From Micromonospora endolithica (lineage in GTDB: Bacteria; Actinomycetota; Actinomycetes; Mycobacteriales; Micromonosporaceae): a DNA stretch of 64,000 bases. Each line of letters opens with the position of its first letter. Positions within the stretch are counted from its first letter, which is position 1. Below the pieces are notes generated by a model. The model did no database searches and had not been told where the DNA came from. It saw only the letters and a list, made by a program, of their open reading frames with translations. The translations under genes were made by a program, and so were the position numbers. This document shows, piece after piece, positions 1 to 64,000 of the stretch. The stretch lies in the NCBI RefSeq assembly GCF_003626595.1, contig NZ_RBAK01000011.1, positions 62,001-126,000 of the forward strand. The letters run 5' to 3'.

Positions 1-272
1 ACGCGTTCGGCCTCGCCACCGACTTCCGGTCCTGCCTGTTCCCGGCCGTGCAGCGGCTGTTCGAGCTGGCCGACGAGGTGGCCCGCATCCAGGTCGAGGT
101 GCTGTGCTGGTGCGGCCGGGAAGGGCTGCTCAACGCACGGGTCGTCGACGGGCGGGTGGTCCGCGAGGGCGCCCAGGTCGTCATCGGCGACACCGTGGAC
201 ACCGCCGAGGTGCGCTACCAGGTGCTGTGCCGCCGCCACTACCGGGCCGGTGAGCTGGGCCCGCGCCGGTGA
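1..272 (+). CDS. tdk: Thymidine kinase, C-terminal part (gene begins before the window)
   Basis: The open frame enters from the left edge (codons in phase with base 3) and ends at TGA 270-272. The visible ~89 residues match the end of type II thymidine kinase: an AFGLATDFRSCLFP-like segment after the lasso region, then CWCG, NAR, VREGAQVVIGD and a final CRRHY. The Cys pairs (CWC and CRRH) are the usual structural zinc ligands. The enzyme phosphorylates thymidine to dTMP with ATP in the cytosolic pyrimidine salvage pathway. The P-loop half lies outside the window, so start and length are unknown. It is followed by a 138-bp gap before the ABC operon. Confidence 0.9.
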   Translation, partial: AFGLATDFRSCLFPAVQRLFELADEVARIQVEVLCWCGREGLLNARVVDGRVVREGAQVVIGDTVDTAEVRYQVLCRRHYRAGELGPRR

Positions 273-410
273 CTGCGGGCCGCCCGCCGGCGGCCGGTCG
301 GACACGATTCGATCACGGCGCGAACCTTTCGCCACCCCTGACCCCTTCCTGACGGCGACGACGACGGCGAGCGGCGCCCGTCGCGCACGGGTACGGGGAG
401 ACACCACGAC

Positions 411-3400
411 ATGAGGCTCGCGTTACGACGCGCCAAGGGGGCGAAGGGACTGCTCCTGGCGGCGGCCGGGGCGACCCTGGTGGCGACCGCCGCGCTGACC
501 GGACTGAGCGCGTACAACGGTGACGTGGTCGCGTCCGGCACCGGCAGCGTGCTCGCCGCCGCCACCCCGGAGGAACGCTCGATCCTGGTCCGGGGACCCG
601 CCGGCGGTTCGGCGGCGACGCTGCGGGAGCGAGACGCCGCCCTGCGGGCGCACGTCACGGCCGGCCTGACCGGCCTCGACCCGCGGATCACCGCCGCCGG
701 CTTCGCCGCCGGCCGGCAGTTGCGCGGCGACATCGGTGCTGCGGAGCCCGACGAGGGTGGTGCCGCGTACGCCTCGGTGATGTTCCTCGACGACCTGGCC
801 GCGCACGCCCGCCTCACCGCCGGCGCGTGGCCGCAGCCCGGGGCCACGCCCGTGCAGACCGCGCTGGCGGCGCCGGTCGCGGCGACCCTCGGCGTCGGCG
901 TCGGCGACCGCATCCCGGTGACCGACGGCTTCACCGGCCGGGTCACCCAGGTCGGCGTGGTCGGCGTGTGGCAGCCGACCGACCCGGCGGACACCTACTG
1001 GCGGCTGGCCCCCGAGGTGGCCAGCGGCACGCTGCCGGGCTCGGCGACGTACGGGCCGCTGACCGTGCACCGCGACGACTTCGACGCCCACTTCCGGACC
1101 AACGCCTCCGCCGGGTGGCTGGTCGAGCCCGACCTGAGCGGGGTCACCGCCGGCGCCGGGCTGGACCGGTTGGCCGGCACCGCCGGGCAGGTCGCCGCCG
1201 GGGCGCCGGAGGCCGCCGGGCTCGGCGACTCCGGCACCGCCATCACCGCCCTCGACGACCTGGCCCAACGTGTGCAACGGGCCACCCTGGTCGGGCGCTC
1301 CGCGCTGGTCACGCCGATGCTGCTGGTGGTGGTCCTCGGCGGGTACGCGCTGCTGCTGGTCGCGGTCCTGCTCACCGAGCACCGGCGCGCCGAGTCGGCG
1401 TTGCTGCGGGCCCGGGGCGCCGCCCGCTGGCAGTTGGTCGGGTTGACCGTCCGGGAGGCCGCCCTGGTCGTCGTGCCGGCCGCCGCGCTGGCCCCGCCGC
1501 TGGCCGGCTGGCTGCTGTCGTACGCCGACCGGGTGCCCGCGCTGGCCGCGTTGTCACTGCGCCCGAGCGGGTCCGCCACGCTCTGGGTGGTCGCCGCCCT
1601 GGCCGCCGCCGGCTGCGCGCTGGCGATGGTGGCGCCGGCGCTGCGCCGCGGCGGCACCTACGTCGCCGACCAGGCCGCCCGTTCGCGGCCCAGCCGGCGC
1701 GGTGCGGTGCAGCGGGCCGGCGTCGACGTGTTGCTGGTCGCGTTGGCGGTGCTGGCCTGGTACCAGCTGCGGCAGTACTCCTCGCCGCTGTCGCGGGGCC
1801 GCTCCGGCGGCCTGGAGGTGGATCCGCTGCTGGCCGCGGCACCCACCATCGGTGTGCTGGCCGGCGCGGTGCTCGCCCTGCGGCTGCTGCCCCCGCTGAC
1901 CCGGCTGGCCGAACGGTGGGTCGACCGCAAGCCGTGGACGGCGACGATCCTCGGCACCTGGCAGGCCGGGCGCCGGCCGCACGCCGGCCCGGTGCTGCTG
2001 CTCGCCCTCGCCGTCGCGGTGGGAACCCTCGCCTGGTGTCTCGCGGCCACCAGCGAACGGTCGCTGGCCGACCAGGCCAACCACCAGGTCGGTGCGGACC
2101 TGCGGTTGACCGAGGTCAACGGTTCGGCCCCCACCGGTCGGGCCGACCAGATCGCCGGGCTGCCCGGCACCCGGGCGGCCCTGGCCAGTTGGCGCGAACC
2201 GCTGCGGCTCGGCCCGGTGTCCGAACTGGGTTCCCTGGTGGCCCTCGACGCGGGGCAGGCCGACGGCGTGGTGCGGTTGCGTCCCGACCTGGCCGACTCC
2301 GGCGCACTGCGCGCTCTCGCCGAGGCGCGGGTCGACGCCGCCGTCACCGAGCTGCCGACCGGTGCCCGCCGGTTCACCGGCGAGGTGCTGATCGGGGTCT
2401 CCGGCCTGGAGAGCACGGTTCCGGTGCAGGTGCACGCGGTGCTCGTCGATCCGCACGGCGGGCACCGCGAGGTGTCGTTGGGGGCCCCGCGCGACGGTGA
2501 GCCGATGCGCTTCGCCGTCGACCTGCCCGCCGGCTCGGATCCGCCGCGGCTGGCCGGGTTCACCGTGGAGACGGTCGCCCAGCAGGGGATGGCCCTCGAG
2601 GTGTCCCTGCGGGACCTGCGCAGCAGCGCGGACGACTCTCCCGGCACGCCGGTGGACCTGGGCGCCGACGACTGGCGGTGGGTCGACCGGGAGGGGTCCG
2701 GGGCCGACGTGCGGGCCGCCGGGGCGACCCTGTCGGTCCGGTGGCTGTGGGACGACACCAGCATCGGCACCCGCGCCACGCCGGTGCGGATGGCCGTCGT
2801 ACGGGGTGAGCCGACCGGGCCGGTGCCGGTGCTGGCCACCCCGTCGGCGCTGGACTCGCTGCGGACGAAGGTCGGTACGCTGACCCGCCTCTACCTGGCC
2901 GGGGCCGAGGTCGAGGTGAAGGTCGTCGGTGTCGTCGACTCCGTGCCCGGCGGCACCGAACCGGGGGCGCTGCTCGCCGACCTGCCGTCGCTGAGCAGCC
3001 GCCTGCTGTACGACCGCGGCATCACCCGCGACCCGCAGCAGTGGTGGCTGTCGGTCGACCCGGACGAACGGACGGCCGCGTCCGACGCGGCGGTGGCGCT
3101 CGGTGGGCTGGCCGTGGCCGACCGGCAGGTCCTGGCCGGCGAGCTGGCCGGTGACCCGTTCGGCGTCGGCGCCCGGGGGGCGTTGTTCGCCGCCGCGCTG
3201 GCCGCGGTGCTGCTCGCCGCCGTCGGGGTCGCCGTCGACGTCAGCGCCACCGCCCGGCGGCGGGCCACCGAACTGGCCGTGCTGCACACCCTCGGCGCCG
3301 GACACCGCCTGGTGGCCCGTTCCCTGCTGGCCGAACAGGCGTTCCTCGCCGGGCTGGGGGTGCTGGTCGGTCTCCTGGTCGGTGTCGGGGTGGCTGCGAC

Positions 3401-3596
3401 CATGGCGCCGCTGGTCATCCTGACCCCGTCGGCGGACCGGCCCATCCCGACGCCGTTGCTCCAGATCGACTGGACCCCGGTCGCGGCCACCGGCGCGGGC
3501 CTGCTGCTGCTGGCGCTGGCCTTCAGCGCCGGGTTGTCGTTGACGATGCGGCGGCGGCTGACCGCCACCCAACTGCGGATCGGGGGCGACCGGTGA
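411..3596 (+). CDS. FtsX-like ABC transporter permease (first of operon)
   Basis: This 1061-residue integral membrane protein has an N-terminal membrane anchor (about residues 13-35) and a long extracytoplasmic region. A first FtsX-type membrane block lies at about 300-550, followed by a second large external domain and a C-terminal membrane block at about 920-1050. This duplicated MacB/FtsX layout is typical of actinobacterial exporters that use separate ATPases. ATG 411 is the first plausible start after an untranslated gap. The stop overlaps the next gene by 4 bp, so the two permeases should be translationally coupled and probably pair in the membrane with the ATPases at 6394 and 7359. Substrate is unknown; mechanotransmission, lipid or peptide efflux are all possible. 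Confidence 0.88.
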   Translation: MRLALRRAKGAKGLLLAAAGATLVATAALTGLSAYNGDVVASGTGSVLAAATPEERSILVRGPAGGSAATLRERDAALRAHVTAGLTGLDPRITAAGFAAGRQLRGDIGAAEPDEGGAAYASVMFLDDLAAHARLTAGAWPQPGATPVQTALAAPVAATLGVGVGDRIPVTDGFTGRVTQVGVVGVWQPTDPADTYWRLAPEVASGTLPGSATYGPLTVHRDDFDAHFRTNASAGWLVEPDLSGVTAGAGLDRLAGTAGQVAAGAPEAAGLGDSGTAITALDDLAQRVQRATLVGRSALVTPMLLVVVLGGYALLLVAVLLTEHRRAESALLRARGAARWQLVGLTVREAALVVVPAAALAPPLAGWLLSYADRVPALAALSLRPSGSATLWVVAALAAAGCALAMVAPALRRGGTYVADQAARSRPSRRGAVQRAGVDVLLVALAVLAWYQLRQYSSPLSRGRSGGLEVDPLLAAAPTIGVLAGAVLALRLLPPLTRLAERWVDRKPWTATILGTWQAGRRPHAGPVLLLALAVAVGTLAWCLAATSERSLADQANHQVGADLRLTEVNGSAPTGRADQIAGLPGTRAALASWREPLRLGPVSELGSLVALDAGQADGVVRLRPDLADSGALRALAEARVDAAVTELPTGARRFTGEVLIGVSGLESTVPVQVHAVLVDPHGGHREVSLGAPRDGEPMRFAVDLPAGSDPPRLAGFTVETVAQQGMALEVSLRDLRSSADDSPGTPVDLGADDWRWVDREGSGADVRAAGATLSVRWLWDDTSIGTRATPVRMAVVRGEPTGPVPVLATPSALDSLRTKVGTLTRLYLAGAEVEVKVVGVVDSVPGGTEPGALLADLPSLSSRLLYDRGITRDPQQWWLSVDPDERTAASDAAVALGGLAVADRQVLAGELAGDPFGVGARGALFAAALAAVLLAAVGVAVDVSATARRRATELAVLHTLGAGHRLVARSLLAEQAFLAGLGVLVGLLVGVGVAATMAPLVILTPSADRPIPTPLLQIDWTPVAATGAGLLLLALAFSAGLSLTMRRRLTATQLRIGGDR

Positions 3597-6394
3597 GTGG
3601 GCCCCGCAGTCCTGAACGGAAGGTGGACCCGGTGAGCGCGGACAAGCGTGCGGACGGCGCGGCGTCGCGGGTCACGGCGACCTGGTGGCGGGCGGTACGC
3701 GGCGGGCCGGCGCGGCGGGTGCGGGCGTTCACCGGGCAGACCGGACTGCTGGCCGCACTCGCGCTGGTCGCGGCGCTGCTGCTCACCGCCGCCCCACGGC
3801 TGTCCAACGAGTACGCCGACCGGGGGCTGCGCGACGAGGTGACGGCGCTGCCGCACCTGTCCCGCGACCTGATCATCCAGCAGGAGTCGATCTCCGATGG
3901 GCGATCCACCGCAGACTTCGACGGCGGTCAGCGGGACCGGTTCGTCGGCAAGCTGCCCGGACCGCTGCCGGGCCTGGTCGGGCAGCGCTGGTACGGCGAG
4001 ACGATCGCCCCGGAGTCGTTGGTCGCCACCGGTGACCAACCGCCGATGAACGGTGGCGCGCCGAAGCTGTTCGGTCTGGTGGCGCAGACCGGGATCACCG
4101 AGGCGGCGGACCTGCGGGCCGGTTCCTGGCCCCGCCCGGCGCCGGGTGGCCAGCCCACCCAGATCGCCGTGTCGCAGCGGGTCGCCGAGGTGCTGGCGCT
4201 GCGTCCGGGCACCGAGCTGCGGGTGAGCGGTACTGGCGTCGCCCCGCTGGTGGTCAGTGGCGTCTTCACGCCGAAGCGGGCCGGCGAGCCGGTCTGGGAC
4301 GACCTGCGGCTGGCACTGGACCCGGTCCTGCCGATGAACGACGGGGAGCCGTACATCACGGCGGCGGTCACCGACGTCGCGGGCACCGCGACGGTGTCGG
4401 CGGCGACCGGCACGCCGGTGACCTACAGCTGGCGGCACCGCTTCGACGAGCGGCTGCTGAACACCGGGAATCTGGAGACGGTCATCACGGCGGTGGGCGA
4501 CGCCCGGCGTACCGAATGGATGCCCTACTCGGTGGTGCAGACCGGTCTGGACGCCGCGCTGGCCCGCTTCGGCGGGCAACTCGCGTCGGTGCGGGCGTTG
4601 CTGGCGGTGGTGCAGACCGGGCTGGCCGTCAGCCTGCTCGGGCTGATCGTGCTGGCCGCCGGCGTCGGTGTGCGCCATCGCCGGGAGGAGTTGGCGCTGC
4701 TGCGCTCCCGGGGTGCGTCGGTGCCGACGATCGGCCGGCGGCTGCTCGCCGAGAGCGTGCTGGTGCTGCCCGCGGCGGTGTTCGCCGGTTGGCTGGTCGG
4801 CACCTGGGTTCCCGGTCGCGCCGCCGGGACCGGCTGGCTGGTGGTGGCGCTGGCGGTGTTCACCACCGGGGTGGTGGCGGTGCTGGGGATGCTCGACCAG
4901 CGGCACGTCACGTTCGCGGCCCGCCGGCAGGACCTGGCCCGGGCCCGGCCGTCGGCCCGCCGGTTGAGCACCGAGGTCGCCGTGGTGGTCGTCGCGGTGG
5001 CCGGGGTGGTGCTGCTGCGCCGCCGTGGCCTGGACACCGAGGACGGGGTCGACGTGTTCCTGGCGTCGGTGCCGGTGCTGGTGGCCGTGGCGGTGGCGCT
5101 GGTGGCGCTGCGGGTGCTGCCGTGGCCGTTGCGGCTGCTCGACCGGCTCGCCGGCCGGGCCCGGGGGGCGATGCTGTTCCTCGGCGCGGCCCGCGCCGGC
5201 CGCGGCTCTCCGGTGACCATCGGCCCGCTGGCGGTGCTGATCGTCGCGGTCAGCACCGGTGTGTTCAGCGCCGTGGTCACCACGACGGTCGATCGGGCCC
5301 GGGACCGGGCGGTCGACCTGGCGGTGCCCGCCGACGCGTGGCTGACCGGGTACGGGTTCACCCCGGACACCGGGGACCGGCTCTCCGGCGTCGCCGGGGT
5401 GGACGCGGTGGCCCGGGTGTGGACCGAGGGCAACCGGTCGTTGCTGACCGGCGCCGAGGCCGACGCCCGGACGATCGGGCAGGCGCGGGTCCTGGTGGTC
5501 GACGGGCCCGCCTTCGCCGAGGTGGTCCGGCGCAGCGGCGTCGACGTGCGGGTGCCGGCGGTGCTGTCGTCGGCCCGCCGCGGCGACGGCCCGGTGCCGG
5601 CGGTGGTCTCCTCCGCGGTGGCCGCCGACGTGGCCGGCGGCGCCGCGGCGGACGTGCAGAACCGGATCTTCCCGTTCACCGTGGCGGCCGTCGCCGACAC
5701 CTTCCCCGGCCTGGGCACGGACGCGGAGCGGTTCGTGGTGCTGCCCTGGCAGGCGCTGCCCGAGTACGTGGACACCCCGGTGATCCCGAACCGGTTCCTG
5801 CTGGCCGGGGACGGCATCGCGCGGGCGGAGCTGCTGCGGGTCGCCGACGACGCGCAGCGGGAGCGGCAGGCCGCGGTGCTGGGCCGCGAGGTGGCCGAGC
5901 CGGAGCAACCCGCCGCGCTGGACACGTGGCAGGCGCGCCGGCAGGCACTGGAGAGCAGCGGCGCCAACCAGGTGCTCACGCTGGCGTTCCTGGTCGGGGC
6001 GTTCGGCGGCACCGCCCTGGCCGTGCTCGCGGTGGGCTTCGCGGTGGTCGCCGACGCCCGCGGTCGGGGGCGGACGCTGTCCCGGTTGCGGACCATGGGC
6101 CTGTCCGGTGGGCAGGGCCGCAACCTGCTGGTGTACGAACTGGTGCCGCTGGTCGGGGCGGCCGCCCTGGCCGGCGGGGCGGTGGGGGTGGTGCTGCCGC
6201 GGCTGCTCGGCGGCACGCTCGGGCTGTCCACGTTCACCCCGGGCGTGACGCCCCGCGCCCACCTGGATCCGCTGGTCGTGGGCGGGGTGCTGGGGCTGGT
6301 GGTGCTGGGGCTGCTGGCCGGGCTGACGGTCGAGAATCTGGCGAACCGGCGGATGCGCCTCGGTGAGGTGCTCCGCGTGGGAGAGGAGAACTGA
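3593..6394 (+). CDS. FtsX-like ABC transporter permease (second of operon)
   Basis: This 933-residue membrane protein has one N-terminal helix (about 58-75 from the upstream start), an external domain, four or more helices in the middle (about 330-520), a second external domain and three C-terminal helices (about 800-920). It is the partner of the preceding permease. The upstream start (GTG 3593) overlaps the previous stop as GTGA. An in-frame GTG at 3632 preceded by GGAAGG is an equally good start and would remove 13 residues. Its stop overlaps the next ATG (TGATG). It is probably half of the heteromeric channel of an efflux-type ABC system. Confidence 0.88.
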   Translation: MSGPRSPERKVDPVSADKRADGAASRVTATWWRAVRGGPARRVRAFTGQTGLLAALALVAALLLTAAPRLSNEYADRGLRDEVTALPHLSRDLIIQQESISDGRSTADFDGGQRDRFVGKLPGPLPGLVGQRWYGETIAPESLVATGDQPPMNGGAPKLFGLVAQTGITEAADLRAGSWPRPAPGGQPTQIAVSQRVAEVLALRPGTELRVSGTGVAPLVVSGVFTPKRAGEPVWDDLRLALDPVLPMNDGEPYITAAVTDVAGTATVSAATGTPVTYSWRHRFDERLLNTGNLETVITAVGDARRTEWMPYSVVQTGLDAALARFGGQLASVRALLAVVQTGLAVSLLGLIVLAAGVGVRHRREELALLRSRGASVPTIGRRLLAESVLVLPAAVFAGWLVGTWVPGRAAGTGWLVVALAVFTTGVVAVLGMLDQRHVTFAARRQDLARARPSARRLSTEVAVVVVAVAGVVLLRRRGLDTEDGVDVFLASVPVLVAVAVALVALRVLPWPLRLLDRLAGRARGAMLFLGAARAGRGSPVTIGPLAVLIVAVSTGVFSAVVTTTVDRARDRAVDLAVPADAWLTGYGFTPDTGDRLSGVAGVDAVARVWTEGNRSLLTGAEADARTIGQARVLVVDGPAFAEVVRRSGVDVRVPAVLSSARRGDGPVPAVVSSAVAADVAGGAAADVQNRIFPFTVAAVADTFPGLGTDAERFVVLPWQALPEYVDTPVIPNRFLLAGDGIARAELLRVADDAQRERQAAVLGREVAEPEQPAALDTWQARRQALESSGANQVLTLAFLVGAFGGTALAVLAVGFAVVADARGRGRTLSRLRTMGLSGGQGRNLLVYELVPLVGAAALAGGAVGVVLPRLLGGTLGLSTFTPGVTPRAHLDPLVVGGVLGLVVLGLLAGLTVENLANRRMRLGEVLRVGEEN

Positions 6395-7362
6395 TGACCC
6401 TCGTCGAGAACGCGCCGGACCTGGCGAGCCTGCAACGGCGGGCCGCCGAGCGGGCCGCCGCCCGCGCCGGCGGCTCCGACCGGTTGCGCGGGCACATCGT
6501 CTGCGACGGCCTGGTACGGATCTTCACCACCGAGGGGGTGGAGGTCGTCGCGTTGCAGGGCCTGGACCTGGTGGTGGACCGCGGTGAGCTGCTGGCCATC
6601 GTCGGGGCGTCCGGCTCGGGCAAGTCCACCGTGCTCAACATCCTGTCCGGGCTGGACGTGCCGACCGCCGGGATCGCCCGGGTCGCCGGCTACGACCTGC
6701 TGACCATGTCGGCGAAGAAGCGGCTGGCCTACCGGCGGCACACCGTCGGGTTCGTGTGGCAGCAGACCGGGCGCAACCTGCTGCCGTACCTGTCGGCGCA
6801 GGAGAACGTGGAGCTGCCGATGCGCCTGGCGGGCCGGCGTGGCCGGGCGGTGCGCCAGCGGGCGGCGCACCTGTTGGAGATGGTCGGCGTCGGGTACTGC
6901 GCGCAGCGCCGGCCCGGTCAGATGAGCGGCGGTGAGCAGCAGCGCTGCGCCATCGCGGTGGCGGTCGCCAACGACCCGGAGGTGCTCTTCGCCGACGAGC
7001 CGACCGGGGAGCTGGACGAGGCGACCGCCGGTGAGGTGTTCGCCGCGCTGCGGTCGATCAACGCGGAGCTGGGTGTCACGATCGTCGTGGTCACCCACGA
7101 TCCGCAGGTGGCCTCGCAGGTCCGCCGGACCGTCGCGATCCGCGACGGCCGGACCGCCTCGGAGGTACGCCGGTCGGCGCGGGTCGGCGCCGACGGCGTC
7201 GAGGAGATGGTCACCGAGGAGTACGCGGTGCTGGACCGAGCCGGTCGGATGCAGCTGCCGTCGGCGTTCGTCGACGCCCTGGCGCTGCGGGACCGGGTGC
7301 GGTTGACGTTGGAACCCGACCACGTGCAGGTGCGCTCCGGCGACGACGAGGAGGACAAGTGA
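6394..7362 (+). CDS. ABC transporter ATP-binding protein with C-terminal AbrB-like tail
   Basis: A 322-residue LolD/MacB-type ATPase. Walker A is GASGSGKS at 71-78, the Q-loop Gln is at about 123, the signature MSGGEQQR at 177-184, Walker B VLFADEP at 197-203 and the switch His in VVVTHDP at about 235. After the ATPase core, about 60 extra residues (roughly 258-320) include a DRAGRMQLPSAF segment resembling a SpoVT/AbrB swapped-hairpin fold. The role of that tail is inference. ATG 6394 follows GAGAGGAG and overlaps the upstream stop. It lies between the permeases and a second ATPase, so it probably forms a heterodimer powering the FtsX pair. Confidence 0.93.
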   Translation: MTLVENAPDLASLQRRAAERAAARAGGSDRLRGHIVCDGLVRIFTTEGVEVVALQGLDLVVDRGELLAIVGASGSGKSTVLNILSGLDVPTAGIARVAGYDLLTMSAKKRLAYRRHTVGFVWQQTGRNLLPYLSAQENVELPMRLAGRRGRAVRQRAAHLLEMVGVGYCAQRRPGQMSGGEQQRCAIAVAVANDPEVLFADEPTGELDEATAGEVFAALRSINAELGVTIVVVTHDPQVASQVRRTVAIRDGRTASEVRRSARVGADGVEEMVTEEYAVLDRAGRMQLPSAFVDALALRDRVRLTLEPDHVQVRSGDDEEDK

Positions 7363-8060
7363 GCAGCGACGACCTGGTACGGGTGACGGGGGTCAGCCGG
7401 GACTACCGCACCAGCGGGCAGGTGGTGCACGCCGTCCGGGAGGTGTCGTTCACCGCCGGCCGGGGTGAGCTGGTGGCGGTCCGGGGACGGTCGGGCGCCG
7501 GGAAGACCACCCTGCTGAACATGGTCGGTGGCCTGGACCGGCCCACCGCCGGGCGGATCGACGTCGCCGGGCACGAGGTGACCGCCGCCGGCGAGCGGGA
7601 ACTGCTGGCACTGCGCCGCGACACCATCGGGTTCGTGTTCCAGTCGTTCGGGCTGATCCCGATCCTGTCCGCGGCGGAGAACGTGGGGGTGCCGATGCGG
7701 CTGGCGAAGGTGCCGGCCGCCGAGCGGGAGCAGAGGGTGGCGGTGCTGCTGGAGATGGTCGGGTTGGGTGGGCACGCCGCGCAGCGCCCGTACGAGATGT
7801 CCGGCGGGCAGCAGCAGCGGGTGGCCATCGCCCGGGCGCTGGCCAACGATCCGCCGTTGCTGATCGCCGACGAGCCGACCGGCCAGCTGGACTCCGAGAC
7901 CGGCCGGGCGGTGATGGACCTGCTGCGGGCGCTGGTGAACGAGCGGGGGATGACCGCGCTGGTGGCCACCCACGACCCGACGCTGGTGGAGCTGGCCGAC
8001 CGGGTGCTGGTGCTGCGCGACGGACGGATGGTGCAGGAGGCCGCCTCGGTCGCGGCCTGA
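7359..8060 (+). CDS. ABC transporter ATP-binding protein (second ATPase)
   Basis: A 233-residue ATPase of the LolD/MacB/FtsE group with all motifs intact: Walker A GRSGAGKT at 43-50, Q-loop in GFVFQSF near 95, signature MSGGQQQR at 147-154, Walker B LLIADEP at 167-173 and a switch His in ATHDPT near 208. GTG 7359 overlaps the previous stop as GTGA, so the four genes from 411 to 8060 form one operon. It hydrolyses ATP to drive the FtsX-type permeases. It has normal family length with no tail, unlike its neighbour. It is convergent with and directly abuts the gene at 8061. Confidence 0.93.
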   Translation: MSSDDLVRVTGVSRDYRTSGQVVHAVREVSFTAGRGELVAVRGRSGAGKTTLLNMVGGLDRPTAGRIDVAGHEVTAAGERELLALRRDTIGFVFQSFGLIPILSAAENVGVPMRLAKVPAAEREQRVAVLLEMVGLGGHAAQRPYEMSGGQQQRVAIARALANDPPLLIADEPTGQLDSETGRAVMDLLRALVNERGMTALVATHDPTLVELADRVLVLRDGRMVQEAASVAA

Positions 8061-8519
8061 TCAGTACGGGTCGCCGCAGACCCGCCAGCCGCCGCTCTCC
8101 TTGATCACCGACAGTTCCCGCTGCTCGGTGCCGCCGGTGTCGCGGGTCAGCCGGACCGTCACGGTGCCCTCGGGGCGGCCCCGGCTGGTCGCCACCGACA
8201 CGTCGACGATCTCGTAGTCGTCGACCAGCGGCGGGGTGCGGACCCAACTGGTGAACCCGATCGGGCTCCACCGGGTGCGGGTGTCGGCGCACAACCGGTC
8301 GTACGCGCCGTCGGTGTCGCCGGCGGCCACCGAACGCAGGAACCCGTCGGCGGTCTCCCGCACCGGACCGCTGGCCTGGGTGACCACCTGCACGTTCCAG
8401 GCACCCAGCCCGGCGACCCCCACGCAGCACAGCGCCACGCCGATCCCGGCGAACACCAGGCCGGCGCGGACCGGCCGGTGCCGTCGGGCCGGCCGGCTCC
8501 ACCGCTGCTCAGCGCCCAC
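8061..8519 (-). CDS. Membrane-anchored hypothetical protein (NTF2/DUF4878-like)
   Basis: A 152-residue protein from GTG at 8519 (reading MGAEQRWSRPARRH). It has one basic cytoplasmic stretch, a single membrane helix at about residues 20-42 and an external alpha+beta domain. A phrase such as GFLRSVAAGDTDGAYDRLC followed by VTVRL and GGWRVCGDPY resembles the NTF2-like/DUF4878 domains of actinobacterial lipoproteins and anchored proteins. The two Cys of the domain could form a disulphide. No enzyme residues are recognisable. It is encoded convergently with the ABC operon and divergently from the acyl-CoA dehydrogenase, so it probably has its own promoter in 8520-8639. Confidence 0.65.
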   Translation of the reverse strand: MGAEQRWSRPARRHRPVRAGLVFAGIGVALCCVGVAGLGAWNVQVVTQASGPVRETADGFLRSVAAGDTDGAYDRLCADTRTRWSPIGFTSWVRTPPLVDDYEIVDVSVATSRGRPEGTVTVRLTRDTGGTEQRELSVIKESGGWRVCGDPY

Positions 8520-8639
8520 CCGTCGACCGTAGGCAACGGGCCGTCCCGCGCGCAGGAAGTCGGCCCTGTCGCCGGTGCCGCGCCATCGTCTACCGTCGGC
8601 GCACACACCCTGTTCCACCCGTGTCAGGAGCCGACCGAG

Positions 8640-10343
<1,704 letters not shown>

Positions 10344-10347
10344 CGGG

Positions 10348-11346
10348 TCAGCCGCGCCGGCGGGCGCGGGCGGCCCAGATGGCGTACGCCGGGTCCCGGT
10401 CGAGGTTGTGCCGGTCCCGGTCGTAGCGGCGGGTGGTGCGCGGGTCGGCGTGGCCCATGGCGTCCTGTACGTCCTCCAGGGGGACCCCCTCGGCGCGGGC
10501 GGTGGTGGCGAACGCGTGCCGCAGCGAGTGCGGCGACAGGCTCGCCCAGGCGGGGATCCCGGCGGCCCGGGCCAGCCGGCGCACCAGCCGGAACACCGAG
10601 TGCCGGTCCAACCGGGCGCCGCTGGCGGTGACCAGCAGTGGGCCGGTCAGCTGGTGCACCGCCACGCCCCGCGCCGCCGCCCGCTGCGCCAGGTACGCGT
10701 CCAGCGCGTACGCCGTGCCGGGGGTCAGCGCCCGTCGGCGGGCCTTGCCGCCCTTGCCGACGAACCGGATGCTGCGGTGGCCGCGTTCGGTGCCCAGGTC
10801 GGCCAGGTCGAGGGAGACCAGTTCCCCGACCCGTAGGCCCAGGTCGGCCAGCAGGGCGAGGGCGGCCCGGTTGCGGACCGCGGTCGAGCCGGTGTCGGCC
10901 TCGGCGGCGGCGAGCAGCGCGTCCACCTCGTCCGGGGTCAGGCCGACCGTCGCCGAGTGGTCCCGGTCGATGCGCGGCCGGTCCGCGCCGGCCACCGGAT
11001 TGGCATCGACGGCGTGCAGTTTGACCAGGAAGTCGTACCAGCTGGACAGGGCGGACAGCCTGCGGGCGACGGTGGCCGGTGTCAACGGTCGGCCGCTGCG
11101 CGCCGCGAGGGTCGACTCCAGTGTGCGGGCGTACTCGTTGACGTGCAGGAAGTTCGCCCACAGGGGGTCGAGGTCGCGGGCCGCGCACCAGGTGAGCCAC
11201 CCGGCGATGTCCCGCCGGTAGGCGTCGCGGGTGTGTGCCGACAGCCGCCGGTTGCGCAGCCACGCCTCGGTGAAGTCGCTCGGGGCGCCGGGCAGGGCCG
11301 GGCGGGCCGAGGATCGGGAACGCACCGGAGCGTCCGAGAAGAACAT
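10348..11346 (-). CDS. Tyrosine recombinase, XerC/XerD-like
   Basis: A 332-residue site-specific recombinase with an N-terminal SAM-like core-binding domain (about 22-115) and a C-terminal catalytic domain. Catalytic residues can be placed: R172 in DLGLRVGEL, H273 and R276 in SPHSLRHAF, H299 in MGHADPRTT and Y308. ATG 11346 is the first Met. It is a solitary gene without adjacent phage or plasmid genes and no att-like direct repeats were found nearby, so a chromosomal Xer-type or domesticated role is as likely as mobility. It is divergent from rox across a 277-bp region holding a minus-strand terminator-like hairpin, which could control it. Confidence 0.9.
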   Translation of the reverse strand: MFFSDAPVRSRSSARPALPGAPSDFTEAWLRNRRLSAHTRDAYRRDIAGWLTWCAARDLDPLWANFLHVNEYARTLESTLAARSGRPLTPATVARRLSALSSWYDFLVKLHAVDANPVAGADRPRIDRDHSATVGLTPDEVDALLAAAEADTGSTAVRNRAALALLADLGLRVGELVSLDLADLGTERGHRSIRFVGKGGKARRRALTPGTAYALDAYLAQRAAARGVAVHQLTGPLLVTASGARLDRHSVFRLVRRLARAAGIPAWASLSPHSLRHAFATTARAEGVPLEDVQDAMGHADPRTTRRYDRDRHNLDRDPAYAIWAARARRRG

Positions 11347-11453
11347 GTGAAAAAGGTTCTCAGTCTCCGGCGGGAAAGCGGTGGAGGCGCGCCCGATCGG
11401 CCGGCGGCAGCGCCTGGTCGCCGCATCGGGTGTGAATCGGCTGCGGCGGTCCC

Positions 11454-11486
11454 AAAAGAAAAGGCAAGGAGTCGGAACTCCCTGCC
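11454..11486 (-). terminator. Terminator-like hairpin read on the minus strand
   Basis: Plus-strand GGCAAGGAGT (11463-11472) pairs with ACTCCCTGCC (11477-11486) with one mismatch and a 4-base loop. Read on the minus strand the hairpin is followed directly by a T-rich tract (complement of AAAAGAAAA at 11454-11462), the form of an intrinsic terminator. It lies upstream of the recombinase gene, so it would either attenuate a long recombinase leader or stop antisense transcription coming out of rox. The function is inference. Confidence 0.45.
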
Positions 11487-11494
11487 ACTCCTAA

Positions 11495-13069
<1,575 letters not shown>

Positions 13070-13086
13070 GTGGGCCGTCGCGGCAG

Positions 13087-13124
13087 CGGGCGGGACGCCC
13101 CGTTCGAGGGGTCTGTCCCGCCCG
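13087..13124. terminator. Bidirectional terminator hairpin between rox and hsp20
   Basis: CGGGCGGGAC (13087-13096) and GTCCCGCCCG (13115-13124) form a perfect 10-bp GC stem with an 18-base loop between two convergent genes. There is no U-tract, as is usual in high-GC actinomycetes. Confidence 0.6.
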
Positions 13125-13135
13125 TTCGCGGATGG

Positions 13136-13567
13136 TCAGGCGTTGAGCTGCCGGTGGCCGTTGCCGCTGGCGCCGGCGGTGACGGTGACCCGGCGGGGCT
13201 TGGCCCGCTCGGCCACCGGGATCCGCAGGGTCAGGACACCGTTGTCGTACCCGGCCTCCAGCTGGTCGGTGTCCAGCGTGTCGCCGAGGAAGAGTTGCCG
13301 GGTGAAGGTGCCCATCGGTCGCTCGGCGGCGACGAGTTCGACGCGCTCGCCGGTGGGCCGGCGGCGCTCCGCGCGGACGGTGAGCACGTTGCGCTCGACG
13401 GTGCAGTCGATGCTGTCCGGGTCCACCCCGGGAAGGTCGAACGCGGCGTAGAAGTAGTCACCGTCGCGGTAGGCGTCCAGGTGCATCATCGCCGGCCTGG
13501 CCGCGGTGCCGAAGAACTGCTCGGCGAGCCGGTCGATCTCACGGAACGGGTCGGTGCGCATCAGCAT
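13136..13567 (-). CDS. Hsp20/alpha-crystallin family small heat-shock protein
   Basis: A 143-residue ATP-independent holdase chaperone. The N-terminus MLMRTDPFREIDRLAEQFFG is typical, followed by the alpha-crystallin domain (about 40-135) with DLPGVDPDSIDCTVERNVLTVRAERR, FTRQLFLGDTLDT and the terminal GVLTLRIPVAE signature. The length is normal. ATG 13567 has GAGGAGG about 9 bp upstream. A HAIR-like inverted repeat sits 39-59 bp upstream of the start, which suggests heat-inducible repression by HspR. It binds unfolded proteins in the cytosol. Confidence 0.93.
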   Translation of the reverse strand: MLMRTDPFREIDRLAEQFFGTAARPAMMHLDAYRDGDYFYAAFDLPGVDPDSIDCTVERNVLTVRAERRRPTGERVELVAAERPMGTFTRQLFLGDTLDTDQLEAGYDNGVLTLRIPVAERAKPRRVTVTAGASGNGHRQLNA

Positions 13568-13605
13568 TGTCCTGCCTCCTCGGGTCTCCTGGCCGAAGAA
13601 CTCGG

Positions 13606-13626
13606 GTTGAGCCGGGTCGACTCAAC
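13606..13626. promoter_or_regulatory. HAIR-like operator (HspR-type) upstream of hsp20
   Basis: Plus strand GTTGAGC, 7 bases, ACTCAAC. The HspR-binding HAIR consensus is CTTGAGT-N7-ACTCAAG, so 11 of 14 defined bases agree and the N7 spacing is exact. It lies just upstream of hsp20 and downstream of an A/T-rich TAAAAA (minus strand, about 13637-13642) that may be the -10 box. Confidence 0.6.
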
Positions 13627-13705
13627 TTCCTCCTCGTTTTTAGCGCGCTTCGCGGCGGGCGTCAACTCCTGCCGCCCCCGTCCCCGGGGGCGTCGCGGGC
13701 CGAGG

Positions 13706-14110
13706 TCAGCGGCGGGTCGGCAGGATCGGAATGAGGACGGCGGCCACCGCGAGGTGCATCGCCGCGAGGGAGAACTTCGCGCCGGTGGACGCCTCCACGC
13801 CGAGCAGGGGGAACAGTGACACCAGGGCCACGACGGCGGCCAGGACGGTCCAGATCAGGGTGGCCCGACGTCCGGCGAATCGCTCCAGGACGGCCAGCGC
13901 GGCCCAGCCCACCAGGGACGCGCCGAGGGAGACCACGACCACCGGGGCCAGACCCAGTTCCATCGCGGGGCGGCCGGGGGACGTCACCGTCCAGTCCACT
14001 CCGGCCAGCGAGCCGATCACCCAGATCAGGACGCAGGACGCGACGGCGGCCAGCACGCCGAGGGCGCGCCGGCGGGCGGACGAGGTGGTGGGCTGCGCGG
14101 TGGCGGTCAC
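13706..14110 (-). CDS. DUF6069-like four-helix membrane protein
   Basis: A 134-residue integral membrane protein with four predicted helices (about 17-37, 50-72, 84-103 and 108-128). GTG 14110 is preferred because AGGAG at 14116-14120 is 5 bp away; a longer frame continues upstream without an RBS. The arrangement (helix, SLAGVDWTVTSPG-like loop, helices) resembles the DUF6069 family common in Micromonospora and Streptomyces. No function is known. It follows a MarR regulator on the same strand by 75 bp, and a GATAG...CTATC repeat lies between them, so the regulator may control it. Confidence 0.7.
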   Translation of the reverse strand: MTATAQPTTSSARRRALGVLAAVASCVLIWVIGSLAGVDWTVTSPGRPAMELGLAPVVVVSLGASLVGWAALAVLERFAGRRATLIWTVLAAVVALVSLFPLLGVEASTGAKFSLAAMHLAVAAVLIPILPTRR

Positions 14111-14185
14111 GGACACTCCTCGGTCGGGGAACTCGGCGGAAGTGACCGTAACAGATAGTCCCACACAAGACCATCTGCTATCGGA

Positions 14186-14659
14186 TCAGCAGCCGATTCG
14201 CCCGCCCGACCCGCACGGCCCCGCGCCGGAGAGGCGGCCGGTGACCAGGCCCCACAGCGTCCGCAGCAGCGCCTCCCGCTCCGCCGCCGGCAGCCCGGCG
14301 AGCACGTCCTGCTGGATCCGGCCGGCGATCTGCTGCGCCCGGTCGAGAACCGCGAGACCCTGCTCGGTGACCTCCACCAGGCGGGCCCGCCGATCGGTCG
14401 GCGACGGCCGGCGCCGGGCCAGACCCGCCGCCTCCAACTGGTCGAGGGTCACCACCATGGTGGTCTTGTCGATGCCACACGCCTCGCCGATCTGCCGCTG
14501 GGTCAGCTCACCCGCGCGGGCCCGCAGCAGCACGTGGTAGTCCCGGGGTGAGATCCCCAGTTCCGCCAGCCCGGCGGCGTGCTCGGCCACCAGGGCATGG
14601 CTGGCCGAGGAGAGCAGGAACATCAGGTCGGGACCGCTACCCGGCGCGCACGTGGACAT
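14186..14659 (-). CDS. MarR family transcriptional regulator
   Basis: A 157-residue winged-helix dimer. The DNA-binding core is LTQRQIGEACGIDKTTMVVTLDQLEAAGLARRRPSPTDRRARLVEVTEQG (broken here by motif only: the recognition helix region is about residues 53-75 and the wing DRR at 85-90). N- and C-terminal helices (about 10-30 and 105-145) form the dimer interface. ATG 14659 is preceded closely by AAGGG; an alternative start at the Met of DLMFLLSS cannot be excluded. It probably represses the membrane protein gene downstream on the same strand in response to a small ligand. Confidence 0.88.
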   Translation of the reverse strand: MSTCAPGSGPDLMFLLSSASHALVAEHAAGLAELGISPRDYHVLLRARAGELTQRQIGEACGIDKTTMVVTLDQLEAAGLARRRPSPTDRRARLVEVTEQGLAVLDRAQQIAGRIQQDVLAGLPAAEREALLRTLWGLVTGRLSGAGPCGSGGRIGC

Positions 14660-14711
14660 CCCTTGAGGTTAACAAGACGATCCGAAACGGGATCGTCCTC
14701 ACCTCAATCGA

Positions 14712-15230
14712 TCAGCCGGTGCGCCAGTAGACTCCCTGCTCCCGGCTGAGCAGAGCCTCGTCGATCAGATACCGGCGCAGCGTCACGTGATCCGACGCGC
14801 CGCCGGCACACCATCCGCGCAGCGTGTCGTCGACCGCCCGCTCCGGGTACCGCACCCCCGGCTCGAACGACGTGGCGATGTGCGCGAGCAGGACCCGGCG
14901 GCGGCCACGCTGGGCCGGCAGGCCGACCAGGACACCGTCGCGCAGGAAGGTCCGCAGGACCCGCTCCCCCGCGTCCACCGGCCCCGCGTCCGGTGCCGGC
15001 GGCCCGGCCGCGGCCTCCCGCAGCCAGTCACCGTCGACCCGCAGGTCACCGTCGACGCCGGTGACCACGCCCGCGTCGGCCAGCCGCCGCAGCGCGGTGA
15101 CCACCTCGCGGGCGGTCAACCCGGTCCGGGCCGCGACCGCCGCCCGGTCCGCGGCCCCCAGCACGACCGCCCCGAAAACCCGCCGCCGTCCGTCGTCGGC
15201 GAGCGCCCCCGCCAGCACCTGCGCAGTCAT
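14712..15230 (-). CDS. DUF2087 domain protein
   Basis: A 172-residue protein. The N-terminal half (about 1-80) looks like a winged helix (AAVAARTGLTAREVVTALRRLADAGVV). The C-terminal half carries the DUF2087 pattern: RTFLRDGVLVGLPAQRGRR, then LAHIATSFEPGVRYPERAVDDTLR and HVTLRRYLIDEALLSREQG, ending YWRTG. DUF2087 proteins are thought to be transcription-related, but no function is established. ATG 15230 has GGGTG upstream; GTG 15239 is an alternative. Its neighbours (MarR, cupin) are small regulatory or stress genes transcribed the same way. Confidence 0.82.
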   Translation of the reverse strand: MTAQVLAGALADDGRRRVFGAVVLGAADRAAVAARTGLTAREVVTALRRLADAGVVTGVDGDLRVDGDWLREAAAGPPAPDAGPVDAGERVLRTFLRDGVLVGLPAQRGRRRVLLAHIATSFEPGVRYPERAVDDTLRGWCAGGASDHVTLRRYLIDEALLSREQGVYWRTG

Positions 15231-15281
15231 GCCGGTCACCCTGCCAGCGGCGTACGCGCACCGCCAGCCGATATCCGCGCC

Positions 15282-15677
15282 CTACAACGGGTGGCCGGTG
15301 GTGGCGTCGACGTGCGCGGGAACCGGGTCGTGCCGGTCGCCGACGCTGGAGGTCCCGGACGGCTCGAACATCAGGATCGACGCCCCCCGCGCCGAGGAGG
15401 GCCGGTGCTCCACGCCCCGGGGCACGACGTGCACCGCGCCCCGGGGCAGGACCACCTCCCGCTCGGCGCCGTCCGGCCCGTCGCGCAGGGAGATGCGCAG
15501 CTCACCGTCGAGCACCAGGAAGAACTCGTCGGTGTCGTGGTGGGCGTGCCAGACGTGCTCCCCGGCCACCTTCGCGATGCGTACGTCGTAGTCGTTGACC
15601 CTGGTCACGATGCGTGGGCTCCACAACTGGTCGAACGCCGCCAGCGCGGTCGCCAGGTGGATCGGCTCATTCCCCAT
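15282..15677 (-). CDS. Cupin domain protein
   Basis: A 131-residue single-domain cupin. Motif 1 HAHHDTDEFFLVLDGELRI supplies two or three His and a Glu as metal ligands; motif 2 is PRGAVHVVPRGVEHRPSS with its His. The N-terminal NEPIHLATALAAFDQLWSPRIV phrase is common in small actinobacterial cupins. It probably binds a divalent metal; the substrate is unknown. ATG 15677 follows the pattern of a short leader with no clear RBS. It is on the same strand as the DinB gene 50 bp upstream and may be co-transcribed with it. Confidence 0.85.
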   Translation of the reverse strand: MGNEPIHLATALAAFDQLWSPRIVTRVNDYDVRIAKVAGEHVWHAHHDTDEFFLVLDGELRISLRDGPDGAEREVVLPRGAVHVVPRGVEHRPSSARGASILMFEPSGTSSVGDRHDPVPAHVDATTGHPL

Positions 15678-15726
15678 CGGACCATCCTGCCCCGTCGACG
15701 GCCGACCGGGGACCCCGCCGGCCCCG

Positions 15727-16236
15727 TCATTCTCCGACGGGGCCGCCGGCCACCTCGACCACGACGTCCAGGTGCCCGGTGTGCCGCGCGTACTCCTGGA
15801 CCAGGTGGAACAACACCCGCTCCAGCGACGCCGGGGCGGCGCCCTCCCACCGCGGACCCGGCGCGCCGTAGGCGTCCAGGTCGGCGGCCGTCACCACAGC
15901 GCGGGTATGCGCGCCCTGGGCCCGCAGCGCCGCGATCAGCCCGGCCCTGGTCTCCGTCGGCGTCACCTGCCACCGGCCGTCGCGCCAGTCCCCCCACGGC
16001 TGGTCGACCTCGCGGCCCTGGAACCCCCACTCGATCCAGCGCAGCTCCACGTGCCGCAGGTGCTTCACCAGCTCCAGCGGCGTCCAGGCTGACGGGAGCC
16101 GGCTGCGACGCGCCTCCGCCTCCGGCAACGCCGCGACCTTGGCGATCACCGTCTCGCGGAAGAAGTCCAGGTAGCGCAGGAACACCTCGGCACGACCGTC
16201 GGCCGGCAGGGTCGGGGAGGGAAAAGTCAGGCTCAC
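15727..16236 (-). CDS. DinB/DUF664 family protein
   Basis: A 169-residue four-helix-bundle protein starting at GTG 16236 (MSLTFPSPTLPADGR). Diagnostic are the first-helix phrase LRYLDFFRETVIAKVAALPE, the WTPLELVKHLRHVELRWIEW segment whose His is a presumed metal ligand, and the C-terminal LVQEYARHTGHLDVV with a further His pair. This is the DUF664 subgroup of DinB, many of which are thiol(mycothiol)-dependent transferases or isomerases; the activity here is unknown. The family length of 160-175 is normal. It is divergent from the gene at 16357. Confidence 0.87.
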   Translation of the reverse strand: MSLTFPSPTLPADGRAEVFLRYLDFFRETVIAKVAALPEAEARRSRLPSAWTPLELVKHLRHVELRWIEWGFQGREVDQPWGDWRDGRWQVTPTETRAGLIAALRAQGAHTRAVVTAADLDAYGAPGPRWEGAAPASLERVLFHLVQEYARHTGHLDVVVEVAGGPVGE

Positions 16237-16330
16237 CAGGCCATTGTGCGCACCCCGCCGATCATGGAACACCCGCCCGGCGCTGCGACCCACCAGGACA
16301 TGCGGCAGAGTGACAGCCGCGAGGCGCGCT

Positions 16331-16346
16331 CCCCGGCGCGCCGGGG
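16331..16346. repeat. Perfect 16-bp GC palindrome just before the RBS at 16347
   Basis: CCCCGGCGCGCCGGGG is a perfect palindrome ending one base before the GAAGGGAGG ribosome site of the gene at 16357. In RNA it could form a hairpin that sits against the RBS; as DNA it could be an operator. Confidence 0.5.
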
Positions 16347-16356
16347 AAGGGAGGCG

Positions 16357-17826
16357 GTGACCGTGGAGGGTCCGCGCGGCGTGATGTTCCCTCGTACCGG
16401 CGAGGGCCGCAGCACATCCGCCCTCGGCCGGGCGGTCGTCGCCGACGCGCTGCGCGCCGTCGACCCGGTCGGCGCCCGCGCCGTCGAGCACGAGACGGAC
16501 TGGCGGCACGGCTACCTCGGACACTTCCGCCGCCTCGTCGAGGCCGGGCTGCTCTCCCGCACGGCGGCGCTCACCATCGCCCGGGACGGGCTGGCGTCAC
16601 TGCACACCCGGATGACCGTCGTCGCCGACGACGGCACGGAGACACCGCTGAACGACCTGTTCAACGCACCCGTGCGGGACGAGCCGCTGGCCACCGCCAC
16701 CGTCACCGGCGACGGGGCGGTGGAACGGGAGTTCTCCCTGCCGTACCGGGGCGAGCGCCTGCGCGGCGACGCCCTGCGCCGGCGGCTCGACGCCTGGGTG
16801 GACGCCGGCGTGATCGAGCCGTCCTGCGCGCAGGCGGTCGGCGCGGTCCTGGCCAACCCGGACTGGCTGGACCTGCGCGACCAGCGGATGGTGGTGCTCG
16901 GCGCGGGTGCCGAGATGGGCCCGCTGCCGTCGGTGCTGCGCTGGGGCGGCGACGTGGTCGCCGTCGACCTGCCCCGACCGGAGATCTGGCGGCGGCTGTT
17001 GCAGACCGCCCGCCGCCACGGCGGACGCCTGCACCTGCCGGTGCCGGCCGGCACCAGCGCCGACGATCCCGCCCTGGCCACCCGCGCGGGCGCCGACCTG
17101 CTGCACCGCCTGCCCCAGGTCGCCCGGTGGCTCACCGGCGTCGAGGGGCGGCTGGTGCTGGGCAACTACGTCTACGCCGACGGGGCCACCAACGTCCGGG
17201 TCGCCACCGCCGTCGACGCCCTCACCGCGCACCTGCGCGGGCAACGCGACGACGTCGCACTGGCGTTCCTGGCCACCCCCACCGACGTGTACGCGGTGCC
17301 CGCCGACGCGGTCCGGCACGCCGAACAGGGCTACGCCCGCCGTGGCGCCGCGCGCCGCGCGCTGCGCGTCGTGTCCGGCGGCCGGCTGCTGCACCGCAAC
17401 TACCCGCCGGAGGCCGACCCCGGGGTGAACGACAGCCTCGTCCCGCAGCAGGGCCCCAACTACGCCCTGGCCAAGCGCCTGCAACGGTGGCGGGCGGCGG
17501 TCACCCGGGACACCGGCGCGGTCGTGTCGTTCACCGTCGCGCCGCCGACGCGGACCCGCTCGGTGGTCCGCAACCGGGCGCTGGCCGCCGCGTACGCCGG
17601 CGCGCACCGCTTCGGCATCGAGGTGTTCGAGCCGGCCACCAGCAACACCCTGATGGCCGCGCTGCTCGTGCACGACCTGCGCACCGGCGGCGGCCCGACC
17701 CATGAGCAACCCTGGCAGGACGAGGCGTACGCGGCGGCGCACGGCGGACTGTGGCGGGTGCCGTACGCCCCGCGCAGCGCCCTGGGCCTGGCCGTGCTGC
17801 TCGGCCTCGGTGGCGCGCGGACCTGA
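16357..17826 (+). CDS. Conserved hypothetical protein with Rossmann-like segment
   Basis: A 489-residue soluble protein, family not recognised. GTG 16357 is chosen because GGGAAGGGAGG lies just upstream; an open frame reaches back to 16246 without an RBS. A VVLGAGAEMGPLPSVLRWGGDVVAVDLPRPEIW segment (about 179-211, read in two halves) has the glycine turn and acidic strand end of a nucleotide- or SAM-binding Rossmann fold, followed by a GNYVYADG loop. No catalytic signature of a methyltransferase or dehydrogenase is evident. It is monocistronic, with a strong hairpin terminator after the stop and a palindrome before the RBS. Confidence 0.7.
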   Translation: MTVEGPRGVMFPRTGEGRSTSALGRAVVADALRAVDPVGARAVEHETDWRHGYLGHFRRLVEAGLLSRTAALTIARDGLASLHTRMTVVADDGTETPLNDLFNAPVRDEPLATATVTGDGAVEREFSLPYRGERLRGDALRRRLDAWVDAGVIEPSCAQAVGAVLANPDWLDLRDQRMVVLGAGAEMGPLPSVLRWGGDVVAVDLPRPEIWRRLLQTARRHGGRLHLPVPAGTSADDPALATRAGADLLHRLPQVARWLTGVEGRLVLGNYVYADGATNVRVATAVDALTAHLRGQRDDVALAFLATPTDVYAVPADAVRHAEQGYARRGAARRALRVVSGGRLLHRNYPPEADPGVNDSLVPQQGPNYALAKRLQRWRAAVTRDTGAVVSFTVAPPTRTRSVVRNRALAAAYAGAHRFGIEVFEPATSNTLMAALLVHDLRTGGGPTHEQPWQDEAYAAAHGGLWRVPYAPRSALGLAVLLGLGGART

Positions 17827-17846
17827 CCCCACGCGGTGGTCCGGTG

Positions 17847-17884
17847 ACGGCCGGGACCGCCGACGGATCGGCGGCCCCGGCCGT
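17847..17884. terminator. Hairpin terminator between convergent genes
   Basis: A 17-bp stem (17847-17863 with 17868-17884, one mismatch) and a CGGA tetraloop lie between the stop at 17826 and the convergent stop at 17893. The stem is strong enough to serve both strands. Confidence 0.75.
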
Positions 17885-17892
17885 GCTCCCCG

Positions 17893-18693
17893 CTAGCCGG
17901 TGACGGACCGTTCGAGCAGGGTGCGGTGCCGGATCATCCACCCGGCGGCACGAGCCCGCCAGGCCAGTGCCCACAACGGCGCCGGATCGGTCGAGTCCGG
18001 GGTGATGCCGGCGCTGACGGCCTCGGCGGAACAGTCCCGGATCGCGAACTCGATCATCCTGCTGACCAGCCCCCGCCGATCGGGGCGGGGCAGCTGGTAG
18101 CCGTCGAGGAACAGCCGCAGCTGCCCGGCGCGGGTAGCCGCGTCGGGCAGGCCGTGACGTTCCGCGACGTCGTCGTCGTGCAGCTGTGCGTGCCACCACG
18201 CGGCGGCGACGACCTCGTCGAGACGCTCGACCGGTCCCGCCAGGGTCCAGTCGATGAACGCCACCGGTCTGCCGTCCCGGGCGACGGTGTGCCACGGTCC
18301 GGCGTCGCAGTGGCCGATCACCGAATCTGGTCCCTGGTGGTGCATCCACCAGCGTTGCCAGGTCACGTCCGGCGGGGGCCGGAAGCTGGCCGTGGCGGTG
18401 TGCAGGTCACGGAGCAACGCGCCGACCTGCCCGATGGCCTCGTCGGACCATGCGTGAGGGTGGGCGATGCTGCCGTCGACGTAGGTCAACACCTCGTTGC
18501 CGTCGGCGTCGAACCCGTCGCCGACCACCCGCGGGGAGCCGGCGAATCCGACCTCCTCGAGGTGCCGGAGCAGGGTGTGGACCGTACCGGTCCACGGTCG
18601 GGCGGGACGCTTGATCGTCCCGCCGGAACGGATGACGTGACTTGGTCCGCCTTCAGCCGCCGTGAGCGGCTCGAAGGACGATGCGGAAACCAC
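17893..18693 (-). CDS. Aminoglycoside phosphotransferase-fold protein
   Basis: A 266-residue APH/choline-kinase fold protein. The Brenner-like catalytic loop is IGHCDAGPWHTVARDGRPVAFIDW: the catalytic Asp is present (HCD), the usual Asn of DxxxxN is His in this copy, and the metal Asp is in FIDW. The N-lobe is short (begins near IRSGGTIKRPARPW). Such proteins phosphorylate aminoglycosides, macrolides or cell metabolites; the substrate is unknown. GTG 18693 follows GAGGAGAAATC. Upstream at 18850-18915 is a tiny ORF with a strong RBS and between them a perfect hairpin, which suggests attenuation. Confidence 0.82.
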   Translation of the reverse strand: MVSASSFEPLTAAEGGPSHVIRSGGTIKRPARPWTGTVHTLLRHLEEVGFAGSPRVVGDGFDADGNEVLTYVDGSIAHPHAWSDEAIGQVGALLRDLHTATASFRPPPDVTWQRWWMHHQGPDSVIGHCDAGPWHTVARDGRPVAFIDWTLAGPVERLDEVVAAAWWHAQLHDDDVAERHGLPDAATRAGQLRLFLDGYQLPRPDRRGLVSRMIEFAIRDCSAEAVSAGITPDSTDPAPLWALAWRARAAGWMIRHRTLLERSVTG

Positions 18694-18814
18694 GATTTCT
18701 CCTCGTGTCAGCGCGACAGGCGGTGATATGACGCCGAACGACGGCGTCCGGAGCTGGCGGCGCGGAGCGGCCGCGGCCAGCGGGACCGCTACGAGGCGAG
18801 GAGCGCGTACGTCA

Positions 18815-18833
18815 CCGGCAGGGTGCCTGCCGG
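18815..18833. promoter_or_regulatory. Perfect 8-bp stem-loop between leader ORF and phosphotransferase gene
   Basis: CCGGCAGG-GTG-CCTGCCGG is a perfect stem with a 3-base loop. It lies 17 bp downstream of the leader ORF stop and about 120 bp upstream of the phosphotransferase start on the minus strand. It is placed like an attenuator or RNA switch, but no U-tract follows. Confidence 0.4.
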
Positions 18834-18849
18834 CGGGTGCGGCGACCGT

Positions 18850-18915
18850 TCAGATCGCGGCGAGCTCACCCGGCGTAGCGGTGACAGCCATCTCGCGGGA
18901 AACCATGCACATCAT
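18850..18915 (-). CDS. Possible 21-residue leader peptide
   Basis: On the minus strand GAGGAGGTCCCG is followed by ATGATG at 18915-18910 and a short frame MMCMVSREMAVTATPGELAAI ending in TGA at 18852-18850. The RBS is among the strongest in the region and the spacing (5 bp) is ideal, which a chance frame would rarely show. The peptide has no signal or known motif. The next gene on this strand is the phosphotransferase at 18693, with a perfect hairpin between. It could be a translated attenuator, or simply a small protein. Confidence 0.45.
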   Translation of the reverse strand: MMCMVSREMAVTATPGELAAI

Positions 18916-18967
18916 CGGGACCTCCTCGACGGGCCGGAGACCGAAGGCTAGCGAACCGCCCGCGCCG

Positions 18968-19225
18968 TCACCAGCGAGTTTCGTCCCCGTCGCGGGAAAC
19001 GACCTCGGTCGCCCGGGCGGGGTACCCGTCCTGGCCGGGAACCTCGTAGCGGCATCGCACCCGCTGACCGGGGGCCAGACTCCGGTACTCACCCGGTGCC
19101 GCGACGACCGCGCTGAAGTGGACCCACACGGTCAGGTCGGCACGGTCGAGGACGACGGTCCCCCAGCCCTCTTCCTCGTGCCAGGTCGCCACCACGCCGG
19201 TGTCCCGCGGATCCTGCTCGCCCAC
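18968..19225 (-). CDS. Cold-shock-domain-like protein
   Basis: An 85-residue small OB-fold protein: DTGVVATWHEEEGWGTVV at the N-terminus replaces the canonical G-x-V-K-W-F-N...GFGF RNP1 region, followed by VWVHFSAV (RNP2-like VHFS), YRSLAPGQRVRCRYEVPGQDGYPARATEV. This matches the atypical actinobacterial cold-shock-domain group. It probably binds single-stranded nucleic acid. GTG 19225 lies beside GGTGGGAGG, the likely RBS. It is divergent from the phosphatase-like gene at 19303. Confidence 0.85.
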   Translation of the reverse strand: MGEQDPRDTGVVATWHEEEGWGTVVLDRADLTVWVHFSAVVAAPGEYRSLAPGQRVRCRYEVPGQDGYPARATEVVSRDGDETRW

Positions 19226-19302
19226 CCTCCCACCGTACTCATCCGGATCGGCCGCGGCGGCCCGCCGAGGCCAAGCGACCGGGGCTGTTACCGTCGTCCG
19301 TC

Positions 19303-20067
19303 GTGGACCTGGCAGACGACCTGCACCTGGCGCTGGAGACGTCGGACCTGGCGGCGCGTCTCGCGCTCGCCCACTTCGAGTCCGGTGTCTCGGCGACGCT
19401 GAAGGCCGACGGCACGCCGGTCACGGAGGCCGACCGGGCAGTCGAGCGGTTGTTCCGGGAGACCTTGTCGGCGGCGCGGCCGGCGGACGCCCTCCTCGGC
19501 GAGGAGTTCGGTCGGCGCGGTGAGTCCGATCGTGTGTGGATCATCGACCCGGTGGACGGCACGTCGTTCTTCAGTCGACATGACCCGAACTGGCGTGTCC
19601 AGCTCGCGCTGGAGGTCGCCGGGCGCACCGAGATCGCGGTGGTCACCGCTCCTGCGCTGCGCCGCTGCTGGTGGGCGACCCGGGGTGGCGGGTCTTTCGA
19701 GTCGTCCTGGCCGCGCGAGGACGCACGCGTAATGCGCCTCGAGGTCAGCACGACCTCGACAGTGGCCGAGGCTCGGCTCCAGGCTCTGGACGTGTCGTCC
19801 AGAGCCCGTCGTCCTCCGGACGGGTGGCACGCGCCGGCGAGCCCACTCCCGCTCGTCGAGCTTGTGCGGGGCGAGGTCGACGCCTTCCTGGTCGAGCGTT
19901 ACCACATCTGGGATCACGCGCCATGGATTCTTCTCGTCCAGGAGGCCGGCGGCCGTTTCACCGATCGCACCGGAGGGATGGGCGGCGACCAGGGCGGGGG
20001 GCTGTACTCGAACGCCAACCTGCACGGTCAGCTACTCACCGCGCTCGGGTACCCGACGCGTCCCTGA
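19303..20067 (+). CDS. Inositol-monophosphatase family phosphatase
   Basis: A 254-residue Mg-dependent phosphatase. Metal-site motifs are present in order: GEEFG (Glu at about 67-68), WIIDPVDGTSFF (Asp82, Asp85) and the C-terminal WDHAPWILLVQEAGG (Asp of motif 2, about 209). It is shorter than many IMPases but complete. The family hydrolyses inositol-1-phosphate, histidinol phosphate or 3'-phosphoadenosine-5'-phosphate; the substrate cannot be told from sequence. GTG 19303 begins MDLADDLHLALE, a normal first helix. It is divergent from the cold-shock-like gene by 77 bp. Confidence 0.88.
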   Translation: MDLADDLHLALETSDLAARLALAHFESGVSATLKADGTPVTEADRAVERLFRETLSAARPADALLGEEFGRRGESDRVWIIDPVDGTSFFSRHDPNWRVQLALEVAGRTEIAVVTAPALRRCWWATRGGGSFESSWPREDARVMRLEVSTTSTVAEARLQALDVSSRARRPPDGWHAPASPLPLVELVRGEVDAFLVERYHIWDHAPWILLVQEAGGRFTDRTGGMGGDQGGGLYSNANLHGQLLTALGYPTRP

Positions 20068-20082
20068 CCGCCCCCGCCGTGG

Positions 20083-20385
20083 TCAGGCCACGCAGAACTC
20101 GTTGCCCTCCAGGTCGTGCATGGTCACCCCGTAATGGTCCATTCCGGGTTCGGCCAGCACCCGGACGACGGTGGCGCCGAGCCCGGTCAGCCGCTCGACC
20201 TCGGTGTCGACCCGCTTCCGACGTTCCAGGAGCGTTGCCGATCGATCGGTGACCCTGACATCCAGATGTAGTCGGTTCTCACCACCTTGGCCTCGGGGGC
20301 ATATGGCAAGAAAAGGACTCCTGCCCGAGTTGGTCAGGGCAGCCTTCGGAAACCAAGTGCCGATCGATCTTGGTCTCGGGGCGGC
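20083..20385 (-). pseudogene. Truncated VOC/glyoxalase family remnant
   Basis: On the minus strand the frame reads SPFLAICPRGQGGENRLHLD, then VERLTGLGATVV and finally DHYGVTMHDLEGNEFCVA before TGA. This is the C-terminal two thirds of the same VOC subfamily as the intact gene at 20422 (which has KNRLHLD and DIEGNEFCLD). Upstream the frame is closed by TAG at 20386-20388 and the N-terminal metal-binding strand is missing. No start with an RBS exists, so this is a gene fragment, probably a decayed paralogue. Confidence 0.7.
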
Positions 20386-20421
20386 CTATGGCGGCGGAAG
20401 AGCCTGCTTTAGGGTGAAGCC

Positions 20422-20856
20422 ATGACGTCGATCAAGAAGTTCCAGGTCACTTTCGACTGCAAGGAGCCTGGGCGCGTCGCTCGATTCTGGTGCGAGGTGT
20501 TGGGGTACGTCTTGCCGCCCCCACCGAAGGGGTTTGCCAGCTGGGAGGACTACAACCTCGCCCTGCCGTCCGAGCAGCGGGACGCATGGTCGGCCTGCAT
20601 CGACCCCAACGGCGTCGGCCCGCGACTGTTCTTTCAGCGCGTCCCAGAAGGCAAAGTCGTAAAAAATCGGCTGCATCTCGATGTGCGGACCGGCGCCGGG
20701 CTCGTGGGCGCCGAGCGCCTGGCCGTACTTGAGGCCGAAGGCGCACGGCTGATCGCGCTCGGGGCGACACCTGTGCTGCTGCAGCATGCCGATGAGGAAA
20801 ACGAGTCGTGCTACACGCTCCAGGACATCGAAGGCAACGAGTTCTGCTTGGACTAA
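20422..20856 (+). CDS. VOC family (glyoxalase-like) protein
   Basis: A 144-residue protein with the two beta-alpha-beta-beta-beta halves of the vicinal oxygen chelate fold. MTSIKKFQVTFDCKEPGRVARFWCEVLGY is the usual start of this subgroup, GPRLFFQRVPEGKVVKNRLHLD the middle, and LQDIEGNEFCLD the end with the Glu ligand. Canonical glyoxalase His ligands are partly replaced, as in many uncharacterised resistance-like VOC proteins. ATG 20422 follows AGGGTGAAGCC. It sits between two degraded relatives in opposite orientation, suggesting local duplication and decay. Confidence 0.85.
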   Translation: MTSIKKFQVTFDCKEPGRVARFWCEVLGYVLPPPPKGFASWEDYNLALPSEQRDAWSACIDPNGVGPRLFFQRVPEGKVVKNRLHLDVRTGAGLVGAERLAVLEAEGARLIALGATPVLLQHADEENESCYTLQDIEGNEFCLD

Positions 20857-20984
20857 GTGCCGCACATGCCGGCTTCGCAGTCGACCGGTGCAGTTCACCA
20901 TCGCGCGATCCGGGTGCGGAATCCGACAATCTCCGGTCCGGCAAGCGCGATTTCAAGGATTGTTGAATCGAGGAAGCCCGAGGA

Positions 20985-21440
20985 TCAGGCGACGCAGAAT
21001 TCGTTGCCTTCCGGTTCGGCCATCGTGACCCATGCATGTAGCCCCTGCCGGCCATCCCACAGCTTCATCGCACCACGAGCGATCAGCTTCGCGACCACCT
21101 GAGGGAGGTTCTCGGCCCCGCCCCGAATGTCGAAGTGCAGCCGGTTGTGTCGCCGCACCGATTCGGGATCGTCGTCTCTTGGTTCACGAACTCTCCCCTC
21201 GGGGACCGGCTGGAACCAGATCCGTGGCCCGAGGCCGTCCGGGGCGACGATGGAGTCCACGTCGTCGTCGGTCATCTCCTCCAGCTCGTCCGCCGGCACG
21301 CCGAGGGGGAGGTAGTACACCTTCCACCAAGCGTGGCCCGAGGGCGCCGGTTCACGCACCTAGCCGAGCGCCCCCGCCCAGAACACGGCCTGCCGGGCCG
21401 GGTCGGCACAGTCGATGACAAGCTGAAAACGTACGCCCAT
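20985..21440 (-). pseudogene. VOC family protein interrupted by an in-frame amber codon
   Basis: From ATG 21440 the frame reads MGVRFQLVIDCADPARQAVF then WAGALG followed by TAG at 21362-21360 (codon 27), exactly where relatives have Tyr (LGY). The frame then continues unbroken for 124 residues (VREPAPSGHAWWKVYYLPLG ... NRLHFDIRG ... MAEPEGNEFCVA) to the natural end. A single base change (TAC or TAT to TAG) explains it. A restart at GTG 21359, directly after the amber codon, would make a protein lacking the first strand. It could be a recent pseudogene, a sequencing error or, less likely, readthrough. Confidence 0.8.
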
Positions 21441-21484
21441 CGGACGAACCTAACGCGCGCCCGTTGCCGGGGTGAGCCCGTCGG

Positions 21485-22534
21485 TCAGCGATAGTCGGCG
21501 AAGATCCGGCGTTGCACCCCGTCGACGGTGACCGGGCCGCCGTGCGGAAGGATCCACTGAGGTCGGGTGTGACCGAACGGGACGCCGACGCAGACGACTG
21601 CCCCCGGGTTGTAGCGGGCCACCACGTCGACGACGGTGTCCCGCTGCTGCTGCCGCAGCCGTGCCCGTTCCGCCGCAGCGGGACGGCGGTGAAAGTCGGA
21701 GACCGGCGGACGGGCCACCAGGACCGCATCGACCGCGCCGAGGACTCCACGCTCGCCAAGTGCGCGGACGATCCAGCCGACTTCTCGTGCCGGAAGCAAC
21801 TCCTCGGACGTCTCCACGATCAGCACCCCGCCCCGCAGTACCTCCGCGGGGAACCGAAAGCGTCCCGCCGTCAGGATCCACTGGAGGACCTCCAGGCAAC
21901 CACCCCAGGTGGCGCCGGTGACGACCCGGCGTGGCCCGTACCAGTCCCACGGCTGCGTCGGCTCGCGTTCACCGAAGGACTCCAACGCCCGCGGATCGGC
22001 CCAGTCGATCCCGACGTCCTCGGACTCGCCCGGATCGGTGATCTCCAGCCGCTCCCCGGTGAGTAACGCCGCCCGCAGCGACCGGGCGTGAATGTCGTCC
22101 ACGGCCGGCCCGGGGCCGAGGTGCACCTGGGAGGACCCCCCGTAGAAGCTGGCGATGCCGAGACCCCAGAGCCAGTGGTGCAGATTGGTGTTGTCGCTGG
22201 TTCCCAGGAACGGCTTCGGATCGGCGCGGGCCAGGTTCGCGTCCAGATGCGGGATGACGGTGATCTGGTCCTCGCCTCCGACGACGGCGAGAATCCCGCG
22301 CACCCGGGGATCCGCGAAGGCGGCGTTGACGTCCGCCGCACGCGCTGCCGGGCTGGCACCCACCTCGCGGGTGGTGGGGTATTCCACCGGAACGAGGCCG
22401 GTCACCTCGGCGAGGCGCCGCATGGCCTGCTCGTGGATCTCCGGAAAGGCACCGGCCGCCGCGAAGGACGGCGAGAGGACCGCGATGTGGTCGCCCGGGC
22501 GCGCCTTGCGCGGACGGACGAGATCGTGCTCCAT
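21485..22534 (-). CDS. S66 family LD-carboxypeptidase, MccF-like
   Basis: A 349-residue serine carboxypeptidase. The nucleophile is Ser113 in LGTSDNTNLH, the acid is probably Glu241 (VETSEE) and the base His322 in PFGHTRPQW; the VVGGEDQ turn forms the oxyanion region. The length and the extended middle segment fit the MccF branch, which cleaves microcin C-type peptidyl/aminoacyl-AMP, rather than short LdcA enzymes that recycle peptidoglycan tetrapeptide. ATG 22534 begins MEHDLVRPRKARPGD, normal for the family; the frame extends upstream without RBS. It stands between a VOC gene and an APH-fold kinase, which suits a detoxification role (inference). Confidence 0.88.
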   Translation of the reverse strand: MEHDLVRPRKARPGDHIAVLSPSFAAAGAFPEIHEQAMRRLAEVTGLVPVEYPTTREVGASPAARAADVNAAFADPRVRGILAVVGGEDQITVIPHLDANLARADPKPFLGTSDNTNLHHWLWGLGIASFYGGSSQVHLGPGPAVDDIHARSLRAALLTGERLEITDPGESEDVGIDWADPRALESFGEREPTQPWDWYGPRRVVTGATWGGCLEVLQWILTAGRFRFPAEVLRGGVLIVETSEELLPAREVGWIVRALGERGVLGAVDAVLVARPPVSDFHRRPAAAERARLRQQQRDTVVDVVARYNPGAVVCVGVPFGHTRPQWILPHGGPVTVDGVQRRIFADYR

Positions 22535-22644
22535 ACGGAGATCCAACAGGTCCGTCGCTCCGTGCGCATCCCCATTCGATGCACCGGCTCTGGGACCCGG
22601 CACGGGACGGTCCGCTGTCCTGCGGATAGCGGGAGTCGAGATCC

Positions 22645-23472
22645 CTATCCAGACTGGGCCGTTGCCTTACGGAGTTCGCTCAGCCACTCGACGCCGAGCC
22701 GGTGGCCGTCGGGGAACTGGTCGCCGCGATCCCAGCGCCACGCCGTGATCATCGCCAGCATGAGCGACCGGCAATCTCCGAGCAGCTGGCGATCGACGTT
22801 CGGGTAGTGGTCTGCCACCTCGTCGGGCGCGTGGGCCAGGTCGAACTCGATCGGCCCCCGGCAGCACGTCTCGAAGTCGATGAAGAGCGGTCCGGTCCGG
22901 GTCGACAGCAGGTTGCCCGGATGGGGCTCGCCGTGCAGGAGTTGCTCGCGATGGCCGCTCTCGCTGACCGCTCGCCGCATGCGGTCCAACGTGCCGGCGA
23001 GGAAGACCCGGTCCGGGTCAGCCAGTTCCGGTGTCCGGGCCTGGTCGTTCACGAGTCTCTGGGCCTCGGAAACTCGTTCCGTGAAGTGCGGGGCGGGCAG
23101 GTCGACCCGACGCATTCCGGCGTGCAGACGTTCGAGCGCGCCGGCGTACTCCGCGTCGGGGATCGCTTGGGTGGTCACCGGTTCGTAGTAGGCCCACAGG
23201 GTGACCAGGTAGTCGTCCCGGACAAGGACCTCGGACGATTCCAGCGCGGCCACCGGGCTCCCCACCTCGGCCAGCCGCTGAGCGACATCCACTTCAAACT
23301 GGACGCCCCGGTGTGCCGACGGCGCCACCCGGGCCAGCACGTCGCACGGCTGCAGACGCAGGGTGAGCTTGTTCGAGTTGTGCAGGACGACGGCGTCGTG
23401 GGCGGTCAGGCCGAGCAATGAAGCGCTCGACATGGCTGCCTGCGTCGCCCGCTGAGTCTCGTACGCCTGCAT
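22645..23472 (-). CDS. Phosphotransferase (APH-fold) family protein
   Basis: A 275-residue kinase-like protein. The nucleotide lobe includes LRLQPCDVLARVAP (the Lys position is Arg) and the catalytic loop is LLHGEPHPGNLL, with Glu in place of the usual catalytic Asp of HGDxHxxN, then the metal site FIDFETCCRGP. The Asp-to-Glu change is worth noting: it may alter activity or mark a pseudo-kinase. ATG 23472 starts MQAYETQRATQAAM. The likely substrate is a drug or metabolite hydroxyl, unknown. It is 110 bp upstream of the S66 gene on the same strand and may be co-transcribed. Confidence 0.82.
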   Translation of the reverse strand: MQAYETQRATQAAMSSASLLGLTAHDAVVLHNSNKLTLRLQPCDVLARVAPSAHRGVQFEVDVAQRLAEVGSPVAALESSEVLVRDDYLVTLWAYYEPVTTQAIPDAEYAGALERLHAGMRRVDLPAPHFTERVSEAQRLVNDQARTPELADPDRVFLAGTLDRMRRAVSESGHREQLLHGEPHPGNLLSTRTGPLFIDFETCCRGPIEFDLAHAPDEVADHYPNVDRQLLGDCRSLMLAMITAWRWDRGDQFPDGHRLGVEWLSELRKATAQSG

Positions 23473-23658
23473 TGGAGCACCGTAGCTCAGGGTTCGTGGC
23501 CCGATCGGCCCTCGAATGCCGCCACGATCCGGGAAACGACGGCGGCATCCGCGACGGCACGCAGGTCGCGGAGTTGACCGGCCTGCTCGCCCTGGTCGGC
23601 CGCATCCCGGCGCCCACTGCGGCCGCCCATCTCCGGACACATCGGCCGTGAGGCTCGC

Positions 23659-23919
23659 TCACGGCCTGGCGATGCCGGGCTTATGCCTCACGGAACACCC
23701 GTCGAGACGCTGCTCCTCCTGCCCGCCGAGGGCACGACCGACGAGCCGTTCGTGGAACAACAGGATCGGCTGACACTGATGCCGCTGATCGTCATCCCGG
23801 TTGATGGGAGGGAACCCGCAGGCATCGCAGCGCGTCAACGGGCGTGCCGTTCCAGTCGCACACGATGTGCCGCAGCTGCGGTCAACGACACGGATGGTGC
23901 CCGCTCCGGCGGTGGTCAT
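23659..23919 (-). CDS. Hypothetical small Cys-rich protein overlapping the add stop
   Basis: An 86-residue frame whose ATG (23919-23917) overlaps the adenosine deaminase TGA as ATGA, with GGGAGAA 9 bp before it. Residues C15, C19, C31 and C34 (DRSCGTSC, RCDACG) could form a zinc ribbon. The rest of the protein has no recognisable motif. The start/stop coupling supports translation; the composition of the second half is less convincing and a frameshifted ancestor is possible. If real, it is the second gene of the add operon. Confidence 0.45.
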   Translation of the reverse strand: MTTAGAGTIRVVDRSCGTSCATGTARPLTRCDACGFPPINRDDDQRHQCQPILLFHERLVGRALGGQEEQRLDGCSVRHKPGIARP

Positions 23920-24986
23920 CGGGGTTCTCCCGCGATCCGGCTGGTCGCCGCAGCCGCACGGTTCGAGAACACCTTGAGATAGTTGTCGATCTCGGCCAGC
24001 ACGGCCGCCTTGCCCGGATCGTCGAGGAACGAGAACCGCACGGCCTGGCGAGCCAGCTCAGCGACGCCGTGCTCGTCCAGGTCGAGCAGGTCTGCGGCCA
24101 CCTGGTATTCCCGGTTCAGCGTGGTGGAGAACATGGGCGGGTCGTCGGAGTTGATGGTGACCGGCACACCCGCGGCCACCAGCTGCGGCAGCGGATGCTC
24201 GGCCAGCGACGCTACCGAGCGGGTACAGGCGTTGGAGGTCGGGCACACCTCCAGGGCGATGTCGTGCTCGCGGAGGTGCTCCATCAGCTTGGGGTCGCGG
24301 GCGGCGGCGATGCCGTGGCCGATGCGTTCCGCGCCGAGGTGGCGCACGGCGTCCCAGACGGTCTGCGGACCGGTTGACTCGCCGGCGTGCGGGACGCTGT
24401 GCAGCCCGGCCGCGCGGGCGGCGGCGAAGTGGGCGGTGTACCGGGCGCGGGCGATTCCCTCCTCCGGGCCGCCCAGCCCGAAGCTGACCAGCCCCTCCGG
24501 GCGCTGCTTGAGCGCCACGTCGAGCGTGACGTCCGCGCCCGTCATCGTGGGCTCGCCCGGGATGTCGAAGCACCAGCGCAGCTGAATGCTGTGGTCGCGG
24601 GCGGCCCGAAGCCGAGCGTCCTCCACCGCCTCGCAGTACTCCTCGGCCGGGATGCCCCGCACGATCGACGAGTACGGGGTCAGCGTCAGCTCGGCATACC
24701 GCACGGACTGGGCGGCAAGACCGGCACCGATGTCGTAGGTCAGCGTGGCCACATCCTCGGCGTCGCGAATCAGGTCCACCACCGACAGGTACACCTGAAT
24801 GAAGTGCGCGAAGTCAGTGAACGTGAAGTACCCGGCCAGCAAGGCCGGGTCGGCCGGCACGGACGTGGTTCCGGCATACCGCTCGGCCAGGCGAGCCACG
24901 GTCTGCGGTGTTGCCGACCCGACGTGGTGGACGTGCAGTTCCACCTTGGGTAGCCCGGTAATGAAGTCAGTCAGGTCCATTGCCAT
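23916..24986 (-). CDS. add: Adenosine deaminase
   Basis: A 356-residue zinc metalloenzyme of the amidohydrolase superfamily that converts adenosine to inosine in purine salvage. The metal and catalytic motifs are in order: ELHVHHVGSA (His18 and His20), SVPHAGES (His and catalytic Glu), AERIGHGIAAA (His) and TINSDDPPMF (paired Asp). HVHHVGS replaces the more common HLHLDGS. ATG 24986 (MAMDLTDF) is preferred; an open frame extends to 25061. The length is normal. It may be followed by the coupled small ORF at 23919. Confidence 0.92.
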   Translation of the reverse strand: MAMDLTDFITGLPKVELHVHHVGSATPQTVARLAERYAGTTSVPADPALLAGYFTFTDFAHFIQVYLSVVDLIRDAEDVATLTYDIGAGLAAQSVRYAELTLTPYSSIVRGIPAEEYCEAVEDARLRAARDHSIQLRWCFDIPGEPTMTGADVTLDVALKQRPEGLVSFGLGGPEEGIARARYTAHFAAARAAGLHSVPHAGESTGPQTVWDAVRHLGAERIGHGIAAARDPKLMEHLREHDIALEVCPTSNACTRSVASLAEHPLPQLVAAGVPVTINSDDPPMFSTTLNREYQVAADLLDLDEHGVAELARQAVRFSFLDDPGKAAVLAEIDNYLKVFSNRAAAATSRIAGEPR

Positions 24987-25515
24987 CTGTACGACCCCCA
25001 CAGTGCGAGCTATCCGCTGGGGGAAGGGCGACCTCCCCAGCGGGAGGCGCCCTTGGACCATGGAACGGACCGAGCGTGGCGGATGAATATCCGTCGCAGC
25101 GCCTCTCGACCCGCATCGGCACGCTAACAGCCTGTTCGACGGCCGACAACCCCGTCCGAGGCAGGCGTCAGCGACTCCTCTGCCTCAACTGGAGGACCTG
25201 GCGGTCGATGGTTGTTTGAAGCTACCGGCCTCGCCAGGAGTGACTTGAACGATGCCGGCATTGATCGGTAGGGTTGTGCCGTGCCCCGGATGGGCCGACA
25301 CGATGGAGGCAGCAGCTTCAGCCGCCGCTGATTTATGGCGCGATATCTGCGTCGCGCGCCGGTCGAGCCTATCCGGAATCTCATGTCGCTTCGGCCCACA
25401 GGTGAACCTTGCGGTGTGCCGGTGGGGCGTGCTCCACGCCGGCTCGTAGCTCGAACGAGTTTCTCGGCTGTCTGTCGCTGCTTCCGTCGTTATCACCAAC
25501 GACGCGAAGGATCAC
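24987..25515. other. 529-bp intergenic region, no gene supported
   Basis: The region is between divergent add and the esterase gene. Several short frames exist on both strands, but none has an RBS, family resemblance or codon bias that convinces. The only clear signal is the promoter-like pair at 25245-25274. G+C content is lower than in the flanking genes, so it may be decayed sequence. Confidence 0.5.
25245..25274 (+). promoter_or_regulatory. Candidate vegetative promoter
   Basis: TTGAAC (25245-25250), 18 bases, TAGGGT (25269-25274) agrees with the actinomycete housekeeping consensus TTGAC-N17-18-TAGRRT. It points at the esterase gene and would give a 5' leader of about 235 bases. Confidence 0.4.
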
Positions 25516-26358
25516 ATGACCACCGACCCGACAAGTACCACCACTGCGCGCCAGGACGCGGTGGGGGCCGACACCGCGAGCGTACGGCGTGACCACGCCG
25601 CCGGCGAACCCGACATCACCTCCTACCCGGCTGATGAGCGTTTTCCCGGCCGGCGACCGGCAGTGCTCGTGCTGCCAGGAGGCGGATACCGATTCCACAC
25701 TGAACACGAGGGCGAAGGCTATGCCCGCTGGTTGAGCGGTATCGGGCTCCACGCGTTCGTCCTGCGGTACCCGCTGATGACCGACCACCGCTTCCCTGCA
25801 CCGCTGGAGTCCGGCCGTGCCGCCCTGGAGTGGATCCGTAGTGGCGAGCACGGATTGGACGTTGGTGAGCGCGTCGGCGTCGTCGGCTCGAGCGCTGGCG
25901 GGCATCTCGCCGGACTGCTGGCGACCGGCACGGTGCTGTCGACGGAGCAACTGGTCGCGCTGCCGCCGCGGCCGGACTTCGCGGTCCTCGCCTACTCACC
26001 AGCGGATCTGCACCTACTGCCGGATGAGCCGGTGCAGTGGATCCTCGACGGGCAGATGGAACTGCGCGAGGAGCTGTCACCGGCTCGCAACATCGACGCT
26101 GACACCTGTCCGACCTTCCTGTGGGCCACCGCCGAGGACCCGCCGGGGTTCCCGAACGCCCTCGCGTACGCGAGGGCGTTGTTCGACGCCAACATTCCTG
26201 TGGAGCTGCACATTTATCCGCGGGGATGGCACGGCCTCGGCTTGGCGAACGGAGTCGCCTACGGCGCGCACGGTGCCATCCACATTCCGCACACGGCCCG
26301 CTGGGCCCAGGCCTGCGAGGCGTGGCTCGGCGCGGAAGGGTTCCTGCCGGCCGGCTGA
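25516..26358 (+). CDS. Alpha/beta hydrolase, BD-FAE type esterase
   Basis: A 280-residue hydrolase. The oxyanion motif is LVLPGGGYRF (about 51-60), the nucleophile elbow VGSSAGGHL (Ser near 121), the Asp probably in ATAEDPPG and the His in YPRGWHGLGLA. This is the carboxylesterase/acetyl-xylan-esterase-like BD-FAE group that removes acyl groups from sugars or small esters. ATG 25516 follows GAAGGATCAC. The 36-residue N-terminal extension before the beta-sheet core is not a signal peptide, so the enzyme is cytosolic. The substrate is unknown. Confidence 0.86.
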   Translation: MTTDPTSTTTARQDAVGADTASVRRDHAAGEPDITSYPADERFPGRRPAVLVLPGGGYRFHTEHEGEGYARWLSGIGLHAFVLRYPLMTDHRFPAPLESGRAALEWIRSGEHGLDVGERVGVVGSSAGGHLAGLLATGTVLSTEQLVALPPRPDFAVLAYSPADLHLLPDEPVQWILDGQMELREELSPARNIDADTCPTFLWATAEDPPGFPNALAYARALFDANIPVELHIYPRGWHGLGLANGVAYGAHGAIHIPHTARWAQACEAWLGAEGFLPAG

Positions 26359-26416
26359 CCGCAAGCTTCGAGGCACCCTGCCCCGACCGGCCGCCGGGTG
26401 CCGCCACGACCCGGCA

Positions 26417-26515
26417 CACAATAACAGTCATTATGATGCCTGTCTGGTTCAGGTGTTTTGTGCCGAATAATTATTGGATTGTCCTTACCGGTAATTCATT
26501 AATTGGAAGTCGGCT
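26417..26515. other. AT-rich islet with palindromes
   Basis: About 100 bp of clearly AT-rich sequence in a 70 % G+C context. It contains two perfect 10-bp palindromes, AATAATTATT (26466-26475) and TTACCGGTAA (26485-26494). It precedes the broken DUF1048 gene. It may be the regulatory region of the lost PadR-DUF1048 operon or a foreign insertion scar. Confidence 0.5.
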
Positions 26516-26536
26516 GTCCCGGCTCGATCTGGCGCA

Positions 26537-26758
26537 GTGGAGGGGTTCGAAGCCCGGGCAGCGGCTCTGCCAGCCGACTACCAGGCGGCGTGGGAACAGA
26601 TCACGGTCCACCGGGCTTCACCGGCCGCAACCTGATGCCGATCCTCGACGCCGCCCTGGGGCAGCTCGAAGAAGCATCGGCGGACGGGCAGAGCATCCAG
26701 CAGGTGCTCGGCGACGACATCCCCGGCTTCTGCACGGCGTTGGCTGGTGGGGCCGCCC
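26537..26758 (+). pseudogene. Frameshifted and truncated DUF1048 gene
   Basis: Frame 1 from GTG 26537 reads VEGFEARAAALPADYQAAWEQI, then loses homology; from about 26605 a second frame resumes with GFTGRNLMPILDAALGQLEE, ADGQSIQQVLGDDIPGFC and TALAGGAARS. Together these form the centre and end of a DUF1048 protein (usually encoded with PadR regulators and ABC exporters). A one-base-class frameshift lies between 26602 and 26614, and the C-terminus is cut by the terminal repeat of the transposon at 26759. The upstream part is replaced by the AT-rich islet. Confidence 0.7.
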
Positions 26759-26787
26759 GTAGTTTCCAGACCAAAAACAACGGTAAG
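26759..26787 (+). repeat. Left 29-bp terminal inverted repeat
   Basis: Begins GTAGTTTCCAGACC and ends AACAACGGTAAG. The reverse complement occurs at 30855-30883 with 28 of 29 bases identical. The inner end GGTAAG resembles the TAAG inner terminus of Tn3-family repeats, although 29 bp is shorter than the usual 38. Confidence 0.85.
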
Positions 26788-26888
26788 CAGTTGATCTAGG
26801 CCCTCACCTGGGGCGTAGTTCCTCAAGGCGAGGTTGCCTGGCAGCCGATTCGGCCGTTTTCCGTGATCTCGGTAAGTGGGACGGGATG

Positions 26889-27836
26889 TCAGCGCCGGTG
26901 TCGGCGGTGGTGCTGATCGTTCTCGGCGGTGATGCGGGCGGAGGTCTCCTCGCCGAGGCGGACGTAGATGCCGAGGGTGGCCAGGTGCCGGTGGCGGGAC
27001 TTGGCCTGCAGCTCGGCGGCGCTGCGGCCCTTGGCGGCCAGATGGGTCAACCCGGAGTGACGCAGCTGGTGGAGGGTGTACCCGGCGCCGTGCGGATCGT
27101 GGAGCTGGGATGCCTGCTTGAACAGGTACTCGGCGCGCGGGTAGGAAAGCCGGCTGCGGCCGGTGTCCGGGCAGATGTCGCCCAGTGCCGGCGCGCGGCG
27201 CCCCGCTGCTGCGGCCCGCCGGTCGGTGAGGAACACCGGCCCGATGGCGCGGCCGGCCAGTAGCCGGGGCAGCAGGCGTGCGGTCGGGGTTTCCCAGTGC
27301 ACGTAGGCGCGGTCGCCGCCTTTCTCGACGACCAGGGCGCGGCGGAACTCCATGTCGAGGTCGGGCACGTTCAGCCTGAGGATCTCCTCGGTGCGGGCGC
27401 AGGTCTCGTAGAGCATTCGCCACAGCACCCGCTCGCGCAGTGAGTTGCGGTCGTCGGTGAACAGCCGGTCGAGCCGGGCGCGGGGGATGGCCTTGTCCCG
27501 TGTTCGGGTGACCTTGCGGCGTTCCAGGCGCCGGCCGGGGTCGGTGGTCAGCCAGTCCTGGCGGCGGCAGTAGGCGGTGAACGAGGTCAGCGCGGACAGG
27601 TGCTTGTTCCAGGTGTTCGCGGCCCGCTCGTCCCAGCGGGCCATCGTCTGCTCGTAGATCTCCGGGGTGAGCGCGGCGACCGGTAGCTGATCCCCGGCGG
27701 TCTCGCGCAGCCGATGCAGAGTCTCGGTGTAGGTGGCGCGGGTGGCAGGGTCGTCGCGGAACCGGTCGAGGAACGCGTCGACGGCGACCACGAGCGCCAC
27801 CGGGCGCCGGGCGGTCGGCAGCGGGATCACGGACAC
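26889..27836 (-). CDS. Tyrosine recombinase of the transposon (TnpI-like)
   Basis: A 315-residue phage-integrase-family protein. The N-terminal SAM-like domain spans about 15-105 (VDAFLDRFRDDPATRATYTETL and NTWNKHLSALTSFTAYC). The catalytic domain has Arg in YETCARTEEILRL, the HxLRH motif in YTLHQLRHSGLTHLA, and RHLATLGIYVRLGEE with the Tyr nucleophile. GTG 27836 is chosen for GGAGGAG 8 bp upstream. By position inside an element with Tn3-type remains, it may act as the cointegrate resolvase, with the intergenic 27837-27950 as its recombination site (inference). Confidence 0.85.
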   Translation of the reverse strand: MSVIPLPTARRPVALVVAVDAFLDRFRDDPATRATYTETLHRLRETAGDQLPVAALTPEIYEQTMARWDERAANTWNKHLSALTSFTAYCRRQDWLTTDPGRRLERRKVTRTRDKAIPRARLDRLFTDDRNSLRERVLWRMLYETCARTEEILRLNVPDLDMEFRRALVVEKGGDRAYVHWETPTARLLPRLLAGRAIGPVFLTDRRAAAAGRRAPALGDICPDTGRSRLSYPRAEYLFKQASQLHDPHGAGYTLHQLRHSGLTHLAAKGRSAAELQAKSRHRHLATLGIYVRLGEETSARITAENDQHHRRHRR

Positions 27837-27926
27837 CTCGGCGGCTCCTCCGGTGATGCCCGGAGTTCGTCGAGGAGGATTTCGATGCCGATACCGCGAA
27901 GCCTTTCGGGGAAATACCACTGTCGG

Positions 27927-27952
27927 CTTGTACAAGTGAACCATGGTAAGCT
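27927..27952. promoter_or_regulatory. Operator/promoter of the ArsR gene
   Basis: Perfect palindromes CTTGTACAAG (27927-27936) and ACCATGGT (27940-27947) adjoin a -10-like TAAGCT (27947-27952). Transcription from it would begin at or next to GTG 27959, so the mRNA may be leaderless. The palindromes are probable autorepression sites. Confidence 0.5.
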
Positions 27953-27958
27953 GTGGTC

Positions 27959-28327
27959 GTGAACGCGTTCGACGTCCTCGGCGACCCGGTGCGTCGGCGG
28001 ATCTTGGAGCTGCTCGCCGACGGTGAGCAGACCGCTGGCGCAATCACAGATGTGATCCGGGTCGAGTTCGCACTGTCGCAGCAGGCTGTCTCCCAGCATC
28101 TGCGGGTTCTCCGTGAGCACGGGTTCGCGTCGGTCCGGGCTGAGGGGGCTCGTCGGTTCTACGCCGTCGAGGCCGGGCCGTTGAGCGAGGTTGACGCGTG
28201 GCTGGACCGGTTCCGCAGGCTCTGGGACCAGCGACTAGACGCACTGGAGACCGAGCTCGCCCGCGGCAGACGTACTACCCGGCAATCCGCCAACGACGAG
28301 CCTGGCGGGCCCAACGAAGAAGCGTAG
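27959..28327 (+). CDS. ArsR-family winged-helix regulator
   Basis: A 122-residue repressor. The start region MNAFDVLGDPVRRRILELLA, the recognition segment ALSQQAVSQHLRVLREHGF (helix-turn-helix, about 38-58) and the wing SVRAEGARRFYAVE are typical of ArsR proteins paired with SRPBCC enzymes. It lacks the Cys pairs of metal sensors. GTG 27959 has no RBS and may be leaderless; GTG 27953 is the alternative. The next gene (SRPBCC) is 34 bp downstream and probably under its control. Confidence 0.87.
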   Translation: MNAFDVLGDPVRRRILELLADGEQTAGAITDVIRVEFALSQQAVSQHLRVLREHGFASVRAEGARRFYAVEAGPLSEVDAWLDRFRRLWDQRLDALETELARGRRTTRQSANDEPGGPNEEA

Positions 28328-28361
28328 GCACGAGGGGTTCCCTACCGAACGGAGCATGACG

Positions 28362-29009
28362 ATGAAGGATGTTCTCGACGAGCTGTCCGCGGCCCGCCGG
28401 AAGATGGGCACGGCGACTTTGCCCGCCGGTGAGGCCTACACGATGGAGCTGAGGCGTCGCTACAACGCGCACCTCGATGACGTGTGGGACGCCATCACCA
28501 ACACCGAGCGACTGAGTCGCTGGATGAAGCCGGTCACCGGCGACCTTCGCCTCGGCGGGACATTCGAGCTAGACGGCGGCGAGCATGGCGAGATCCTCCG
28601 GTGCGAGCCGCCGCGCTTGCTGCGGGTGTCCTGGATGTTCGGGCCCGGCGCGGACGAGTGGCCCGGCACAAGCGAGGTCGAGGTGCGACTGTCTCCCGGA
28701 TCAGCCGGAGACACCGAGTTCGAACTGGTCCACGCTGCCGCCGTCGGAGAACCTATGTTCCCCACCTACGGTCCCGGTGCCGGCGGTGTCGGCTGGGACC
28801 TGCATCTGCTAACCCTCGCCGGCTTCCTGGGCGACGGCGAGGTCCTTGACCACGAGGAGTTCAGGGCATCGCCCGCCGGCCGCGAGTTCAGCCGGCGTAG
28901 CGCCGCCGCCTGGGGCGAGGCCCACCTGGCCGGCGGCGGCGAACCGAGCCAGGTCGCGGCCGCGGTCGAGGCCACCACCGCGTTCTACCAGCCCGCCGGG
29001 GACGCGTGA
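28362..29009 (+). CDS. SRPBCC (AHSA1-like) domain protein
   Basis: A 215-residue protein. The START/AHSA1-like fold is recognised from MELRRRYNAHLDDVWDAITN then LSRWMKPVTGDLRLGGTFELD, the PPRLLRVSWMFG strand and the long C-terminal helix with GWDLHLLTLAGFL. ATG 28362 is preferred because GGAGC lies 7 bp upstream; ATG 28356 is too close to it. Such proteins bind hydrophobic ligands; with its ArsR partner it is a widespread but functionally obscure pair in actinobacteria. It was carried here as transposon cargo. Confidence 0.85.
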   Translation: MKDVLDELSAARRKMGTATLPAGEAYTMELRRRYNAHLDDVWDAITNTERLSRWMKPVTGDLRLGGTFELDGGEHGEILRCEPPRLLRVSWMFGPGADEWPGTSEVEVRLSPGSAGDTEFELVHAAAVGEPMFPTYGPGAGGVGWDLHLLTLAGFLGDGEVLDHEEFRASPAGREFSRRSAAAWGEAHLAGGGEPSQVAAAVEATTAFYQPAGDA

Positions 29010-29102
29010 TGAAGTAACGCCACCGCGGAGGTGACCGCACCGTCGGCGCGCAGCAGTCGCCGCCGAGCATGCGCGTCGGCCGCAGGGCTGGTCAGTCGGC
29101 CA

Positions 29103-29708
29103 CTATGACGCAGCGGCTGCTGCGGCGATGGCCGCACACTTGCGGCCCGGAAACTGCTGCCTAAGACGCTGAAGTTCGGTGAAACCGGCTTCTCTCAGGC
29201 GGGCGGAGAACTCGTCCACAGGCCAGCGGTATGCGGTGTGGACCTTGTGATCGAACGCGGCCACCCCGTCGTCGCTGTCGAAGAAGCCGATTACTAGCCT
29301 CCCGGAAGGGGTCAGCATCCGGCGGAACCGGGCTAGCACACCGTCCAGCTCCGGTGGCGGTATGTGAATGGTTGAATACCAGGAGAGGATGCCGGCCACC
29401 GAATGGGCGGGAAGGTCCAGGTCGGTCATCTCTCCGAGCTGGAACTCTGGCCCGGGAAAGTTGGTCTGGGCGTAGTCGATGAACTCGGGGACCAAGTCGA
29501 CGCCGGTCACGTCGGCGCCGAGCGAATGCAGGTAGGCGCTCCAATGGCCGGGGCCGCAACCGAGATCGAGCACCGTGCCGTCCAGGCCGACGAGGTGACC
29601 TCGGACGAGGGCCGCGTCGTCCGCGTGGGCCTGCCAGTCACCATCGAACAAGGCGATGTACTGCTCCGACATGTACGAGTAGGCGTCACGGACCGGTTGG
29701 CTTCTCAC
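29103..29708 (-). CDS. Class I SAM-dependent methyltransferase
   Basis: A 201-residue Rossmann-fold methyltransferase. Motif I is VLDLGCGPGHWSAYL (about 46-60), motif II ends in VTGVDLVPEFIDYA, and the post-motif segment DLDLPAHSVAGILSWYSTIH is followed by LTPSGRLVIGFFD. The acceptor specificity cannot be assigned (small-molecule type). GTG 29708 starts MRSQPVRDAYSYMSEQYIALF, the usual N-terminus of this subgroup. It is convergent with the SRPBCC gene and part of the transposon cargo. Confidence 0.85.
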   Translation of the reverse strand: MRSQPVRDAYSYMSEQYIALFDGDWQAHADDAALVRGHLVGLDGTVLDLGCGPGHWSAYLHSLGADVTGVDLVPEFIDYAQTNFPGPEFQLGEMTDLDLPAHSVAGILSWYSTIHIPPPELDGVLARFRRMLTPSGRLVIGFFDSDDGVAAFDHKVHTAYRWPVDEFSARLREAGFTELQRLRQQFPGRKCAAIAAAAAAS

Positions 29709-29832
29709 GGCGTCACTTTAAGAGTCAGTCCTCGATCCCACTCATCCCGCGAGCGTAGAACCGGCCCCTAACCCGCTCTGGGAGTAGCGAGACAGGCACA
29801 TACCGGGCAGTAGGCACTGCGGCGAGCGACCA

Positions 29833-29916
29833 GTCACCGTCCGGCAGCAGAGACGTCGCCGCCGATGCCGATCTCGTTGCCATCACCGTCGCGGAACACG
29901 TACTTCCCCCACCACC
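29833..29916 (-). pseudogene. Tiny VOC/glyoxalase C-terminal remnant
   Basis: The minus strand reads RWWGKYVFRDGDGNEIGIGG plus a short tail before TGA, and an in-frame TGA lies just upstream at 29919-29917. The RDxDGNEI phrase is the end of a glyoxalase-type domain. Only about 27 residues remain. Confidence 0.4.
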
Positions 29917-29951
29917 GTCACCGACGACGTCGTCACCTCACCAGCCCGTGG

Positions 29952-30845
29952 TTAGCGTCGTGCCGAGGTGGCCTCGATCAGCCGTAGCGGCCGGTAGCCG
30001 TCGGTGTCGAGCTGAGCGAGCTCGCCGTCGATGTCGACCGAGTGGGTGCCGTAGAAGTGCACGTTCTCATGGTGGGTCGGCCAGATGTGCGCCAGGACCT
30101 CGTCGTCGACGTCGCGGCCGCCTCTGCGCAGGGCGGCCACGCCCAACCCGTGGTATTCCGTGGACCAGCAGACGATCGCATTGGTGGCCACGGTCAGGCA
30201 CCACATCTGCTCGCTCTGCTGCTCGTGGTGCCGCCGTCGCAACGCGCCCTCGCCGGCGTACGCGAGGCAGCGGCGCAGGGCGTGCAGGTTCTCGCCCTTG
30301 TTCAGGCGCCGCCGGTAGGTCTCGTCGGCCAGGTATCGGGTGGCGTAGACCGTGCGGCGCAGCGTCCCGTACTCCTTGATCGCGCTGGTCAGCGCGTTCT
30401 GCTGCCGCTTCGAGGAGCACAACTTCCCGACCACCAGCGCCGCCGTGGCGTGCCCGCCCTGCACCGACGCGGCGACCCGCAGCAGGTCGTCCCACATGTC
30501 CGTGATCAGGTCCAGGTTCAGCCGCCGGGTCAGCAGCGCCCCGGCGCGCGGGTAGCGGTCCATAAAGTCAGCGCGGGGCCCGGTCCGGTACAGGGTGATC
30601 TTCCCGAGGTCGCGGATGCGCGGCGAGAGCTGTTTGCCGACCAGGTCGAACAGGGCGAAGTTCGCCAGGGTTGCGCCGTGGGTGTCGGTGGCGTGCTCGA
30701 ACACGGGCAGGTCGGTCTCATTGCCGAGCAGTCCGTCGAGCACGTAGTGCGACTCCGGCGCGGTCGCGACGATGACCTTAGTGTCGAAGGTCGAGTGCTG
30801 GTCCGAGACGTGGGTGTACGTGGGCTCAGGACAGAGCTTGATCAA
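29952..30845 (-). pseudogene. tnpA: Tn3-family transposase, C-terminal fragment
   Basis: The 297-residue frame starts with unrelated residues (MIKLCPEP) and joins the family at TYTHVSDQHSTFDTKVIVAT. It keeps the second catalytic Asp (HATDTHGAT) and the late Glu region (LNKGENLHALRRCLAYAGEG), and ends HENVHFYGTHSVDIDG. Intact TnpA is about 970-1000 residues; roughly 650 N-terminal residues, including the first catalytic Asp (SDGxRF region) and the repeat-binding domain, are absent. The break lies within about 10-40 bp of the right inverted repeat, so deletion or rearrangement at the element end removed them. It cannot catalyse transposition. Confidence 0.85.
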
Positions 30846-30854
30846 CCCTCAGTT

Positions 30855-30883
30855 CTTACCGTTGTTTTTGGTCTGGAAGCTAC
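30855..30883 (-). repeat. Right 29-bp terminal inverted repeat
   Basis: Begins CTTACCGTTG and ends GGTCTGGAAGCTAC. It matches the reverse complement of 26759-26787 at 28 of 29 positions; the single difference is at 30879. Confidence 0.85.
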
Positions 30884-30893
30884 AACCGCCGCG

Positions 30894-30913
30894 TATTCGA
30901 TCTGATGCGAATA
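30894..30913. repeat. Imperfect copy of the GCATC-N-GATGC palindrome
   Basis: TATTCGATCTGATGCGAATA is a palindrome except for one missing C in the left arm. Its core matches the repeats at 31062-31098. It lies just outside the transposon end and upstream of the recombinase trio. Confidence 0.55.
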
Positions 30914-31050
30914 CAAGACAGTCTGCGCGCGGCGTGCGGCCGAGGTCGGCGCTGCTGGTTACGCGAGTAGCCGTTTCGACGACTGTAGACCCTCCTGGAG
31001 GTAGCTCCCTGCCGCGAGGGTTCCGAATCCGACCATCCTGACCTGCATGT

Positions 31051-31098
31051 TTGACAAACGGCTCGCATCAGATGCGAAAATCTCGCATCTGATGCGAG
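31051..31098 (+). promoter_or_regulatory. TTGACA promoter covered by a perfect 16-bp inverted repeat
   Basis: TTGACA (31051-31056) is a perfect -35 box. The probable -10 region falls inside a perfect inverted repeat: CTCGCATCAGATGCGA (31062-31077), 5 bases, then its exact complement at 31083-31098. Each arm is itself nearly palindromic (CGCATC-N-GATGCG). The repeat ends 19 bp before the recombinase GTG. It could be an operator for the HTH protein, a recombinase core site, or both. Confidence 0.7.
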
Positions 31099-31117
31099 TG
31101 GTGGGAGGTTACTGTCG

Positions 31118-32239
31118 GTGGACGTGGAGCGCGCCGCGCCGGGCTCGGCGGCCCTGCAACTGGCTGACGGTGTCCGGCTGCTGCGACCGGACGAGCAGGT
31201 CTTCACCGCGATGCTCGACGGCTGGCGTAACCAGCAACTCGCGCGGAATCTGTCCTTCGGCACTGTGGAGAGCCGGCAGCGGTCGGTGCGAGCGTTCGCT
31301 GAGCATGCGCAGGCGCTGCCGTGGCGGTGGACTCCGCAGCTGGTTGACGAGTGGTGCACCGATCTGCGGGCCGTGCGTCGGGTGCGGCGCTCGACGCTGC
31401 GCGGCTACCAGGAGGCGGTCCGGCTGTTCTGCGCGTATCTGACCGACCCGGCCTACGGCTGGGTCGGCGAGTGCGAGAAGCGCTTCGGTACGCACCCGGT
31501 GCAGGTGGTCCACGAGTGGAACGCCGCGGTTCACGTTGCCGCGGCCGAGGGTGACCCGGCCAAGCGCGCGTTCACGCTCGACGAGATGCAGGCTCTGCTG
31601 GACTACGCCGACGAGCAGGTCACCCGGATCCGGGCGGCCGGGCGCAAGGGTTGGCTGCCGGCGTTCCGCGACGCGACCCTGTTTAAGGTCGCCTACGGGT
31701 ACGGGCTGCGGCGCAACGAGACCCGGATGCTCGACGTCGCGGACTTCGGCCGCAACCCGCACGCCGCTGAGTTCGGCGAGTACGGCGTGCTCTACGTGCG
31801 CCACGGCAAGGCGATGAAAGGCTCGCCGCCGAAACGGCGCAGCGTGCTGACCGTCTGGGCGTGGGTGCCGGAAATCCTCGCCGAGTGGATCGAGGAGATC
31901 CGGCCCCTGCTGGCTATCGAAGGCAACCCGGCGCTGTGGCCCTCGGAACGGGCACCTCGTGTCGGGCTGGCCCAGCTCAACGCGCGGCTGTCGGCCTACC
32001 GCGACGCCCTCGGCCTGGACGCTGGGCTGGACTTCCACTCCCTGCGCCGCTCCTACGTCACCCATCTGATCGAGGCCGGCTGGGATCCGTTGTTCGTGCA
32101 GCAGCAGGTCGGCCACGAACACGCTTCCACCACGGCGATCTACACCTGCGTGTCGTCGGACTTTCGCACCCGCACGCTGCGGCAGGCTCTCGACGCGACC
32201 ATGAAGGCGGCACTACGGCCGACACGGAGGGCCCGATGA
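31118..32239 (+). CDS. Tyrosine recombinase (first gene of recombinase trio)
   Basis: A 373-residue site-specific recombinase with the full catalytic set: R198 in GYGLRRNET, K231 in VRHGKAMKG, H307 and R310 in DFHSLRRSY, H333 in VGHEHAST and Y342 in IYTCV. The core-binding domain spans about 35-120. GTG 31118 has GGGAGG 9 bp upstream. The stop overlaps the next ATG (ATGA), so expression is coupled to the small HTH protein and the zinc-ribbon protein. It would cut and join DNA at repeat sites; the 16-bp inverted repeat just upstream is the best candidate site. Confidence 0.92.
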   Translation: MDVERAAPGSAALQLADGVRLLRPDEQVFTAMLDGWRNQQLARNLSFGTVESRQRSVRAFAEHAQALPWRWTPQLVDEWCTDLRAVRRVRRSTLRGYQEAVRLFCAYLTDPAYGWVGECEKRFGTHPVQVVHEWNAAVHVAAAEGDPAKRAFTLDEMQALLDYADEQVTRIRAAGRKGWLPAFRDATLFKVAYGYGLRRNETRMLDVADFGRNPHAAEFGEYGVLYVRHGKAMKGSPPKRRSVLTVWAWVPEILAEWIEEIRPLLAIEGNPALWPSERAPRVGLAQLNARLSAYRDALGLDAGLDFHSLRRSYVTHLIEAGWDPLFVQQQVGHEHASTTAIYTCVSSDFRTRTLRQALDATMKAALRPTRRAR

Positions 32240-32571
32240 GCATGCAACGCCAGGTCAGCTACCGGTGGCGACTGCGGGAGGTGATGGCCGCCCGGGGCGT
32301 GTTCACCGCCACCGAGCTCGTCCCGCTGCTGCACGAACGCGGCATCGACCTGTCCGCCTCCCAGGTCCACCGCCTGGTGACCGGCACCCCGGAGCGGCTG
32401 TCGCTGCCCGTCCTCGCGGCGCTATGCGACATCCTGGAGGCCACCCCCGCCGACCTGGTCGCCACGACGGCGGCCAACGTCGCACCGCGCAAGGCCGTCG
32501 CCGGCGACGCCCCAGCGCCGGTGGACCTCGCTACTGTCCGACCCAAGCGCGCCCGCGTGCGCCCCGACTAA
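32236..32571 (+). CDS. Small helix-turn-helix (XRE-like) protein
   Basis: A 111-residue protein. The N-terminal ~75 residues fold as an XRE-type HTH: VSYRWRLREVMAARGVFTAT, then ELVPLLHERGIDLSASQVHRL and the following SLPVLAALCDILEATPADLV. The tail is basic and disordered (RPKRARVRPD). It overlaps the first recombinase gene by 4 bp and its TAA shares a base with the next ATG (TAATG). In this genetic setting it probably represses the trio promoter through the inverted repeat, or acts as a recombination directionality factor. Which of the two is not decided by sequence. Confidence 0.85.
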   Translation: MSMQRQVSYRWRLREVMAARGVFTATELVPLLHERGIDLSASQVHRLVTGTPERLSLPVLAALCDILEATPADLVATTAANVAPRKAVAGDAPAPVDLATVRPKRARVRPD

Positions 32572-34046
32572 TGAGCCGGACCGACACCGCTGATCAGTAC
32601 GAACGCGACTGTGTCCGCTGCGGCCGACGCAGTTCCACCGTTCGGTGGCCTGACGGCCAGGTCTGCCGCACCTGCCAAGATCGGGCGTTGCGGACCCAGG
32701 GCCGCTGCCCCGGCTGCAGTTACGACCGGCTCCTGGCCGGACGGCGGGCCGAGGACCGGGCTCTGATCTGCACCAGCTGCGCCGGATTCTCCATCTCGTA
32801 TACCTGCGCCGAGTGCGGGCAAGAGGGCAAGCTGCACGCCGGTCGCCGCTGCACCCGCTGCACGTTCACCCGGCGGATCGCCGAACTCCTCGACGACGGC
32901 AACGGCCGCATCCGCCCTGAACTGGCGCCCCTGGCCGAGCTGCTGACCAGCATGGACAACCCGCTCACGGGGCTGGCCTGGGTCTCCTCCCGGCACGGCG
33001 TCCCCGCCCCGGCTGCGGACCTGCTGCGAGGTCTGGGCCGCGGCGACATCGAACTGAACCATGACGCGTTCCACCGCTTGCAACCATGGCGAGCTGCCGC
33101 CCACCTGCGGGAACTGCTCATGCAGTGCGGTGTCCTGCCCCCGATCGACAAGCAGATCCTGCTCTTCGAGAGATGGCTACTCGAGCACCTCGACACCATC
33201 ACCGACACCGAACAGCGCCGGCTGCTGCGCCAATACGCCACCTGGCATCAACTACCCTGGCTGCGCCGCCGCGCCGAACGCGGGCCGATGAGCCGCAGCA
33301 CCCGCGGCGAACTCGGACAGCAGATCCTGCGGGCTGGCGACTTCGTCGCCGGAGTCCAGAAGCAGGGGCTCACCCTCGCCCGACTCCGGCAGCACGACCT
33401 GGACCGCTGGATCGTCACCCATCCGCCGCGTCACCGGCAGCTCCTCAAACCGTTCCTGACCTGGGCCGCCCACGCCGGGCACATTCCACGGCTGCACACC
33501 GCCGCGCCCCGGCCCGGCCAGCAATCGCCGATCACACAGCACCGGCGCATCGGACTACTCCGCAAGCTGATCACCGACGACACCGGCGAGCTCCGCGCCC
33601 GCGTCGCTGCAATCCTGCTGCTGCTCTACGCCCAACCGCTCGGCCGCATCCTGGGCCTGACCATCGACGACATCGACACCACCGGCTCCGACGTCCTGCT
33701 CCGGTTGGGCGACCCGCCAACGCCGGTCCCCGAACCCGTCGCCGACCTGCTATTGGCGCTACGTGACCAGCGCACCAACATGCGCACCGCCACCAACCGC
33801 AACGCCCGCTGGCTGTTCCCCGGACGCCGCGCCGGTCAACCGTTGACTACCCGCACGATCGGCCCGCTCATCCGCGACCTCGGCGTCCCCACCATTCCCG
33901 GCCGCCTGGCCGCACTGCACCAACTCGTCCTCCAAGCCCCGGCACCGGTCATCGCCCAGGCCCTCGGCTTTCACTACACCACCACCCAGCGCCACCACGC
34001 CGCGGCCGGTGGAACCTGGAACCGCTACACCGGCCGAGACGGGTAA
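32571..34046 (+). CDS. Zinc-ribbon protein with degenerate tyrosine-recombinase fold (third gene of trio)
   Basis: A 491-residue protein. The first 100 residues carry six CxxC pairs (C14/17, C32/35, C46/49, C67/70, C79/82, C94/97), enough for three zinc ribbons. The rest resembles an integrase core: a SAM-like stretch around 255-310, LLLLYAQPLGRILGLTIDDI (one Arg in the usual place) and a C-terminal ALGFHYTTTQRHHA segment. The HxxR pair is replaced by LHQL, so a full R-H-R-Y set is absent. It is likely a DNA-binding partner of the first recombinase rather than a catalyst. ATG 32571 overlaps the HTH stop; the 3' end overlaps the convergent gene by 22 bp. Confidence 0.8.
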   Translation: MSRTDTADQYERDCVRCGRRSSTVRWPDGQVCRTCQDRALRTQGRCPGCSYDRLLAGRRAEDRALICTSCAGFSISYTCAECGQEGKLHAGRRCTRCTFTRRIAELLDDGNGRIRPELAPLAELLTSMDNPLTGLAWVSSRHGVPAPAADLLRGLGRGDIELNHDAFHRLQPWRAAAHLRELLMQCGVLPPIDKQILLFERWLLEHLDTITDTEQRRLLRQYATWHQLPWLRRRAERGPMSRSTRGELGQQILRAGDFVAGVQKQGLTLARLRQHDLDRWIVTHPPRHRQLLKPFLTWAAHAGHIPRLHTAAPRPGQQSPITQHRRIGLLRKLITDDTGELRARVAAILLLLYAQPLGRILGLTIDDIDTTGSDVLLRLGDPPTPVPEPVADLLLALRDQRTNMRTATNRNARWLFPGRRAGQPLTTRTIGPLIRDLGVPTIPGRLAALHQLVLQAPAPVIAQALGFHYTTTQRHHAAAGGTWNRYTGRDG

Positions 34047-34696
34047 CCGATCTCCGCGAGATCCTCCCCGAGATCGGCCACCACAAGATCGGGATTCAAG
34101 CGGCGAACCAGGTCGTCGGTCAGCGGGTGCAGAGCGAAGATCTCGCCGACCGCTTCCACATCGACGGCCGTCTCGTAGTAGTCCTCTGCGAAGCGCTGGT
34201 ACGCCACCGGGCTGCCTTCGACGAGAACCTGGAACAGCCTGTCAGCCCCATCGGGATCATCACCCGCGGGAAAGACCAGCTCCCCGGCATGCCACCGGTC
34301 ATCGCCCTGCTGCCGCCACAGGCACACCGTCGCTTCCAGCGTGCCGTCGAAGCTGAACGCCGGCTCAGCGACACAACCCGAGAAGACGTCCGGCACCGCG
34401 TCGACCAGCCCCGGCCACAGCTCATCGTCGTTGTTGGCAGGACTCATCGGCGACTCGTGGTCGAAGCCCCGGATGAACGCGCCAGCCGACGAGAACACGA
34501 TCGACCACGCGTCACCCGACCCGTTTCGCATCGACGCCATCTGCTCGCCCGGCGCCCACCGGGAATCGAACGAGTAGTACCGCGACTCCCACTCCGGACT
34601 CATGATCGCGTCCGACATCGCCAACGCTTGACACCGCTGGCGAAGCACCGCGATGTCTGGCAGGGCACTCGCTACGTCATGAACCGTCACCGGCAC
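34025..34696 (-). CDS. Conserved hypothetical protein of actinomycetes
   Basis: A 223-residue soluble acidic protein. The sequence MPVTVHDVASALPDIAVLRQ, then WESRYYSFDSRWAPGEQMAS and FAEDYYETAVDVEAVGEIFA recalls a conserved family of unknown function in Streptomyces and relatives. No catalytic motif is seen. ATG 34696 gives the expected start. The last codons overlap the end of the trio gene, as if the element had inserted right at the 3' end of this gene and supplied a new stop (RPV-stop). Confidence 0.75.
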   Translation of the reverse strand: MPVTVHDVASALPDIAVLRQRCQALAMSDAIMSPEWESRYYSFDSRWAPGEQMASMRNGSGDAWSIVFSSAGAFIRGFDHESPMSPANNDDELWPGLVDAVPDVFSGCVAEPAFSFDGTLEATVCLWRQQGDDRWHAGELVFPAGDDPDGADRLFQVLVEGSPVAYQRFAEDYYETAVDVEAVGEIFALHPLTDDLVRRLNPDLVVADLGEDLAEIGYPSRPV

Positions 34697-34844
34697 ATCT
34701 AACCTCGACGAGCCTCTCGCACTGCTCCGACCCCAGCAATCTCACCAAGAGTCACTCAGTCACGACCACCAGCCGGAAATACCAGACACTTTGATTACAC
34801 GACCCTGCCAGTCGGGCGGGCCGGTGGCGAGGCAGCCCGGACCC

Positions 34845-34940
34845 ATCGAGACCGGTGGCGACCTGGTCAAGGACTCACCCACCTACGCGGACGTCTATCA
34901 GGCGTCCATCAGCGGGAAGTCCGGCCCGCACAAGAAGTAA
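34845..34940 (+). pseudogene. ABC-transporter ATPase C-terminal remnant
   Basis: A short frame reads IETGGDLVKDSPTYADVYQA then SISGKSGPHKK and TAA. This is like the end of ABC exporter ATPases (ETGTHxELVxxSPTYAEIYxSQ). Nothing upstream continues the match. It is about 31 residues of a lost gene. Confidence 0.4.
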
Positions 34941-34970
34941 CAAGCGCCGAGCATGCCCACGGACCCGCCG

Positions 34971-35834
34971 TCAGCAGGAGTCCCACTGACCATCGAAGTC
35001 GCGGCAGATCTGGGCCGAGGCGATGTTGTGGCCGCCGCGTGCGGTGCCGCTGCTGGTGGTGGTACGACCGGCACCGGTGACGGTGAGGACGCAGCTCACG
35101 TGACCACCGCCCTGGAGTTGTGCGCTGATCCGGTAGTACCGCACCGAGGCACTGACACCGCCGCGTGCGTTGAACGGCAACCTCGTCGCCTGCAGACCGC
35201 TGCCGCTCGGCCCGTAGGTGATGTCGATCCCGGCGAGTGCCGAGCCGGCGCATCGATACGTGACGCCATCGGGCCGGGGTGCCGGTGCCGTAGCGATCGG
35301 CGCAGGCGTTGCTGGCCCGGGGTTCGTCGCCCCGGCTGCTGCCGGCGACGACGGCGACGGCGACGGCGATGTGTCCGCAATCCGTGCGGACGAACCCTCC
35401 GGCAGGAGGATCCCCTGTGCGACGGCGACGACCAGAACGGAGACGAAGAGGACACCGCCGATGACGACGATCCCGGCGAGGGTCGGCCCACCGGACGAAC
35501 GGGGGATCCGTGGCGGTGGCCGGCGGGCCGGTTCGGCGACGGCACCGCGGGCCGGGTCCGCGTCCCCGGCGGTCGCTGACGCTGGCATGGTCGGCGCCGC
35601 GGATTCCGGCACCACTGATGTCCGCTCCGGGGAGTCGTGCGGAGCGGGGCGGGTGGGCGGAGGCAGGGCCACCCACACGCTGCCGAGGGCGGCTGCGACA
35701 GCTACCGCGGCGGTGGCGAAGTCCGTTTCCTTGTCAGTCGGTAGGAACGGAACGAGCGGGGCGACAAGAGCGGCCAGCATGTACATCCCCATGGTCGACG
35801 CGGCGACCACCAGTGCACGAGCTGAACGAGACAT
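34971..35834 (-). CDS. Membrane protein with MmpS-like C-terminal domain
   Basis: A 287-residue protein. It has two N-terminal helices (about 7-27 and 38-58), a Pro/Ala-rich cytoplasmic linker, a third helix (about 116-140), a Pro/Ser-rich spacer and an external domain from about 190. The domain reads VTYRCAGSALAGIDITYGPS, ASVRYYRISAQLQGGGHVSC and ICRDFDGQWDSC. It resembles the MmpS/transport-accessory fold (ITY, YYxxSAQ, G-x-I-x-C) and has four Cys. Role unknown; no MmpL partner is adjacent. ATG 35834 is the first start and has GAAGGAGGG upstream. Confidence 0.72.
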   Translation of the reverse strand: MSRSARALVVAASTMGMYMLAALVAPLVPFLPTDKETDFATAAVAVAAALGSVWVALPPPTRPAPHDSPERTSVVPESAAPTMPASATAGDADPARGAVAEPARRPPPRIPRSSGGPTLAGIVVIGGVLFVSVLVVAVAQGILLPEGSSARIADTSPSPSPSSPAAAGATNPGPATPAPIATAPAPRPDGVTYRCAGSALAGIDITYGPSGSGLQATRLPFNARGGVSASVRYYRISAQLQGGGHVSCVLTVTGAGRTTTSSGTARGGHNIASAQICRDFDGQWDSC

Positions 35835-35940
35835 GCGGCGCGTACCCCTCCTTCGGGGAAATCCCCCGTAGTGCTGTCCGGCCGGGCGCCCGTCGACCGT
35901 TCACCCTCCCGCCACGACGCCATCAGATCATCCGGGGGCG

Positions 35941-36108
35941 CTACCGAAGGTGCGACGCGACGGCTTCGGCCACCTGTTCCGGCGGCAGGGAGGCGTCGAC
36001 GAACGTGGCGTCGGTCAGATCGGTGAAGGCCGCCAGTGCCCGGGCGACGTGGCGGTGTCGCCGGTGGCGGGCGTCGACGTCGAGATGGTCGGCGTCGACG
36101 CGGGCTGG
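35941..36108 (-). pseudogene. Kinase/AAA ATPase C-terminal remnant
   Basis: On the minus strand 55 residues end the frame: ARVDADHLDVDARHRRHRHV, ARALAAFTDLTDATFVDASL, then PEQVAEAVASHLR and TAG. An in-frame TGA closes it upstream at 36111-36109. The ending is like small P-loop kinases of the AAA_33/zeta type. The P-loop half is gone. Confidence 0.4.
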
Positions 36109-36156
36109 TCACCGCCGGACCGGATCGCCTGGCCCGGATCGGACGACCGCCGCGAC

Positions 36157-36573
36157 CTACCGGTCGCCCGGTGTCACCACGGCGTCGACCTCGACCTCCA
36201 CCAACCACTGCGGATCGATGAACCGCGACACCTGCACGAAGGTGCACGCCGGTCGTACCTGGGCGAACCGCTCGCCGTGCGCGCGCGCCGCCTCCCGCCA
36301 CCGGGAGACGTCCACCAGCATGATCCTGGTCCGGATCACGTCGGTGAGCGACGCACCGGCCTCGGCCAGCGCCCGCTCGGCGATGTCCAGGCAGCGCACG
36401 GTCTGGGCGTACACGTCTGTCGGAGCGGCGGTGGTGCCGTCGTCGGCGATCGGCGCGGTTCCGGCCACCGCCACGTACGGCCCGATCCGGACGGCCCGGG
36501 AGAAACCGATCTCCGGTTCCAGCGGTGAGCCCGAGCTCACCAGGCGGCGCGGGGAGGTCACGCACCAGAGCAT
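36157..36573 (-). CDS. RidA family protein
   Basis: A 138-residue YjgF/YER057c/UK114 trimeric enzyme. The signature GASLTDVIRTRIMLVDVSRW supplies the catalytic Arg (VIRTR), and the end CTFVQVSRFIDPQWLVEVEVDAV keeps the terminal Glu. Typical members hydrolyse reactive enamine/imine intermediates released by PLP enzymes. ATG 36573 or GTG 36561 could be the start; the longer form is given. It lies 12 bp downstream of the sigma factor stop on the same strand, so it may belong to the sigma factor transcript. Confidence 0.87.
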   Translation of the reverse strand: MLWCVTSPRRLVSSGSPLEPEIGFSRAVRIGPYVAVAGTAPIADDGTTAAPTDVYAQTVRCLDIAERALAEAGASLTDVIRTRIMLVDVSRWREAARAHGERFAQVRPACTFVQVSRFIDPQWLVEVEVDAVVTPGDR

Positions 36574-36585
36574 GCCAGGGCGACC

Positions 36586-37479
36586 TCAGCGGCGCAGCGT
36601 CGTCGCCCGCCGCATGTGCGTCAGCTTCTCCGGGTTGCGAACCGCGTAGAGGCCGGTGACGAGGCCGCCGTCGACGTGTATCGCGACGACCGTGTCGATC
36701 TCCCCGTCGAGCCGGAAGACCAGCGCCGGGTGGCCGTTGACGTGGACCGGGGAGGTCGACCGGGCGGCGATCCTGGCCTGCCGGCTGACCAGCAGGCGGG
36801 CCACCCGACCGGCCCCCGAGACGGGCCGCGGCACGGCCTGTCGCAGGCCGCCGCCGTCGCCCAGGAACACCACGTCCGGCGCGAGGAGGTCGAGCAGGCC
36901 CTGCATGTCGCCGGTCTCGACCGCCCGCCGGAACGCGTCGAGCACGCCCCGGGTCTCCGCCGGTGACACCGCCGCGCGCGGCCGGCGGGCGGCGACGTGC
37001 GCCCGGGAGCGGTGGGCGATCTGACGGACTGCGGCCGGGCTCTTGTCGACAGCCTCGGCGATCTCGTCGTACCCCATTTCGAACACCTCGCGCAGCACGA
37101 ACACCGCCCGCTCGGTCGGCCCGAGCGTCTCCAGGACCAGCAGCATCGCCATCGACACGCTCTCGGCGAGTTCGACGTCCTCGGCCACGTCGGGTGTGGT
37201 CAGCAACGGCTCGGGCAGCCACGAGCCGACGTAGGACTCCCGGCGTCGGCTGAGTGTGCGCAGCCGGGTGAGGGCCTGCCGGGTGGTGATCCGGACCAGG
37301 TAGGCGCGCGGGTCGCGGACCGTGTCGAACTCGACGTCGGCCCACCGCAGCCAGGTCTCCTGCAGGACATCCTCGGCGTCGGCGGCCGAGCCGAGCATCT
37401 CGTAGGCGACGGTGAAGAGAAGGTTGCGGTGGGCGACGAACGCCTCGGTGGCGGGGCCCGGCTCGCCGTCCTGGCTCAT
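36586..37479 (-). CDS. sigJ: ECF41-family sigma factor (SigJ-type) with SnoaL-like C-terminal domain
   Basis: A 297-residue sigma factor. Sigma2 (about 12-80) includes ADAEDVLQETWLRW, and sigma4 (about 115-165) has the MGYDEIAEAVDKSPAAVRQI helix-turn-helix. Diagnostic ECF41 motifs are all present: WLPEP at 87-91 in the linker, DGGG at 208-211 in the NTF2/SnoaL-like extension and NPEKL near 286. In this group the C-terminal domain modulates activity instead of a separate anti-sigma factor. ATG 37479 follows CAGGAG. TGTCACA motifs upstream on both strands suggest that it activates itself and the DoxX-like gene. Confidence 0.92.
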   Translation of the reverse strand: MSQDGEPGPATEAFVAHRNLLFTVAYEMLGSAADAEDVLQETWLRWADVEFDTVRDPRAYLVRITTRQALTRLRTLSRRRESYVGSWLPEPLLTTPDVAEDVELAESVSMAMLLVLETLGPTERAVFVLREVFEMGYDEIAEAVDKSPAAVRQIAHRSRAHVAARRPRAAVSPAETRGVLDAFRRAVETGDMQGLLDLLAPDVVFLGDGGGLRQAVPRPVSGAGRVARLLVSRQARIAARSTSPVHVNGHPALVFRLDGEIDTVVAIHVDGGLVTGLYAVRNPEKLTHMRRATTLRR

Positions 37480-37517
37480 CTGCGGCTCCTGCTGGGTCGG
37501 TGTGGTCGGCACCAGTA

Positions 37518-37544
37518 GGCGCCGGATCCCCCGGGTGTGTGACA
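37518..37544 (-). promoter_or_regulatory. ECF41-type promoter of the sigma factor gene
   Basis: Minus strand TGTCACA (37544-37538), 16 bases, CGCC (37521-37518). The ECF41 consensus recalled from the literature is TGTCACA-N16-CGTC, so the -35 is perfect and the -10 differs at one base. It implies autoregulation. Confidence 0.65.
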
Positions 37545-37579
37545 GCGCCGGACCGTGACGCGCGCCACCCGGTCGACGG

Positions 37580-37606
37580 TGTCACAGGCGGCCCCGGGCC
37601 GGCATC
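37580..37606 (+). promoter_or_regulatory. ECF41-type promoter of the DoxX-like gene
   Basis: TGTCACA (37580-37586), 16 bases, CATC (37603-37606), one mismatch in the -10. It is 45 bp upstream of the ATG at 37651. Confidence 0.65.
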
Positions 37607-37650
37607 CCATGGACGAACGGTAAGCCCGGCCAACGTCAGGGAGAACAGCC

Positions 37651-38037
37651 ATGAATCTCGCTCTGTGGATCGTCGCCGGTCTGCTCGCCACCGCCTACCT
37701 GATCGGCGGCAGCGCCAAGGTGGTCATCCCGAAGGAGAAGATCGTGTCCTTCGGGCGTTCGGCGCACTGGGACGGGGACTTCGGCGCCGGCACCGTGAAG
37801 GCCATCGGAGCCCTGGAGGTGCTGGGCGCGGTGGGGCTGATCCTGCCGGCCGTCCTCGACATCGCGCCGGTCCTGGTGCCGTTGGCCGCCCTCGGCCTGG
37901 TGACCGTGATGGCCGGTGCGACGATCGTCCGCCTGCGTCGGCGCGAGTACCTCTTCGCGGTGGTGGACCTGGTCTACCTCGCCCTGGCCGCCTTCGTGGC
38001 GTGGGGCCGCCTCGGCCCGGAGTCCTTCACCGGCTGA
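37651..38037 (+). CDS. DoxX-like membrane protein (probable ECF41 target)
   Basis: A 128-residue protein with four membrane helices (about 4-22, 47-65, 70-90 and 98-116). The ends YLIGGSAKVVIPKEK and IGALEVLGAVGLILP match the DoxX-like family. ATG 37651 follows GGGAGAACAGCC. Genes encoding DoxX/COE-type proteins are recurrent neighbours of ECF41 sigma factors, and the TGTCACA promoter here fits that pattern. The family is linked to redox or membrane stress; the exact function is unknown. Confidence 0.87.
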   Translation: MNLALWIVAGLLATAYLIGGSAKVVIPKEKIVSFGRSAHWDGDFGAGTVKAIGALEVLGAVGLILPAVLDIAPVLVPLAALGLVTVMAGATIVRLRRREYLFAVVDLVYLALAAFVAWGRLGPESFTG

Positions 38038-38092
38038 GCGGGCACCGGGTAATGCCCTGGCGGTGCGGGGTGGTCGCTGCCAGAGTCGGCGC

Positions 38093-38668
38093 ATGCCTGC
38101 GATGAACGGCCGCGACGTGCGGCGCGCGATGACCGCGATGACCGGCGTGCTCGGGCCACACACCGACCGGGACTGGTCGGTGCCGGCCGGCGACCTCGAC
38201 TGGAGCTGCTGGACCACCGCCGCGCACGTGGCACACGACCTGACCGCGTACGCCGGTCAGGTCGCCGGCCGGCCGACCGACGGCTACCTGCCGTACGACC
38301 TGGTGGTCTCCCCCACCGTCGGGCCCGGCGAGGTGCTGCGGGTGGCCGCCGCCGGCGCGGCGTTGCTGGCCACCGTGGTGGACGCGGCCGCGCCGACCGA
38401 GCGGGCCTGGCACTTCGGGCCGTGCGACCCGGGTGGTTTCGCGGCGATGGGGGTCGCCGAGACGGTGCTGCACACCTGGGACGTCACCCGGGGACTCGGC
38501 GTGCCGTGGACGCCGCCGGAGGACCTGTGCGCGGCGGTGCTGCGCAGGCTGTTCCCGGACGCCCCGGCCGGGCCGGCACCGCGGGTGCTGCTCTGGTCGA
38601 CCGGCCGGGGCGAGCTGCCCGGCCGGCCCCGGCGTACGTCGTGGGTCTGGCGGGCCGCGGTCGACTGA
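38093..38668 (+). CDS. Maleylpyruvate-isomerase-like (MDMPI N-terminal) DinB-fold protein
   Basis: A 191-residue protein. DLDWSCWTTAAHVAHDLTAYAGQVAG holds the first metal His in a DinB-type bundle, and GVAETVLHTWDVTRGLG gives the HxxD/H site of mycothiol-dependent maleylpyruvate isomerases. The C-terminal part ends LLWSTGRGELPGRP, a TIGR03086-like phrase. It is probably a zinc-dependent mycothiol S-transferase or isomerase of unknown substrate. ATG 38093 starts MPAMNGRDVRRAM; the second Met is possible. It is 55 bp after the DoxX-like gene and could extend its operon. Confidence 0.85.
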   Translation: MPAMNGRDVRRAMTAMTGVLGPHTDRDWSVPAGDLDWSCWTTAAHVAHDLTAYAGQVAGRPTDGYLPYDLVVSPTVGPGEVLRVAAAGAALLATVVDAAAPTERAWHFGPCDPGGFAAMGVAETVLHTWDVTRGLGVPWTPPEDLCAAVLRRLFPDAPAGPAPRVLLWSTGRGELPGRPRRTSWVWRAAVD

Positions 38669-38758
38669 GCGCGGGCCGGGACCCGCGGATTGGCCGCTGC
38701 CGGCCGGTGACGGTCGCCGTAGCGTCCGGGTGGCAAGCGGCGGAGAGCGGGGGGTGTC

Positions 38759-39403
38759 GTGGTCACGGTGGGTGCGGTGGTGGGAATCGGGCTGGTGGCG
38801 TTGGGGCTGGTGCTCACGCCGGGGCCGAACATGGTCTACCTGGTGTCCCGGTCGGTGACCCAGGGCCGGCGGGCCGGACTGGTGTCGCTGCTCGGGGTGG
38901 CGGCCGGGTTCCTGGTCTACCTGGTCGCCGCCGTGGCCGGGATCGCCACGGTGTTCGTGCTGGTGCCGGCGTTGTACACGGCGGTCAAGCTGGCCGGGGC
39001 GGCGTACCTCGGGTGGCTGGCCTGGCAGGCGCTGCGCCCCGGTGGCCGGTCGGCGTTCACCCCGGCGCCGCTGCCACCGGACCGTCCGCGCCGCCTGTTC
39101 ACGATGGGCCTGGTGACCAACCTGCTCAACCCGAAGATCGCCATTTTGTACGTGTCGTTGCTGCCGCAGTTCGTCGACCCGGCACGCGGGCAGGTGGCGG
39201 TGCAGAGCCTGCTGCTCGGCCTCACCCAGATCGTGATCGCGCTGACGGTGAACGCGCTGATCGTGCTCACCGCCGGGTCGATGTCGACGTTCCTGGTCCG
39301 CCGGCCGGGCTGGGCACGGGCGCAGCGGTACCTGATGGGCGGCGTGCTGGGCGCGCTGGCGGTGCGGATCGCGGCCGACCGGTCGCGGGCGGCCGTGGCC
39401 TGA
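38759..39403 (+). CDS. LysE/RhtB family amino-acid exporter
   Basis: A 214-residue protein with six membrane helices. The start GLVLTPGPNMVYLVSRSVTQGRRAG is the family hallmark (PGPN...S...G...G), and the second half has NLLNPKIAILYVSLLPQFVD. It exports amino acids or small metabolites with proton exchange across the cytoplasmic membrane. GTG 38759 is chosen after a purine-rich GAGAGCGGGGGG. It is monocistronic and convergent with the pentapeptide gene 16 bp away. Confidence 0.92.
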   Translation: MVTVGAVVGIGLVALGLVLTPGPNMVYLVSRSVTQGRRAGLVSLLGVAAGFLVYLVAAVAGIATVFVLVPALYTAVKLAGAAYLGWLAWQALRPGGRSAFTPAPLPPDRPRRLFTMGLVTNLLNPKIAILYVSLLPQFVDPARGQVAVQSLLLGLTQIVIALTVNALIVLTAGSMSTFLVRRPGWARAQRYLMGGVLGALAVRIAADRSRAAVA

Positions 39404-39419
39404 CGGCGGGAAGAACCGG

Positions 39420-41036
39420 TCACCGACCGCCGGTTAGTTGATCTTCGGTTTCCCGGGTGGTCGGTGTGGGTTCGGCCAGGTAACGGTGCAGTGAGGTTTC
39501 GCGAATGCCGGTCTTGGTGGCGATGGTGCCCAGGCTGGCGCCCTGCGCCCTGAGCAGCCGGGCGTACTCGATCGGGTAGGCGAGCGCAGCCAGTTCGGCA
39601 GGCGGCGGTGCCGGGTAGCTCTCTCCGTTCAGGGTCGCCCCGTCGAACTCGGCGTCACCGTTGAACCTCGCCCCGTCGAACCTGATGCCGTTGTGGTACA
39701 GCAGGCTGAACGTCACGCCGTGGTGGAAGTCCACCCCGCCGAAATCGGCGTCACCGTGGAACGTGGCCTGGTCGAACCGGGTGCCGTGGTGGAAGTCCCC
39801 ACCGGCGAACACGGCCCGGTGGTGGAAGGTGGCCCCGCTGAACCGGGCGCCGTTGAAGCAGGTCAGCTCGATGAACCAGGCTTCACCGCCGAACACCGCG
39901 CCGTCGAAGTCGGTGACGCCGTGGAAGGTCGTGTAGTCGAACACGGCGCTGTCGTGGAAGGTCGCTCCGCGGAAACTGGCGTCCCCCAGGGACATGACGT
40001 CACCGCTGATCGTCCCCCCGACGAACGCGGCGAAGGTGAAGTTCGCCGCACCGTGGAACGTCGCCTCCTGGAAACGGGCGCCACCGTGGAAGGTCGCCGA
40101 GGTGAAGTCGGCGTTGCGCAGGTGGCAGCCGGTGAAGTCGACGTTGACGAGGCTCGCCTCGGCAAGGTCTAGGACGACTGCCGGTCCCCAGTACGAGGGG
40201 TCGGGCGCGGCGTTCTGGGTGGTGGGGCGCAGATGGCGGGCGAGGATGCGTTGCGCGGCGAGGCGGACCTGGCGTTCTTCCCGCGGGTCCACGGCTGTCG
40301 GGTCGGGGCCGGTGGTGGCCGGGGCGGGGTCGGCCGGGGTGGACCTGGTCCCGGGCGGGGTGTAGGGCATCCGCAGGTAGGCGCAGATCACCTCGACGAT
40401 GCTCGGCCGGTGGATCGGGTTGCCCTGGGCGAGGCGTTCCAGGGCGTACAGGCCGGCGAGGCGGACCGGGGCCTTGTCCGAGCCGAGCTGGTCGGCGGCC
40501 TGGAGGTACAGCTCGGTGACGCGCTTCTCCCCCGCGTCGTACTCGGTGGCCTGCTGGGTGCGCTCGGCCAACTGTTGCCGACGGAACGCCAGCAACAGCG
40601 CGAACGCGCCGGCCGCCGCCGCGCCGATGGTCAGGCCGGTCCGGATGGACTCCACCCGCAGCTGGGCCCGCTGGAGCCCGTCGCCGGACGTGGGCACGGA
40701 ACGTTGCAGCCAGGCCACGGCGGCCCAGGTGACCACCGCCACCACGGCCACCCCGGCCGGGATCACCCACGACGGTAGGGGCCGCACCTGCCGATCCGGT
40801 GGCGTCGGCGCGGCGGACGCCGGATGGTCCGGAGTAGCCCGACGCCGCAGCAGCAGCCCCGTGGCCAGCGCCGCCAGGCTCACCGCCACCAGTGTCAGCA
40901 CCGGCCCCGAGGAGGCCAGGGCCGTCCACCATGGTCGGGGAACCAGCGTCAACGCCACCACCACCAGGGCCAACCCGCCGGTAGCGGTCAGCGCGTCACT
41001 CCACCGTCTCGTCACACTGCGGAATCCTTCCATCAC
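39420..41036 (-). CDS. Pentapeptide-repeat membrane protein
   Basis: A 538-residue protein. Two adjacent helices (about 14-60) and two more (about 93-115 and 137-155) anchor it. A cytoplasmic helical segment with YLQAADQLGSDKAPVRLAGLYALERLA follows, then a right-handed pentapeptide beta-helix from about 275 to 470 with repeats of the A(D/N)FxxATFHG type. The C-terminal ~55 residues (YARLLRAQGASLGTIATKTG) look like a resolvase-type helix-turn-helix, an unusual ending. Its start lies inside the 3' end of the GH42 gene (41-bp overlap, same strand). Function unknown; the DNA-mimicry known for some pentapeptide proteins is not established here. Confidence 0.83.
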   Translation of the reverse strand: MMEGFRSVTRRWSDALTATGGLALVVVALTLVPRPWWTALASSGPVLTLVAVSLAALATGLLLRRRATPDHPASAAPTPPDRQVRPLPSWVIPAGVAVVAVVTWAAVAWLQRSVPTSGDGLQRAQLRVESIRTGLTIGAAAAGAFALLLAFRRQQLAERTQQATEYDAGEKRVTELYLQAADQLGSDKAPVRLAGLYALERLAQGNPIHRPSIVEVICAYLRMPYTPPGTRSTPADPAPATTGPDPTAVDPREERQVRLAAQRILARHLRPTTQNAAPDPSYWGPAVVLDLAEASLVNVDFTGCHLRNADFTSATFHGGARFQEATFHGAANFTFAAFVGGTISGDVMSLGDASFRGATFHDSAVFDYTTFHGVTDFDGAVFGGEAWFIELTCFNGARFSGATFHHRAVFAGGDFHHGTRFDQATFHGDADFGGVDFHHGVTFSLLYHNGIRFDGARFNGDAEFDGATLNGESYPAPPPAELAALAYPIEYARLLRAQGASLGTIATKTGIRETSLHRYLAEPTPTTRETEDQLTGGR

Positions 41037-43068
41037 GCGGCAAGCGTCGTGTGGTCCGACGAGCCGGTGGCGACAGCTGTCCGGCCTCGCGCAGCACCGC
41101 GACGCCGCCGGCCGGCAGGTCGACCGCGTCGCGCACCGGCTCGCCGGTGCGCACCTCCCACCCGGCGGCCGGTACCCGTTGCGGCCGGTCGGTGTGGTTG
41201 AGCAGGAACAACCAGCTCCCGGTCGCGCCGACGCGGCGGACCGCCTCCACCCCGGGCGGCGCCGCCGGGCAGGTGGGCGCGACGCCGGCCCGCCGGGCCG
41301 CCCCGGTCAACAGCCGGGCGTACGTGTCGTCGTCCGGCCGGGTCGAGACGTACCAGCAGGTCGCCGCGCCCACGTCGCGGCGGGTGACCGCCGGCAGCCC
41401 GGCCAGGACCCCGTCGGCGTACGCGGACACCGTCTCCGCCCCGGCCAGGCGCACGGTCTCCGACCAGAGCGTCGCGGTCCCACCGCCGGTCAGCGCGGGC
41501 CGGTCGTCGCCAGCGAGCGGGTGGAACTCCTCCACCCGGACGCCGAGCAGGTCGCGGAACGCGCCGGGGTAGCCGCCGAGGCGGATCCGGGCGTGCTCGT
41601 CGGCCACGCCGCTGAGGTACGTCACCAGCAGGTGACCGCCGCCGTCGACGTGCCGGCGTACCCAGTCGGCGGTGGGGTCGTCGGCGAGGTAGACCGCCGG
41701 CAGGACGAGCAGCCGGTACCCGTCGGTCGGGTCGCCGGGGGCGAGCACGTCACAGGCGTACCCGTCGCGCCACAGCGCCCGGTGCGCGGCGGCGAGGTCG
41801 GCGGCGTGGTCGAGCCCGGTCGCGGGCAGGCCCGGGTGGCGCAGCGCCCACTCGCTGGCGGCGTCGCGGACCAGCGCGACCGAGGCGTCGACCGGACCGT
41901 CCACCTCGGCGAGCCGGTCCAGCAGGCCGCCGAGGGCGACGGCCTCGCGGAACACCCGGCTGTCCGGACCGGCGTGCGGGACCAGGGCGGAGTGGAAGCG
42001 TTCCGCGCCGCCGGCCGGGGCGCGCCACTGGAAGAACAGGACGCCGCGCGCGCCGCGGGCGACGTGGGCGAGGCTGTGCCGGAGCAGCCTGCCTGGTTCC
42101 TTGGTGTGCATCCGGCCGTCGACGTGCAGCTGGTGGGGCGCGGTCTCCATCAGCAGCCACGGCGTGCCGGGCCGACCGCCGCCGTGCCGGGCCCAGCCCC
42201 GGGCCAGGTCGGCGGCGAGCGCGGTCTGTTCCTCCGCTCCGCCGTCGGCGGCGGACGGGTAGTGGTCGACGGCCACCACGTCGACCTCGCGCGCCCAGCG
42301 GGCGTGGTCGACCGGCACCCACTCGCCGAGGACGTAGTTGGTGGTGACCGGCACCGTCGGGTTGGCGGCGCGCAGCAGGTCGCGCTGCTCGGTGTACGCG
42401 GCGAGCAGGGTGTCCGACCAGAAGCGGCGGAAGTCGAGCAGGTGGGTGGGATTGGCAAGGTACTGGGTGGCGCGCGGGGTGTCGATCTGCGCCCAGTCGG
42501 TGTAGTGCTGGCCCCAGAAGCTGGTGGTCCAGGCGTCGTTGAGGGCGTCCAGGGTGCCGTGTCGCGCGGCGAGCCAGCGGCGGAACGCGGCGGCGGCGTG
42601 CGCGCAGTGGCAGGTGGTGCCGTACTCGTTGTGCACGTGCCACAGGGCGACGGCCGGGTGGTGGGCGTACCGGTCGGCGAGGGCACCGGCGATGCGGCGG
42701 GCGGCGGCACGGTAGGCGGGCGCGGCGGCGCAGTAGGTGTCCCGGCTGCCGTGGTGCAGGCGGACACCGTCGGCGGTGACCGGCAGCGCGTCGGGGTGGG
42801 CCAGCGAGAACCACGGTGGTGGGGACGCGGTCGGGGTGGCCAGGGCGACCCGGATGCCGCCGTCGTGCAGCAGGTCGAGCACCCGGTCCAGCCAGTCGAA
42901 GGTGAACCGGCCGGGTGCGGGTTGCAGTCGGGACCAGGCGAAGACGCCGACGGTGACCAGGTTGACCCGGGCCCGCCGCATCAGGGCGACGTCCTGCGCC
43001 CACACCTCGGCGGGCCACTGCTCCGGGTTGTAGTCACCGCCATAGGCCAGCCATGGCGCGTTCCACAT
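40996..43068 (-). CDS. Beta-galactosidase, GH42 family
   Basis: A 690-residue cytosolic glycosidase. The A-domain TIM barrel begins YGGDYNPEQWP; the acid/base is Glu148 in WHVHNEYG and the nucleophile Glu308 in WLLMETAPH. The C-terminal domains (trimerisation and beta-sandwich) end at about 680. CHCAH just after the acid/base may contribute to the Cys zinc cluster of GH42 enzymes. No signal peptide is present. It removes terminal beta-linked galactose from oligosaccharides taken up by the neighbouring ABC importer. ATG 43068 lies 10 bp from the operator palindrome. It is divergent from the GH31 gene. Confidence 0.93.
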   Translation of the reverse strand: MWNAPWLAYGGDYNPEQWPAEVWAQDVALMRRARVNLVTVGVFAWSRLQPAPGRFTFDWLDRVLDLLHDGGIRVALATPTASPPPWFSLAHPDALPVTADGVRLHHGSRDTYCAAAPAYRAAARRIAGALADRYAHHPAVALWHVHNEYGTTCHCAHAAAAFRRWLAARHGTLDALNDAWTTSFWGQHYTDWAQIDTPRATQYLANPTHLLDFRRFWSDTLLAAYTEQRDLLRAANPTVPVTTNYVLGEWVPVDHARWAREVDVVAVDHYPSAADGGAEEQTALAADLARGWARHGGGRPGTPWLLMETAPHQLHVDGRMHTKEPGRLLRHSLAHVARGARGVLFFQWRAPAGGAERFHSALVPHAGPDSRVFREAVALGGLLDRLAEVDGPVDASVALVRDAASEWALRHPGLPATGLDHAADLAAAHRALWRDGYACDVLAPGDPTDGYRLLVLPAVYLADDPTADWVRRHVDGGGHLLVTYLSGVADEHARIRLGGYPGAFRDLLGVRVEEFHPLAGDDRPALTGGGTATLWSETVRLAGAETVSAYADGVLAGLPAVTRRDVGAATCWYVSTRPDDDTYARLLTGAARRAGVAPTCPAAPPGVEAVRRVGATGSWLFLLNHTDRPQRVPAAGWEVRTGEPVRDAVDLPAGGVAVLREAGQLSPPARRTTRRLPRDGRIPQCDETVE

Positions 43069-43077
43069 CGATGCCTA

Positions 43078-43131
43078 CCTAACTTTGTTGGATATCCGAC
43101 CAAACTAGGAAGACGCGAAGACCGATGTCAA
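43078..43131 (-). promoter_or_regulatory. GH42 promoter overlapped by a 32-bp operator palindrome
   Basis: On the minus strand TTGACA (43131-43126), 18 bases, TAGTTT (43107-43102) is a good promoter. The -10 and start region are covered by an interrupted palindrome 43078-43109 centred on GGATATCC with CCTA...TAGG ends. This is the position of a repressor site, probably for the ROK protein at 49527. Confidence 0.65.
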
Positions 43132-43165
43132 CGCCCTCGGTCGACGACGTCATTGATACTTTTCG

Positions 43166-43200
43166 TTGACACTTAGTTGGGAAATTGAAGAAACTGTAGG
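43166..43200 (+). promoter_or_regulatory. Candidate GH31 promoter with TTAGTT operator half-site
   Basis: TTGACA (43166-43171) is followed 18 bases later by a weak GAAACT. TTAGTT (43173-43178) and a partly complementary AAACTGTAG (43192-43199) lie within it, similar to the sites at 43078 and 49374. Confidence 0.45.
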
Positions 43201-43231
43201 TGCCACCGGAATCCTGCCGAGGAGATCCCCC

Positions 43232-45583
43232 ATGCCCTACCGCCCGCCGCTGGTGCCGTACGAGACCTTCGTGGCCGACCCGCCCGACCTGCCGGTGCGC
43301 GAGCCCGGCGAGGACGGTGCCGCGCTCGTCGGCCGGGCCGAACTGGTCACCACCGACGCGCACGGGATCGCCGTCAAGGCCACCCTGTCCGACGGGTCGA
43401 GCACGGTGGTCCGGGTGGACGCCGCCGGCGACGGCGTGATCCGGGTCCGCCTCGCCGACGACCCGCAGGCCCGCAGCCGCTCGGCCCGCGTCCTGCCGCT
43501 GGTGCACCCCGGCACCCACCCGGCCACCGTGACCGTCGAGGACACCCACGTACGCGTCGATGCCGGGGCGCTGGTCGCCGAGATCCGGCTCGACCCGTGG
43601 CACCTGGAGTTCCGCACCCCCGACGGGCGGCTGCTGCTGGCCCAGGACCGGGGCACCCGGGACATCAGCGGGCGGCGAAGGACCCTGCCGTTCGGCCGGT
43701 CCACCGTCGACGGCACACCGGTGGCCTGGCACGAGAGCTTCGTGGCCCCCGGCGACGAGAGGTTCGTCGGCTTCGGCGAGAAGTTCACCTCCCTGGACAA
43801 GCGGGGCCAACGGGCTCTGATGTGGAACTTCGACGCCTTCGGCGGGGAGTCCGACCGGTCGCACAAGAACGTGCCGTTCTACCTGTCCAACCGCGGCTAC
43901 GGGGTGCTGGTCGACAGCGGGCTACCGGTGCAGTTCGACGTCTGCCAGTCCACCCACAGCAGCGTGCAGATCCTGGTCCCCGACGAGCTGCTCGACTACT
44001 ACGTGCTCGCCGGCCCCACCCCGGCGCGGGTGCTCGACCGCTTCGACGCGCTCACCGGCCGGCCGTACCTGCCGCCACGCTGGGCGTTCGGGGCCTGGAT
44101 CTCCTCCGGCTTCTTCCCCGACTCCCAGCAGCGGGTGCTGGAACGGGCCCGGACCATCCGCGACCGGGACATCCCCTGCGACGTGCTGCACCTGGACTGC
44201 TACTGGCAGGTCGCCGGCCGTTGGTCGGAACTGCGCTGGGACCGCGACGCGTTCCCCGACCCGGACGCGATGCTGCGCACCCTCGCCGAGCAGGGCTTCC
44301 GGGTCTGCCTGTGGATGAACCCGTACCTGATGACCGACAGCCCGCTGTACGCCGAGGCCGCCGAGGCCGGCTACTTCCTGCGCCGCCCCGACGGCGGCAC
44401 GTACGTCGCCGACGTGTGGCACGGCAGCTACCCGCCCTGCGCCATCGTGGACCTCACCAACCCGGCGGCGGTGCGGTGGTTCACCGGGTTGCTGCGCCCG
44501 CTGCTCGCCCAGGGCGTCGCGGTGTTCAAGACCGACTTCGCCGAGGGGGTGCCGGCCGACGCGGTGGCCCACAACGGGATGACCGGCGTGGACCTGCACA
44601 ACGTGTACGCGCTGCTGTTCAACGATGTGGTGGCCGCGGTCACCGAGGAGGTCGCCGGGCACCGGACGGTGTGGGCGCGCTCGTCGTACCTGGGCGGGCA
44701 GCGGCACAGCGTGCAGTGGAGCGGCGACGTCAACGCCACCTGGCCGGGGCTGGCCTCCACGCTGCGCGGCGGGCTGTCGCACGGGCTGTCCGGGGTGCCG
44801 TTCTGGAGCCACGACACCGGCGGCTTCCACGGCACCCCGGATCCGGAGCTGTACGTACGCTGGTCGCAGTTCGGGGCCCTGTCCCCGCTGGTCCGGTTGC
44901 ACGGCACCACCAGCCGGCTGCCGTGGGACTTCCCGGCCGACGCGGAACGGCACGCGGTGCACGCGCTGCGGCTGCGCTACCGGCTGATGCCGTACCTCTG
45001 GTCGGCGGCGGTCCGGGCGGCCCGCACCGGCACGCCGGTGATGCGGGCGCTGCTGGTCGACACCCCGGACGACCCGACGGCCTGGACCACCGACCTGCAG
45101 TACCGCCTCGGCACCGACCTGCTGGTCGCGCCGATCCTCGACCCGTCCGGTGAGCGTGACGTCTACCTGCCGGTCGGCGACGACTGGATCGACGCCACCA
45201 CCGGCGAGCGGCACACCGGCGGGCGGCACCTGCGGGTCCGCGTGCCGCTGTCCCGGATCCCGCTGTACGTGCGCCGGGGCACGCTGCTGCCCCTGCTGGT
45301 CGATTCGTCCGGCACGGTCGGCGAGGGGCCGTTCGGGGAGGTCACCCTGCTCTGCTGGGGGGCGACCGACGGGCGGACGGTGGTGCACGACATCGACGGC
45401 GACACCGAGATCGAGGCTGTCCGCGACGGTGCCGAGTTGCGGGTACGGACGCGAGGGCCGCTGCAGGTGGGGCAGCTGGTCCTCGTCGGGGTCGGCGACG
45501 CCGACCCACCGGCCCGGTTGCTGCTCAACGGTGGGGCGGTGACCGTTCGGTCCGCGCCCGGGATGTTTCCCGAGGCGGACTGA
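43232..45583 (+). CDS. GH31 glycosidase, alpha-xylosidase (YicI)-like
   Basis: A 783-residue enzyme without a signal peptide. The N-terminal beta-sandwich (to about 280) includes GFGEKFTSLDKRG; in the barrel, the nucleophile Asp is in FKTDFAEG (about residue 434) and the acid/base Asp in WSGDVNATWPG (about 498). The KTDFxE form of the nucleophile motif is that of YicI-type alpha-xylosidases rather than alpha-glucosidases (DMNE/DGNE). It would release alpha-xylose from isoprimeverose or xyloglucan oligosaccharides. ATG 43232 follows GAGGAG. It is convergent with the permease genes across a strong terminator. Confidence 0.9.
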   Translation: MPYRPPLVPYETFVADPPDLPVREPGEDGAALVGRAELVTTDAHGIAVKATLSDGSSTVVRVDAAGDGVIRVRLADDPQARSRSARVLPLVHPGTHPATVTVEDTHVRVDAGALVAEIRLDPWHLEFRTPDGRLLLAQDRGTRDISGRRRTLPFGRSTVDGTPVAWHESFVAPGDERFVGFGEKFTSLDKRGQRALMWNFDAFGGESDRSHKNVPFYLSNRGYGVLVDSGLPVQFDVCQSTHSSVQILVPDELLDYYVLAGPTPARVLDRFDALTGRPYLPPRWAFGAWISSGFFPDSQQRVLERARTIRDRDIPCDVLHLDCYWQVAGRWSELRWDRDAFPDPDAMLRTLAEQGFRVCLWMNPYLMTDSPLYAEAAEAGYFLRRPDGGTYVADVWHGSYPPCAIVDLTNPAAVRWFTGLLRPLLAQGVAVFKTDFAEGVPADAVAHNGMTGVDLHNVYALLFNDVVAAVTEEVAGHRTVWARSSYLGGQRHSVQWSGDVNATWPGLASTLRGGLSHGLSGVPFWSHDTGGFHGTPDPELYVRWSQFGALSPLVRLHGTTSRLPWDFPADAERHAVHALRLRYRLMPYLWSAAVRAARTGTPVMRALLVDTPDDPTAWTTDLQYRLGTDLLVAPILDPSGERDVYLPVGDDWIDATTGERHTGGRHLRVRVPLSRIPLYVRRGTLLPLLVDSSGTVGEGPFGEVTLLCWGATDGRTVVHDIDGDTEIEAVRDGAELRVRTRGPLQVGQLVLVGVGDADPPARLLLNGGAVTVRSAPGMFPEAD

Positions 45584-45633
45584 CCGCCGGGTGCGACGTC
45601 CGTACCGGGCGGGGCGGGCGTCGCACCCGGCGG
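45584..45633. terminator. Strong bidirectional terminator
   Basis: CCGCCGGGTGCGACG (45584-45598) is perfectly complementary to 45619-45633, a 15-bp stem with a 20-base loop. It begins right after the GH31 stop and lies before the convergent permease stop at 45659. Confidence 0.85.
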
Positions 45634-45658
45634 GCTGGGCCCCGGCAGCCGTGCGGGG

Positions 45659-46630
45659 TCAGCCCTTGATCGCCCCGGTGATCACACCCTTGGTGAAGTG
45701 CCGCTGCACGAACGGGTAGACGATCAGCGCGGGCACGACGGTCACCACCACCACCGCCATCTTGACCGCGAGCGTCGGCGGGTACGCGGTGACGCCGGGC
45801 AGGTTGACCGGGGTGCCGGAGACGTTGGGCGACTGCCCGGCCAGGATGTAGCTCTGCAGGACCCGCTGGATCGGGAACTTGTCGTTGGAGTCGATGTAGA
45901 GCAGCGCGTTGAAGTACACGTTCCAGTAGCCCACCGCGTAGAACAGGCCGACCACCGCCACCACCGCCTTGGACAGCGGCAGCACGACGCGGGTGAGGAT
46001 GCGCAGCTCGCCGGCGCCGTCGATGCGGGCACTGTCGATCAGCTCGCCCGGCACATTCATGAAGAACGCCCGGATCACCACCAGGTTGAACACGCTGATC
46101 GCGCTGGGCAGGATCAGCGACCAGATGCTGTCCTTGAGCCCGAGGCCGGTGACCACCAGGTAGCTGGGCACCAGACCGGGGAAGATCAGGAACGTCAGCA
46201 GGAAGAAGAACAGCAGGCCACGGTGCGCCACCGAACCCGGCCGGGACAGCCCGTACGCGGCGAGCACGGTCAGGGTCAGGCTGACCCCGGTGCCGAGGAC
46301 GGTCACCACGGTGCTGATCCACACCGCGCGGCTGACCTCGCCCCCGCTGAAGATCGTCAGGTAGGCCGACGGGTCGATCTCCCGGGGGACCAGCACCATG
46401 CCGCCGACCTCGTCGATGGTGCGGCGGGAGGCGAAGCTGGTCACCAGCACCGTCCACAGCGGCACGAGCACCGCCAGGACCAGCAGGGTCAGCACCGTTC
46501 CCTTGCCGAACAACCCGAGCGGGGTCGGCGGCTCCTCCCACACCGGGCGGCGGGAGCGGCGCCGGCCGCGCGGGGGCGGACCGGCCGACGGTACGGGCAG
46601 CGGCGTGGCGCCGCCGAGCTGCGTGGTCAT
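45659..46630 (-). CDS. Carbohydrate ABC transporter permease, LplC/MalG type
   Basis: A 323-residue protein with six membrane helices. The N-terminal ~40 residues are Pro/Arg-rich and cytoplasmic. The EAA loop is VPGELIDSARIDGAGELRI (about 205-223), followed by the conserved PLSKAVVAVVGLFYAVGYWN. ITTGAIKG at the end is typical of LplC. It pairs with the permease encoded upstream (4-bp ATGA overlap) and the lipoprotein at 49316. No ATPase gene is present; such systems usually borrow a shared MsiK ATPase. It is an importer of complex oligosaccharides. Confidence 0.93.
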   Translation of the reverse strand: MTTQLGGATPLPVPSAGPPPRGRRRSRRPVWEEPPTPLGLFGKGTVLTLLVLAVLVPLWTVLVTSFASRRTIDEVGGMVLVPREIDPSAYLTIFSGGEVSRAVWISTVVTVLGTGVSLTLTVLAAYGLSRPGSVAHRGLLFFFLLTFLIFPGLVPSYLVVTGLGLKDSIWSLILPSAISVFNLVVIRAFFMNVPGELIDSARIDGAGELRILTRVVLPLSKAVVAVVGLFYAVGYWNVYFNALLYIDSNDKFPIQRVLQSYILAGQSPNVSGTPVNLPGVTAYPPTLAVKMAVVVVTVVPALIVYPFVQRHFTKGVITGAIKG

Positions 46631-47652
46631 GATCGGGAATACACCCCCTGCTCGCCGAGGCGGTGCGCGACGTGGTTGGCGGTCAGGATGAGGGCCAACC
46701 CGATCAGCGCCTTGAACAGGCCGGCGGCCGCCCCGAGCCCCCACTGCTGGGTGACCACGGCCTGGTGGTAGACGAACGTGTCGAGCACCTCGGCGGCCTG
46801 CCGGCCCACCGCGTCGCGCTGGAGGATGAACTGCTCGAAGCCCACCGACAGCGCGTCGCCGAGCCGCATGATGAGCAGCAGCACGATCACCGGACGCAGG
46901 CCGGGCAGGGTGATGTGCCACAGCCGCCGCCAGCGCCCGGCCCCGTCGGCGGCCGCCGCCTCGTACAGGTTCTGGTCGATCGCCGACAGCGCGGCCAGGA
47001 ACACGATGGTGCCCCAGCCCAGGTCCTTCCAGACCGCCTCGGCGGTGACCAGCACGATGAACGTGTCCGGGTTGGTCATGATGTCGACCGGTTGCAGGCC
47101 GGCGTGGCGCATCTCCTGCGCCAGCAGGCCGGCCCCGCCCAGGGTTTGCACGAAGAACGTCACCACCAGCACCCAGCTGAAGAAGTGCGGCAGGTAGACC
47201 ACGCTCTGCACGAAGCCGCGCACCCAGCCGGAGACGACGCTGTTGAGCAGCACGGCCAGCAGGATCGGCAGCGGGAAGAAGAACACCAGTTGGAACGCGG
47301 TGATGGTCAGCGTGTTGCGTACCGCGTCCCAGAACAGCGGGTCGCGGAACAGCGCCTCGAAGTTGCCGAAGCCGATCCACTCGCTGCCCAGGAACGCGTC
47401 CAGCGGGTCGTCGCCGACGAACGGGTTGTAGTCCTGGAAGGCGATGACGTTGCCCAACGTGGGCAGGTAGTGGAACACCAGCAGCAGTGCGGCGGCCGGG
47501 GCCGTCATCGCCAGCAACGGCCAGTCGCGGCGCAGCCGGGCCCGCAGGGATCGGCGGCCCCCGCGGGCCGGCGTACGCGGGGGCACGGCGGCCCGCCGGA
47601 CCGCCGGCGCGGTCGACGCGCCGGCGGTGTCGGTGGTGCCCGGTGCGCTCAT
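46627..47652 (-). CDS. Carbohydrate ABC transporter permease, LplB/UgpA type
   Basis: A 341-residue protein with six helices beginning at about 44. The segment LAMTAPAAALLLVFHYLPTLG then VIAFQDYNPFVG is characteristic of LplB. The EAA loop is NLYEAAAADGAGRWRRLWHI with the conserved glycine. The stop overlaps the next start and its own ATG (47652) overlaps the binding-protein stop, so the three transporter genes are one operon in the order binding protein, LplB, LplC. It probably imports the oligosaccharide degraded by the local glycosidases. Confidence 0.93.
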   Translation of the reverse strand: MSAPGTTDTAGASTAPAVRRAAVPPRTPARGGRRSLRARLRRDWPLLAMTAPAAALLLVFHYLPTLGNVIAFQDYNPFVGDDPLDAFLGSEWIGFGNFEALFRDPLFWDAVRNTLTITAFQLVFFFPLPILLAVLLNSVVSGWVRGFVQSVVYLPHFFSWVLVVTFFVQTLGGAGLLAQEMRHAGLQPVDIMTNPDTFIVLVTAEAVWKDLGWGTIVFLAALSAIDQNLYEAAAADGAGRWRRLWHITLPGLRPVIVLLLIMRLGDALSVGFEQFILQRDAVGRQAAEVLDTFVYHQAVVTQQWGLGAAAGLFKALIGLALILTANHVAHRLGEQGVYSRS

Positions 47653-49316
47653 CGGCCGTTGTCGGCGAGCGCCTTCTCGTGGAACGCGCGCCCCTCCTCG
47701 CCGCCGGTGGCGAGGAACTCCTTGCGGACCTGGTCGAGGTCGCCGAGCGGGCGGCGCCCGCGCAGGATGTCCCGGATCTTGTCCTCGGTCGGTTGGATGA
47801 TCTTCGACCAGTTCGCCGGCAGCTCCAGCTTGATCCCGGCGAACAGGTCCTTCTCCATCAGGGCGAGGTGCTTCTGGTAGTAGCCGATGTAGTCCTGCAC
47901 GTAGTTCGGGGTGTCGCCGCTGCGCACCTTGACCGGCACCCGGCCGCCGATGTGGGTGTACTGCGCGCCCATCTCCTTGCGGCCCAGCTCGGTGGGGGTC
48001 GGGCTGCCGTCCGGGCCGCGGGTGAAGTGCTGGCCCTCGACGCCGTACTCACGCAGCTCGAACTCGCGGCTGCCGAACGGCGCGGCGCACCAGTCGAGCA
48101 CCCGCAGCAGCTCGTCGACGCGCTCGTCGGGCAGGTCCTTCTTGACGAAGGTGTAGAAGACCGGCTTCTCGCTGCCCCAGATCACCGGCGTCGCGCCGGG
48201 CGCGCCGAAGACCGGCAGCGGTTGCATGTCGAAGCTGGGCAGCTCCTTGACCCGCTCGCTCTGCATGCCCTGCCACGCGCCGAGGCCGTCCTGGTACATC
48301 AGGATCTTGCCGGCCTTGAACAGTTGTTTCTCGTCGGCGCCCTTGCTGACCACGGTGTCCGGGTGCACCAGCCCTTCGGCGAACAACCGGGCGGTGAACT
48401 CCAGCGCGGCGGCGAAGGCCGGGTTCTCGAACTTGTGCTCCAGGCCGCCGTCGGGCTTCTTGCGCCAGTACTGCTGGCAGCCGTAGAACTGCTGGACCAT
48501 GTCGAAGACGCTGCCGAAGGCCCAGACCCCCTTGGCCGGGTCGGTGAGCTGCTTGGCGTGATGGTGCAGTTCCTCCGGCGAGGTGGGCGCGGCCAGGCCG
48601 GCCCGGGCGAAGAGGTCCTTGCGGTGGAACAGGGCCCACCCGAACGGCCCGTCGGTGGGGAACGGCACCGCGTGGAGCCGTCCGCCCCAGACCGAGTACT
48701 CCCAGGCACCGGTGGGCAGCGACGCGAGGTACGGGTACCGGGCGGCGGCGTCGCCCTTGAGCTGGTCGGTGAGGTCGGTGAACAGCGCCTTGACCGCGTC
48801 GGAGAACCGGGCGACCTTGTCCACCTCCCAGTTCGGCACGCAGAGCAGGTCCGGCACGTCCCGGGCACCGAGCATGGCGTTGAGCTTGTCGGCGTACAGG
48901 TTGCCGTCCTGGAGGCTGGGGTCGACCTCGACGCCGAGCTTGGCGTTGACCGCGGCGAGGTAGGCGTTGCGGCCGGCCGGCGGCGGGGTGGGTCCCCACC
49001 AGGGACTCATGGTGCGGATCGGCGCCCCGCCGCGGCCCGGCTGCTCGGTCACCGCGTCGACCAGCTGCCGCGGGTAGGTGAGGTAGCCGTCGGGGATCGG
49101 GCCCTCCCCGACGATGTCCGGCTTGAGCACCTCGGCGGGCTGGTAGGTGGGCAGCACGGACCGGATCGCGTCGGCGCCGGTGGCGCTGCCCTTGCTGCCG
49201 GCCTCCTTGCTGCACGCGGTCAGTCCGGTGCCGCCCAGGGTCGCGGCGGCGCCCAGGCCGGCGAGGCGCAGCACGGTCCGGCGGTCGGTGGATGCGCCCG
49301 GCAGGGACGGCTTCAC
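47649..49316 (-). CDS. Extracellular solute-binding lipoprotein (LplA-like)
   Basis: A 555-residue family-1 sugar-binding protein. The N-terminus has a twin-arginine pair (R12-R13) and a lipobox LTAC with the lipidated Cys at 35, so export is by Tat or Sec with membrane anchoring. The length (about 550) and the VPDLLCVPNW and PWWGPTPPPAGRN regions match LplA-type proteins for large oligosaccharides rather than short maltose-type proteins. GTG 49316 follows GAAGGGAG. A TTAGTT...AAACTAA operator lies 58-86 bp upstream, and the ROK gene is divergent. Confidence 0.92.
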   Translation of the reverse strand: MKPSLPGASTDRRTVLRLAGLGAAATLGGTGLTACSKEAGSKGSATGADAIRSVLPTYQPAEVLKPDIVGEGPIPDGYLTYPRQLVDAVTEQPGRGGAPIRTMSPWWGPTPPPAGRNAYLAAVNAKLGVEVDPSLQDGNLYADKLNAMLGARDVPDLLCVPNWEVDKVARFSDAVKALFTDLTDQLKGDAAARYPYLASLPTGAWEYSVWGGRLHAVPFPTDGPFGWALFHRKDLFARAGLAAPTSPEELHHHAKQLTDPAKGVWAFGSVFDMVQQFYGCQQYWRKKPDGGLEHKFENPAFAAALEFTARLFAEGLVHPDTVVSKGADEKQLFKAGKILMYQDGLGAWQGMQSERVKELPSFDMQPLPVFGAPGATPVIWGSEKPVFYTFVKKDLPDERVDELLRVLDWCAAPFGSREFELREYGVEGQHFTRGPDGSPTPTELGRKEMGAQYTHIGGRVPVKVRSGDTPNYVQDYIGYYQKHLALMEKDLFAGIKLELPANWSKIIQPTEDKIRDILRGRRPLGDLDQVRKEFLATGGEEGRAFHEKALADNGR

Positions 49317-49364
49317 GGCGCACTCCCTTCGTGGTGGGTATCGGGTTTGCCGGGCGTCCCGCCT

Positions 49365-49402
49365 CGGCTAGAGTTAGTTGGGGTTCTAGCCGAATAAACT
49401 AA
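49365..49402. promoter_or_regulatory. ROK-type operator between binding protein and ROK genes
   Basis: TTAGTT (49374-49379) and AAACTAA (49396-49402) form the outer arms of an interrupted palindrome. A second, interleaved 8-bp perfect repeat CGGCTAGA (49365-49372) / TCTAGCCG (49385-49392) overlaps it. ROK repressors such as XylR bind TTAGTTT...AAACTAA sites. Confidence 0.65.
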
Positions 49403-49526
49403 TCGACGGGCATGCGTCCCCACAAGACAGGCGTGCCGGCGGCGCGCACCGCCGGAACGCGGTACGCGATGATGGACGCGCCACCGTCGGGACCCCCGCA
49501 CCGCCGGCGCAGGGAGCGAACAGATC

Positions 49527-50741
49527 GTGATCAGCATCGACGCCGAACCGCAGCCGAGCGACCTCGGCGACGTACGGGTCGCCAACCGGGCCGTGGTGCT
49601 ACGCCACGTCCGCCTGCACGCGCCCTGTTCCCGGGCCGACATCGCCGCGCACACCGGCCTGAACAAGGCCACCGTGTCCAGCCTGGTCACCGAGCTGATC
49701 GACCGCCGGCTGCTGCGCGAGACCGGGCTGACCGAGAACCGGATCGGCCGGCCGGCCACCATGCTCGTGCTCGACGGGTCCCGCTACGCGTCCCTCGGCG
49801 CCCAGATCGAGGCCGACGAACTGGTGGTGGTCGCCGTCGACCCCGCCGGGAGCCGGCTGCTCACCTGGCGGCGGGCCGCCACCGCCGGCGCACCCGGGGA
49901 CACCGTCCGGGCCCTCGCGGCCCTGGCCCGGCGCGCGGTCGGGCGGCTCACCGCGCAGGACCGTACCGTCCTCGGGCTCACCGTCGCGGTGCCCGGACTC
50001 GTCGACGCCGCCGGCGCGGTGCCGCTGGCCGGCGCCCTCGGCTGGCGCGACGTGCCGCTCGCGGCGGACCTGCGCGCCGCGCTGCGCGACCCCGGAATCG
50101 CCGTCGGAGTGGACAGCGCCGCCCACCTCGCCGTGCTGGCCGAACAGCGCTACGGCGGGCACGCCGGCACCACCGACCTGGTGCACCTCACCGGCGGCGT
50201 CGCGGTCGCCGCCGGGGTGATCGCCGGCGGCCGGTTGCTGCGTGGCAGCCGGGGGTTCGCCGGCGCCATCGGCCATCTCGGCCTGGACGAGTCCGGGCCG
50301 CCGTGCGAGTGCGGGCGGCGCGGATGCCTCACCGCCCTGACCGGGCTGCCCGCCGTGATCCGCCGGCTGCTGCCGGACGTCGACGCCGACGGTCCGCCGA
50401 CCGACCTGCTGCCCGACCTGGAACGCCTGCACGTGCTGGCCCGCACCGGCGACGCCGGCGTGCACGCCGGCCTGGCCGACGTCGGCCGCGATCTCGGCCG
50501 GGGGATCGCCGTGCTGGCGAACCTGCTCAACCCCGAGGCCGTCGTGCTGGGCGGTCACTTCGCGACGCTGGCCCCCTGGCTGTTGCCGGCGGCCCGATCG
50601 GAGCTGGCCGCCCGGACCTACGCCCCGGGTGCCGGCGGCTGCCGGGTCGACGCGTCCACCCTGGACCGCATCGCACCGGCCCTGGGCGGCGCCACCGCCG
50701 CCCTGTCCACCGTCGAATCCGGCCGGCTGCCCGCCGGCTGA
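49527..50741 (+). CDS. ROK family transcriptional repressor
   Basis: A 404-residue regulator. The N-terminal winged helix-turn-helix (about 15-75) includes SRADIAAHTGLNKATVSSLV and the GRPA wing. The ROK domain has the LGLTVAVPGLVDAAG strand, GHLGLDESGPPCECGRRGCL (Cys zinc motif, GxxCxCGxxGC) and the late nucleotide-like AVLANLLNPEAVVLGG. No catalytic sugar-kinase Asp is obvious. GTG 49527 follows AGGGAG. It is divergent from the importer operon and the probable regulator of the sites at 43078, 43173 and 49374. Confidence 0.92.
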   Translation: MISIDAEPQPSDLGDVRVANRAVVLRHVRLHAPCSRADIAAHTGLNKATVSSLVTELIDRRLLRETGLTENRIGRPATMLVLDGSRYASLGAQIEADELVVVAVDPAGSRLLTWRRAATAGAPGDTVRALAALARRAVGRLTAQDRTVLGLTVAVPGLVDAAGAVPLAGALGWRDVPLAADLRAALRDPGIAVGVDSAAHLAVLAEQRYGGHAGTTDLVHLTGGVAVAAGVIAGGRLLRGSRGFAGAIGHLGLDESGPPCECGRRGCLTALTGLPAVIRRLLPDVDADGPPTDLLPDLERLHVLARTGDAGVHAGLADVGRDLGRGIAVLANLLNPEAVVLGGHFATLAPWLLPAARSELAARTYAPGAGGCRVDASTLDRIAPALGGATAALSTVESGRLPAG

Positions 50742-50868
50742 ACGGCGCACCGGGCGAACGGCGACCGGCGGTCCCGGCCCGGGGCCTTGACCGGGGCGGG
50801 TCGCGGTGCCAACCTCGAACGAGCCGTCCCGTCCGGGCAACCGGGGCGGCCATTCTTCGCACGGTTGT

Positions 50869-50960
50869 CGAAACGCTTCGCCAGCGTCCGGGCCGACACC
50901 GCGCCACCCCACCATGCGATCCCACTCACCTTCCGGTCCGCTCGTCGAAGCGCTTCGACG
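50869..50960. promoter_or_regulatory. Two LacI-type operators upstream of the GH3 gene
   Basis: CGAAACGCTTCG at 50869-50880 and CGTCGAAGCGCTTCGACG at 50943-50960 (perfect 18-bp palindrome) share the core CGAARCGCTTCG. The centres are about 77 bp apart. They fit the form of operators for LacI-family sugar repressors, probably the protein at 53435. Confidence 0.7.
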
Positions 50961-50993
50961 GCGCCGGTCGGCGAGTCACGGAAGGCGACCACC

Positions 50994-53438
50994 ATGACCG
51001 ACAGCGTTGCCCCGCCCCGGGCCCGCCTCGACGACCTGCTACGCCAGCTCACCCTGCCGGAGAAGATCGGCCTGCTGCACCAGTGGCAGGCCGCCGTGCC
51101 CCGGCTCGGCCTGCCCCCGTTCCGGACCGGCACCGAGGCGCTGCACGGCGTCGCCTGGCTCGGCCCGGCCACCGTCTTCCCGCAGGCGCTGGGCCTGGCC
51201 AGCACCTGGAACCCCGATCTCGTCGAGGCGGTGGGCGCCGCCGTCGGCGTGGAGGTCCGCGCCAAGCACGAGGCCGACCCGACCGTCGGGCTCAACGTGT
51301 GGGCCCCGGTGGTCAACCCGCTGCGCGATCCCCGGTGGGGACGCAACGAGGAGGGCTGGTCGGAGGACACCGGACTGACCGCGCGGCTGGCCACCGCGTA
51401 CGCCCACGGCCTGCGCGGTGACCACCCGAGCCGGCTGCGCACCGCGCCGACGCTCAAGCACTTCCTCGGCTACAACAACGAGACCGACCGCGCCATCACC
51501 TCCAGCGACCTGCCGCCCCGGGTGCTGCACGAGTACGAACTACCCGCCTTCCGCGCCCCGCTCGCCGCCGGCGCGGCGGTGGCCGTGATGGCCTCTTACA
51601 ACCTGGTCAACGGGGTGCCGGCGCACCTGAGCCCGCTGCTGGCCGGCGAACTGCGCCGCTGGTCGCCGGACGTGCTGGTGGTCGGCGACGCCCTCGCGGT
51701 CGGCAACATCGCCGGGGTGCAGGCGTACCTGCCCGACCACGTCGCCGGCTTCGCCGCCGCCCTGCGCGCCGGCATCGACAGCTTCACCGAGGACGACGCC
51801 GACAGCGGTCCCACCGTCGCCCGGATCAGCGAGGCCCTGGACCGGGGGCTGATCGACGTCGCCGACGTCGACGCGGCGGTCCGCCGGATCCTCGGCGTCC
51901 GGCTGCGCCTGGGTGACCTGGACCCGCCGGGGGCCGACCCGTTCGCCGGGGTCTCCCCCGACGTGGTCGACTGCCCCGCCCACCGCGAGCTGGCCCGGGA
52001 GGCCGCCCGGCAGTCGGTGGTGCTGCTGCGCAACGACGCCCTGCTCCCCCTCGACGAGACGGTGCGGGTGGCGGTGCTCGGCCCGCTGGCCGACACCGTG
52101 CACACCGACTGGTACAGCGGCACCCTGCCGTACGCGGTGACCCTGCACGCGGCGCTGGCCGGGCGGCTGCCGGCGGTCACCGGCCACCCCGGCGTCGACC
52201 GGATCGCGCTGCGTGTCGGTGACCGTGCGGTGGGGTGCCCGGCCACCGCCGACGGCGGAGTGCTCACCCTCGGCGACGAGCCGGCCGCCTTCGACGTGTT
52301 CGACTGGGGCCGCGACACGGTGGCGCTGCGGGCCGCCGGCAACGGCCGGCACATCGGCGCCACCGACGACGGCGCGCTGGTCAACGACCGTCCCGGACCG
52401 GGCGGCTGGGTGGTCCGGGAGACGTTCCGCTTCCACCACCGGGCAGACGGGACGGTCCTGCTGCACCACCTGGCCACCGACCGGTACGTCACCGTCGACG
52501 ACGACGGCCGGCTGCGCGTCGACGGTGACGGCCCCGGCTCGGCCACCGCCTTCGAGGTGGACCTGATCGTCGACGGGCCGGCCGCGGCCGCCGCGCTGGC
52601 CGCCGACGCGGACGTGGCGGTGGTGGCACTGGGCAACCACCCGATGGTCAACGGGCGGGAGACCGAGGACCGCGTCGACCTGGAACTGCCGCGCGGCCAG
52701 GAGGAGCTGCTGCGGGCGGTGCGCGCCGCCAATCCCCGTACCGTGCTGGTGCTCACCAGCGGCTACCCGTACGGCCTCGGGTGGGCGCAGGAACACCTGC
52801 CGGCGCTGCTGTGGTCGGCGCACGGCGGCCAGGAGCACGGCACCGCGCTGACCGACGTGCTGCTCGGCGACGCCGACCCCGCCGGGCGGCTCACCCAGAC
52901 CTGGCACGCCGACGCCGGTGAGCTGCCCGACCTGCTCGACTACGACGTGATCGGCGCGGACGCCACCTACCTCTACCACCGGGGCGAACCGTTGTACCCG
53001 TTCGGCCATGGCCTGAGCTACACCGAGTTCACCTACTCCGAGCTGCGGTGCGGCACGGACCTCGCCGCCCTCGGCGAGGAGGTGCCGGTGCAGGTCGAGG
53101 TGACCAACACCGGTGCCCGCCCCGGCGTCGAGGTCGTGCAGCTCTACACCCGGCAGCGGCGCTCGCGGGTCAAGCAACCGCTGCGCCACCTGCGCGACTT
53201 CGTCCGGATCACCCTGGATCCCGGGCAGCGGCGCACGGTCACGCTGCGGCTGCGTACCGACGACCTGGCCTGGTGGGACGAGACCCGGGGTGGCCTCGTC
53301 GTCGAGGACGCCACGCACACCCTGATGGTGGGCCGGTCCGCGCGCGACGTCCGGCTGCTCGGCGCGCTGCGGGTACGCGGCGGACCGGTCGACGCGGTCC
53401 CCACCGCCACCCCGCACGACGCGGGCCGGCGGCGATGA
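50994..53438 (+). CDS. GH3 glycosidase with an inserted beta-trefoil-like domain
   Basis: An 814-residue cytosolic enzyme. The (alpha/beta)8 domain contains PTLKHFLGYNNE (Lys-His near 155) and the nucleophile Asp near 230 in LVVGDALAVGN. The second domain begins REAARQSVVLLRND. Residues about 400-520 are an extra block (VALRAAGNGRHIG, LLHHLATDRYVTVDDDGRLR) resembling a fascin/ricin-like trefoil, inserted before ADVAVVALGNHPMVNGRETED. A fibronectin-III-like C-terminal domain follows. Probable beta-glucosidase or beta-xylosidase. ATG 50994 follows GGAAGG; two LacI-type operators lie upstream. The stop overlaps the LacI start (ATGA). Confidence 0.9.
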   Translation: MTDSVAPPRARLDDLLRQLTLPEKIGLLHQWQAAVPRLGLPPFRTGTEALHGVAWLGPATVFPQALGLASTWNPDLVEAVGAAVGVEVRAKHEADPTVGLNVWAPVVNPLRDPRWGRNEEGWSEDTGLTARLATAYAHGLRGDHPSRLRTAPTLKHFLGYNNETDRAITSSDLPPRVLHEYELPAFRAPLAAGAAVAVMASYNLVNGVPAHLSPLLAGELRRWSPDVLVVGDALAVGNIAGVQAYLPDHVAGFAAALRAGIDSFTEDDADSGPTVARISEALDRGLIDVADVDAAVRRILGVRLRLGDLDPPGADPFAGVSPDVVDCPAHRELAREAARQSVVLLRNDALLPLDETVRVAVLGPLADTVHTDWYSGTLPYAVTLHAALAGRLPAVTGHPGVDRIALRVGDRAVGCPATADGGVLTLGDEPAAFDVFDWGRDTVALRAAGNGRHIGATDDGALVNDRPGPGGWVVRETFRFHHRADGTVLLHHLATDRYVTVDDDGRLRVDGDGPGSATAFEVDLIVDGPAAAAALAADADVAVVALGNHPMVNGRETEDRVDLELPRGQEELLRAVRAANPRTVLVLTSGYPYGLGWAQEHLPALLWSAHGGQEHGTALTDVLLGDADPAGRLTQTWHADAGELPDLLDYDVIGADATYLYHRGEPLYPFGHGLSYTEFTYSELRCGTDLAALGEEVPVQVEVTNTGARPGVEVVQLYTRQRRSRVKQPLRHLRDFVRITLDPGQRRTVTLRLRTDDLAWWDETRGGLVVEDATHTLMVGRSARDVRLLGALRVRGGPVDAVPTATPHDAGRRR

Positions 53439-54475
53439 CGGCCGGCACGCCACGGCTCTCCGGCCAGCCGACCATCGTGGACGTGGCCCGGCACGCCGGG
53501 GTGGCGGTCAGCACCGTGTCGTACGTGCTCAGCGGCAAACGCACGATCTCCGCCGGAACCCGGGACCGGGTGCTCTCCAGCATCCGTCTGCTCGGCTACC
53601 ACCCGCACGCCGGTGCCCGGGCCCTGGCCAGCCGGCGGGCGAACGTGGTCGCCCTGGTGCTGCCGCTGCGCAGCGGCATCCAGGTACCGGTGGTGATGCA
53701 GTTCGCCACCGCCGTGGTGACCTCGGCCCGCCGGCACGACCACGACGTGCTGCTGCTCACCTCCGACGAGGGACCGGCCGGGCTGCGACGCATCGCCGCC
53801 GGGGCGCTTGTCGACGGCATCCTGTTGATGGACGTGGAGCTGGACGACGCCCGGGTGCCGCTGCTGCGGGAGCTGGGCCGCCCCAGCGTGCTGATCGGCC
53901 TGCCCGCCGACACCACCGGGCTGACCTGCGTGGACCTGGACTTCGACCGGGCCGGTGACGTCTGCGTCGATCACCTCGCCCGGCTGGGACACCGGCGGAT
54001 CGGCCTGCTCGGCGCGCCCGCCGCGGTCTACCGGCGGGGCACCGGCTTCGCCCACCGCACCCTGTCCGGGGTGACCCGGGGGGCGTCCCGGCACGGCGTG
54101 GACGTGGTGAGCACGCCCTGCGAGGAGAGCGCCACCGACGTGCGGCGTACGGTGGCGGACCTGCTGGCGCGGGGCGTGACCGGGCTGGTGGTGCAGAACG
54201 AGTCGGCGGTCGGCCCGGCCCTGGCCGCGCTGGCCGAGCTGGGCCGGCGGGTTCCCGACGATGTGTCGGTGGTGGCGATCTGCCCGGACCCGTTCGCCGC
54301 CCAGGCCAGCCCGATGCTGACCTCGGTGCCGGTGCCGGCCGAGGAGATCGGCCGGCAGGCGGTGACGCTGCTGATGGCCAAGCTGGCCGGCGAGCCGGTG
54401 CCGGAGACCACGCTGCTCCCACCCCGGTTGACCGTGCGGGACAGCACCGCCGCCCCGGGCGGTGCGCCCCGGTGA
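53435..54475 (+). CDS. LacI family transcriptional regulator
   Basis: A 346-residue repressor. The helix-turn-helix reads TIVDVARHAGVAVSTVSYVL, followed by the hinge helix HAGARALASRRANV. The periplasmic-binding-protein-like effector domain contains DGILLMDVELDD and RLGHRRIGLLGAP. It overlaps the GH3 stop by 4 bp and its own stop overlaps the GH95 start, so it is co-expressed with its presumed targets. The palindromes at 50869 and 50943 are its likely operators. Confidence 0.93.
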   Translation: MTAGTPRLSGQPTIVDVARHAGVAVSTVSYVLSGKRTISAGTRDRVLSSIRLLGYHPHAGARALASRRANVVALVLPLRSGIQVPVVMQFATAVVTSARRHDHDVLLLTSDEGPAGLRRIAAGALVDGILLMDVELDDARVPLLRELGRPSVLIGLPADTTGLTCVDLDFDRAGDVCVDHLARLGHRRIGLLGAPAAVYRRGTGFAHRTLSGVTRGASRHGVDVVSTPCEESATDVRRTVADLLARGVTGLVVQNESAVGPALAALAELGRRVPDDVSVVAICPDPFAAQASPMLTSVPVPAEEIGRQAVTLLMAKLAGEPVPETTLLPPRLTVRDSTAAPGGAPR

Positions 54476-56691
54476 CCCCGCCCCCGTCGGCCCACCGCCT
54501 CGTCGACACCGCCCCGGCCACCTGCTGGCAGGACGCGTTCCTCGCCGGCAACGGCGAGTACGGGATCATGGTGTCCGGCGCGGCGTACGCGGAGCGGATC
54601 GTCTGCAACCACCACCGGTACGTGCTGCCCAACGGCACCCGGCACGCCCGCCCGCCGGAGCTGGCCGCGCTGCTGCCCCGGATCCGGGAGCTGATCCTCA
54701 CCGGCCGGCAGGCCGAGGCGGGCGTGCTGCTGGCCGGTGCCGGGCCGCTGCGCTGGACCCAGTCGTACCATCCGGGGTTCGCCCTGACCGTCGACGCCGA
54801 GGATCGGCAGGTGCACGACTACCGGCGGGTGACCGAATTCGGCACCGGAGAGGTCACCGTTCAGTGGTCCGGCGGGCGGCGACGGTCGTTCGTGTCCCGC
54901 ACCGACCGGCTCGTGGTGACCGAGGTGGCGATGGGGCCGTGCACCGTCGGCGCGACCGGTGACCTGCCGGGCCGGCCGGACGGGGTGCGCTACGCGAGCG
55001 TCGCGTACCGGCGGGGTGGGCTGGTGTTCCTGCGGATCCGGGGCCGCTACCCCGACGCCGGCGGCGCGTACGGCTTCGAGGGGCTGACCCTGGTGCGCGG
55101 CGACGCCGAACCGGACGGCGACCGGGTGCGGGTGCGTGGGCCGGCGCTGCTGACCACGGTGCTGCACCGGGTGGACACCCCGGCCTGGCGGACCCGGGAG
55201 GGCGAGCGGCGACTGACCGCCGCGCCGGGCGACTACGACACGCTGCTGGCCCGGCACCTGCCCCGGCACACCGAGCCGTACCGGCGGGTGAGCCTGGACC
55301 TGGGCGTGCCCGACGCCGATCGGGAGCTGCCGGTCGGCGCGCTGCTCGACCGGCAGGCGGCCAGCCCGGACCGGCTCGACCCGGCACTGCTGGAGCGCCT
55401 GTTCCACGCCGGCCGGTACCTGCTGCTCAGCGCCTCCGGGGTGCTGCCGCCCCGGTTGACCGGGCTGTGGCTGGGCTCCTGGGACGCCGCCTGGGCGGGT
55501 GACTTCACCACCGACGCGAACCTCAATCTCCAGCTCGCCGGGGCGAACCTCGGCGCGTTGCCGGAGGTCACCGCCGCACACGCCCGGCTGGTCGGCGACC
55601 AGGTCGACGACTGGCGGCGCAACGCCCGGGCGGTCTACGGCGTGGCCGGGCTGCTCGCGCCCAGCCGCACCGACGGCGAACACGGCCACCTGTTCCACCT
55701 GCACCCGAAGTGGCCGTTCGCCGCGTGGCTGCCGGGGGCGCACTGGCTGCTGTTCCCCCTGTACGAGCACCACCGGGTGACCGGGGAACCGCTCGGCCCG
55801 GTGGCCGGCTGGCTGGTCGAGGTGGCGGAGTTCTTCGCCGGCATCCTCACCGTGACCGGCGACGACGGGCGGCTGGTGATCGTGCCGTCGTACTCGGCGG
55901 AGACCGGCCCGTTGGACCACGACAACCGGCCGCAGCCGGCGGCGGTGAACGCGACGATGGACATCGCCGCCGCCCGGCACGCCTTCCGGGTGGCCGCCGA
56001 GCTGACCGGCGAGGATCGGTGGACGGCCCTGGCCGCGCGGCTGCCCGACTACCTCGTCGACGGGCGCGGGGCCCTGACCGAGTGGGCGTGGCCGGGCTAC
56101 CGCGCCGACGACGACCACCGGCACGTCAGCCACCTGTACCCGGTGTGGCCACTGGGCGAGATCGACCCGGACGACACGCCCGCCCTGGCCGCGGCCGCGC
56201 ACCGGGCGTTGACGGTGCGCGGCGACGAGGACCGCTCGGCGCACGGCGGCCTGCACCGGGCCCTGGCCGCGGCGCGGCTGCGCGACGCGGACCTGGTGGC
56301 GGCGAACCTGCGCAGGATCGTGGGGGCGGACATGTTCTTCCGGTCGCTGATGAGCGCGCACAACCCGGGGCGGGTCACCTACAACGCGGACGCCGCGCAC
56401 ACCCTGCCGGCGGTGCTGATCGAGGCGCTCGTGCACGCCCGCGGCGACGTGGTGCGGCTGCTGCCGGCACTACCGCCGGACCTGCGGCGCGGAGTGCTGC
56501 GCGGGGTACGGCTGCCCGGCCGGCTCACCGTGACCGAGCTGGCGTGGGGCGACGGCCGGGTACGCGTCGTGCTGACCAGTGCGGTCGACCGGCGGGTCCG
56601 GGTGACGGTGGCCGACCGGTGGCACCCGGTCGAGCTGGCCGCCGGGGCGCCGGCGGACCTGACCCTCGCCTGGCGTCCGGCCGGCCCCTGA
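54472..56691 (+). CDS. GH95-type alpha-L-fucosidase
   Basis: A 739-residue enzyme. The N-terminal beta-domain begins AFLAGNGEYGIMVSG, matching the GH95 P-x-GNG-x-G start. The catalytic (alpha/alpha)6 barrel has TTDANLNLQLAG in place of the typical INTEMNYWP, VPSYSAETGP (acid Glu region) and HRHVSHLYPVWPLGEI. The altered Asn/Met motif suggests a divergent substrate such as alpha-L-galactose or fucose on different linkages. No signal peptide is seen. GTG 54472 overlaps the LacI stop. With GH31, GH42 and GH3 it would strip fucosylated galacto-xyloglucan side chains. Confidence 0.85.
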   Translation: MTPPPSAHRLVDTAPATCWQDAFLAGNGEYGIMVSGAAYAERIVCNHHRYVLPNGTRHARPPELAALLPRIRELILTGRQAEAGVLLAGAGPLRWTQSYHPGFALTVDAEDRQVHDYRRVTEFGTGEVTVQWSGGRRRSFVSRTDRLVVTEVAMGPCTVGATGDLPGRPDGVRYASVAYRRGGLVFLRIRGRYPDAGGAYGFEGLTLVRGDAEPDGDRVRVRGPALLTTVLHRVDTPAWRTREGERRLTAAPGDYDTLLARHLPRHTEPYRRVSLDLGVPDADRELPVGALLDRQAASPDRLDPALLERLFHAGRYLLLSASGVLPPRLTGLWLGSWDAAWAGDFTTDANLNLQLAGANLGALPEVTAAHARLVGDQVDDWRRNARAVYGVAGLLAPSRTDGEHGHLFHLHPKWPFAAWLPGAHWLLFPLYEHHRVTGEPLGPVAGWLVEVAEFFAGILTVTGDDGRLVIVPSYSAETGPLDHDNRPQPAAVNATMDIAAARHAFRVAAELTGEDRWTALAARLPDYLVDGRGALTEWAWPGYRADDDHRHVSHLYPVWPLGEIDPDDTPALAAAAHRALTVRGDEDRSAHGGLHRALAAARLRDADLVAANLRRIVGADMFFRSLMSAHNPGRVTYNADAAHTLPAVLIEALVHARGDVVRLLPALPPDLRRGVLRGVRLPGRLTVTELAWGDGRVRVVLTSAVDRRVRVTVADRWHPVELAAGAPADLTLAWRPAGP

Positions 56692-56715
56692 CCGGCTCGG
56701 CGGCGATGCTGGCGC

Positions 56716-57207
56716 TCAGGTCGTCCGGGACCGCCACCACCGCTGCCACCAGCCGCGCCGCCACCGTCCGGCGGACGGGGTCGGTGCCACCGGGGGTACC
56801 GGCGGCCGGTCCACCGGGGCGGCGCGCCGGCGGTCCTCCCGCCAGCGGCGTACGGTGTCGTCGGCGTTGACCGGCCGCACCACCACCCGGGGCCCGGACG
56901 GGTTGCGCAGCCAGGAGATGATCTCCGTGTTCAGGACCGCGACGAAGGCGCGCACCGACTCCTCGGTGGGCAGGTCCCGCACCTCGGCGGGCACCTGCTC
57001 GATCTTTCGCCGCAACAGCAGCGGGGTGGGCAGCAGCAGGTCGCTGGGCAGGGACTCGCGCTCCAGGAAACTCTTGATCCACCACGCCTCGTCGTAGGGC
57101 AGGTTCCGGCCGGGGATCGGCTTGCCCATGCCGGGCAGGTTGTCGAACTCGCCGCGCTCCTGGGCGCCGCGGATCTGCGCCTCGACCGTCGCTTCCCAGC
57201 TGTCCAT
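56716..57207 (-). CDS. DUF1992 (DnaJC28-like) protein
   Basis: A 163-residue protein. The conserved domain occupies residues 4-75: IRGAQERGEFDNLPGMGKPI, then NLPYDEAWWIKSFLERE and LPTPLLLRRKIEQ. The middle includes LNTEIISWLRNPSGP, and the C-terminus is basic, Trp/Arg-rich and probably disordered. The family is widespread but uncharacterised; a J-domain-related chaperone link is only by name. ATG 57207 is the standard start. It is convergent with the fucosidase gene. Confidence 0.87.
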   Translation of the reverse strand: MDSWEATVEAQIRGAQERGEFDNLPGMGKPIPGRNLPYDEAWWIKSFLERESLPSDLLLPTPLLLRRKIEQVPAEVRDLPTEESVRAFVAVLNTEIISWLRNPSGPRVVVRPVNADDTVRRWREDRRRAAPVDRPPVPPVAPTPSAGRWRRGWWQRWWRSRTT

Positions 57208-57301
57208 GTCCCCGCCACCTCCCGGGCCACCGTAACGCGGGCGGCCGGGGCGGGGCCGCCGGGAGAATTCAGCGCAGCGGGCGTACCTGGCATTCCCGGC
57301 G

Positions 57302-57880
57302 TCAGCCTGCCGGGCGGGCCCGCACGTGCGCCCGCTCCCCCTGCGGGCCGAAGAGAATCAGCAGCTCGGCGGGCTCGTCGGCGGCGTTGGCCAGCCAGTG
57401 CGGCACCCGGGTGTCGAACTCGGCGACCTCGCCCTCGGTGAGGACCAGGTCACGTGCCCCGAGCACCAGCCGCAGGCGTCCCGACAGCACGTAGAGCCAC
57501 TCGTATCCCTCGTGGCTGCGCGGGTCCGGCTCACCGCCCGGCGTCCCCGCCGGCATGATCAGCTTGAACGCCCGCACTCCCCCGGGCCGGCGGGTCAGCG
57601 GCAGGTAGGTGACGCCGTGCCGGCGCACCGGGCGGGGGTGTACGCGCGGGTCACCGGTGGGTGGGGCGTCGACCAGTTCGTCCAGCGGTACCTGGTGGGC
57701 CTGGGCCAGCGGCAGCAGCAGCTCCAGGGTGGGCCGGCGCTGGCCGGACTCCAGCCGGGACAGGGTGCTCACCGAGATGCCGGTGGTGCGGGACAGCTGG
57801 GCCAGGGTGGTGCCGGTGCGCTCGCGCAGGGCCCGCAGGCGCGGACCGACCGCGGACAGCACGTCGCCGAGGTCACTCAT
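57302..57880 (-). CDS. XRE-cupin transcriptional regulator
   Basis: A 192-residue protein. The N-terminal HTH is LRALRERTGTTLAQLSRTTGISVSTLSRLESGQ (recognition helix near 30-42; given here by family motif). The C-terminal cupin reads DPRSHEGYEWLYVLSGRLRL and VAEFDTRVPHWLANAADEPA. ATG 57880 begins MSDLGDVLSAVG. It is divergent from a flavoprotein gene with two TTGCCATAC repeats in between, and probably represses that gene and itself in response to a small ligand bound in the cupin. Confidence 0.9.
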   Translation of the reverse strand: MSDLGDVLSAVGPRLRALRERTGTTLAQLSRTTGISVSTLSRLESGQRRPTLELLLPLAQAHQVPLDELVDAPPTGDPRVHPRPVRRHGVTYLPLTRRPGGVRAFKLIMPAGTPGGEPDPRSHEGYEWLYVLSGRLRLVLGARDLVLTEGEVAEFDTRVPHWLANAADEPAELLILFGPQGERAHVRARPAG

Positions 57881-57889
57881 CCCGCGATG

Positions 57890-57919
57890 TTGCCATACCA
57901 GCAAGAACATTTGCCATAC
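57890..57919. promoter_or_regulatory. Direct-repeat operator TTGCCATAC x2
   Basis: TTGCCATAC occurs at 57890-57898 and 57911-57919, 21 bp apart (two helical turns), in the 111-bp divergent region of the XRE-cupin regulator and the flavoprotein. CATACT at the end of the second copy may be part of a -10 box. Confidence 0.65.
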
Positions 57920-57991
57920 TGCGACGGCCGGCGCATCGTCGCAACCGACGGCGGGGCGGACAGCCCGGCCGGAGACGAGGGGGGAAGGACC

Positions 57992-58945
57992 ATGCGTGAG
58001 ACGTACGACGTGGTGGTGGTCGGTGGCGGCGCCGCCGGGCTGAGCGGGGCGTTGGCCCTGGCGCGGGCCCGCCGGTCGGTGCTGGTGGTGGACGCCGGCG
58101 CGCCGCGCAACGCGCCCGCCGGACACGTGCACAACTTCCTGACCCGCGACGGCACGCCACCGGCGGAGCTACTGGCCGCCGGTCGGGCCGAGGTCACCGG
58201 GTACGGCGCAGAGGTCGTCACCGGCACGGTCGCCGCGGCGGAGCGGGTCGACGGCGGGTTCCGGCTTGCGCTGGCCGGGGGCGGCGCGGTGGGCGCCCGG
58301 CGGCTGCTGGTGACCACCGGTCTGGTCGACGAGCTGCCCGAGGTCGCGGGCCTGGCGGCGCGGTGGGGCCGGGACGTGCTGCACTGCCCGTACTGCCACG
58401 GGTGGGAGGTGCGTGACCAGCCGATCGGGGTGCTGGCCACCGGGCCTCTGGCCGTGCACCAGGCGTTGCTGTGGCGGCAGTGGAGCGCCGACGTGACGAT
58501 GTTCCGGCACACCGCGCCCGCGTTCGGCGACGAGGAGCAGGAGCAGCTCGCCGCCCGCGACGTCGCGGTGGTCGACGGCGAGGTCGCCGCCCTGGAGGTC
58601 GCCGACGACCGGCTCACCGGGGTCCGGTTGGTCTCCGGCCTGGTGGTGCCCCGCGCCGCCCTGGTCGTCGCGCCACGCTTCGCGGCGCGCGCCGACCTGC
58701 TGACCGGTCTCGGCCTGACCGCGGCGCCGCAGGAGATGGGCGGGCACGTGATCGGCACGGCGGTGTCCGCCGACGCGTCCGGCGCCACCGACGTGCCCGG
58801 CGTGTGGGTGGCCGGCAACGTCGCCGACCCGCGCCTGCAGGTGATCGGTGCCGCCGCGGCCGGCCTGAACGCCGGGGCGATGATCAACGCGGACCTGATG
58901 GCGGAGGACACCCGGCGGGCGGTCGCCGCGCGCCGCGCCGGCTGA
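57992..58945 (+). CDS. Thioredoxin-reductase-like FAD/NAD(P) oxidoreductase
   Basis: A 317-residue flavoprotein. The FAD Rossmann motif is VVVVGGGAAGLSGA (7-20), the redox Cys pair HCPYCHGWE (C132, C135) and the terminal FAD motif GVWVAGNVADPRLQV with the following AAAAGLNAG. The NAD(P) motif (about 145-152, GVLATGPLAVHQ) lacks the usual GxGxxA. This matches the low-molecular-weight TrxR-like group often paired with XRE-cupin regulators. The electron acceptor is unknown. ATG 57992 follows GGGGAAGGACC. Confidence 0.9.
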   Translation: MRETYDVVVVGGGAAGLSGALALARARRSVLVVDAGAPRNAPAGHVHNFLTRDGTPPAELLAAGRAEVTGYGAEVVTGTVAAAERVDGGFRLALAGGGAVGARRLLVTTGLVDELPEVAGLAARWGRDVLHCPYCHGWEVRDQPIGVLATGPLAVHQALLWRQWSADVTMFRHTAPAFGDEEQEQLAARDVAVVDGEVAALEVADDRLTGVRLVSGLVVPRAALVVAPRFAARADLLTGLGLTAAPQEMGGHVIGTAVSADASGATDVPGVWVAGNVADPRLQVIGAAAAGLNAGAMINADLMAEDTRRAVAARRAG

Positions 58946-59026
58946 CGGCAGACGCCGGACGTGTAGTGGGCGACCGGCGGGCACGGCGTCGCGCACCGGG
59001 CCGGCGGATGACCCGTGGGGGTACGG

Positions 59027-59845
59027 TCAGCCGGCCCGGTGCCGGCGGCGCATTCCCTCGGCCAGCGGCGCCGCGTCCAGGTCCCCGGCGGCCACGCGCT
59101 TTTCGACGGTACGCCGGACCAGCCGGTCGGCCAGCCCCGGCGCGTGCCGGGCCAGGGCCATCTCCAGCCGGCCCCGCCCGGTGGTGGCGACGTCCCGGGG
59201 TGCCCGGCGGGCGGTCGCGGCGCGCAGGATCGCCGCCACCACGCCCTCGACCGGCTCGAAGCGGGACACCCCGCCCAGGGACAGTCCCGCCTCGGCGGTG
59301 CTGTCGTGGATCGGGGAGGCGACCATGCTCGGGTAGACCACGCTCACCCCGACGTGGGTGCCCACCTCGTGGCGCAGCGCGTCGGCGTACGCGACCAGGG
59401 CGCGCTTGCTCACCCCGTACGCGGCGGCCAGGGGCAGTGGCAGCAGGGCCATCCGGCTGGCCACGAAGATCACCCGTCCGCGGGCGGCCTCCAGGGCGGG
59501 CAGCGCGGCGGCGGTGGTCCGCCAGGCGGCGAGCAGGTTCACCTCCAGTTGCCGGTGGACCGCCTCGTCGGGTGCCCGCTCGGCGGGGGCCGGGCCGCCC
59601 ACGCCGGCGTTGTTGACCAGCAGGTCCAGCCCGCCGAGGCGGTCGACGGCGGCGGCGACGGCGGGTGGCACGGCGGCCGGGTCGGTCAGGTCGCACCCGA
59701 GCACCGGCACCCCGGCCGCGGTGCCGGGGCGCAGGTCGAGGCCGACGACGTCCGCCCCGGCGTCGCGCAGGGCGGCGCACAGCTGCCGGCCGAAGGTCCC
59801 CCGGGCGCCGGTGACCACGACCCGGCGGCCGTGCAGCGCGTTCAT
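59027..59845 (-). CDS. SDR family oxidoreductase
   Basis: A 272-residue short-chain dehydrogenase. The cofactor motif is TGARGTFGRQL (TGxxxxxG), then LLVNNAGVGGPAP (NNAG), the catalytic Ser in RVIFVASRMALLPL, and YGVSKRALV (YxxxK). It reduces or oxidises an alcohol/ketone with NAD(P)H; the substrate is unknown. The ATG overlaps the FMO stop by 4 bp, so the SDR and the flavin monooxygenase form an operon and may act in sequence. Confidence 0.92.
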   Translation of the reverse strand: MNALHGRRVVVTGARGTFGRQLCAALRDAGADVVGLDLRPGTAAGVPVLGCDLTDPAAVPPAVAAAVDRLGGLDLLVNNAGVGGPAPAERAPDEAVHRQLEVNLLAAWRTTAAALPALEAARGRVIFVASRMALLPLPLAAAYGVSKRALVAYADALRHEVGTHVGVSVVYPSMVASPIHDSTAEAGLSLGGVSRFEPVEGVVAAILRAATARRAPRDVATTGRGRLEMALARHAPGLADRLVRRTVEKRVAAGDLDAAPLAEGMRRRHRAG

Positions 59846-61188
59846 CGGTCACCCCCGTCGGCGCGGGTCGCGCTGCCGGCGCGCTGGGCGCGGCGGGCGC
59901 CCACGGTCAACTCGCGGCGCAGCTGGGCCAGGTAGGTGTCGAAGTCCACCCGCATCGCCGGGCGGCGCTGTCCCCAGCGGGCGGTGGCGGCGCGCAGTTC
60001 GGCGCGGATGTCGGCGTGCTGGCGCTGCCGGTCGGGCAGGGCGTACCGGCCGGCGCGGTGCGCGGCGACCAGTTTGGCCTGCGCCTCAACCAGGGGGAAC
60101 GCCGCGCCGGTGGACTGCATCAGCCCGACGAACGCCAGTCCGGGGGCGTCGGGGTGGAAGATGTGCCGGTACAGCGGCAGTCCCTCCGCGCCGTCGGCGA
60201 GCAGCGCCGGGTCGAGGAAGGGCAGCTCCACCCGGTAGCCGGTGCACCAGACGACCAGGTCGACGGTGTCGGCGCGGCCGTCGGTGAAGGTGACCCGGTC
60301 GCCGTCGAAGCCGGCGACGCCGGGCCGCACCTCGATCTCGCCGTGCGCCAGGCGGGACAGCAGCCCGTCGGACAGGGTGGGGTGGTCCTGGAGGAACCCG
60401 TGCGCCGGGGCGGGCAGGCCGTGCCGGGCGGGCGCGCCGACGGTGGCGGTGAGCAGGGTCTGGCTGATCCGTTGCCGCATACGCCAGGGCAGCCGGCGGG
60501 CCAGGGCGCCGTTGAGGGTGTCCGACGGCCGGCCGAGCAGGTGCTTGGGCACCACCCAGACGCCGCGACGCAGCGACAGCAGGGTCCGCTCGGCGGCGTA
60601 CGAGGCGTCCACGGCGATGTCCATCGCGGAGTTGCCGCCGCCGACGACCAGCACCCGCCGGCCGGCGAGCTGTTCCGGGCCCCGGTAGGCGTGGCTGTGT
60701 ATCTGCCGCACCGTGCCGGAGCCGGTGGGCTCGGGCTGCGGCGGCTTGGGCACCCGGTTGTGGCCGTTGGCGACCACCACCGCGTCGACGGTGACCCGGA
60801 CCGGTCCGTCCGGGCCGTCGGCGTGCACCGTCCACCGGTCGCCGGGTTCGGGCACCACCCGGTCGACGGTGTGCCGCAGCCGGATCGCGGCGTGCAGGCC
60901 GAACCGGTCGGCGTACGAGGTGAGCCAGCCGGCGATCCGGGCGTGGTCGGGGTAGTCCGGCCAGTCCACCGGCATCGGGTGGTCGGCGAACTCGGTGCGG
61001 GTGCGGCTGGTGTTCAGGTGCAGGGTCCGGTAGGCCGGCGAGCCGGTGGCGCCGTAGACCCAGAGCCCACCGACCTGGTCACCGGCCTCGAAGCAGACGG
61101 CGGGCACACCGGCGTCGGCGAGGGCCTTGAGGGTGGCCAGGCCGGCCGCGCCCGCGCCGATCACCGCCACCGAGGGCTGCGGGTCCAC
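59842..61188 (-). CDS. Flavin-containing monooxygenase
   Basis: A 448-residue FMO/BVMO-type protein. The FAD motif is VAVIGAGAAGLATL (8-21), the FMO fingerprint region is covered by SRTRTEFADHPMPVDWPDYP and the second Rossmann RVLVVGGGNSAMDIA. The C-terminal LVVWCTGYRVELPF is the ATG-like (here CTGY) signature. It uses NADPH and O2 to oxygenate soft nucleophiles or ketones. ATG 61188. The dyad at 61208-61225 sits immediately upstream, so the TetR protein at 61917 probably represses this operon. Confidence 0.9.
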   Translation of the reverse strand: MDPQPSVAVIGAGAAGLATLKALADAGVPAVCFEAGDQVGGLWVYGATGSPAYRTLHLNTSRTRTEFADHPMPVDWPDYPDHARIAGWLTSYADRFGLHAAIRLRHTVDRVVPEPGDRWTVHADGPDGPVRVTVDAVVVANGHNRVPKPPQPEPTGSGTVRQIHSHAYRGPEQLAGRRVLVVGGGNSAMDIAVDASYAAERTLLSLRRGVWVVPKHLLGRPSDTLNGALARRLPWRMRQRISQTLLTATVGAPARHGLPAPAHGFLQDHPTLSDGLLSRLAHGEIEVRPGVAGFDGDRVTFTDGRADTVDLVVWCTGYRVELPFLDPALLADGAEGLPLYRHIFHPDAPGLAFVGLMQSTGAAFPLVEAQAKLVAAHRAGRYALPDRQRQHADIRAELRAATARWGQRRPAMRVDFDTYLAQLRRELTVGARRAQRAGSATRADGGDR

Positions 61189-61207
61189 GGCCGGCTCCTT
61201 CCGATTA

Positions 61208-61225
61208 ATCCAACGACTGTCGGAT
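61208..61225. promoter_or_regulatory. TetR-type operator upstream of the FMO operon
   Basis: ATCCAACGACTGTCGGAT has ATCC...GGAT ends 10 bases apart and is 20 bp from the FMO start. It agrees with the site at 61930 in 13 of 18 positions. Confidence 0.6.
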
Positions 61226-61248
61226 AATGGCCTCCTCGGTGCGGCGCG

Positions 61249-61917
61249 TCAAGGGCCGGCCGGACCCGCCGGTCCGTACAGCCCGTCGAGGAAGCGGTGC
61301 ACGAACACCCGGAACTCGCGGCGCTGCCGCGCCGGGGACTCCCCGCCGGCGGCGAGGGCCACCACGTGCCCGTGCACCGCCCAGACCAGGGCCCGCACCG
61401 TCACGAGCGGGGTCGGCTCCACCAGCGCGCCGCTGGCCGCCGCGGCGTCGAGCAGTTCGGCGACCAGCCGGTACAGCGGCGCGGCGTACCGCTGGTCCAG
61501 CTCGGCGTGCCGCTGCGGCTCCAGCCAGCGGCGCAGCCACAGCGCGGTGGTCTCCGGCCGGTCCTCCAGGAAGTCCACGAACACGTCGACGAGGTCGTGC
61601 AGGGCGCGCAGCGCCGCCGGCGGTCCCTGGGCCAGGGCGGCGCGGGCGTGCTCGGCGGCGGCGGTGAGCACGTCCCGCTCGGCCTCGAACACCCGCGCGA
61701 AGCAGGCGTCGTAGAGCTGCGCCTTCGTACCCGTGTGGTGGGCGACCGTCGCGACGTCGACCCCGGCGGCGGCGGCGACCTCCCGCAGCCCGACGGCGTC
61801 GAAACCCCGCTGGGCGAACAGCGCGGCGGCCGCGGTGAGCACCACCTCCCGGGTGGGTCGGGTCTCGTCGCGGCGGGGCCGACCCGGGCGGCGGCGGGGC
61901 ATGGTCATGGCCGCCAT
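61249..61917 (-). CDS. TetR family transcriptional regulator
   Basis: A 222-residue regulator. The N-terminal HTH reads LFAQRGFDAVGLREVAAAAG then VDVATVAHHTGTKAQLYDAC. The rest is an all-helical ligand-binding domain with LRRWLEPQRHAELDQRY. ATG 61917 is chosen for AGGGGCAG 5 bp upstream; Met at 61908 and 61902 are alternatives. It lies between the FMO operon and a transporter, with a matching ATCC-N10-GGAT dyad on each side, and so is the probable repressor of both. Confidence 0.9.
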   Translation of the reverse strand: MAAMTMPRRRPGRPRRDETRPTREVVLTAAAALFAQRGFDAVGLREVAAAAGVDVATVAHHTGTKAQLYDACFARVFEAERDVLTAAAEHARAALAQGPPAALRALHDLVDVFVDFLEDRPETTALWLRRWLEPQRHAELDQRYAAPLYRLVAELLDAAAASGALVEPTPLVTVRALVWAVHGHVVALAAGGESPARQRREFRVFVHRFLDGLYGPAGPAGP

Positions 61918-61929
61918 TCTGCCCCTACA

Positions 61930-61947
61930 ATCCAGCATCCGTTGGAT
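61930..61947. promoter_or_regulatory. TetR-type operator between tetR and the transporter
   Basis: ATCCAGCATCCGTTGGAT lies 12 bp upstream of the tetR ATG and 32 bp upstream of the transporter ATG. The surrounding CAATCCA...TGGATTG arms extend it to a perfect 7-bp inverted repeat. Confidence 0.6.
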
Positions 61948-61979
61948 TGGCGGGCGGTACGCCCGGAGAGGACGCGGCC

Positions 61980-63323
61980 ATGAGCGGGCTCGACCAGCAG
62001 CCGGCCGGTACCGGCGTCACCGCCCTGCCCCGGGGGCCGTTGCTCGGCTTCGCCACCGGGTCGGTCGGCATGGGCGTCTGGGTGACCGTGCCCGGACTCC
62101 TGCTGCTGTACTTCCTCACCGACGTGCTGGCCGTCGCGCCGTGGCTGGCCGGCCTGGCACTGCTGCTGCCGAAGATCGCCGACGTGGTGCTGCACCCGTG
62201 GATCGGGCACCGCTGCGACGTCGAGCTGGCCCGCCGGGGTGACCGGCGGCGGCTGCTGCTGGTCGGCTGCGCGCTGCCGCTGGCGTTCGCGGCGCTGTTC
62301 GCGGTGCCCGGCGGCCTGACCGGCGCGCCGGCCGCGGCCTGGGTGGCGGTGGCGTTCGTCGCCGGCAACCTGCTCTTCGCCGCCTACCAGGTGCCCTACC
62401 TGGCGACCCCGGCGGACCTGCGGATCGGCTACCACGAGCGGACCCGGCTGATGGCCTTCCGGATGGTGGTGCTGACCCTGGGCATCCTCGTCTCCGGCCT
62501 GCTGGCGCCGCTGATCGCCGGCGGGGACTCCGCCACCCGCGCCGGCTACCAGCGGATGGGCGTGCTGCTGGCGGTCGGGATGCTGGTGACCATGCTGGTC
62601 GGCGTGACCGGGATCGCCCGGCTGCGCCGGGCCGCCGCCGGGCCGGACGGGCACGCGGCGGGCTGGCGGGCGCTGCTGCAAGCCCTGCGGGACCGGCAGT
62701 TCCGCTGGCTGGTCGGCGCGTACCTGGCCATGTCCACCACCACCCACCTGGTGCTCGCCGGGGTGCCCTACTACGCCGAGTACGAGCTGGGCCGTCCCGG
62801 CCTGACCACGGTGCTGGTGGCGGCGTTCGTCGCCCCGGCGCTGCTGGTCACCCCGGGGTGGCTGGCGGTGGCCCGCCGGGTCGGCAAGCAGCGGGCCCTG
62901 CTGGCCGCCCAGGGCGCCTTCGCCGCCGGGTCCCTGGTGCTGGCGGTGGGCCGCCCGGCCGGACTGCCGGTGCTGGTCGCCGCGGTGGCGGTGCTGGGGG
63001 TCGCGTTCGCCGGGATGCAGCTGCTGCCCTTCTCGATGGTCCCGGACGTGATCCGCGCCGGTGGTGGCGCCGCCGGCACCTACACCGGGGTGTGGACCGC
63101 CACCGAGGCCACCGGCGCGGCGCTGGGCCCCTGGGCGTACGCGCTGTGCCTGGCCGCCGGCGGTTTCGTCGCCTCCGCCGCCGGCGAGACCGTGGTGCAG
63201 CCCGACGCCGCGCTGGACGCGATCCGCTGGGGATTCGGGCTGCTGCCAGCCGCGGCGATGCTCGCGGCGCTGCTGCTGCAACGCCGCTACACCCTCGACG
63301 GCGCCGCCCGCGCCGACGCCTGA
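61980..63323 (+). CDS. MFS transporter of the GPH (MelB-like) type
   Basis: A 447-residue protein with 12 membrane helices. The start [20 protein letters not shown] then YFLTDVLAV is like the GPH cation symporter family, and [20 protein letters not shown] matches the first conserved loop (normally DPxxGxxxD). The second half begins after [11 protein letters not shown]. It could import a sugar-like compound or export a lipophile processed by the FMO/SDR pair. ATG 61980 follows GAGAGGACGCGG. Confidence 0.88.
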
Positions 63324-63350
63324 GCCGCCCGGCACTACACTTCGCCCTCG

Positions 63351-64000
63351 ATGGACGCCCCGGCCACCGACCCCGAGACCCGCCCCTGCGCCCACTGCGG
63401 GCGCGACGTGCCGCAGCGCGCCGGCGCCGGCCGCCCGTTCCGGTACTGCCGGGACAACGACGGCGCCTGCCAGCGCGCGTCGCGCAACAACCGGATGCGG
63501 CACCGCAACGCCCCCGGCCTGACCGGTCAGGTCGCCCGCACCTGGGAGGCGGTGGACCGGCTCGACCAGATCGTGGCGACCCTCAGCGAGGCGCTGCACG
63601 CCGAGCTGTCCCCGGTCGGGGTGGAACGGCAGGTGGCGCAGGCCCGCGCCGAGGCGGCCACCCAGGTGGCGGCGGCGCAGGCCGAACGCGACGACGTCCG
63701 CCGGGACGCCGAGGACGCCACCGCCGCGGCCGTGCGGGCCCGGGAGGAGGCCCGGGTCGCGGTGGCCGACGCCGAGGCCGCCCGCGAGCAGGCCCGCCAC
63801 GCCACCGCGGAGACCACCGCCGCCACCGAGCGGGCGCAGCAGGCGGAGACGGCCCGCGAGCAGGCCCGGCACGCCGCCGGCGCCGCCGAGGCGTTGCGGG
63901 TGCAGGCCGAACGGGACCGCGACGCGGCCCGCGACGAGCTGCGTACCCTGCGGGTCGAGGTGGAGGCCGAGCGGCGCCGCGCCGCCGAGGCCAACGCCGA
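63351..64000 (+). CDS. Zinc-finger/coiled-coil protein, N-terminal part (runs off the window)
   Basis: The first 216 residues are visible. An N-terminal CAHCGRDVPQRAGAGRPFRYC followed by GACQ is a likely four-Cys zinc finger (C13, C16, C33, C39 region), with SRNNRMRHR basic residues after it. From about residue 65 there is a long Ala/Glu/Arg-rich heptad coiled coil (QVAQARAEAATQVAAAQAER and similar). It resembles KfrA-like or DNA-associated coiled-coil proteins. The C-terminus is outside the window, so the role is not assignable. ATG 63351 is 28 bp after the transporter stop. Confidence 0.75.
   Translation, partial: MDAPATDPETRPCAHCGRDVPQRAGAGRPFRYCRDNDGACQRASRNNRMRHRNAPGLTGQVARTWEAVDRLDQIVATLSEALHAELSPVGVERQVAQARAEAATQVAAAQAERDDVRRDAEDATAAAVRAREEARVAVADAEAAREQARHATAETTAATERAQQAETAREQARHAAGAAEALRVQAERDRDAARDELRTLRVEVEAERRRAAEANA

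Follow-up and report, generated by a model that had tools for sequence, protein, structure and literature searches.

A three-gene recombinase element located in the terminal inverted repeat of a Tn3-family transposon in Micromonospora endolithica

Three overlapping genes of Micromonospora endolithica, which encode a tyrosine recombinase, a small helix-turn-helix (HTH) protein and a degenerate recombinase, very probably serve as the mobility module of an actinobacterial site-specific element whose attachment sites are the terminal inverted repeats (TIRs) of Tn3-family transposons. The window, the whole 64,000-nt stretch of DNA that was analysed, corresponds to positions 62,001-126,000 (forward strand) of contig NZ_RBAK01000011.1, assembly GCF_003626595.1. 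The element spans window positions 30884-34813, beyond the coordinates of the trio genes themselves, and is inserted within a Tn3 TIR. A preliminary description of this DNA had proposed a mobile multi-gene recombinase element in which a complete enzyme is accompanied by an HTH protein and a zinc-ribbon degenerate recombinase, and this was supported; it had overlooked the TIR target, the cargo, the host Tn3 relic and the wide occurrence of such elements. The features are listed below, with the strand where one applies.

26746-26750: left copy of the 5-bp target-site duplication of the host Tn3-family transposon, GGTGG, the same as 34823-34827
26751-26787: left TIR of the host Tn3 relic, uninterrupted
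29952-30823, minus strand: C-terminal fragment of the Tn3 transposase gene tnpA (DDE_Tnp_Tn3, 2.7e-76)
30855-30883: right Tn3 TIR, inner 29 bp (the target half left of the element)
30884-30923, plus strand: left end of the element, with a palindrome at 30892-30914
31051-31056, plus strand: TTGACA, candidate -35 box of the trio operon
31062-31098, plus strand: two palindromes TCGCATCNGATGCGA, together a perfect inverted repeat of 16 bp that covers the promoter region and is the proposed operator for the HTH protein
31118-32239, plus strand: gene 1, catalytically complete tyrosine recombinase, 373 aa
32236-32571, plus strand: gene 2, Cro/C1-type HTH protein, 111 aa
32571-34046, plus strand: gene 3, cysteine-rich (zinc-ribbon-like) N-terminal part and degenerate tyrosine-recombinase domain, 491 aa
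34025-34696, minus strand: cargo gene, 223 aa, without a Pfam family
34777-34813, plus strand: right end of the element, AAATACCAGACACTTTGATTACACGACCCTGCCAGTC
34814-34822: outer 9-bp tip of the split Tn3 TIR, GGGCGGGCC
34823-34827: right copy of the host transposon target-site duplication, GGTGG

Ends of the element and its host transposon

Two relatives, L068 and L069, were 99.0% identical over 4,104 bp, with 99-100% identity in the 100 bp inside each end and 30-57% outside, and the left end in the window was set at 30884 because of this comparison. The element starts with AAGCGCC (AACCGCC in the window) and finishes with CCAGT(A/C). The alignment of flanks that had been suggested as a check on ends and mobility gave ends that were consistent and precise. 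A direct repeat near both ends, AATACNNGACA, was considered as an attachment core and dropped because it lies inside both ends, the native-TIR junctions being further out. The excised form was sought in plasmids with a query joining the right end to the left end; 74 records matched, none of them in one piece, and the single record covering at least 80% of the query did so in two pieces ~390 bp apart.

The host relic possesses the hallmarks of the Tn3 family, namely a tnpA fragment, a pair of TIRs and a 5-bp GGTGG duplication, the last of which depends on a one-base assumption: it presumes that the left TIR starts at 26751; if its tip had nine bases, like the right one, the TIR would start at 26750 and the shared flank would be only GGTG. 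This duplication borders the left TIR on its left and, right of the element, the 9-bp TIR tip, and the outer tip of the left TIR is similar to the sequence right of the element. A sister transposon (L157), 98.4% identical over 2,989 bp, had both TIRs unbroken and carried its own Xer-like match; compared with it, the window lacks ~2.2 kb between the tnpA fragment and the right TIR. Window-like TIRs occurred as inverted pairs in six genomes, with identical 5-bp flanks in three (L152, L153 and L155) and a Tn3 transposase match in three (L153, L155 and L157). The trio element itself is not of the Tn3 family, as none of its genes matched a transposase family and its left and right ends do not form an inverted repeat.

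Tn3 inverted repeats as the probable target

The insertion point lies between nucleotides 9 and 10 of a 38-bp TIR, counted from its tip, and the target bases are not duplicated. The left part and the right tip together give an unbroken TIR, and no flanking repeats were observed at the junctions. We searched for unbroken targets of the window type with up to three mismatches and found them in 15 of 200 genomes of the family, that of M. endolithica included, whereas the reversed control gave none. One genome (G003) contained the exact window combination, GGAAGCTAC|GGGCGGGCC, without a gene-3 match. For other TIR types, an empty-site search matched 98 plasmid records; among the 40 matches listed, 15 spanned exactly positions 13-63 of the query over the junction, with 90.2-98.0% identity. 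A second such search gave, among the 20 matches listed, eight that were 100% identical over 50 bp spanning the junction. One empty site (L114) adjoins an annotated Tn3 transposase, and two others (L126 and L127) adjoin a gene annotated as a recombinase family protein.

The flanks of occupied sites were examined at 44 loci, which had been preselected by a left-end motif filter that dropped variants such as L035, L036, L039, L054, L070, L094 and L122. In 29 of these 44 loci the TIR inner box CT[CT][AG]NCG lay exactly 29 nt beyond the left end; at other offsets within 250 nt of the left end the mean was 0.09 and the maximum 2. The exact box was missing from the other 15 left flanks, and two of the loci, L058 and L063, look like non-TIR sites. 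When the inner part and the tip were joined into a 38-mer, 25 of 43 were matched unbroken in the set of loci, with some weak or spurious matches among them, such as that of L103 to its own left end, and 18 had no match, including one place counted twice as L037 and L092. With shuffled tips there were 13, 8, 11, 9 and 9 matches, which reflects the abundance of tips such as CCGAGGCCG. Among the papers listed by literature searches on tyrosine recombinases located in TIRs of Tn3 transposons, none was relevant.

The trio genes

All three open reading frames of the preliminary description are present, and so are their overlaps, ATGA at 32236 and TAATG at 32569-32573. The TTGACA motif of the candidate promoter lies where it had been reported, and the 16-bp inverted repeat is exact, with arms CTCGCATCAGATGCGA (31062-31077) and TCGCATCTGATGCGAG (31083-31098). 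Each arm contains one copy of the palindrome TCGCATCNGATGCGA, which occurs within the 64 kb only at 31063 and 31083. Gene 1 matched Phage_integrase (6.9e-18) and gene 2 matched HTH_26 (2.5e-15) in Pfam. The complete R-K-H-R-H-Y set attributed to gene 1 was found as R198, K231, H307, R310, H333 and Y342, all of which were invariant among 16 aligned sequences, the window's among them.

Gene 3 had been described as a zinc-ribbon degenerate partner, and its cysteine-rich N terminus, its recombinase fold and the lack of the usual nucleophile agree with that description. Its first 100 residues contain 12 cysteines that were invariant in 25 aligned sequences, including that of the window. Foldseek gave a recombinase fold, a second look being restricted to its highest-ranked chains, and weak Pfam recombinase matches were obtained for 8 of the 25 members. 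The profiles of genes 3 and 1 did not match each other (hhalign probability 0.6%), and a sequence search of the PDB gave only matches of E 0.25 or worse, mostly ribosomal proteins; gene 3 is tied to recombinases only by its fold and the weak Pfam matches. A nucleophile tyrosine ~9 residues after the LGH motif was absent from the aligned gene-3 members of A1, a judgement from which P0002, which looks frameshifted, was left out. Y486, at least 90% conserved, lies about ten residues beyond the usual nucleophile position.

Relationship to known elements

The element might belong to a described multi-recombinase family (GInt, RIT or Tn554-like actinobacterial transposons) whose target had previously gone unnoticed, which we consider unlikely. 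GInts (ginABCD islands), according to parts of PMC5385486, have three integrases and GinD, with the operon at one end followed by cargo and a short 3' end; they show imperfect direct repeats of 10-11 nt, and those of pseudomonads target an ABC-transporter gene. The trio element shares the overall design of recombinases and a small DNA-binding protein encoded in an operon at one end, with cargo and a short 3' end behind it, but it has three genes instead of four, one catalytically complete recombinase instead of three, clean junctions without visible flanking repeats, and a TIR as its target. RITs, which parts of PMC3414803 describe as three tyrosine recombinases predominant in alpha- and beta-proteobacteria, resemble it in having three adjacent overlapping genes with recombinase folds among them, whereas here gene 2 is an HTH_26 protein and gene 3 is without the usual nucleophile. 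Tn554-like pairs in which the recombinase measures 611-828 aa also exist in Actinobacteria (parts of PMC3414803), and the gene-3 proteins of sister trios measure 763 and 676 aa. Like Tn554, compared here by description, and the Tn554-like elements (TnpA, TnpB, TnpC), the trio has two recombinase-type proteins, mostly accompanied in those elements by a third small protein; it differs in that the small protein is of the Cro/C1 type and is encoded between the two recombinases. The target of Tn554 is att554 in radC, and that of the trio element is a Tn3 TIR. The NCBIfam matches of gene 1 were general only and far below the cut-off, which may also argue against a known family; GMT proteins were among the weak ones (E 0.037 and 0.052). 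The trio had been likened to Tn554, RIT and GInt elements and yet held distinct; by the features tested it fits neither GInt nor RIT, and the fit to Tn554 is partial.

IS1111-family members encode a DEDD transposase (parts of PMC11187229). IS4321 and IS5075 of that family differ in this respect from the present element, which has a tyrosine-recombinase trio, often with cargo; no transposase family, DEDD included, was found by Pfam in genes 1-3 or the cargo gene.

Cargo and repeated right ends

Cargo was often present downstream of gene 3, ahead of the last right end. The cargo of the window was 60% identical to that of a Kitasatospora copy (L066). Judged by eye, a similar cargo gene is also present in L094.

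The repeated right-end sites with intervening cargo in many loci, and the recurrence of a like cargo gene in these copies, would suit an integron-like platform in which gene 1 moves single cargo cassettes flanked by repeated right-end sites. That reading is quite unlikely. The first of the repeated right ends was the more decayed in 12 of 17 loci, being better preserved than the best later one in three and equal to it in two. TIR tips followed some of the bypassed right ends (e.g., L119 and L067), and in L057, L067, L074 and L098 the cargo region contained gene-3 remnants, placed before a later right end. Stepwise capture of flanking DNA fits these observations better than cassette exchange.

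Tyrosine recombinases can be carried by Tn3-family transposons, and TnpI of Tn4430 and TnpS/TnpT of Tn4651 are cointegrate-resolution recombinases of such transposons. That the trio is a resolution module of this kind, with the left-end palindromes as its resolution site, would agree with the Tn3 transposase adjoining it in the window and some relatives but is highly improbable, since the trio is situated beyond the inner TIR and interrupts the TIR at nucleotides 9/10, L157 has two unbroken TIRs and an Xer-like match of its own, several unbroken TIRs adjoin or overlap genes annotated as recombinase family protein, and the same trio was found in several TIR types.

Proposed mechanism

For an element that targets TIRs, gene 1 would be the catalyst, excising the element as a circle in which the right end is joined to the left end, restoring the TIR, and integrating this circle into another TIR. 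The HTH protein may bind the two TCGCATCNGATGCGA palindromes at the promoter to repress its own operon, and a similar palindrome just inside the left end to steer the reaction. The zinc-ribbon protein of gene 3 is predicted to be a DNA-binding partner that most likely recognizes the target or the ends; the roles of genes 2 and 3 are inferred. Cargo would enter the element if recombination took place at a more distal right end that another copy had left behind, and the bypassed right end would then decay. As long as the element remains inserted, the end of the host transposon with the split TIR should be silent. Insertion would in this way brake the host transposon, the cargo would ride on plasmid-borne transposons, and the Tn3 TIR would offer a tyrosine recombinase a landing site that is both harmless and mobile.

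Sister lineage and distribution

Trios of a sister lineage, in which gene 3 is longer, appear to have other tyrosine-recombinase genes as their insertion site, directly behind the codon for the nucleophile tyrosine. The upstream regions of seven sister-trio loci aligned poorly as a set, and three of them share a motif. In one case, a sister-lineage trio apparently lies in a copy of the TIR-targeting lineage.

It is possible, and we put it forward tentatively, that the trios form a class of hyperparasites in which the dead zinc-ribbon recombinase is an interchangeable target reader, directed to Tn3 TIRs here and to tyrosine-recombinase genes in the sister lineage. If so, each trio lineage would land in a conserved, indispensable part of another mobile element. 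The trio provides a test case for the role in target choice of a catalytically dead recombinase with cysteine-rich domains. The element, its ends and its target are now defined for a trio whose annotation went no further than site-specific integrase, helix-turn-helix regulator and hypothetical protein.

In viral contigs, 42 stretches matched the search pattern and none was confirmed; a class-wide pattern search with the Streptomyces-type right end, a pattern that proved too strict, gave 2 of 197 genomes. A gene-3 relative was found in 244 plasmid records, sister lineages included, and such trios are common in Actinobacteria.

Ends of the element

Comparison of loci at the sequence level showed an element with precise ends, a target, cargo and mobility between genomes. 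Its closest long relative, L031 from a genome of the family, was 93% identical over 30860-34028. Separately, window positions 10366-10539 showed 81% identity to L031 11100-11258, downstream of the element copy in L031. Streptomyces plasmid copies (L049, L050 and L052) had in common a left end ~260 bp 5' of gene 1, the tyrosine recombinase gene, and ended on the right some hundred bp 3' of gene 3, which encodes the zinc-ribbon protein. One genome-collection scan yielded 58 further loci, and alignment of 51 upstream regions showed that loci with trios like that of the window (the present lineage) share a common left end that contains a palindrome like AATTGCATCgGATGCGAA, as well as two palindromes like TCGCATCNGATGCGA at the promoter. 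In the same alignment, the sister lineages L033 (with its double, L082), L042, L043, L047 and L048 lacked the shared left end and the palindromes. The right-end pattern was GAACTGGCGACAGTTGAATACGCGAGCCCACCAGT(A/C), with variation. The ends were set to the exact base by comparing L068 (Sinosporangium) with L069 (Nonomuraea), copies from two genera that are 99.0% identical over 4,104 bp. Identity inside the ends was 100% in the first 100 bp and 99% in the last 100 bp, and outside them 55% over 29 bp on the left and 30% over 30 bp on the right.

Insertion into a Tn3-family terminal inverted repeat

The conserved sequence beyond the left end is foreign to the element. Its native form runs on into a short tip, and the same tip stands to the right of the element's right end, so that a terminal inverted repeat (TIR) of 38 bp lies in two parts in the window:

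30855-30883, inner TIR part, left of the element, CTTACCGTTGTTTTTGGTCTGGAAGCTAC
34814-34822, TIR tip, right of the element, GGGCGGGCC

The far end of the degraded host transposon (26751-26787) carries nearly the same sequence unbroken, with 29 nt at 97% followed by a tip one base shorter. GGTGG stands at both 26746-26750 and 34823-34827, flanks that are reduced to a shared GGTG if the left TIR is assigned a nine-base tip like the right one. The transposase fragment adjoining the element is a Tn3 transposase C-terminus (2.7e-76), and the relic was 98.4% identical over 2,989 bp to L157, a sister transposon with both TIRs unbroken. Other features of this relic were:

26889-28043, minus strand, the relic's own XerC-like tyrosine recombinase (relic stretch 26751-30823)
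27953-28327, ArsR-type HTH
ORFs at 28356-29009 and 29103-29708 (methyltransferase-like by eye)
30823, point at which tnpA is truncated

The unbroken 33-bp TIR pattern (≤3 mismatches) was found in 15 of 200 family genomes, the window's included, and its reversed control gave 0 matches in the 200. The exact window combination of inner part and tip was present unbroken in G003, a genome of the same genus, in which no gene-3 match was found. Window-type TIRs formed inverted pairs in six genomes; three (L153, L155 and L157) had a Tn3 transposase match and the other three had none with the queries used, and identical 5-bp flanks were read from the listed sequence in three (L152, L153 and L155). The element thus split the TIR between nucleotides 9 and 10 from the tip, with no duplication of target bases.

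Other TIR types as targets

Streptomyces copies showed the same split arrangement in other TIR types. The native TIR of L114, adjoining an annotated Tn3 transposase, is CAACTAC|TCACACC, and copy L059 is flanked by CAACTAC on the left and TCACACCC on the right. A second type is represented by L065, whose joined flanks matched 98 plasmid records; 15 of the 40 matches listed covered exactly query positions 13-63 across the junction at 90.2-98.0% identity, one of them (L127) directly behind a gene annotated as recombinase family protein. For a third, the L087 flanks matched 690 records in all, mostly at 60-80% identity, and 8 of the 20 listed matched perfectly over 50 bp spanning the junction; near one of these (L162), where no gene is listed, sequence resembling tnpA occurs in at least two frames.

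Among the 44 loci passing the left-end motif filter, which excluded the variant left ends of L035, L036, L039, L054, L070, L094 and L122, the TIR inner box CT[CT][AG]NCG stood exactly 29 nt outside the left end in 29, against a mean of 0.09 and a maximum of 2 loci at other offsets within 250 nt. When the 132 collected loci were searched with each locus's right tip joined to its inner flank, an unbroken match existed for 25 of 43 loci, some of these matches being weak or spurious (that of L103 is its own left end), versus 13, 8, 11, 9 and 9 for five tip shuffles, counts inflated by common tips. Against a TIR rule, the exact inner box was absent in 15 of the 44 loci, and L058 and L063 resemble non-TIR sites. 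In L058 (3752-8309), two inverted right-end stretches, identical over the ~69 bases compared, lie one on each side of the trio, and the left flank matches, at 98%, part of a methyltransferase gene in the L058 cargo region; the trio therefore was likely inserted into the cargo of another copy.

Known systems, distribution and a probable mechanism

In the excerpted text of PMC8269217, Tn21-type TIRs are the target of IS4321 and IS5075, which resemble the trio in TIR targeting but differ in enzyme. As far as tested, and within the portions of the sources drawn on, GInts (PMC5385486), and RITs and Tn554-like actinobacterial elements (PMC3414803; PMC8138268), are likewise built from several genes; what sets them apart is the gene set, the junctions or the target. 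Literature searches, judged from the records listed and covering only a minority of subscription papers, showed no tyrosine recombinase using Tn3 TIRs. Relatives of gene 3, fragments and sister lineages included, occurred in 49 of 200 family genomes (the window's counted), in 244 plasmid records and among 1,153 of 8,000 scored candidate proteins.

The gene 1 product would cut and rejoin DNA at the element ends, probably with a circle as intermediate; none of the 74 matching plasmid records contained the circle junction as a single piece. The HTH protein would bind the palindromes, thereby repressing the operon and steering the reaction, and the zinc-ribbon protein would assist in reading the target or the ends.

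Sister lineages

In some sister trios gene 3 is longer, with 763 aa in L040 and 676 aa in L044, and some of these trios have a different left end. At four of five distinct loci with this end (≤1 mismatch), it lies just past the codons of the nucleophile-tyrosine active-site motif of another tyrosine recombinase gene, L044 being the exception:

L033:4618
L037:5667
L048:6309
L118, minus strand

The gene interrupted in L037 is apparently part of a present-lineage copy.

Cargo and right ends

In three cargo-free copies, the right end lies 69 bp past the end of the gene-3 match; L051 and L056 are ~3.25 kb long, and L059, with gene 1 partly missing, is ~2.8 kb. Other copies keep the +69 site and carry an additional right end past at least one gene, or have only that more distant end. 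At 17 loci with both, mismatches to a consensus itself derived from such right ends averaged 5.2 at the +69 site and 2.5 at the best later site, the former being worse in 12, equal in 2 and better in 3 (Wilcoxon p 0.017). Gene-3 remnants lie within the cargo region before the later right end in L057, L067, L074 and L098, directly adjoining that end in L057 and L067; L053 has a remnant, and no later right end was found there. These features fit a scenario in which recombination with the leftover right end of another copy captures adjoining DNA.

A scan of ten cargo proteins identified two methyltransferases, a NUDIX protein, a nucleotidyltransferase, an APH-type kinase, a pentapeptide protein and an S41 peptidase; the remaining three matched no family. 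The APH and nucleotidyltransferase domains were in L076 and L070 cargo proteins. The window carries:

34025-34696, minus strand, cargo gene, 60% identity to the cargo of L066 (Kitasatospora)

L094 encodes a protein that is like this one by eye. Elsewhere in the window, 39420-41036 (minus strand) encodes a protein that is pentapeptide-like by eye, with DNA repeats at 33-bp spacing, and the L079 cargo is likewise a pentapeptide protein.
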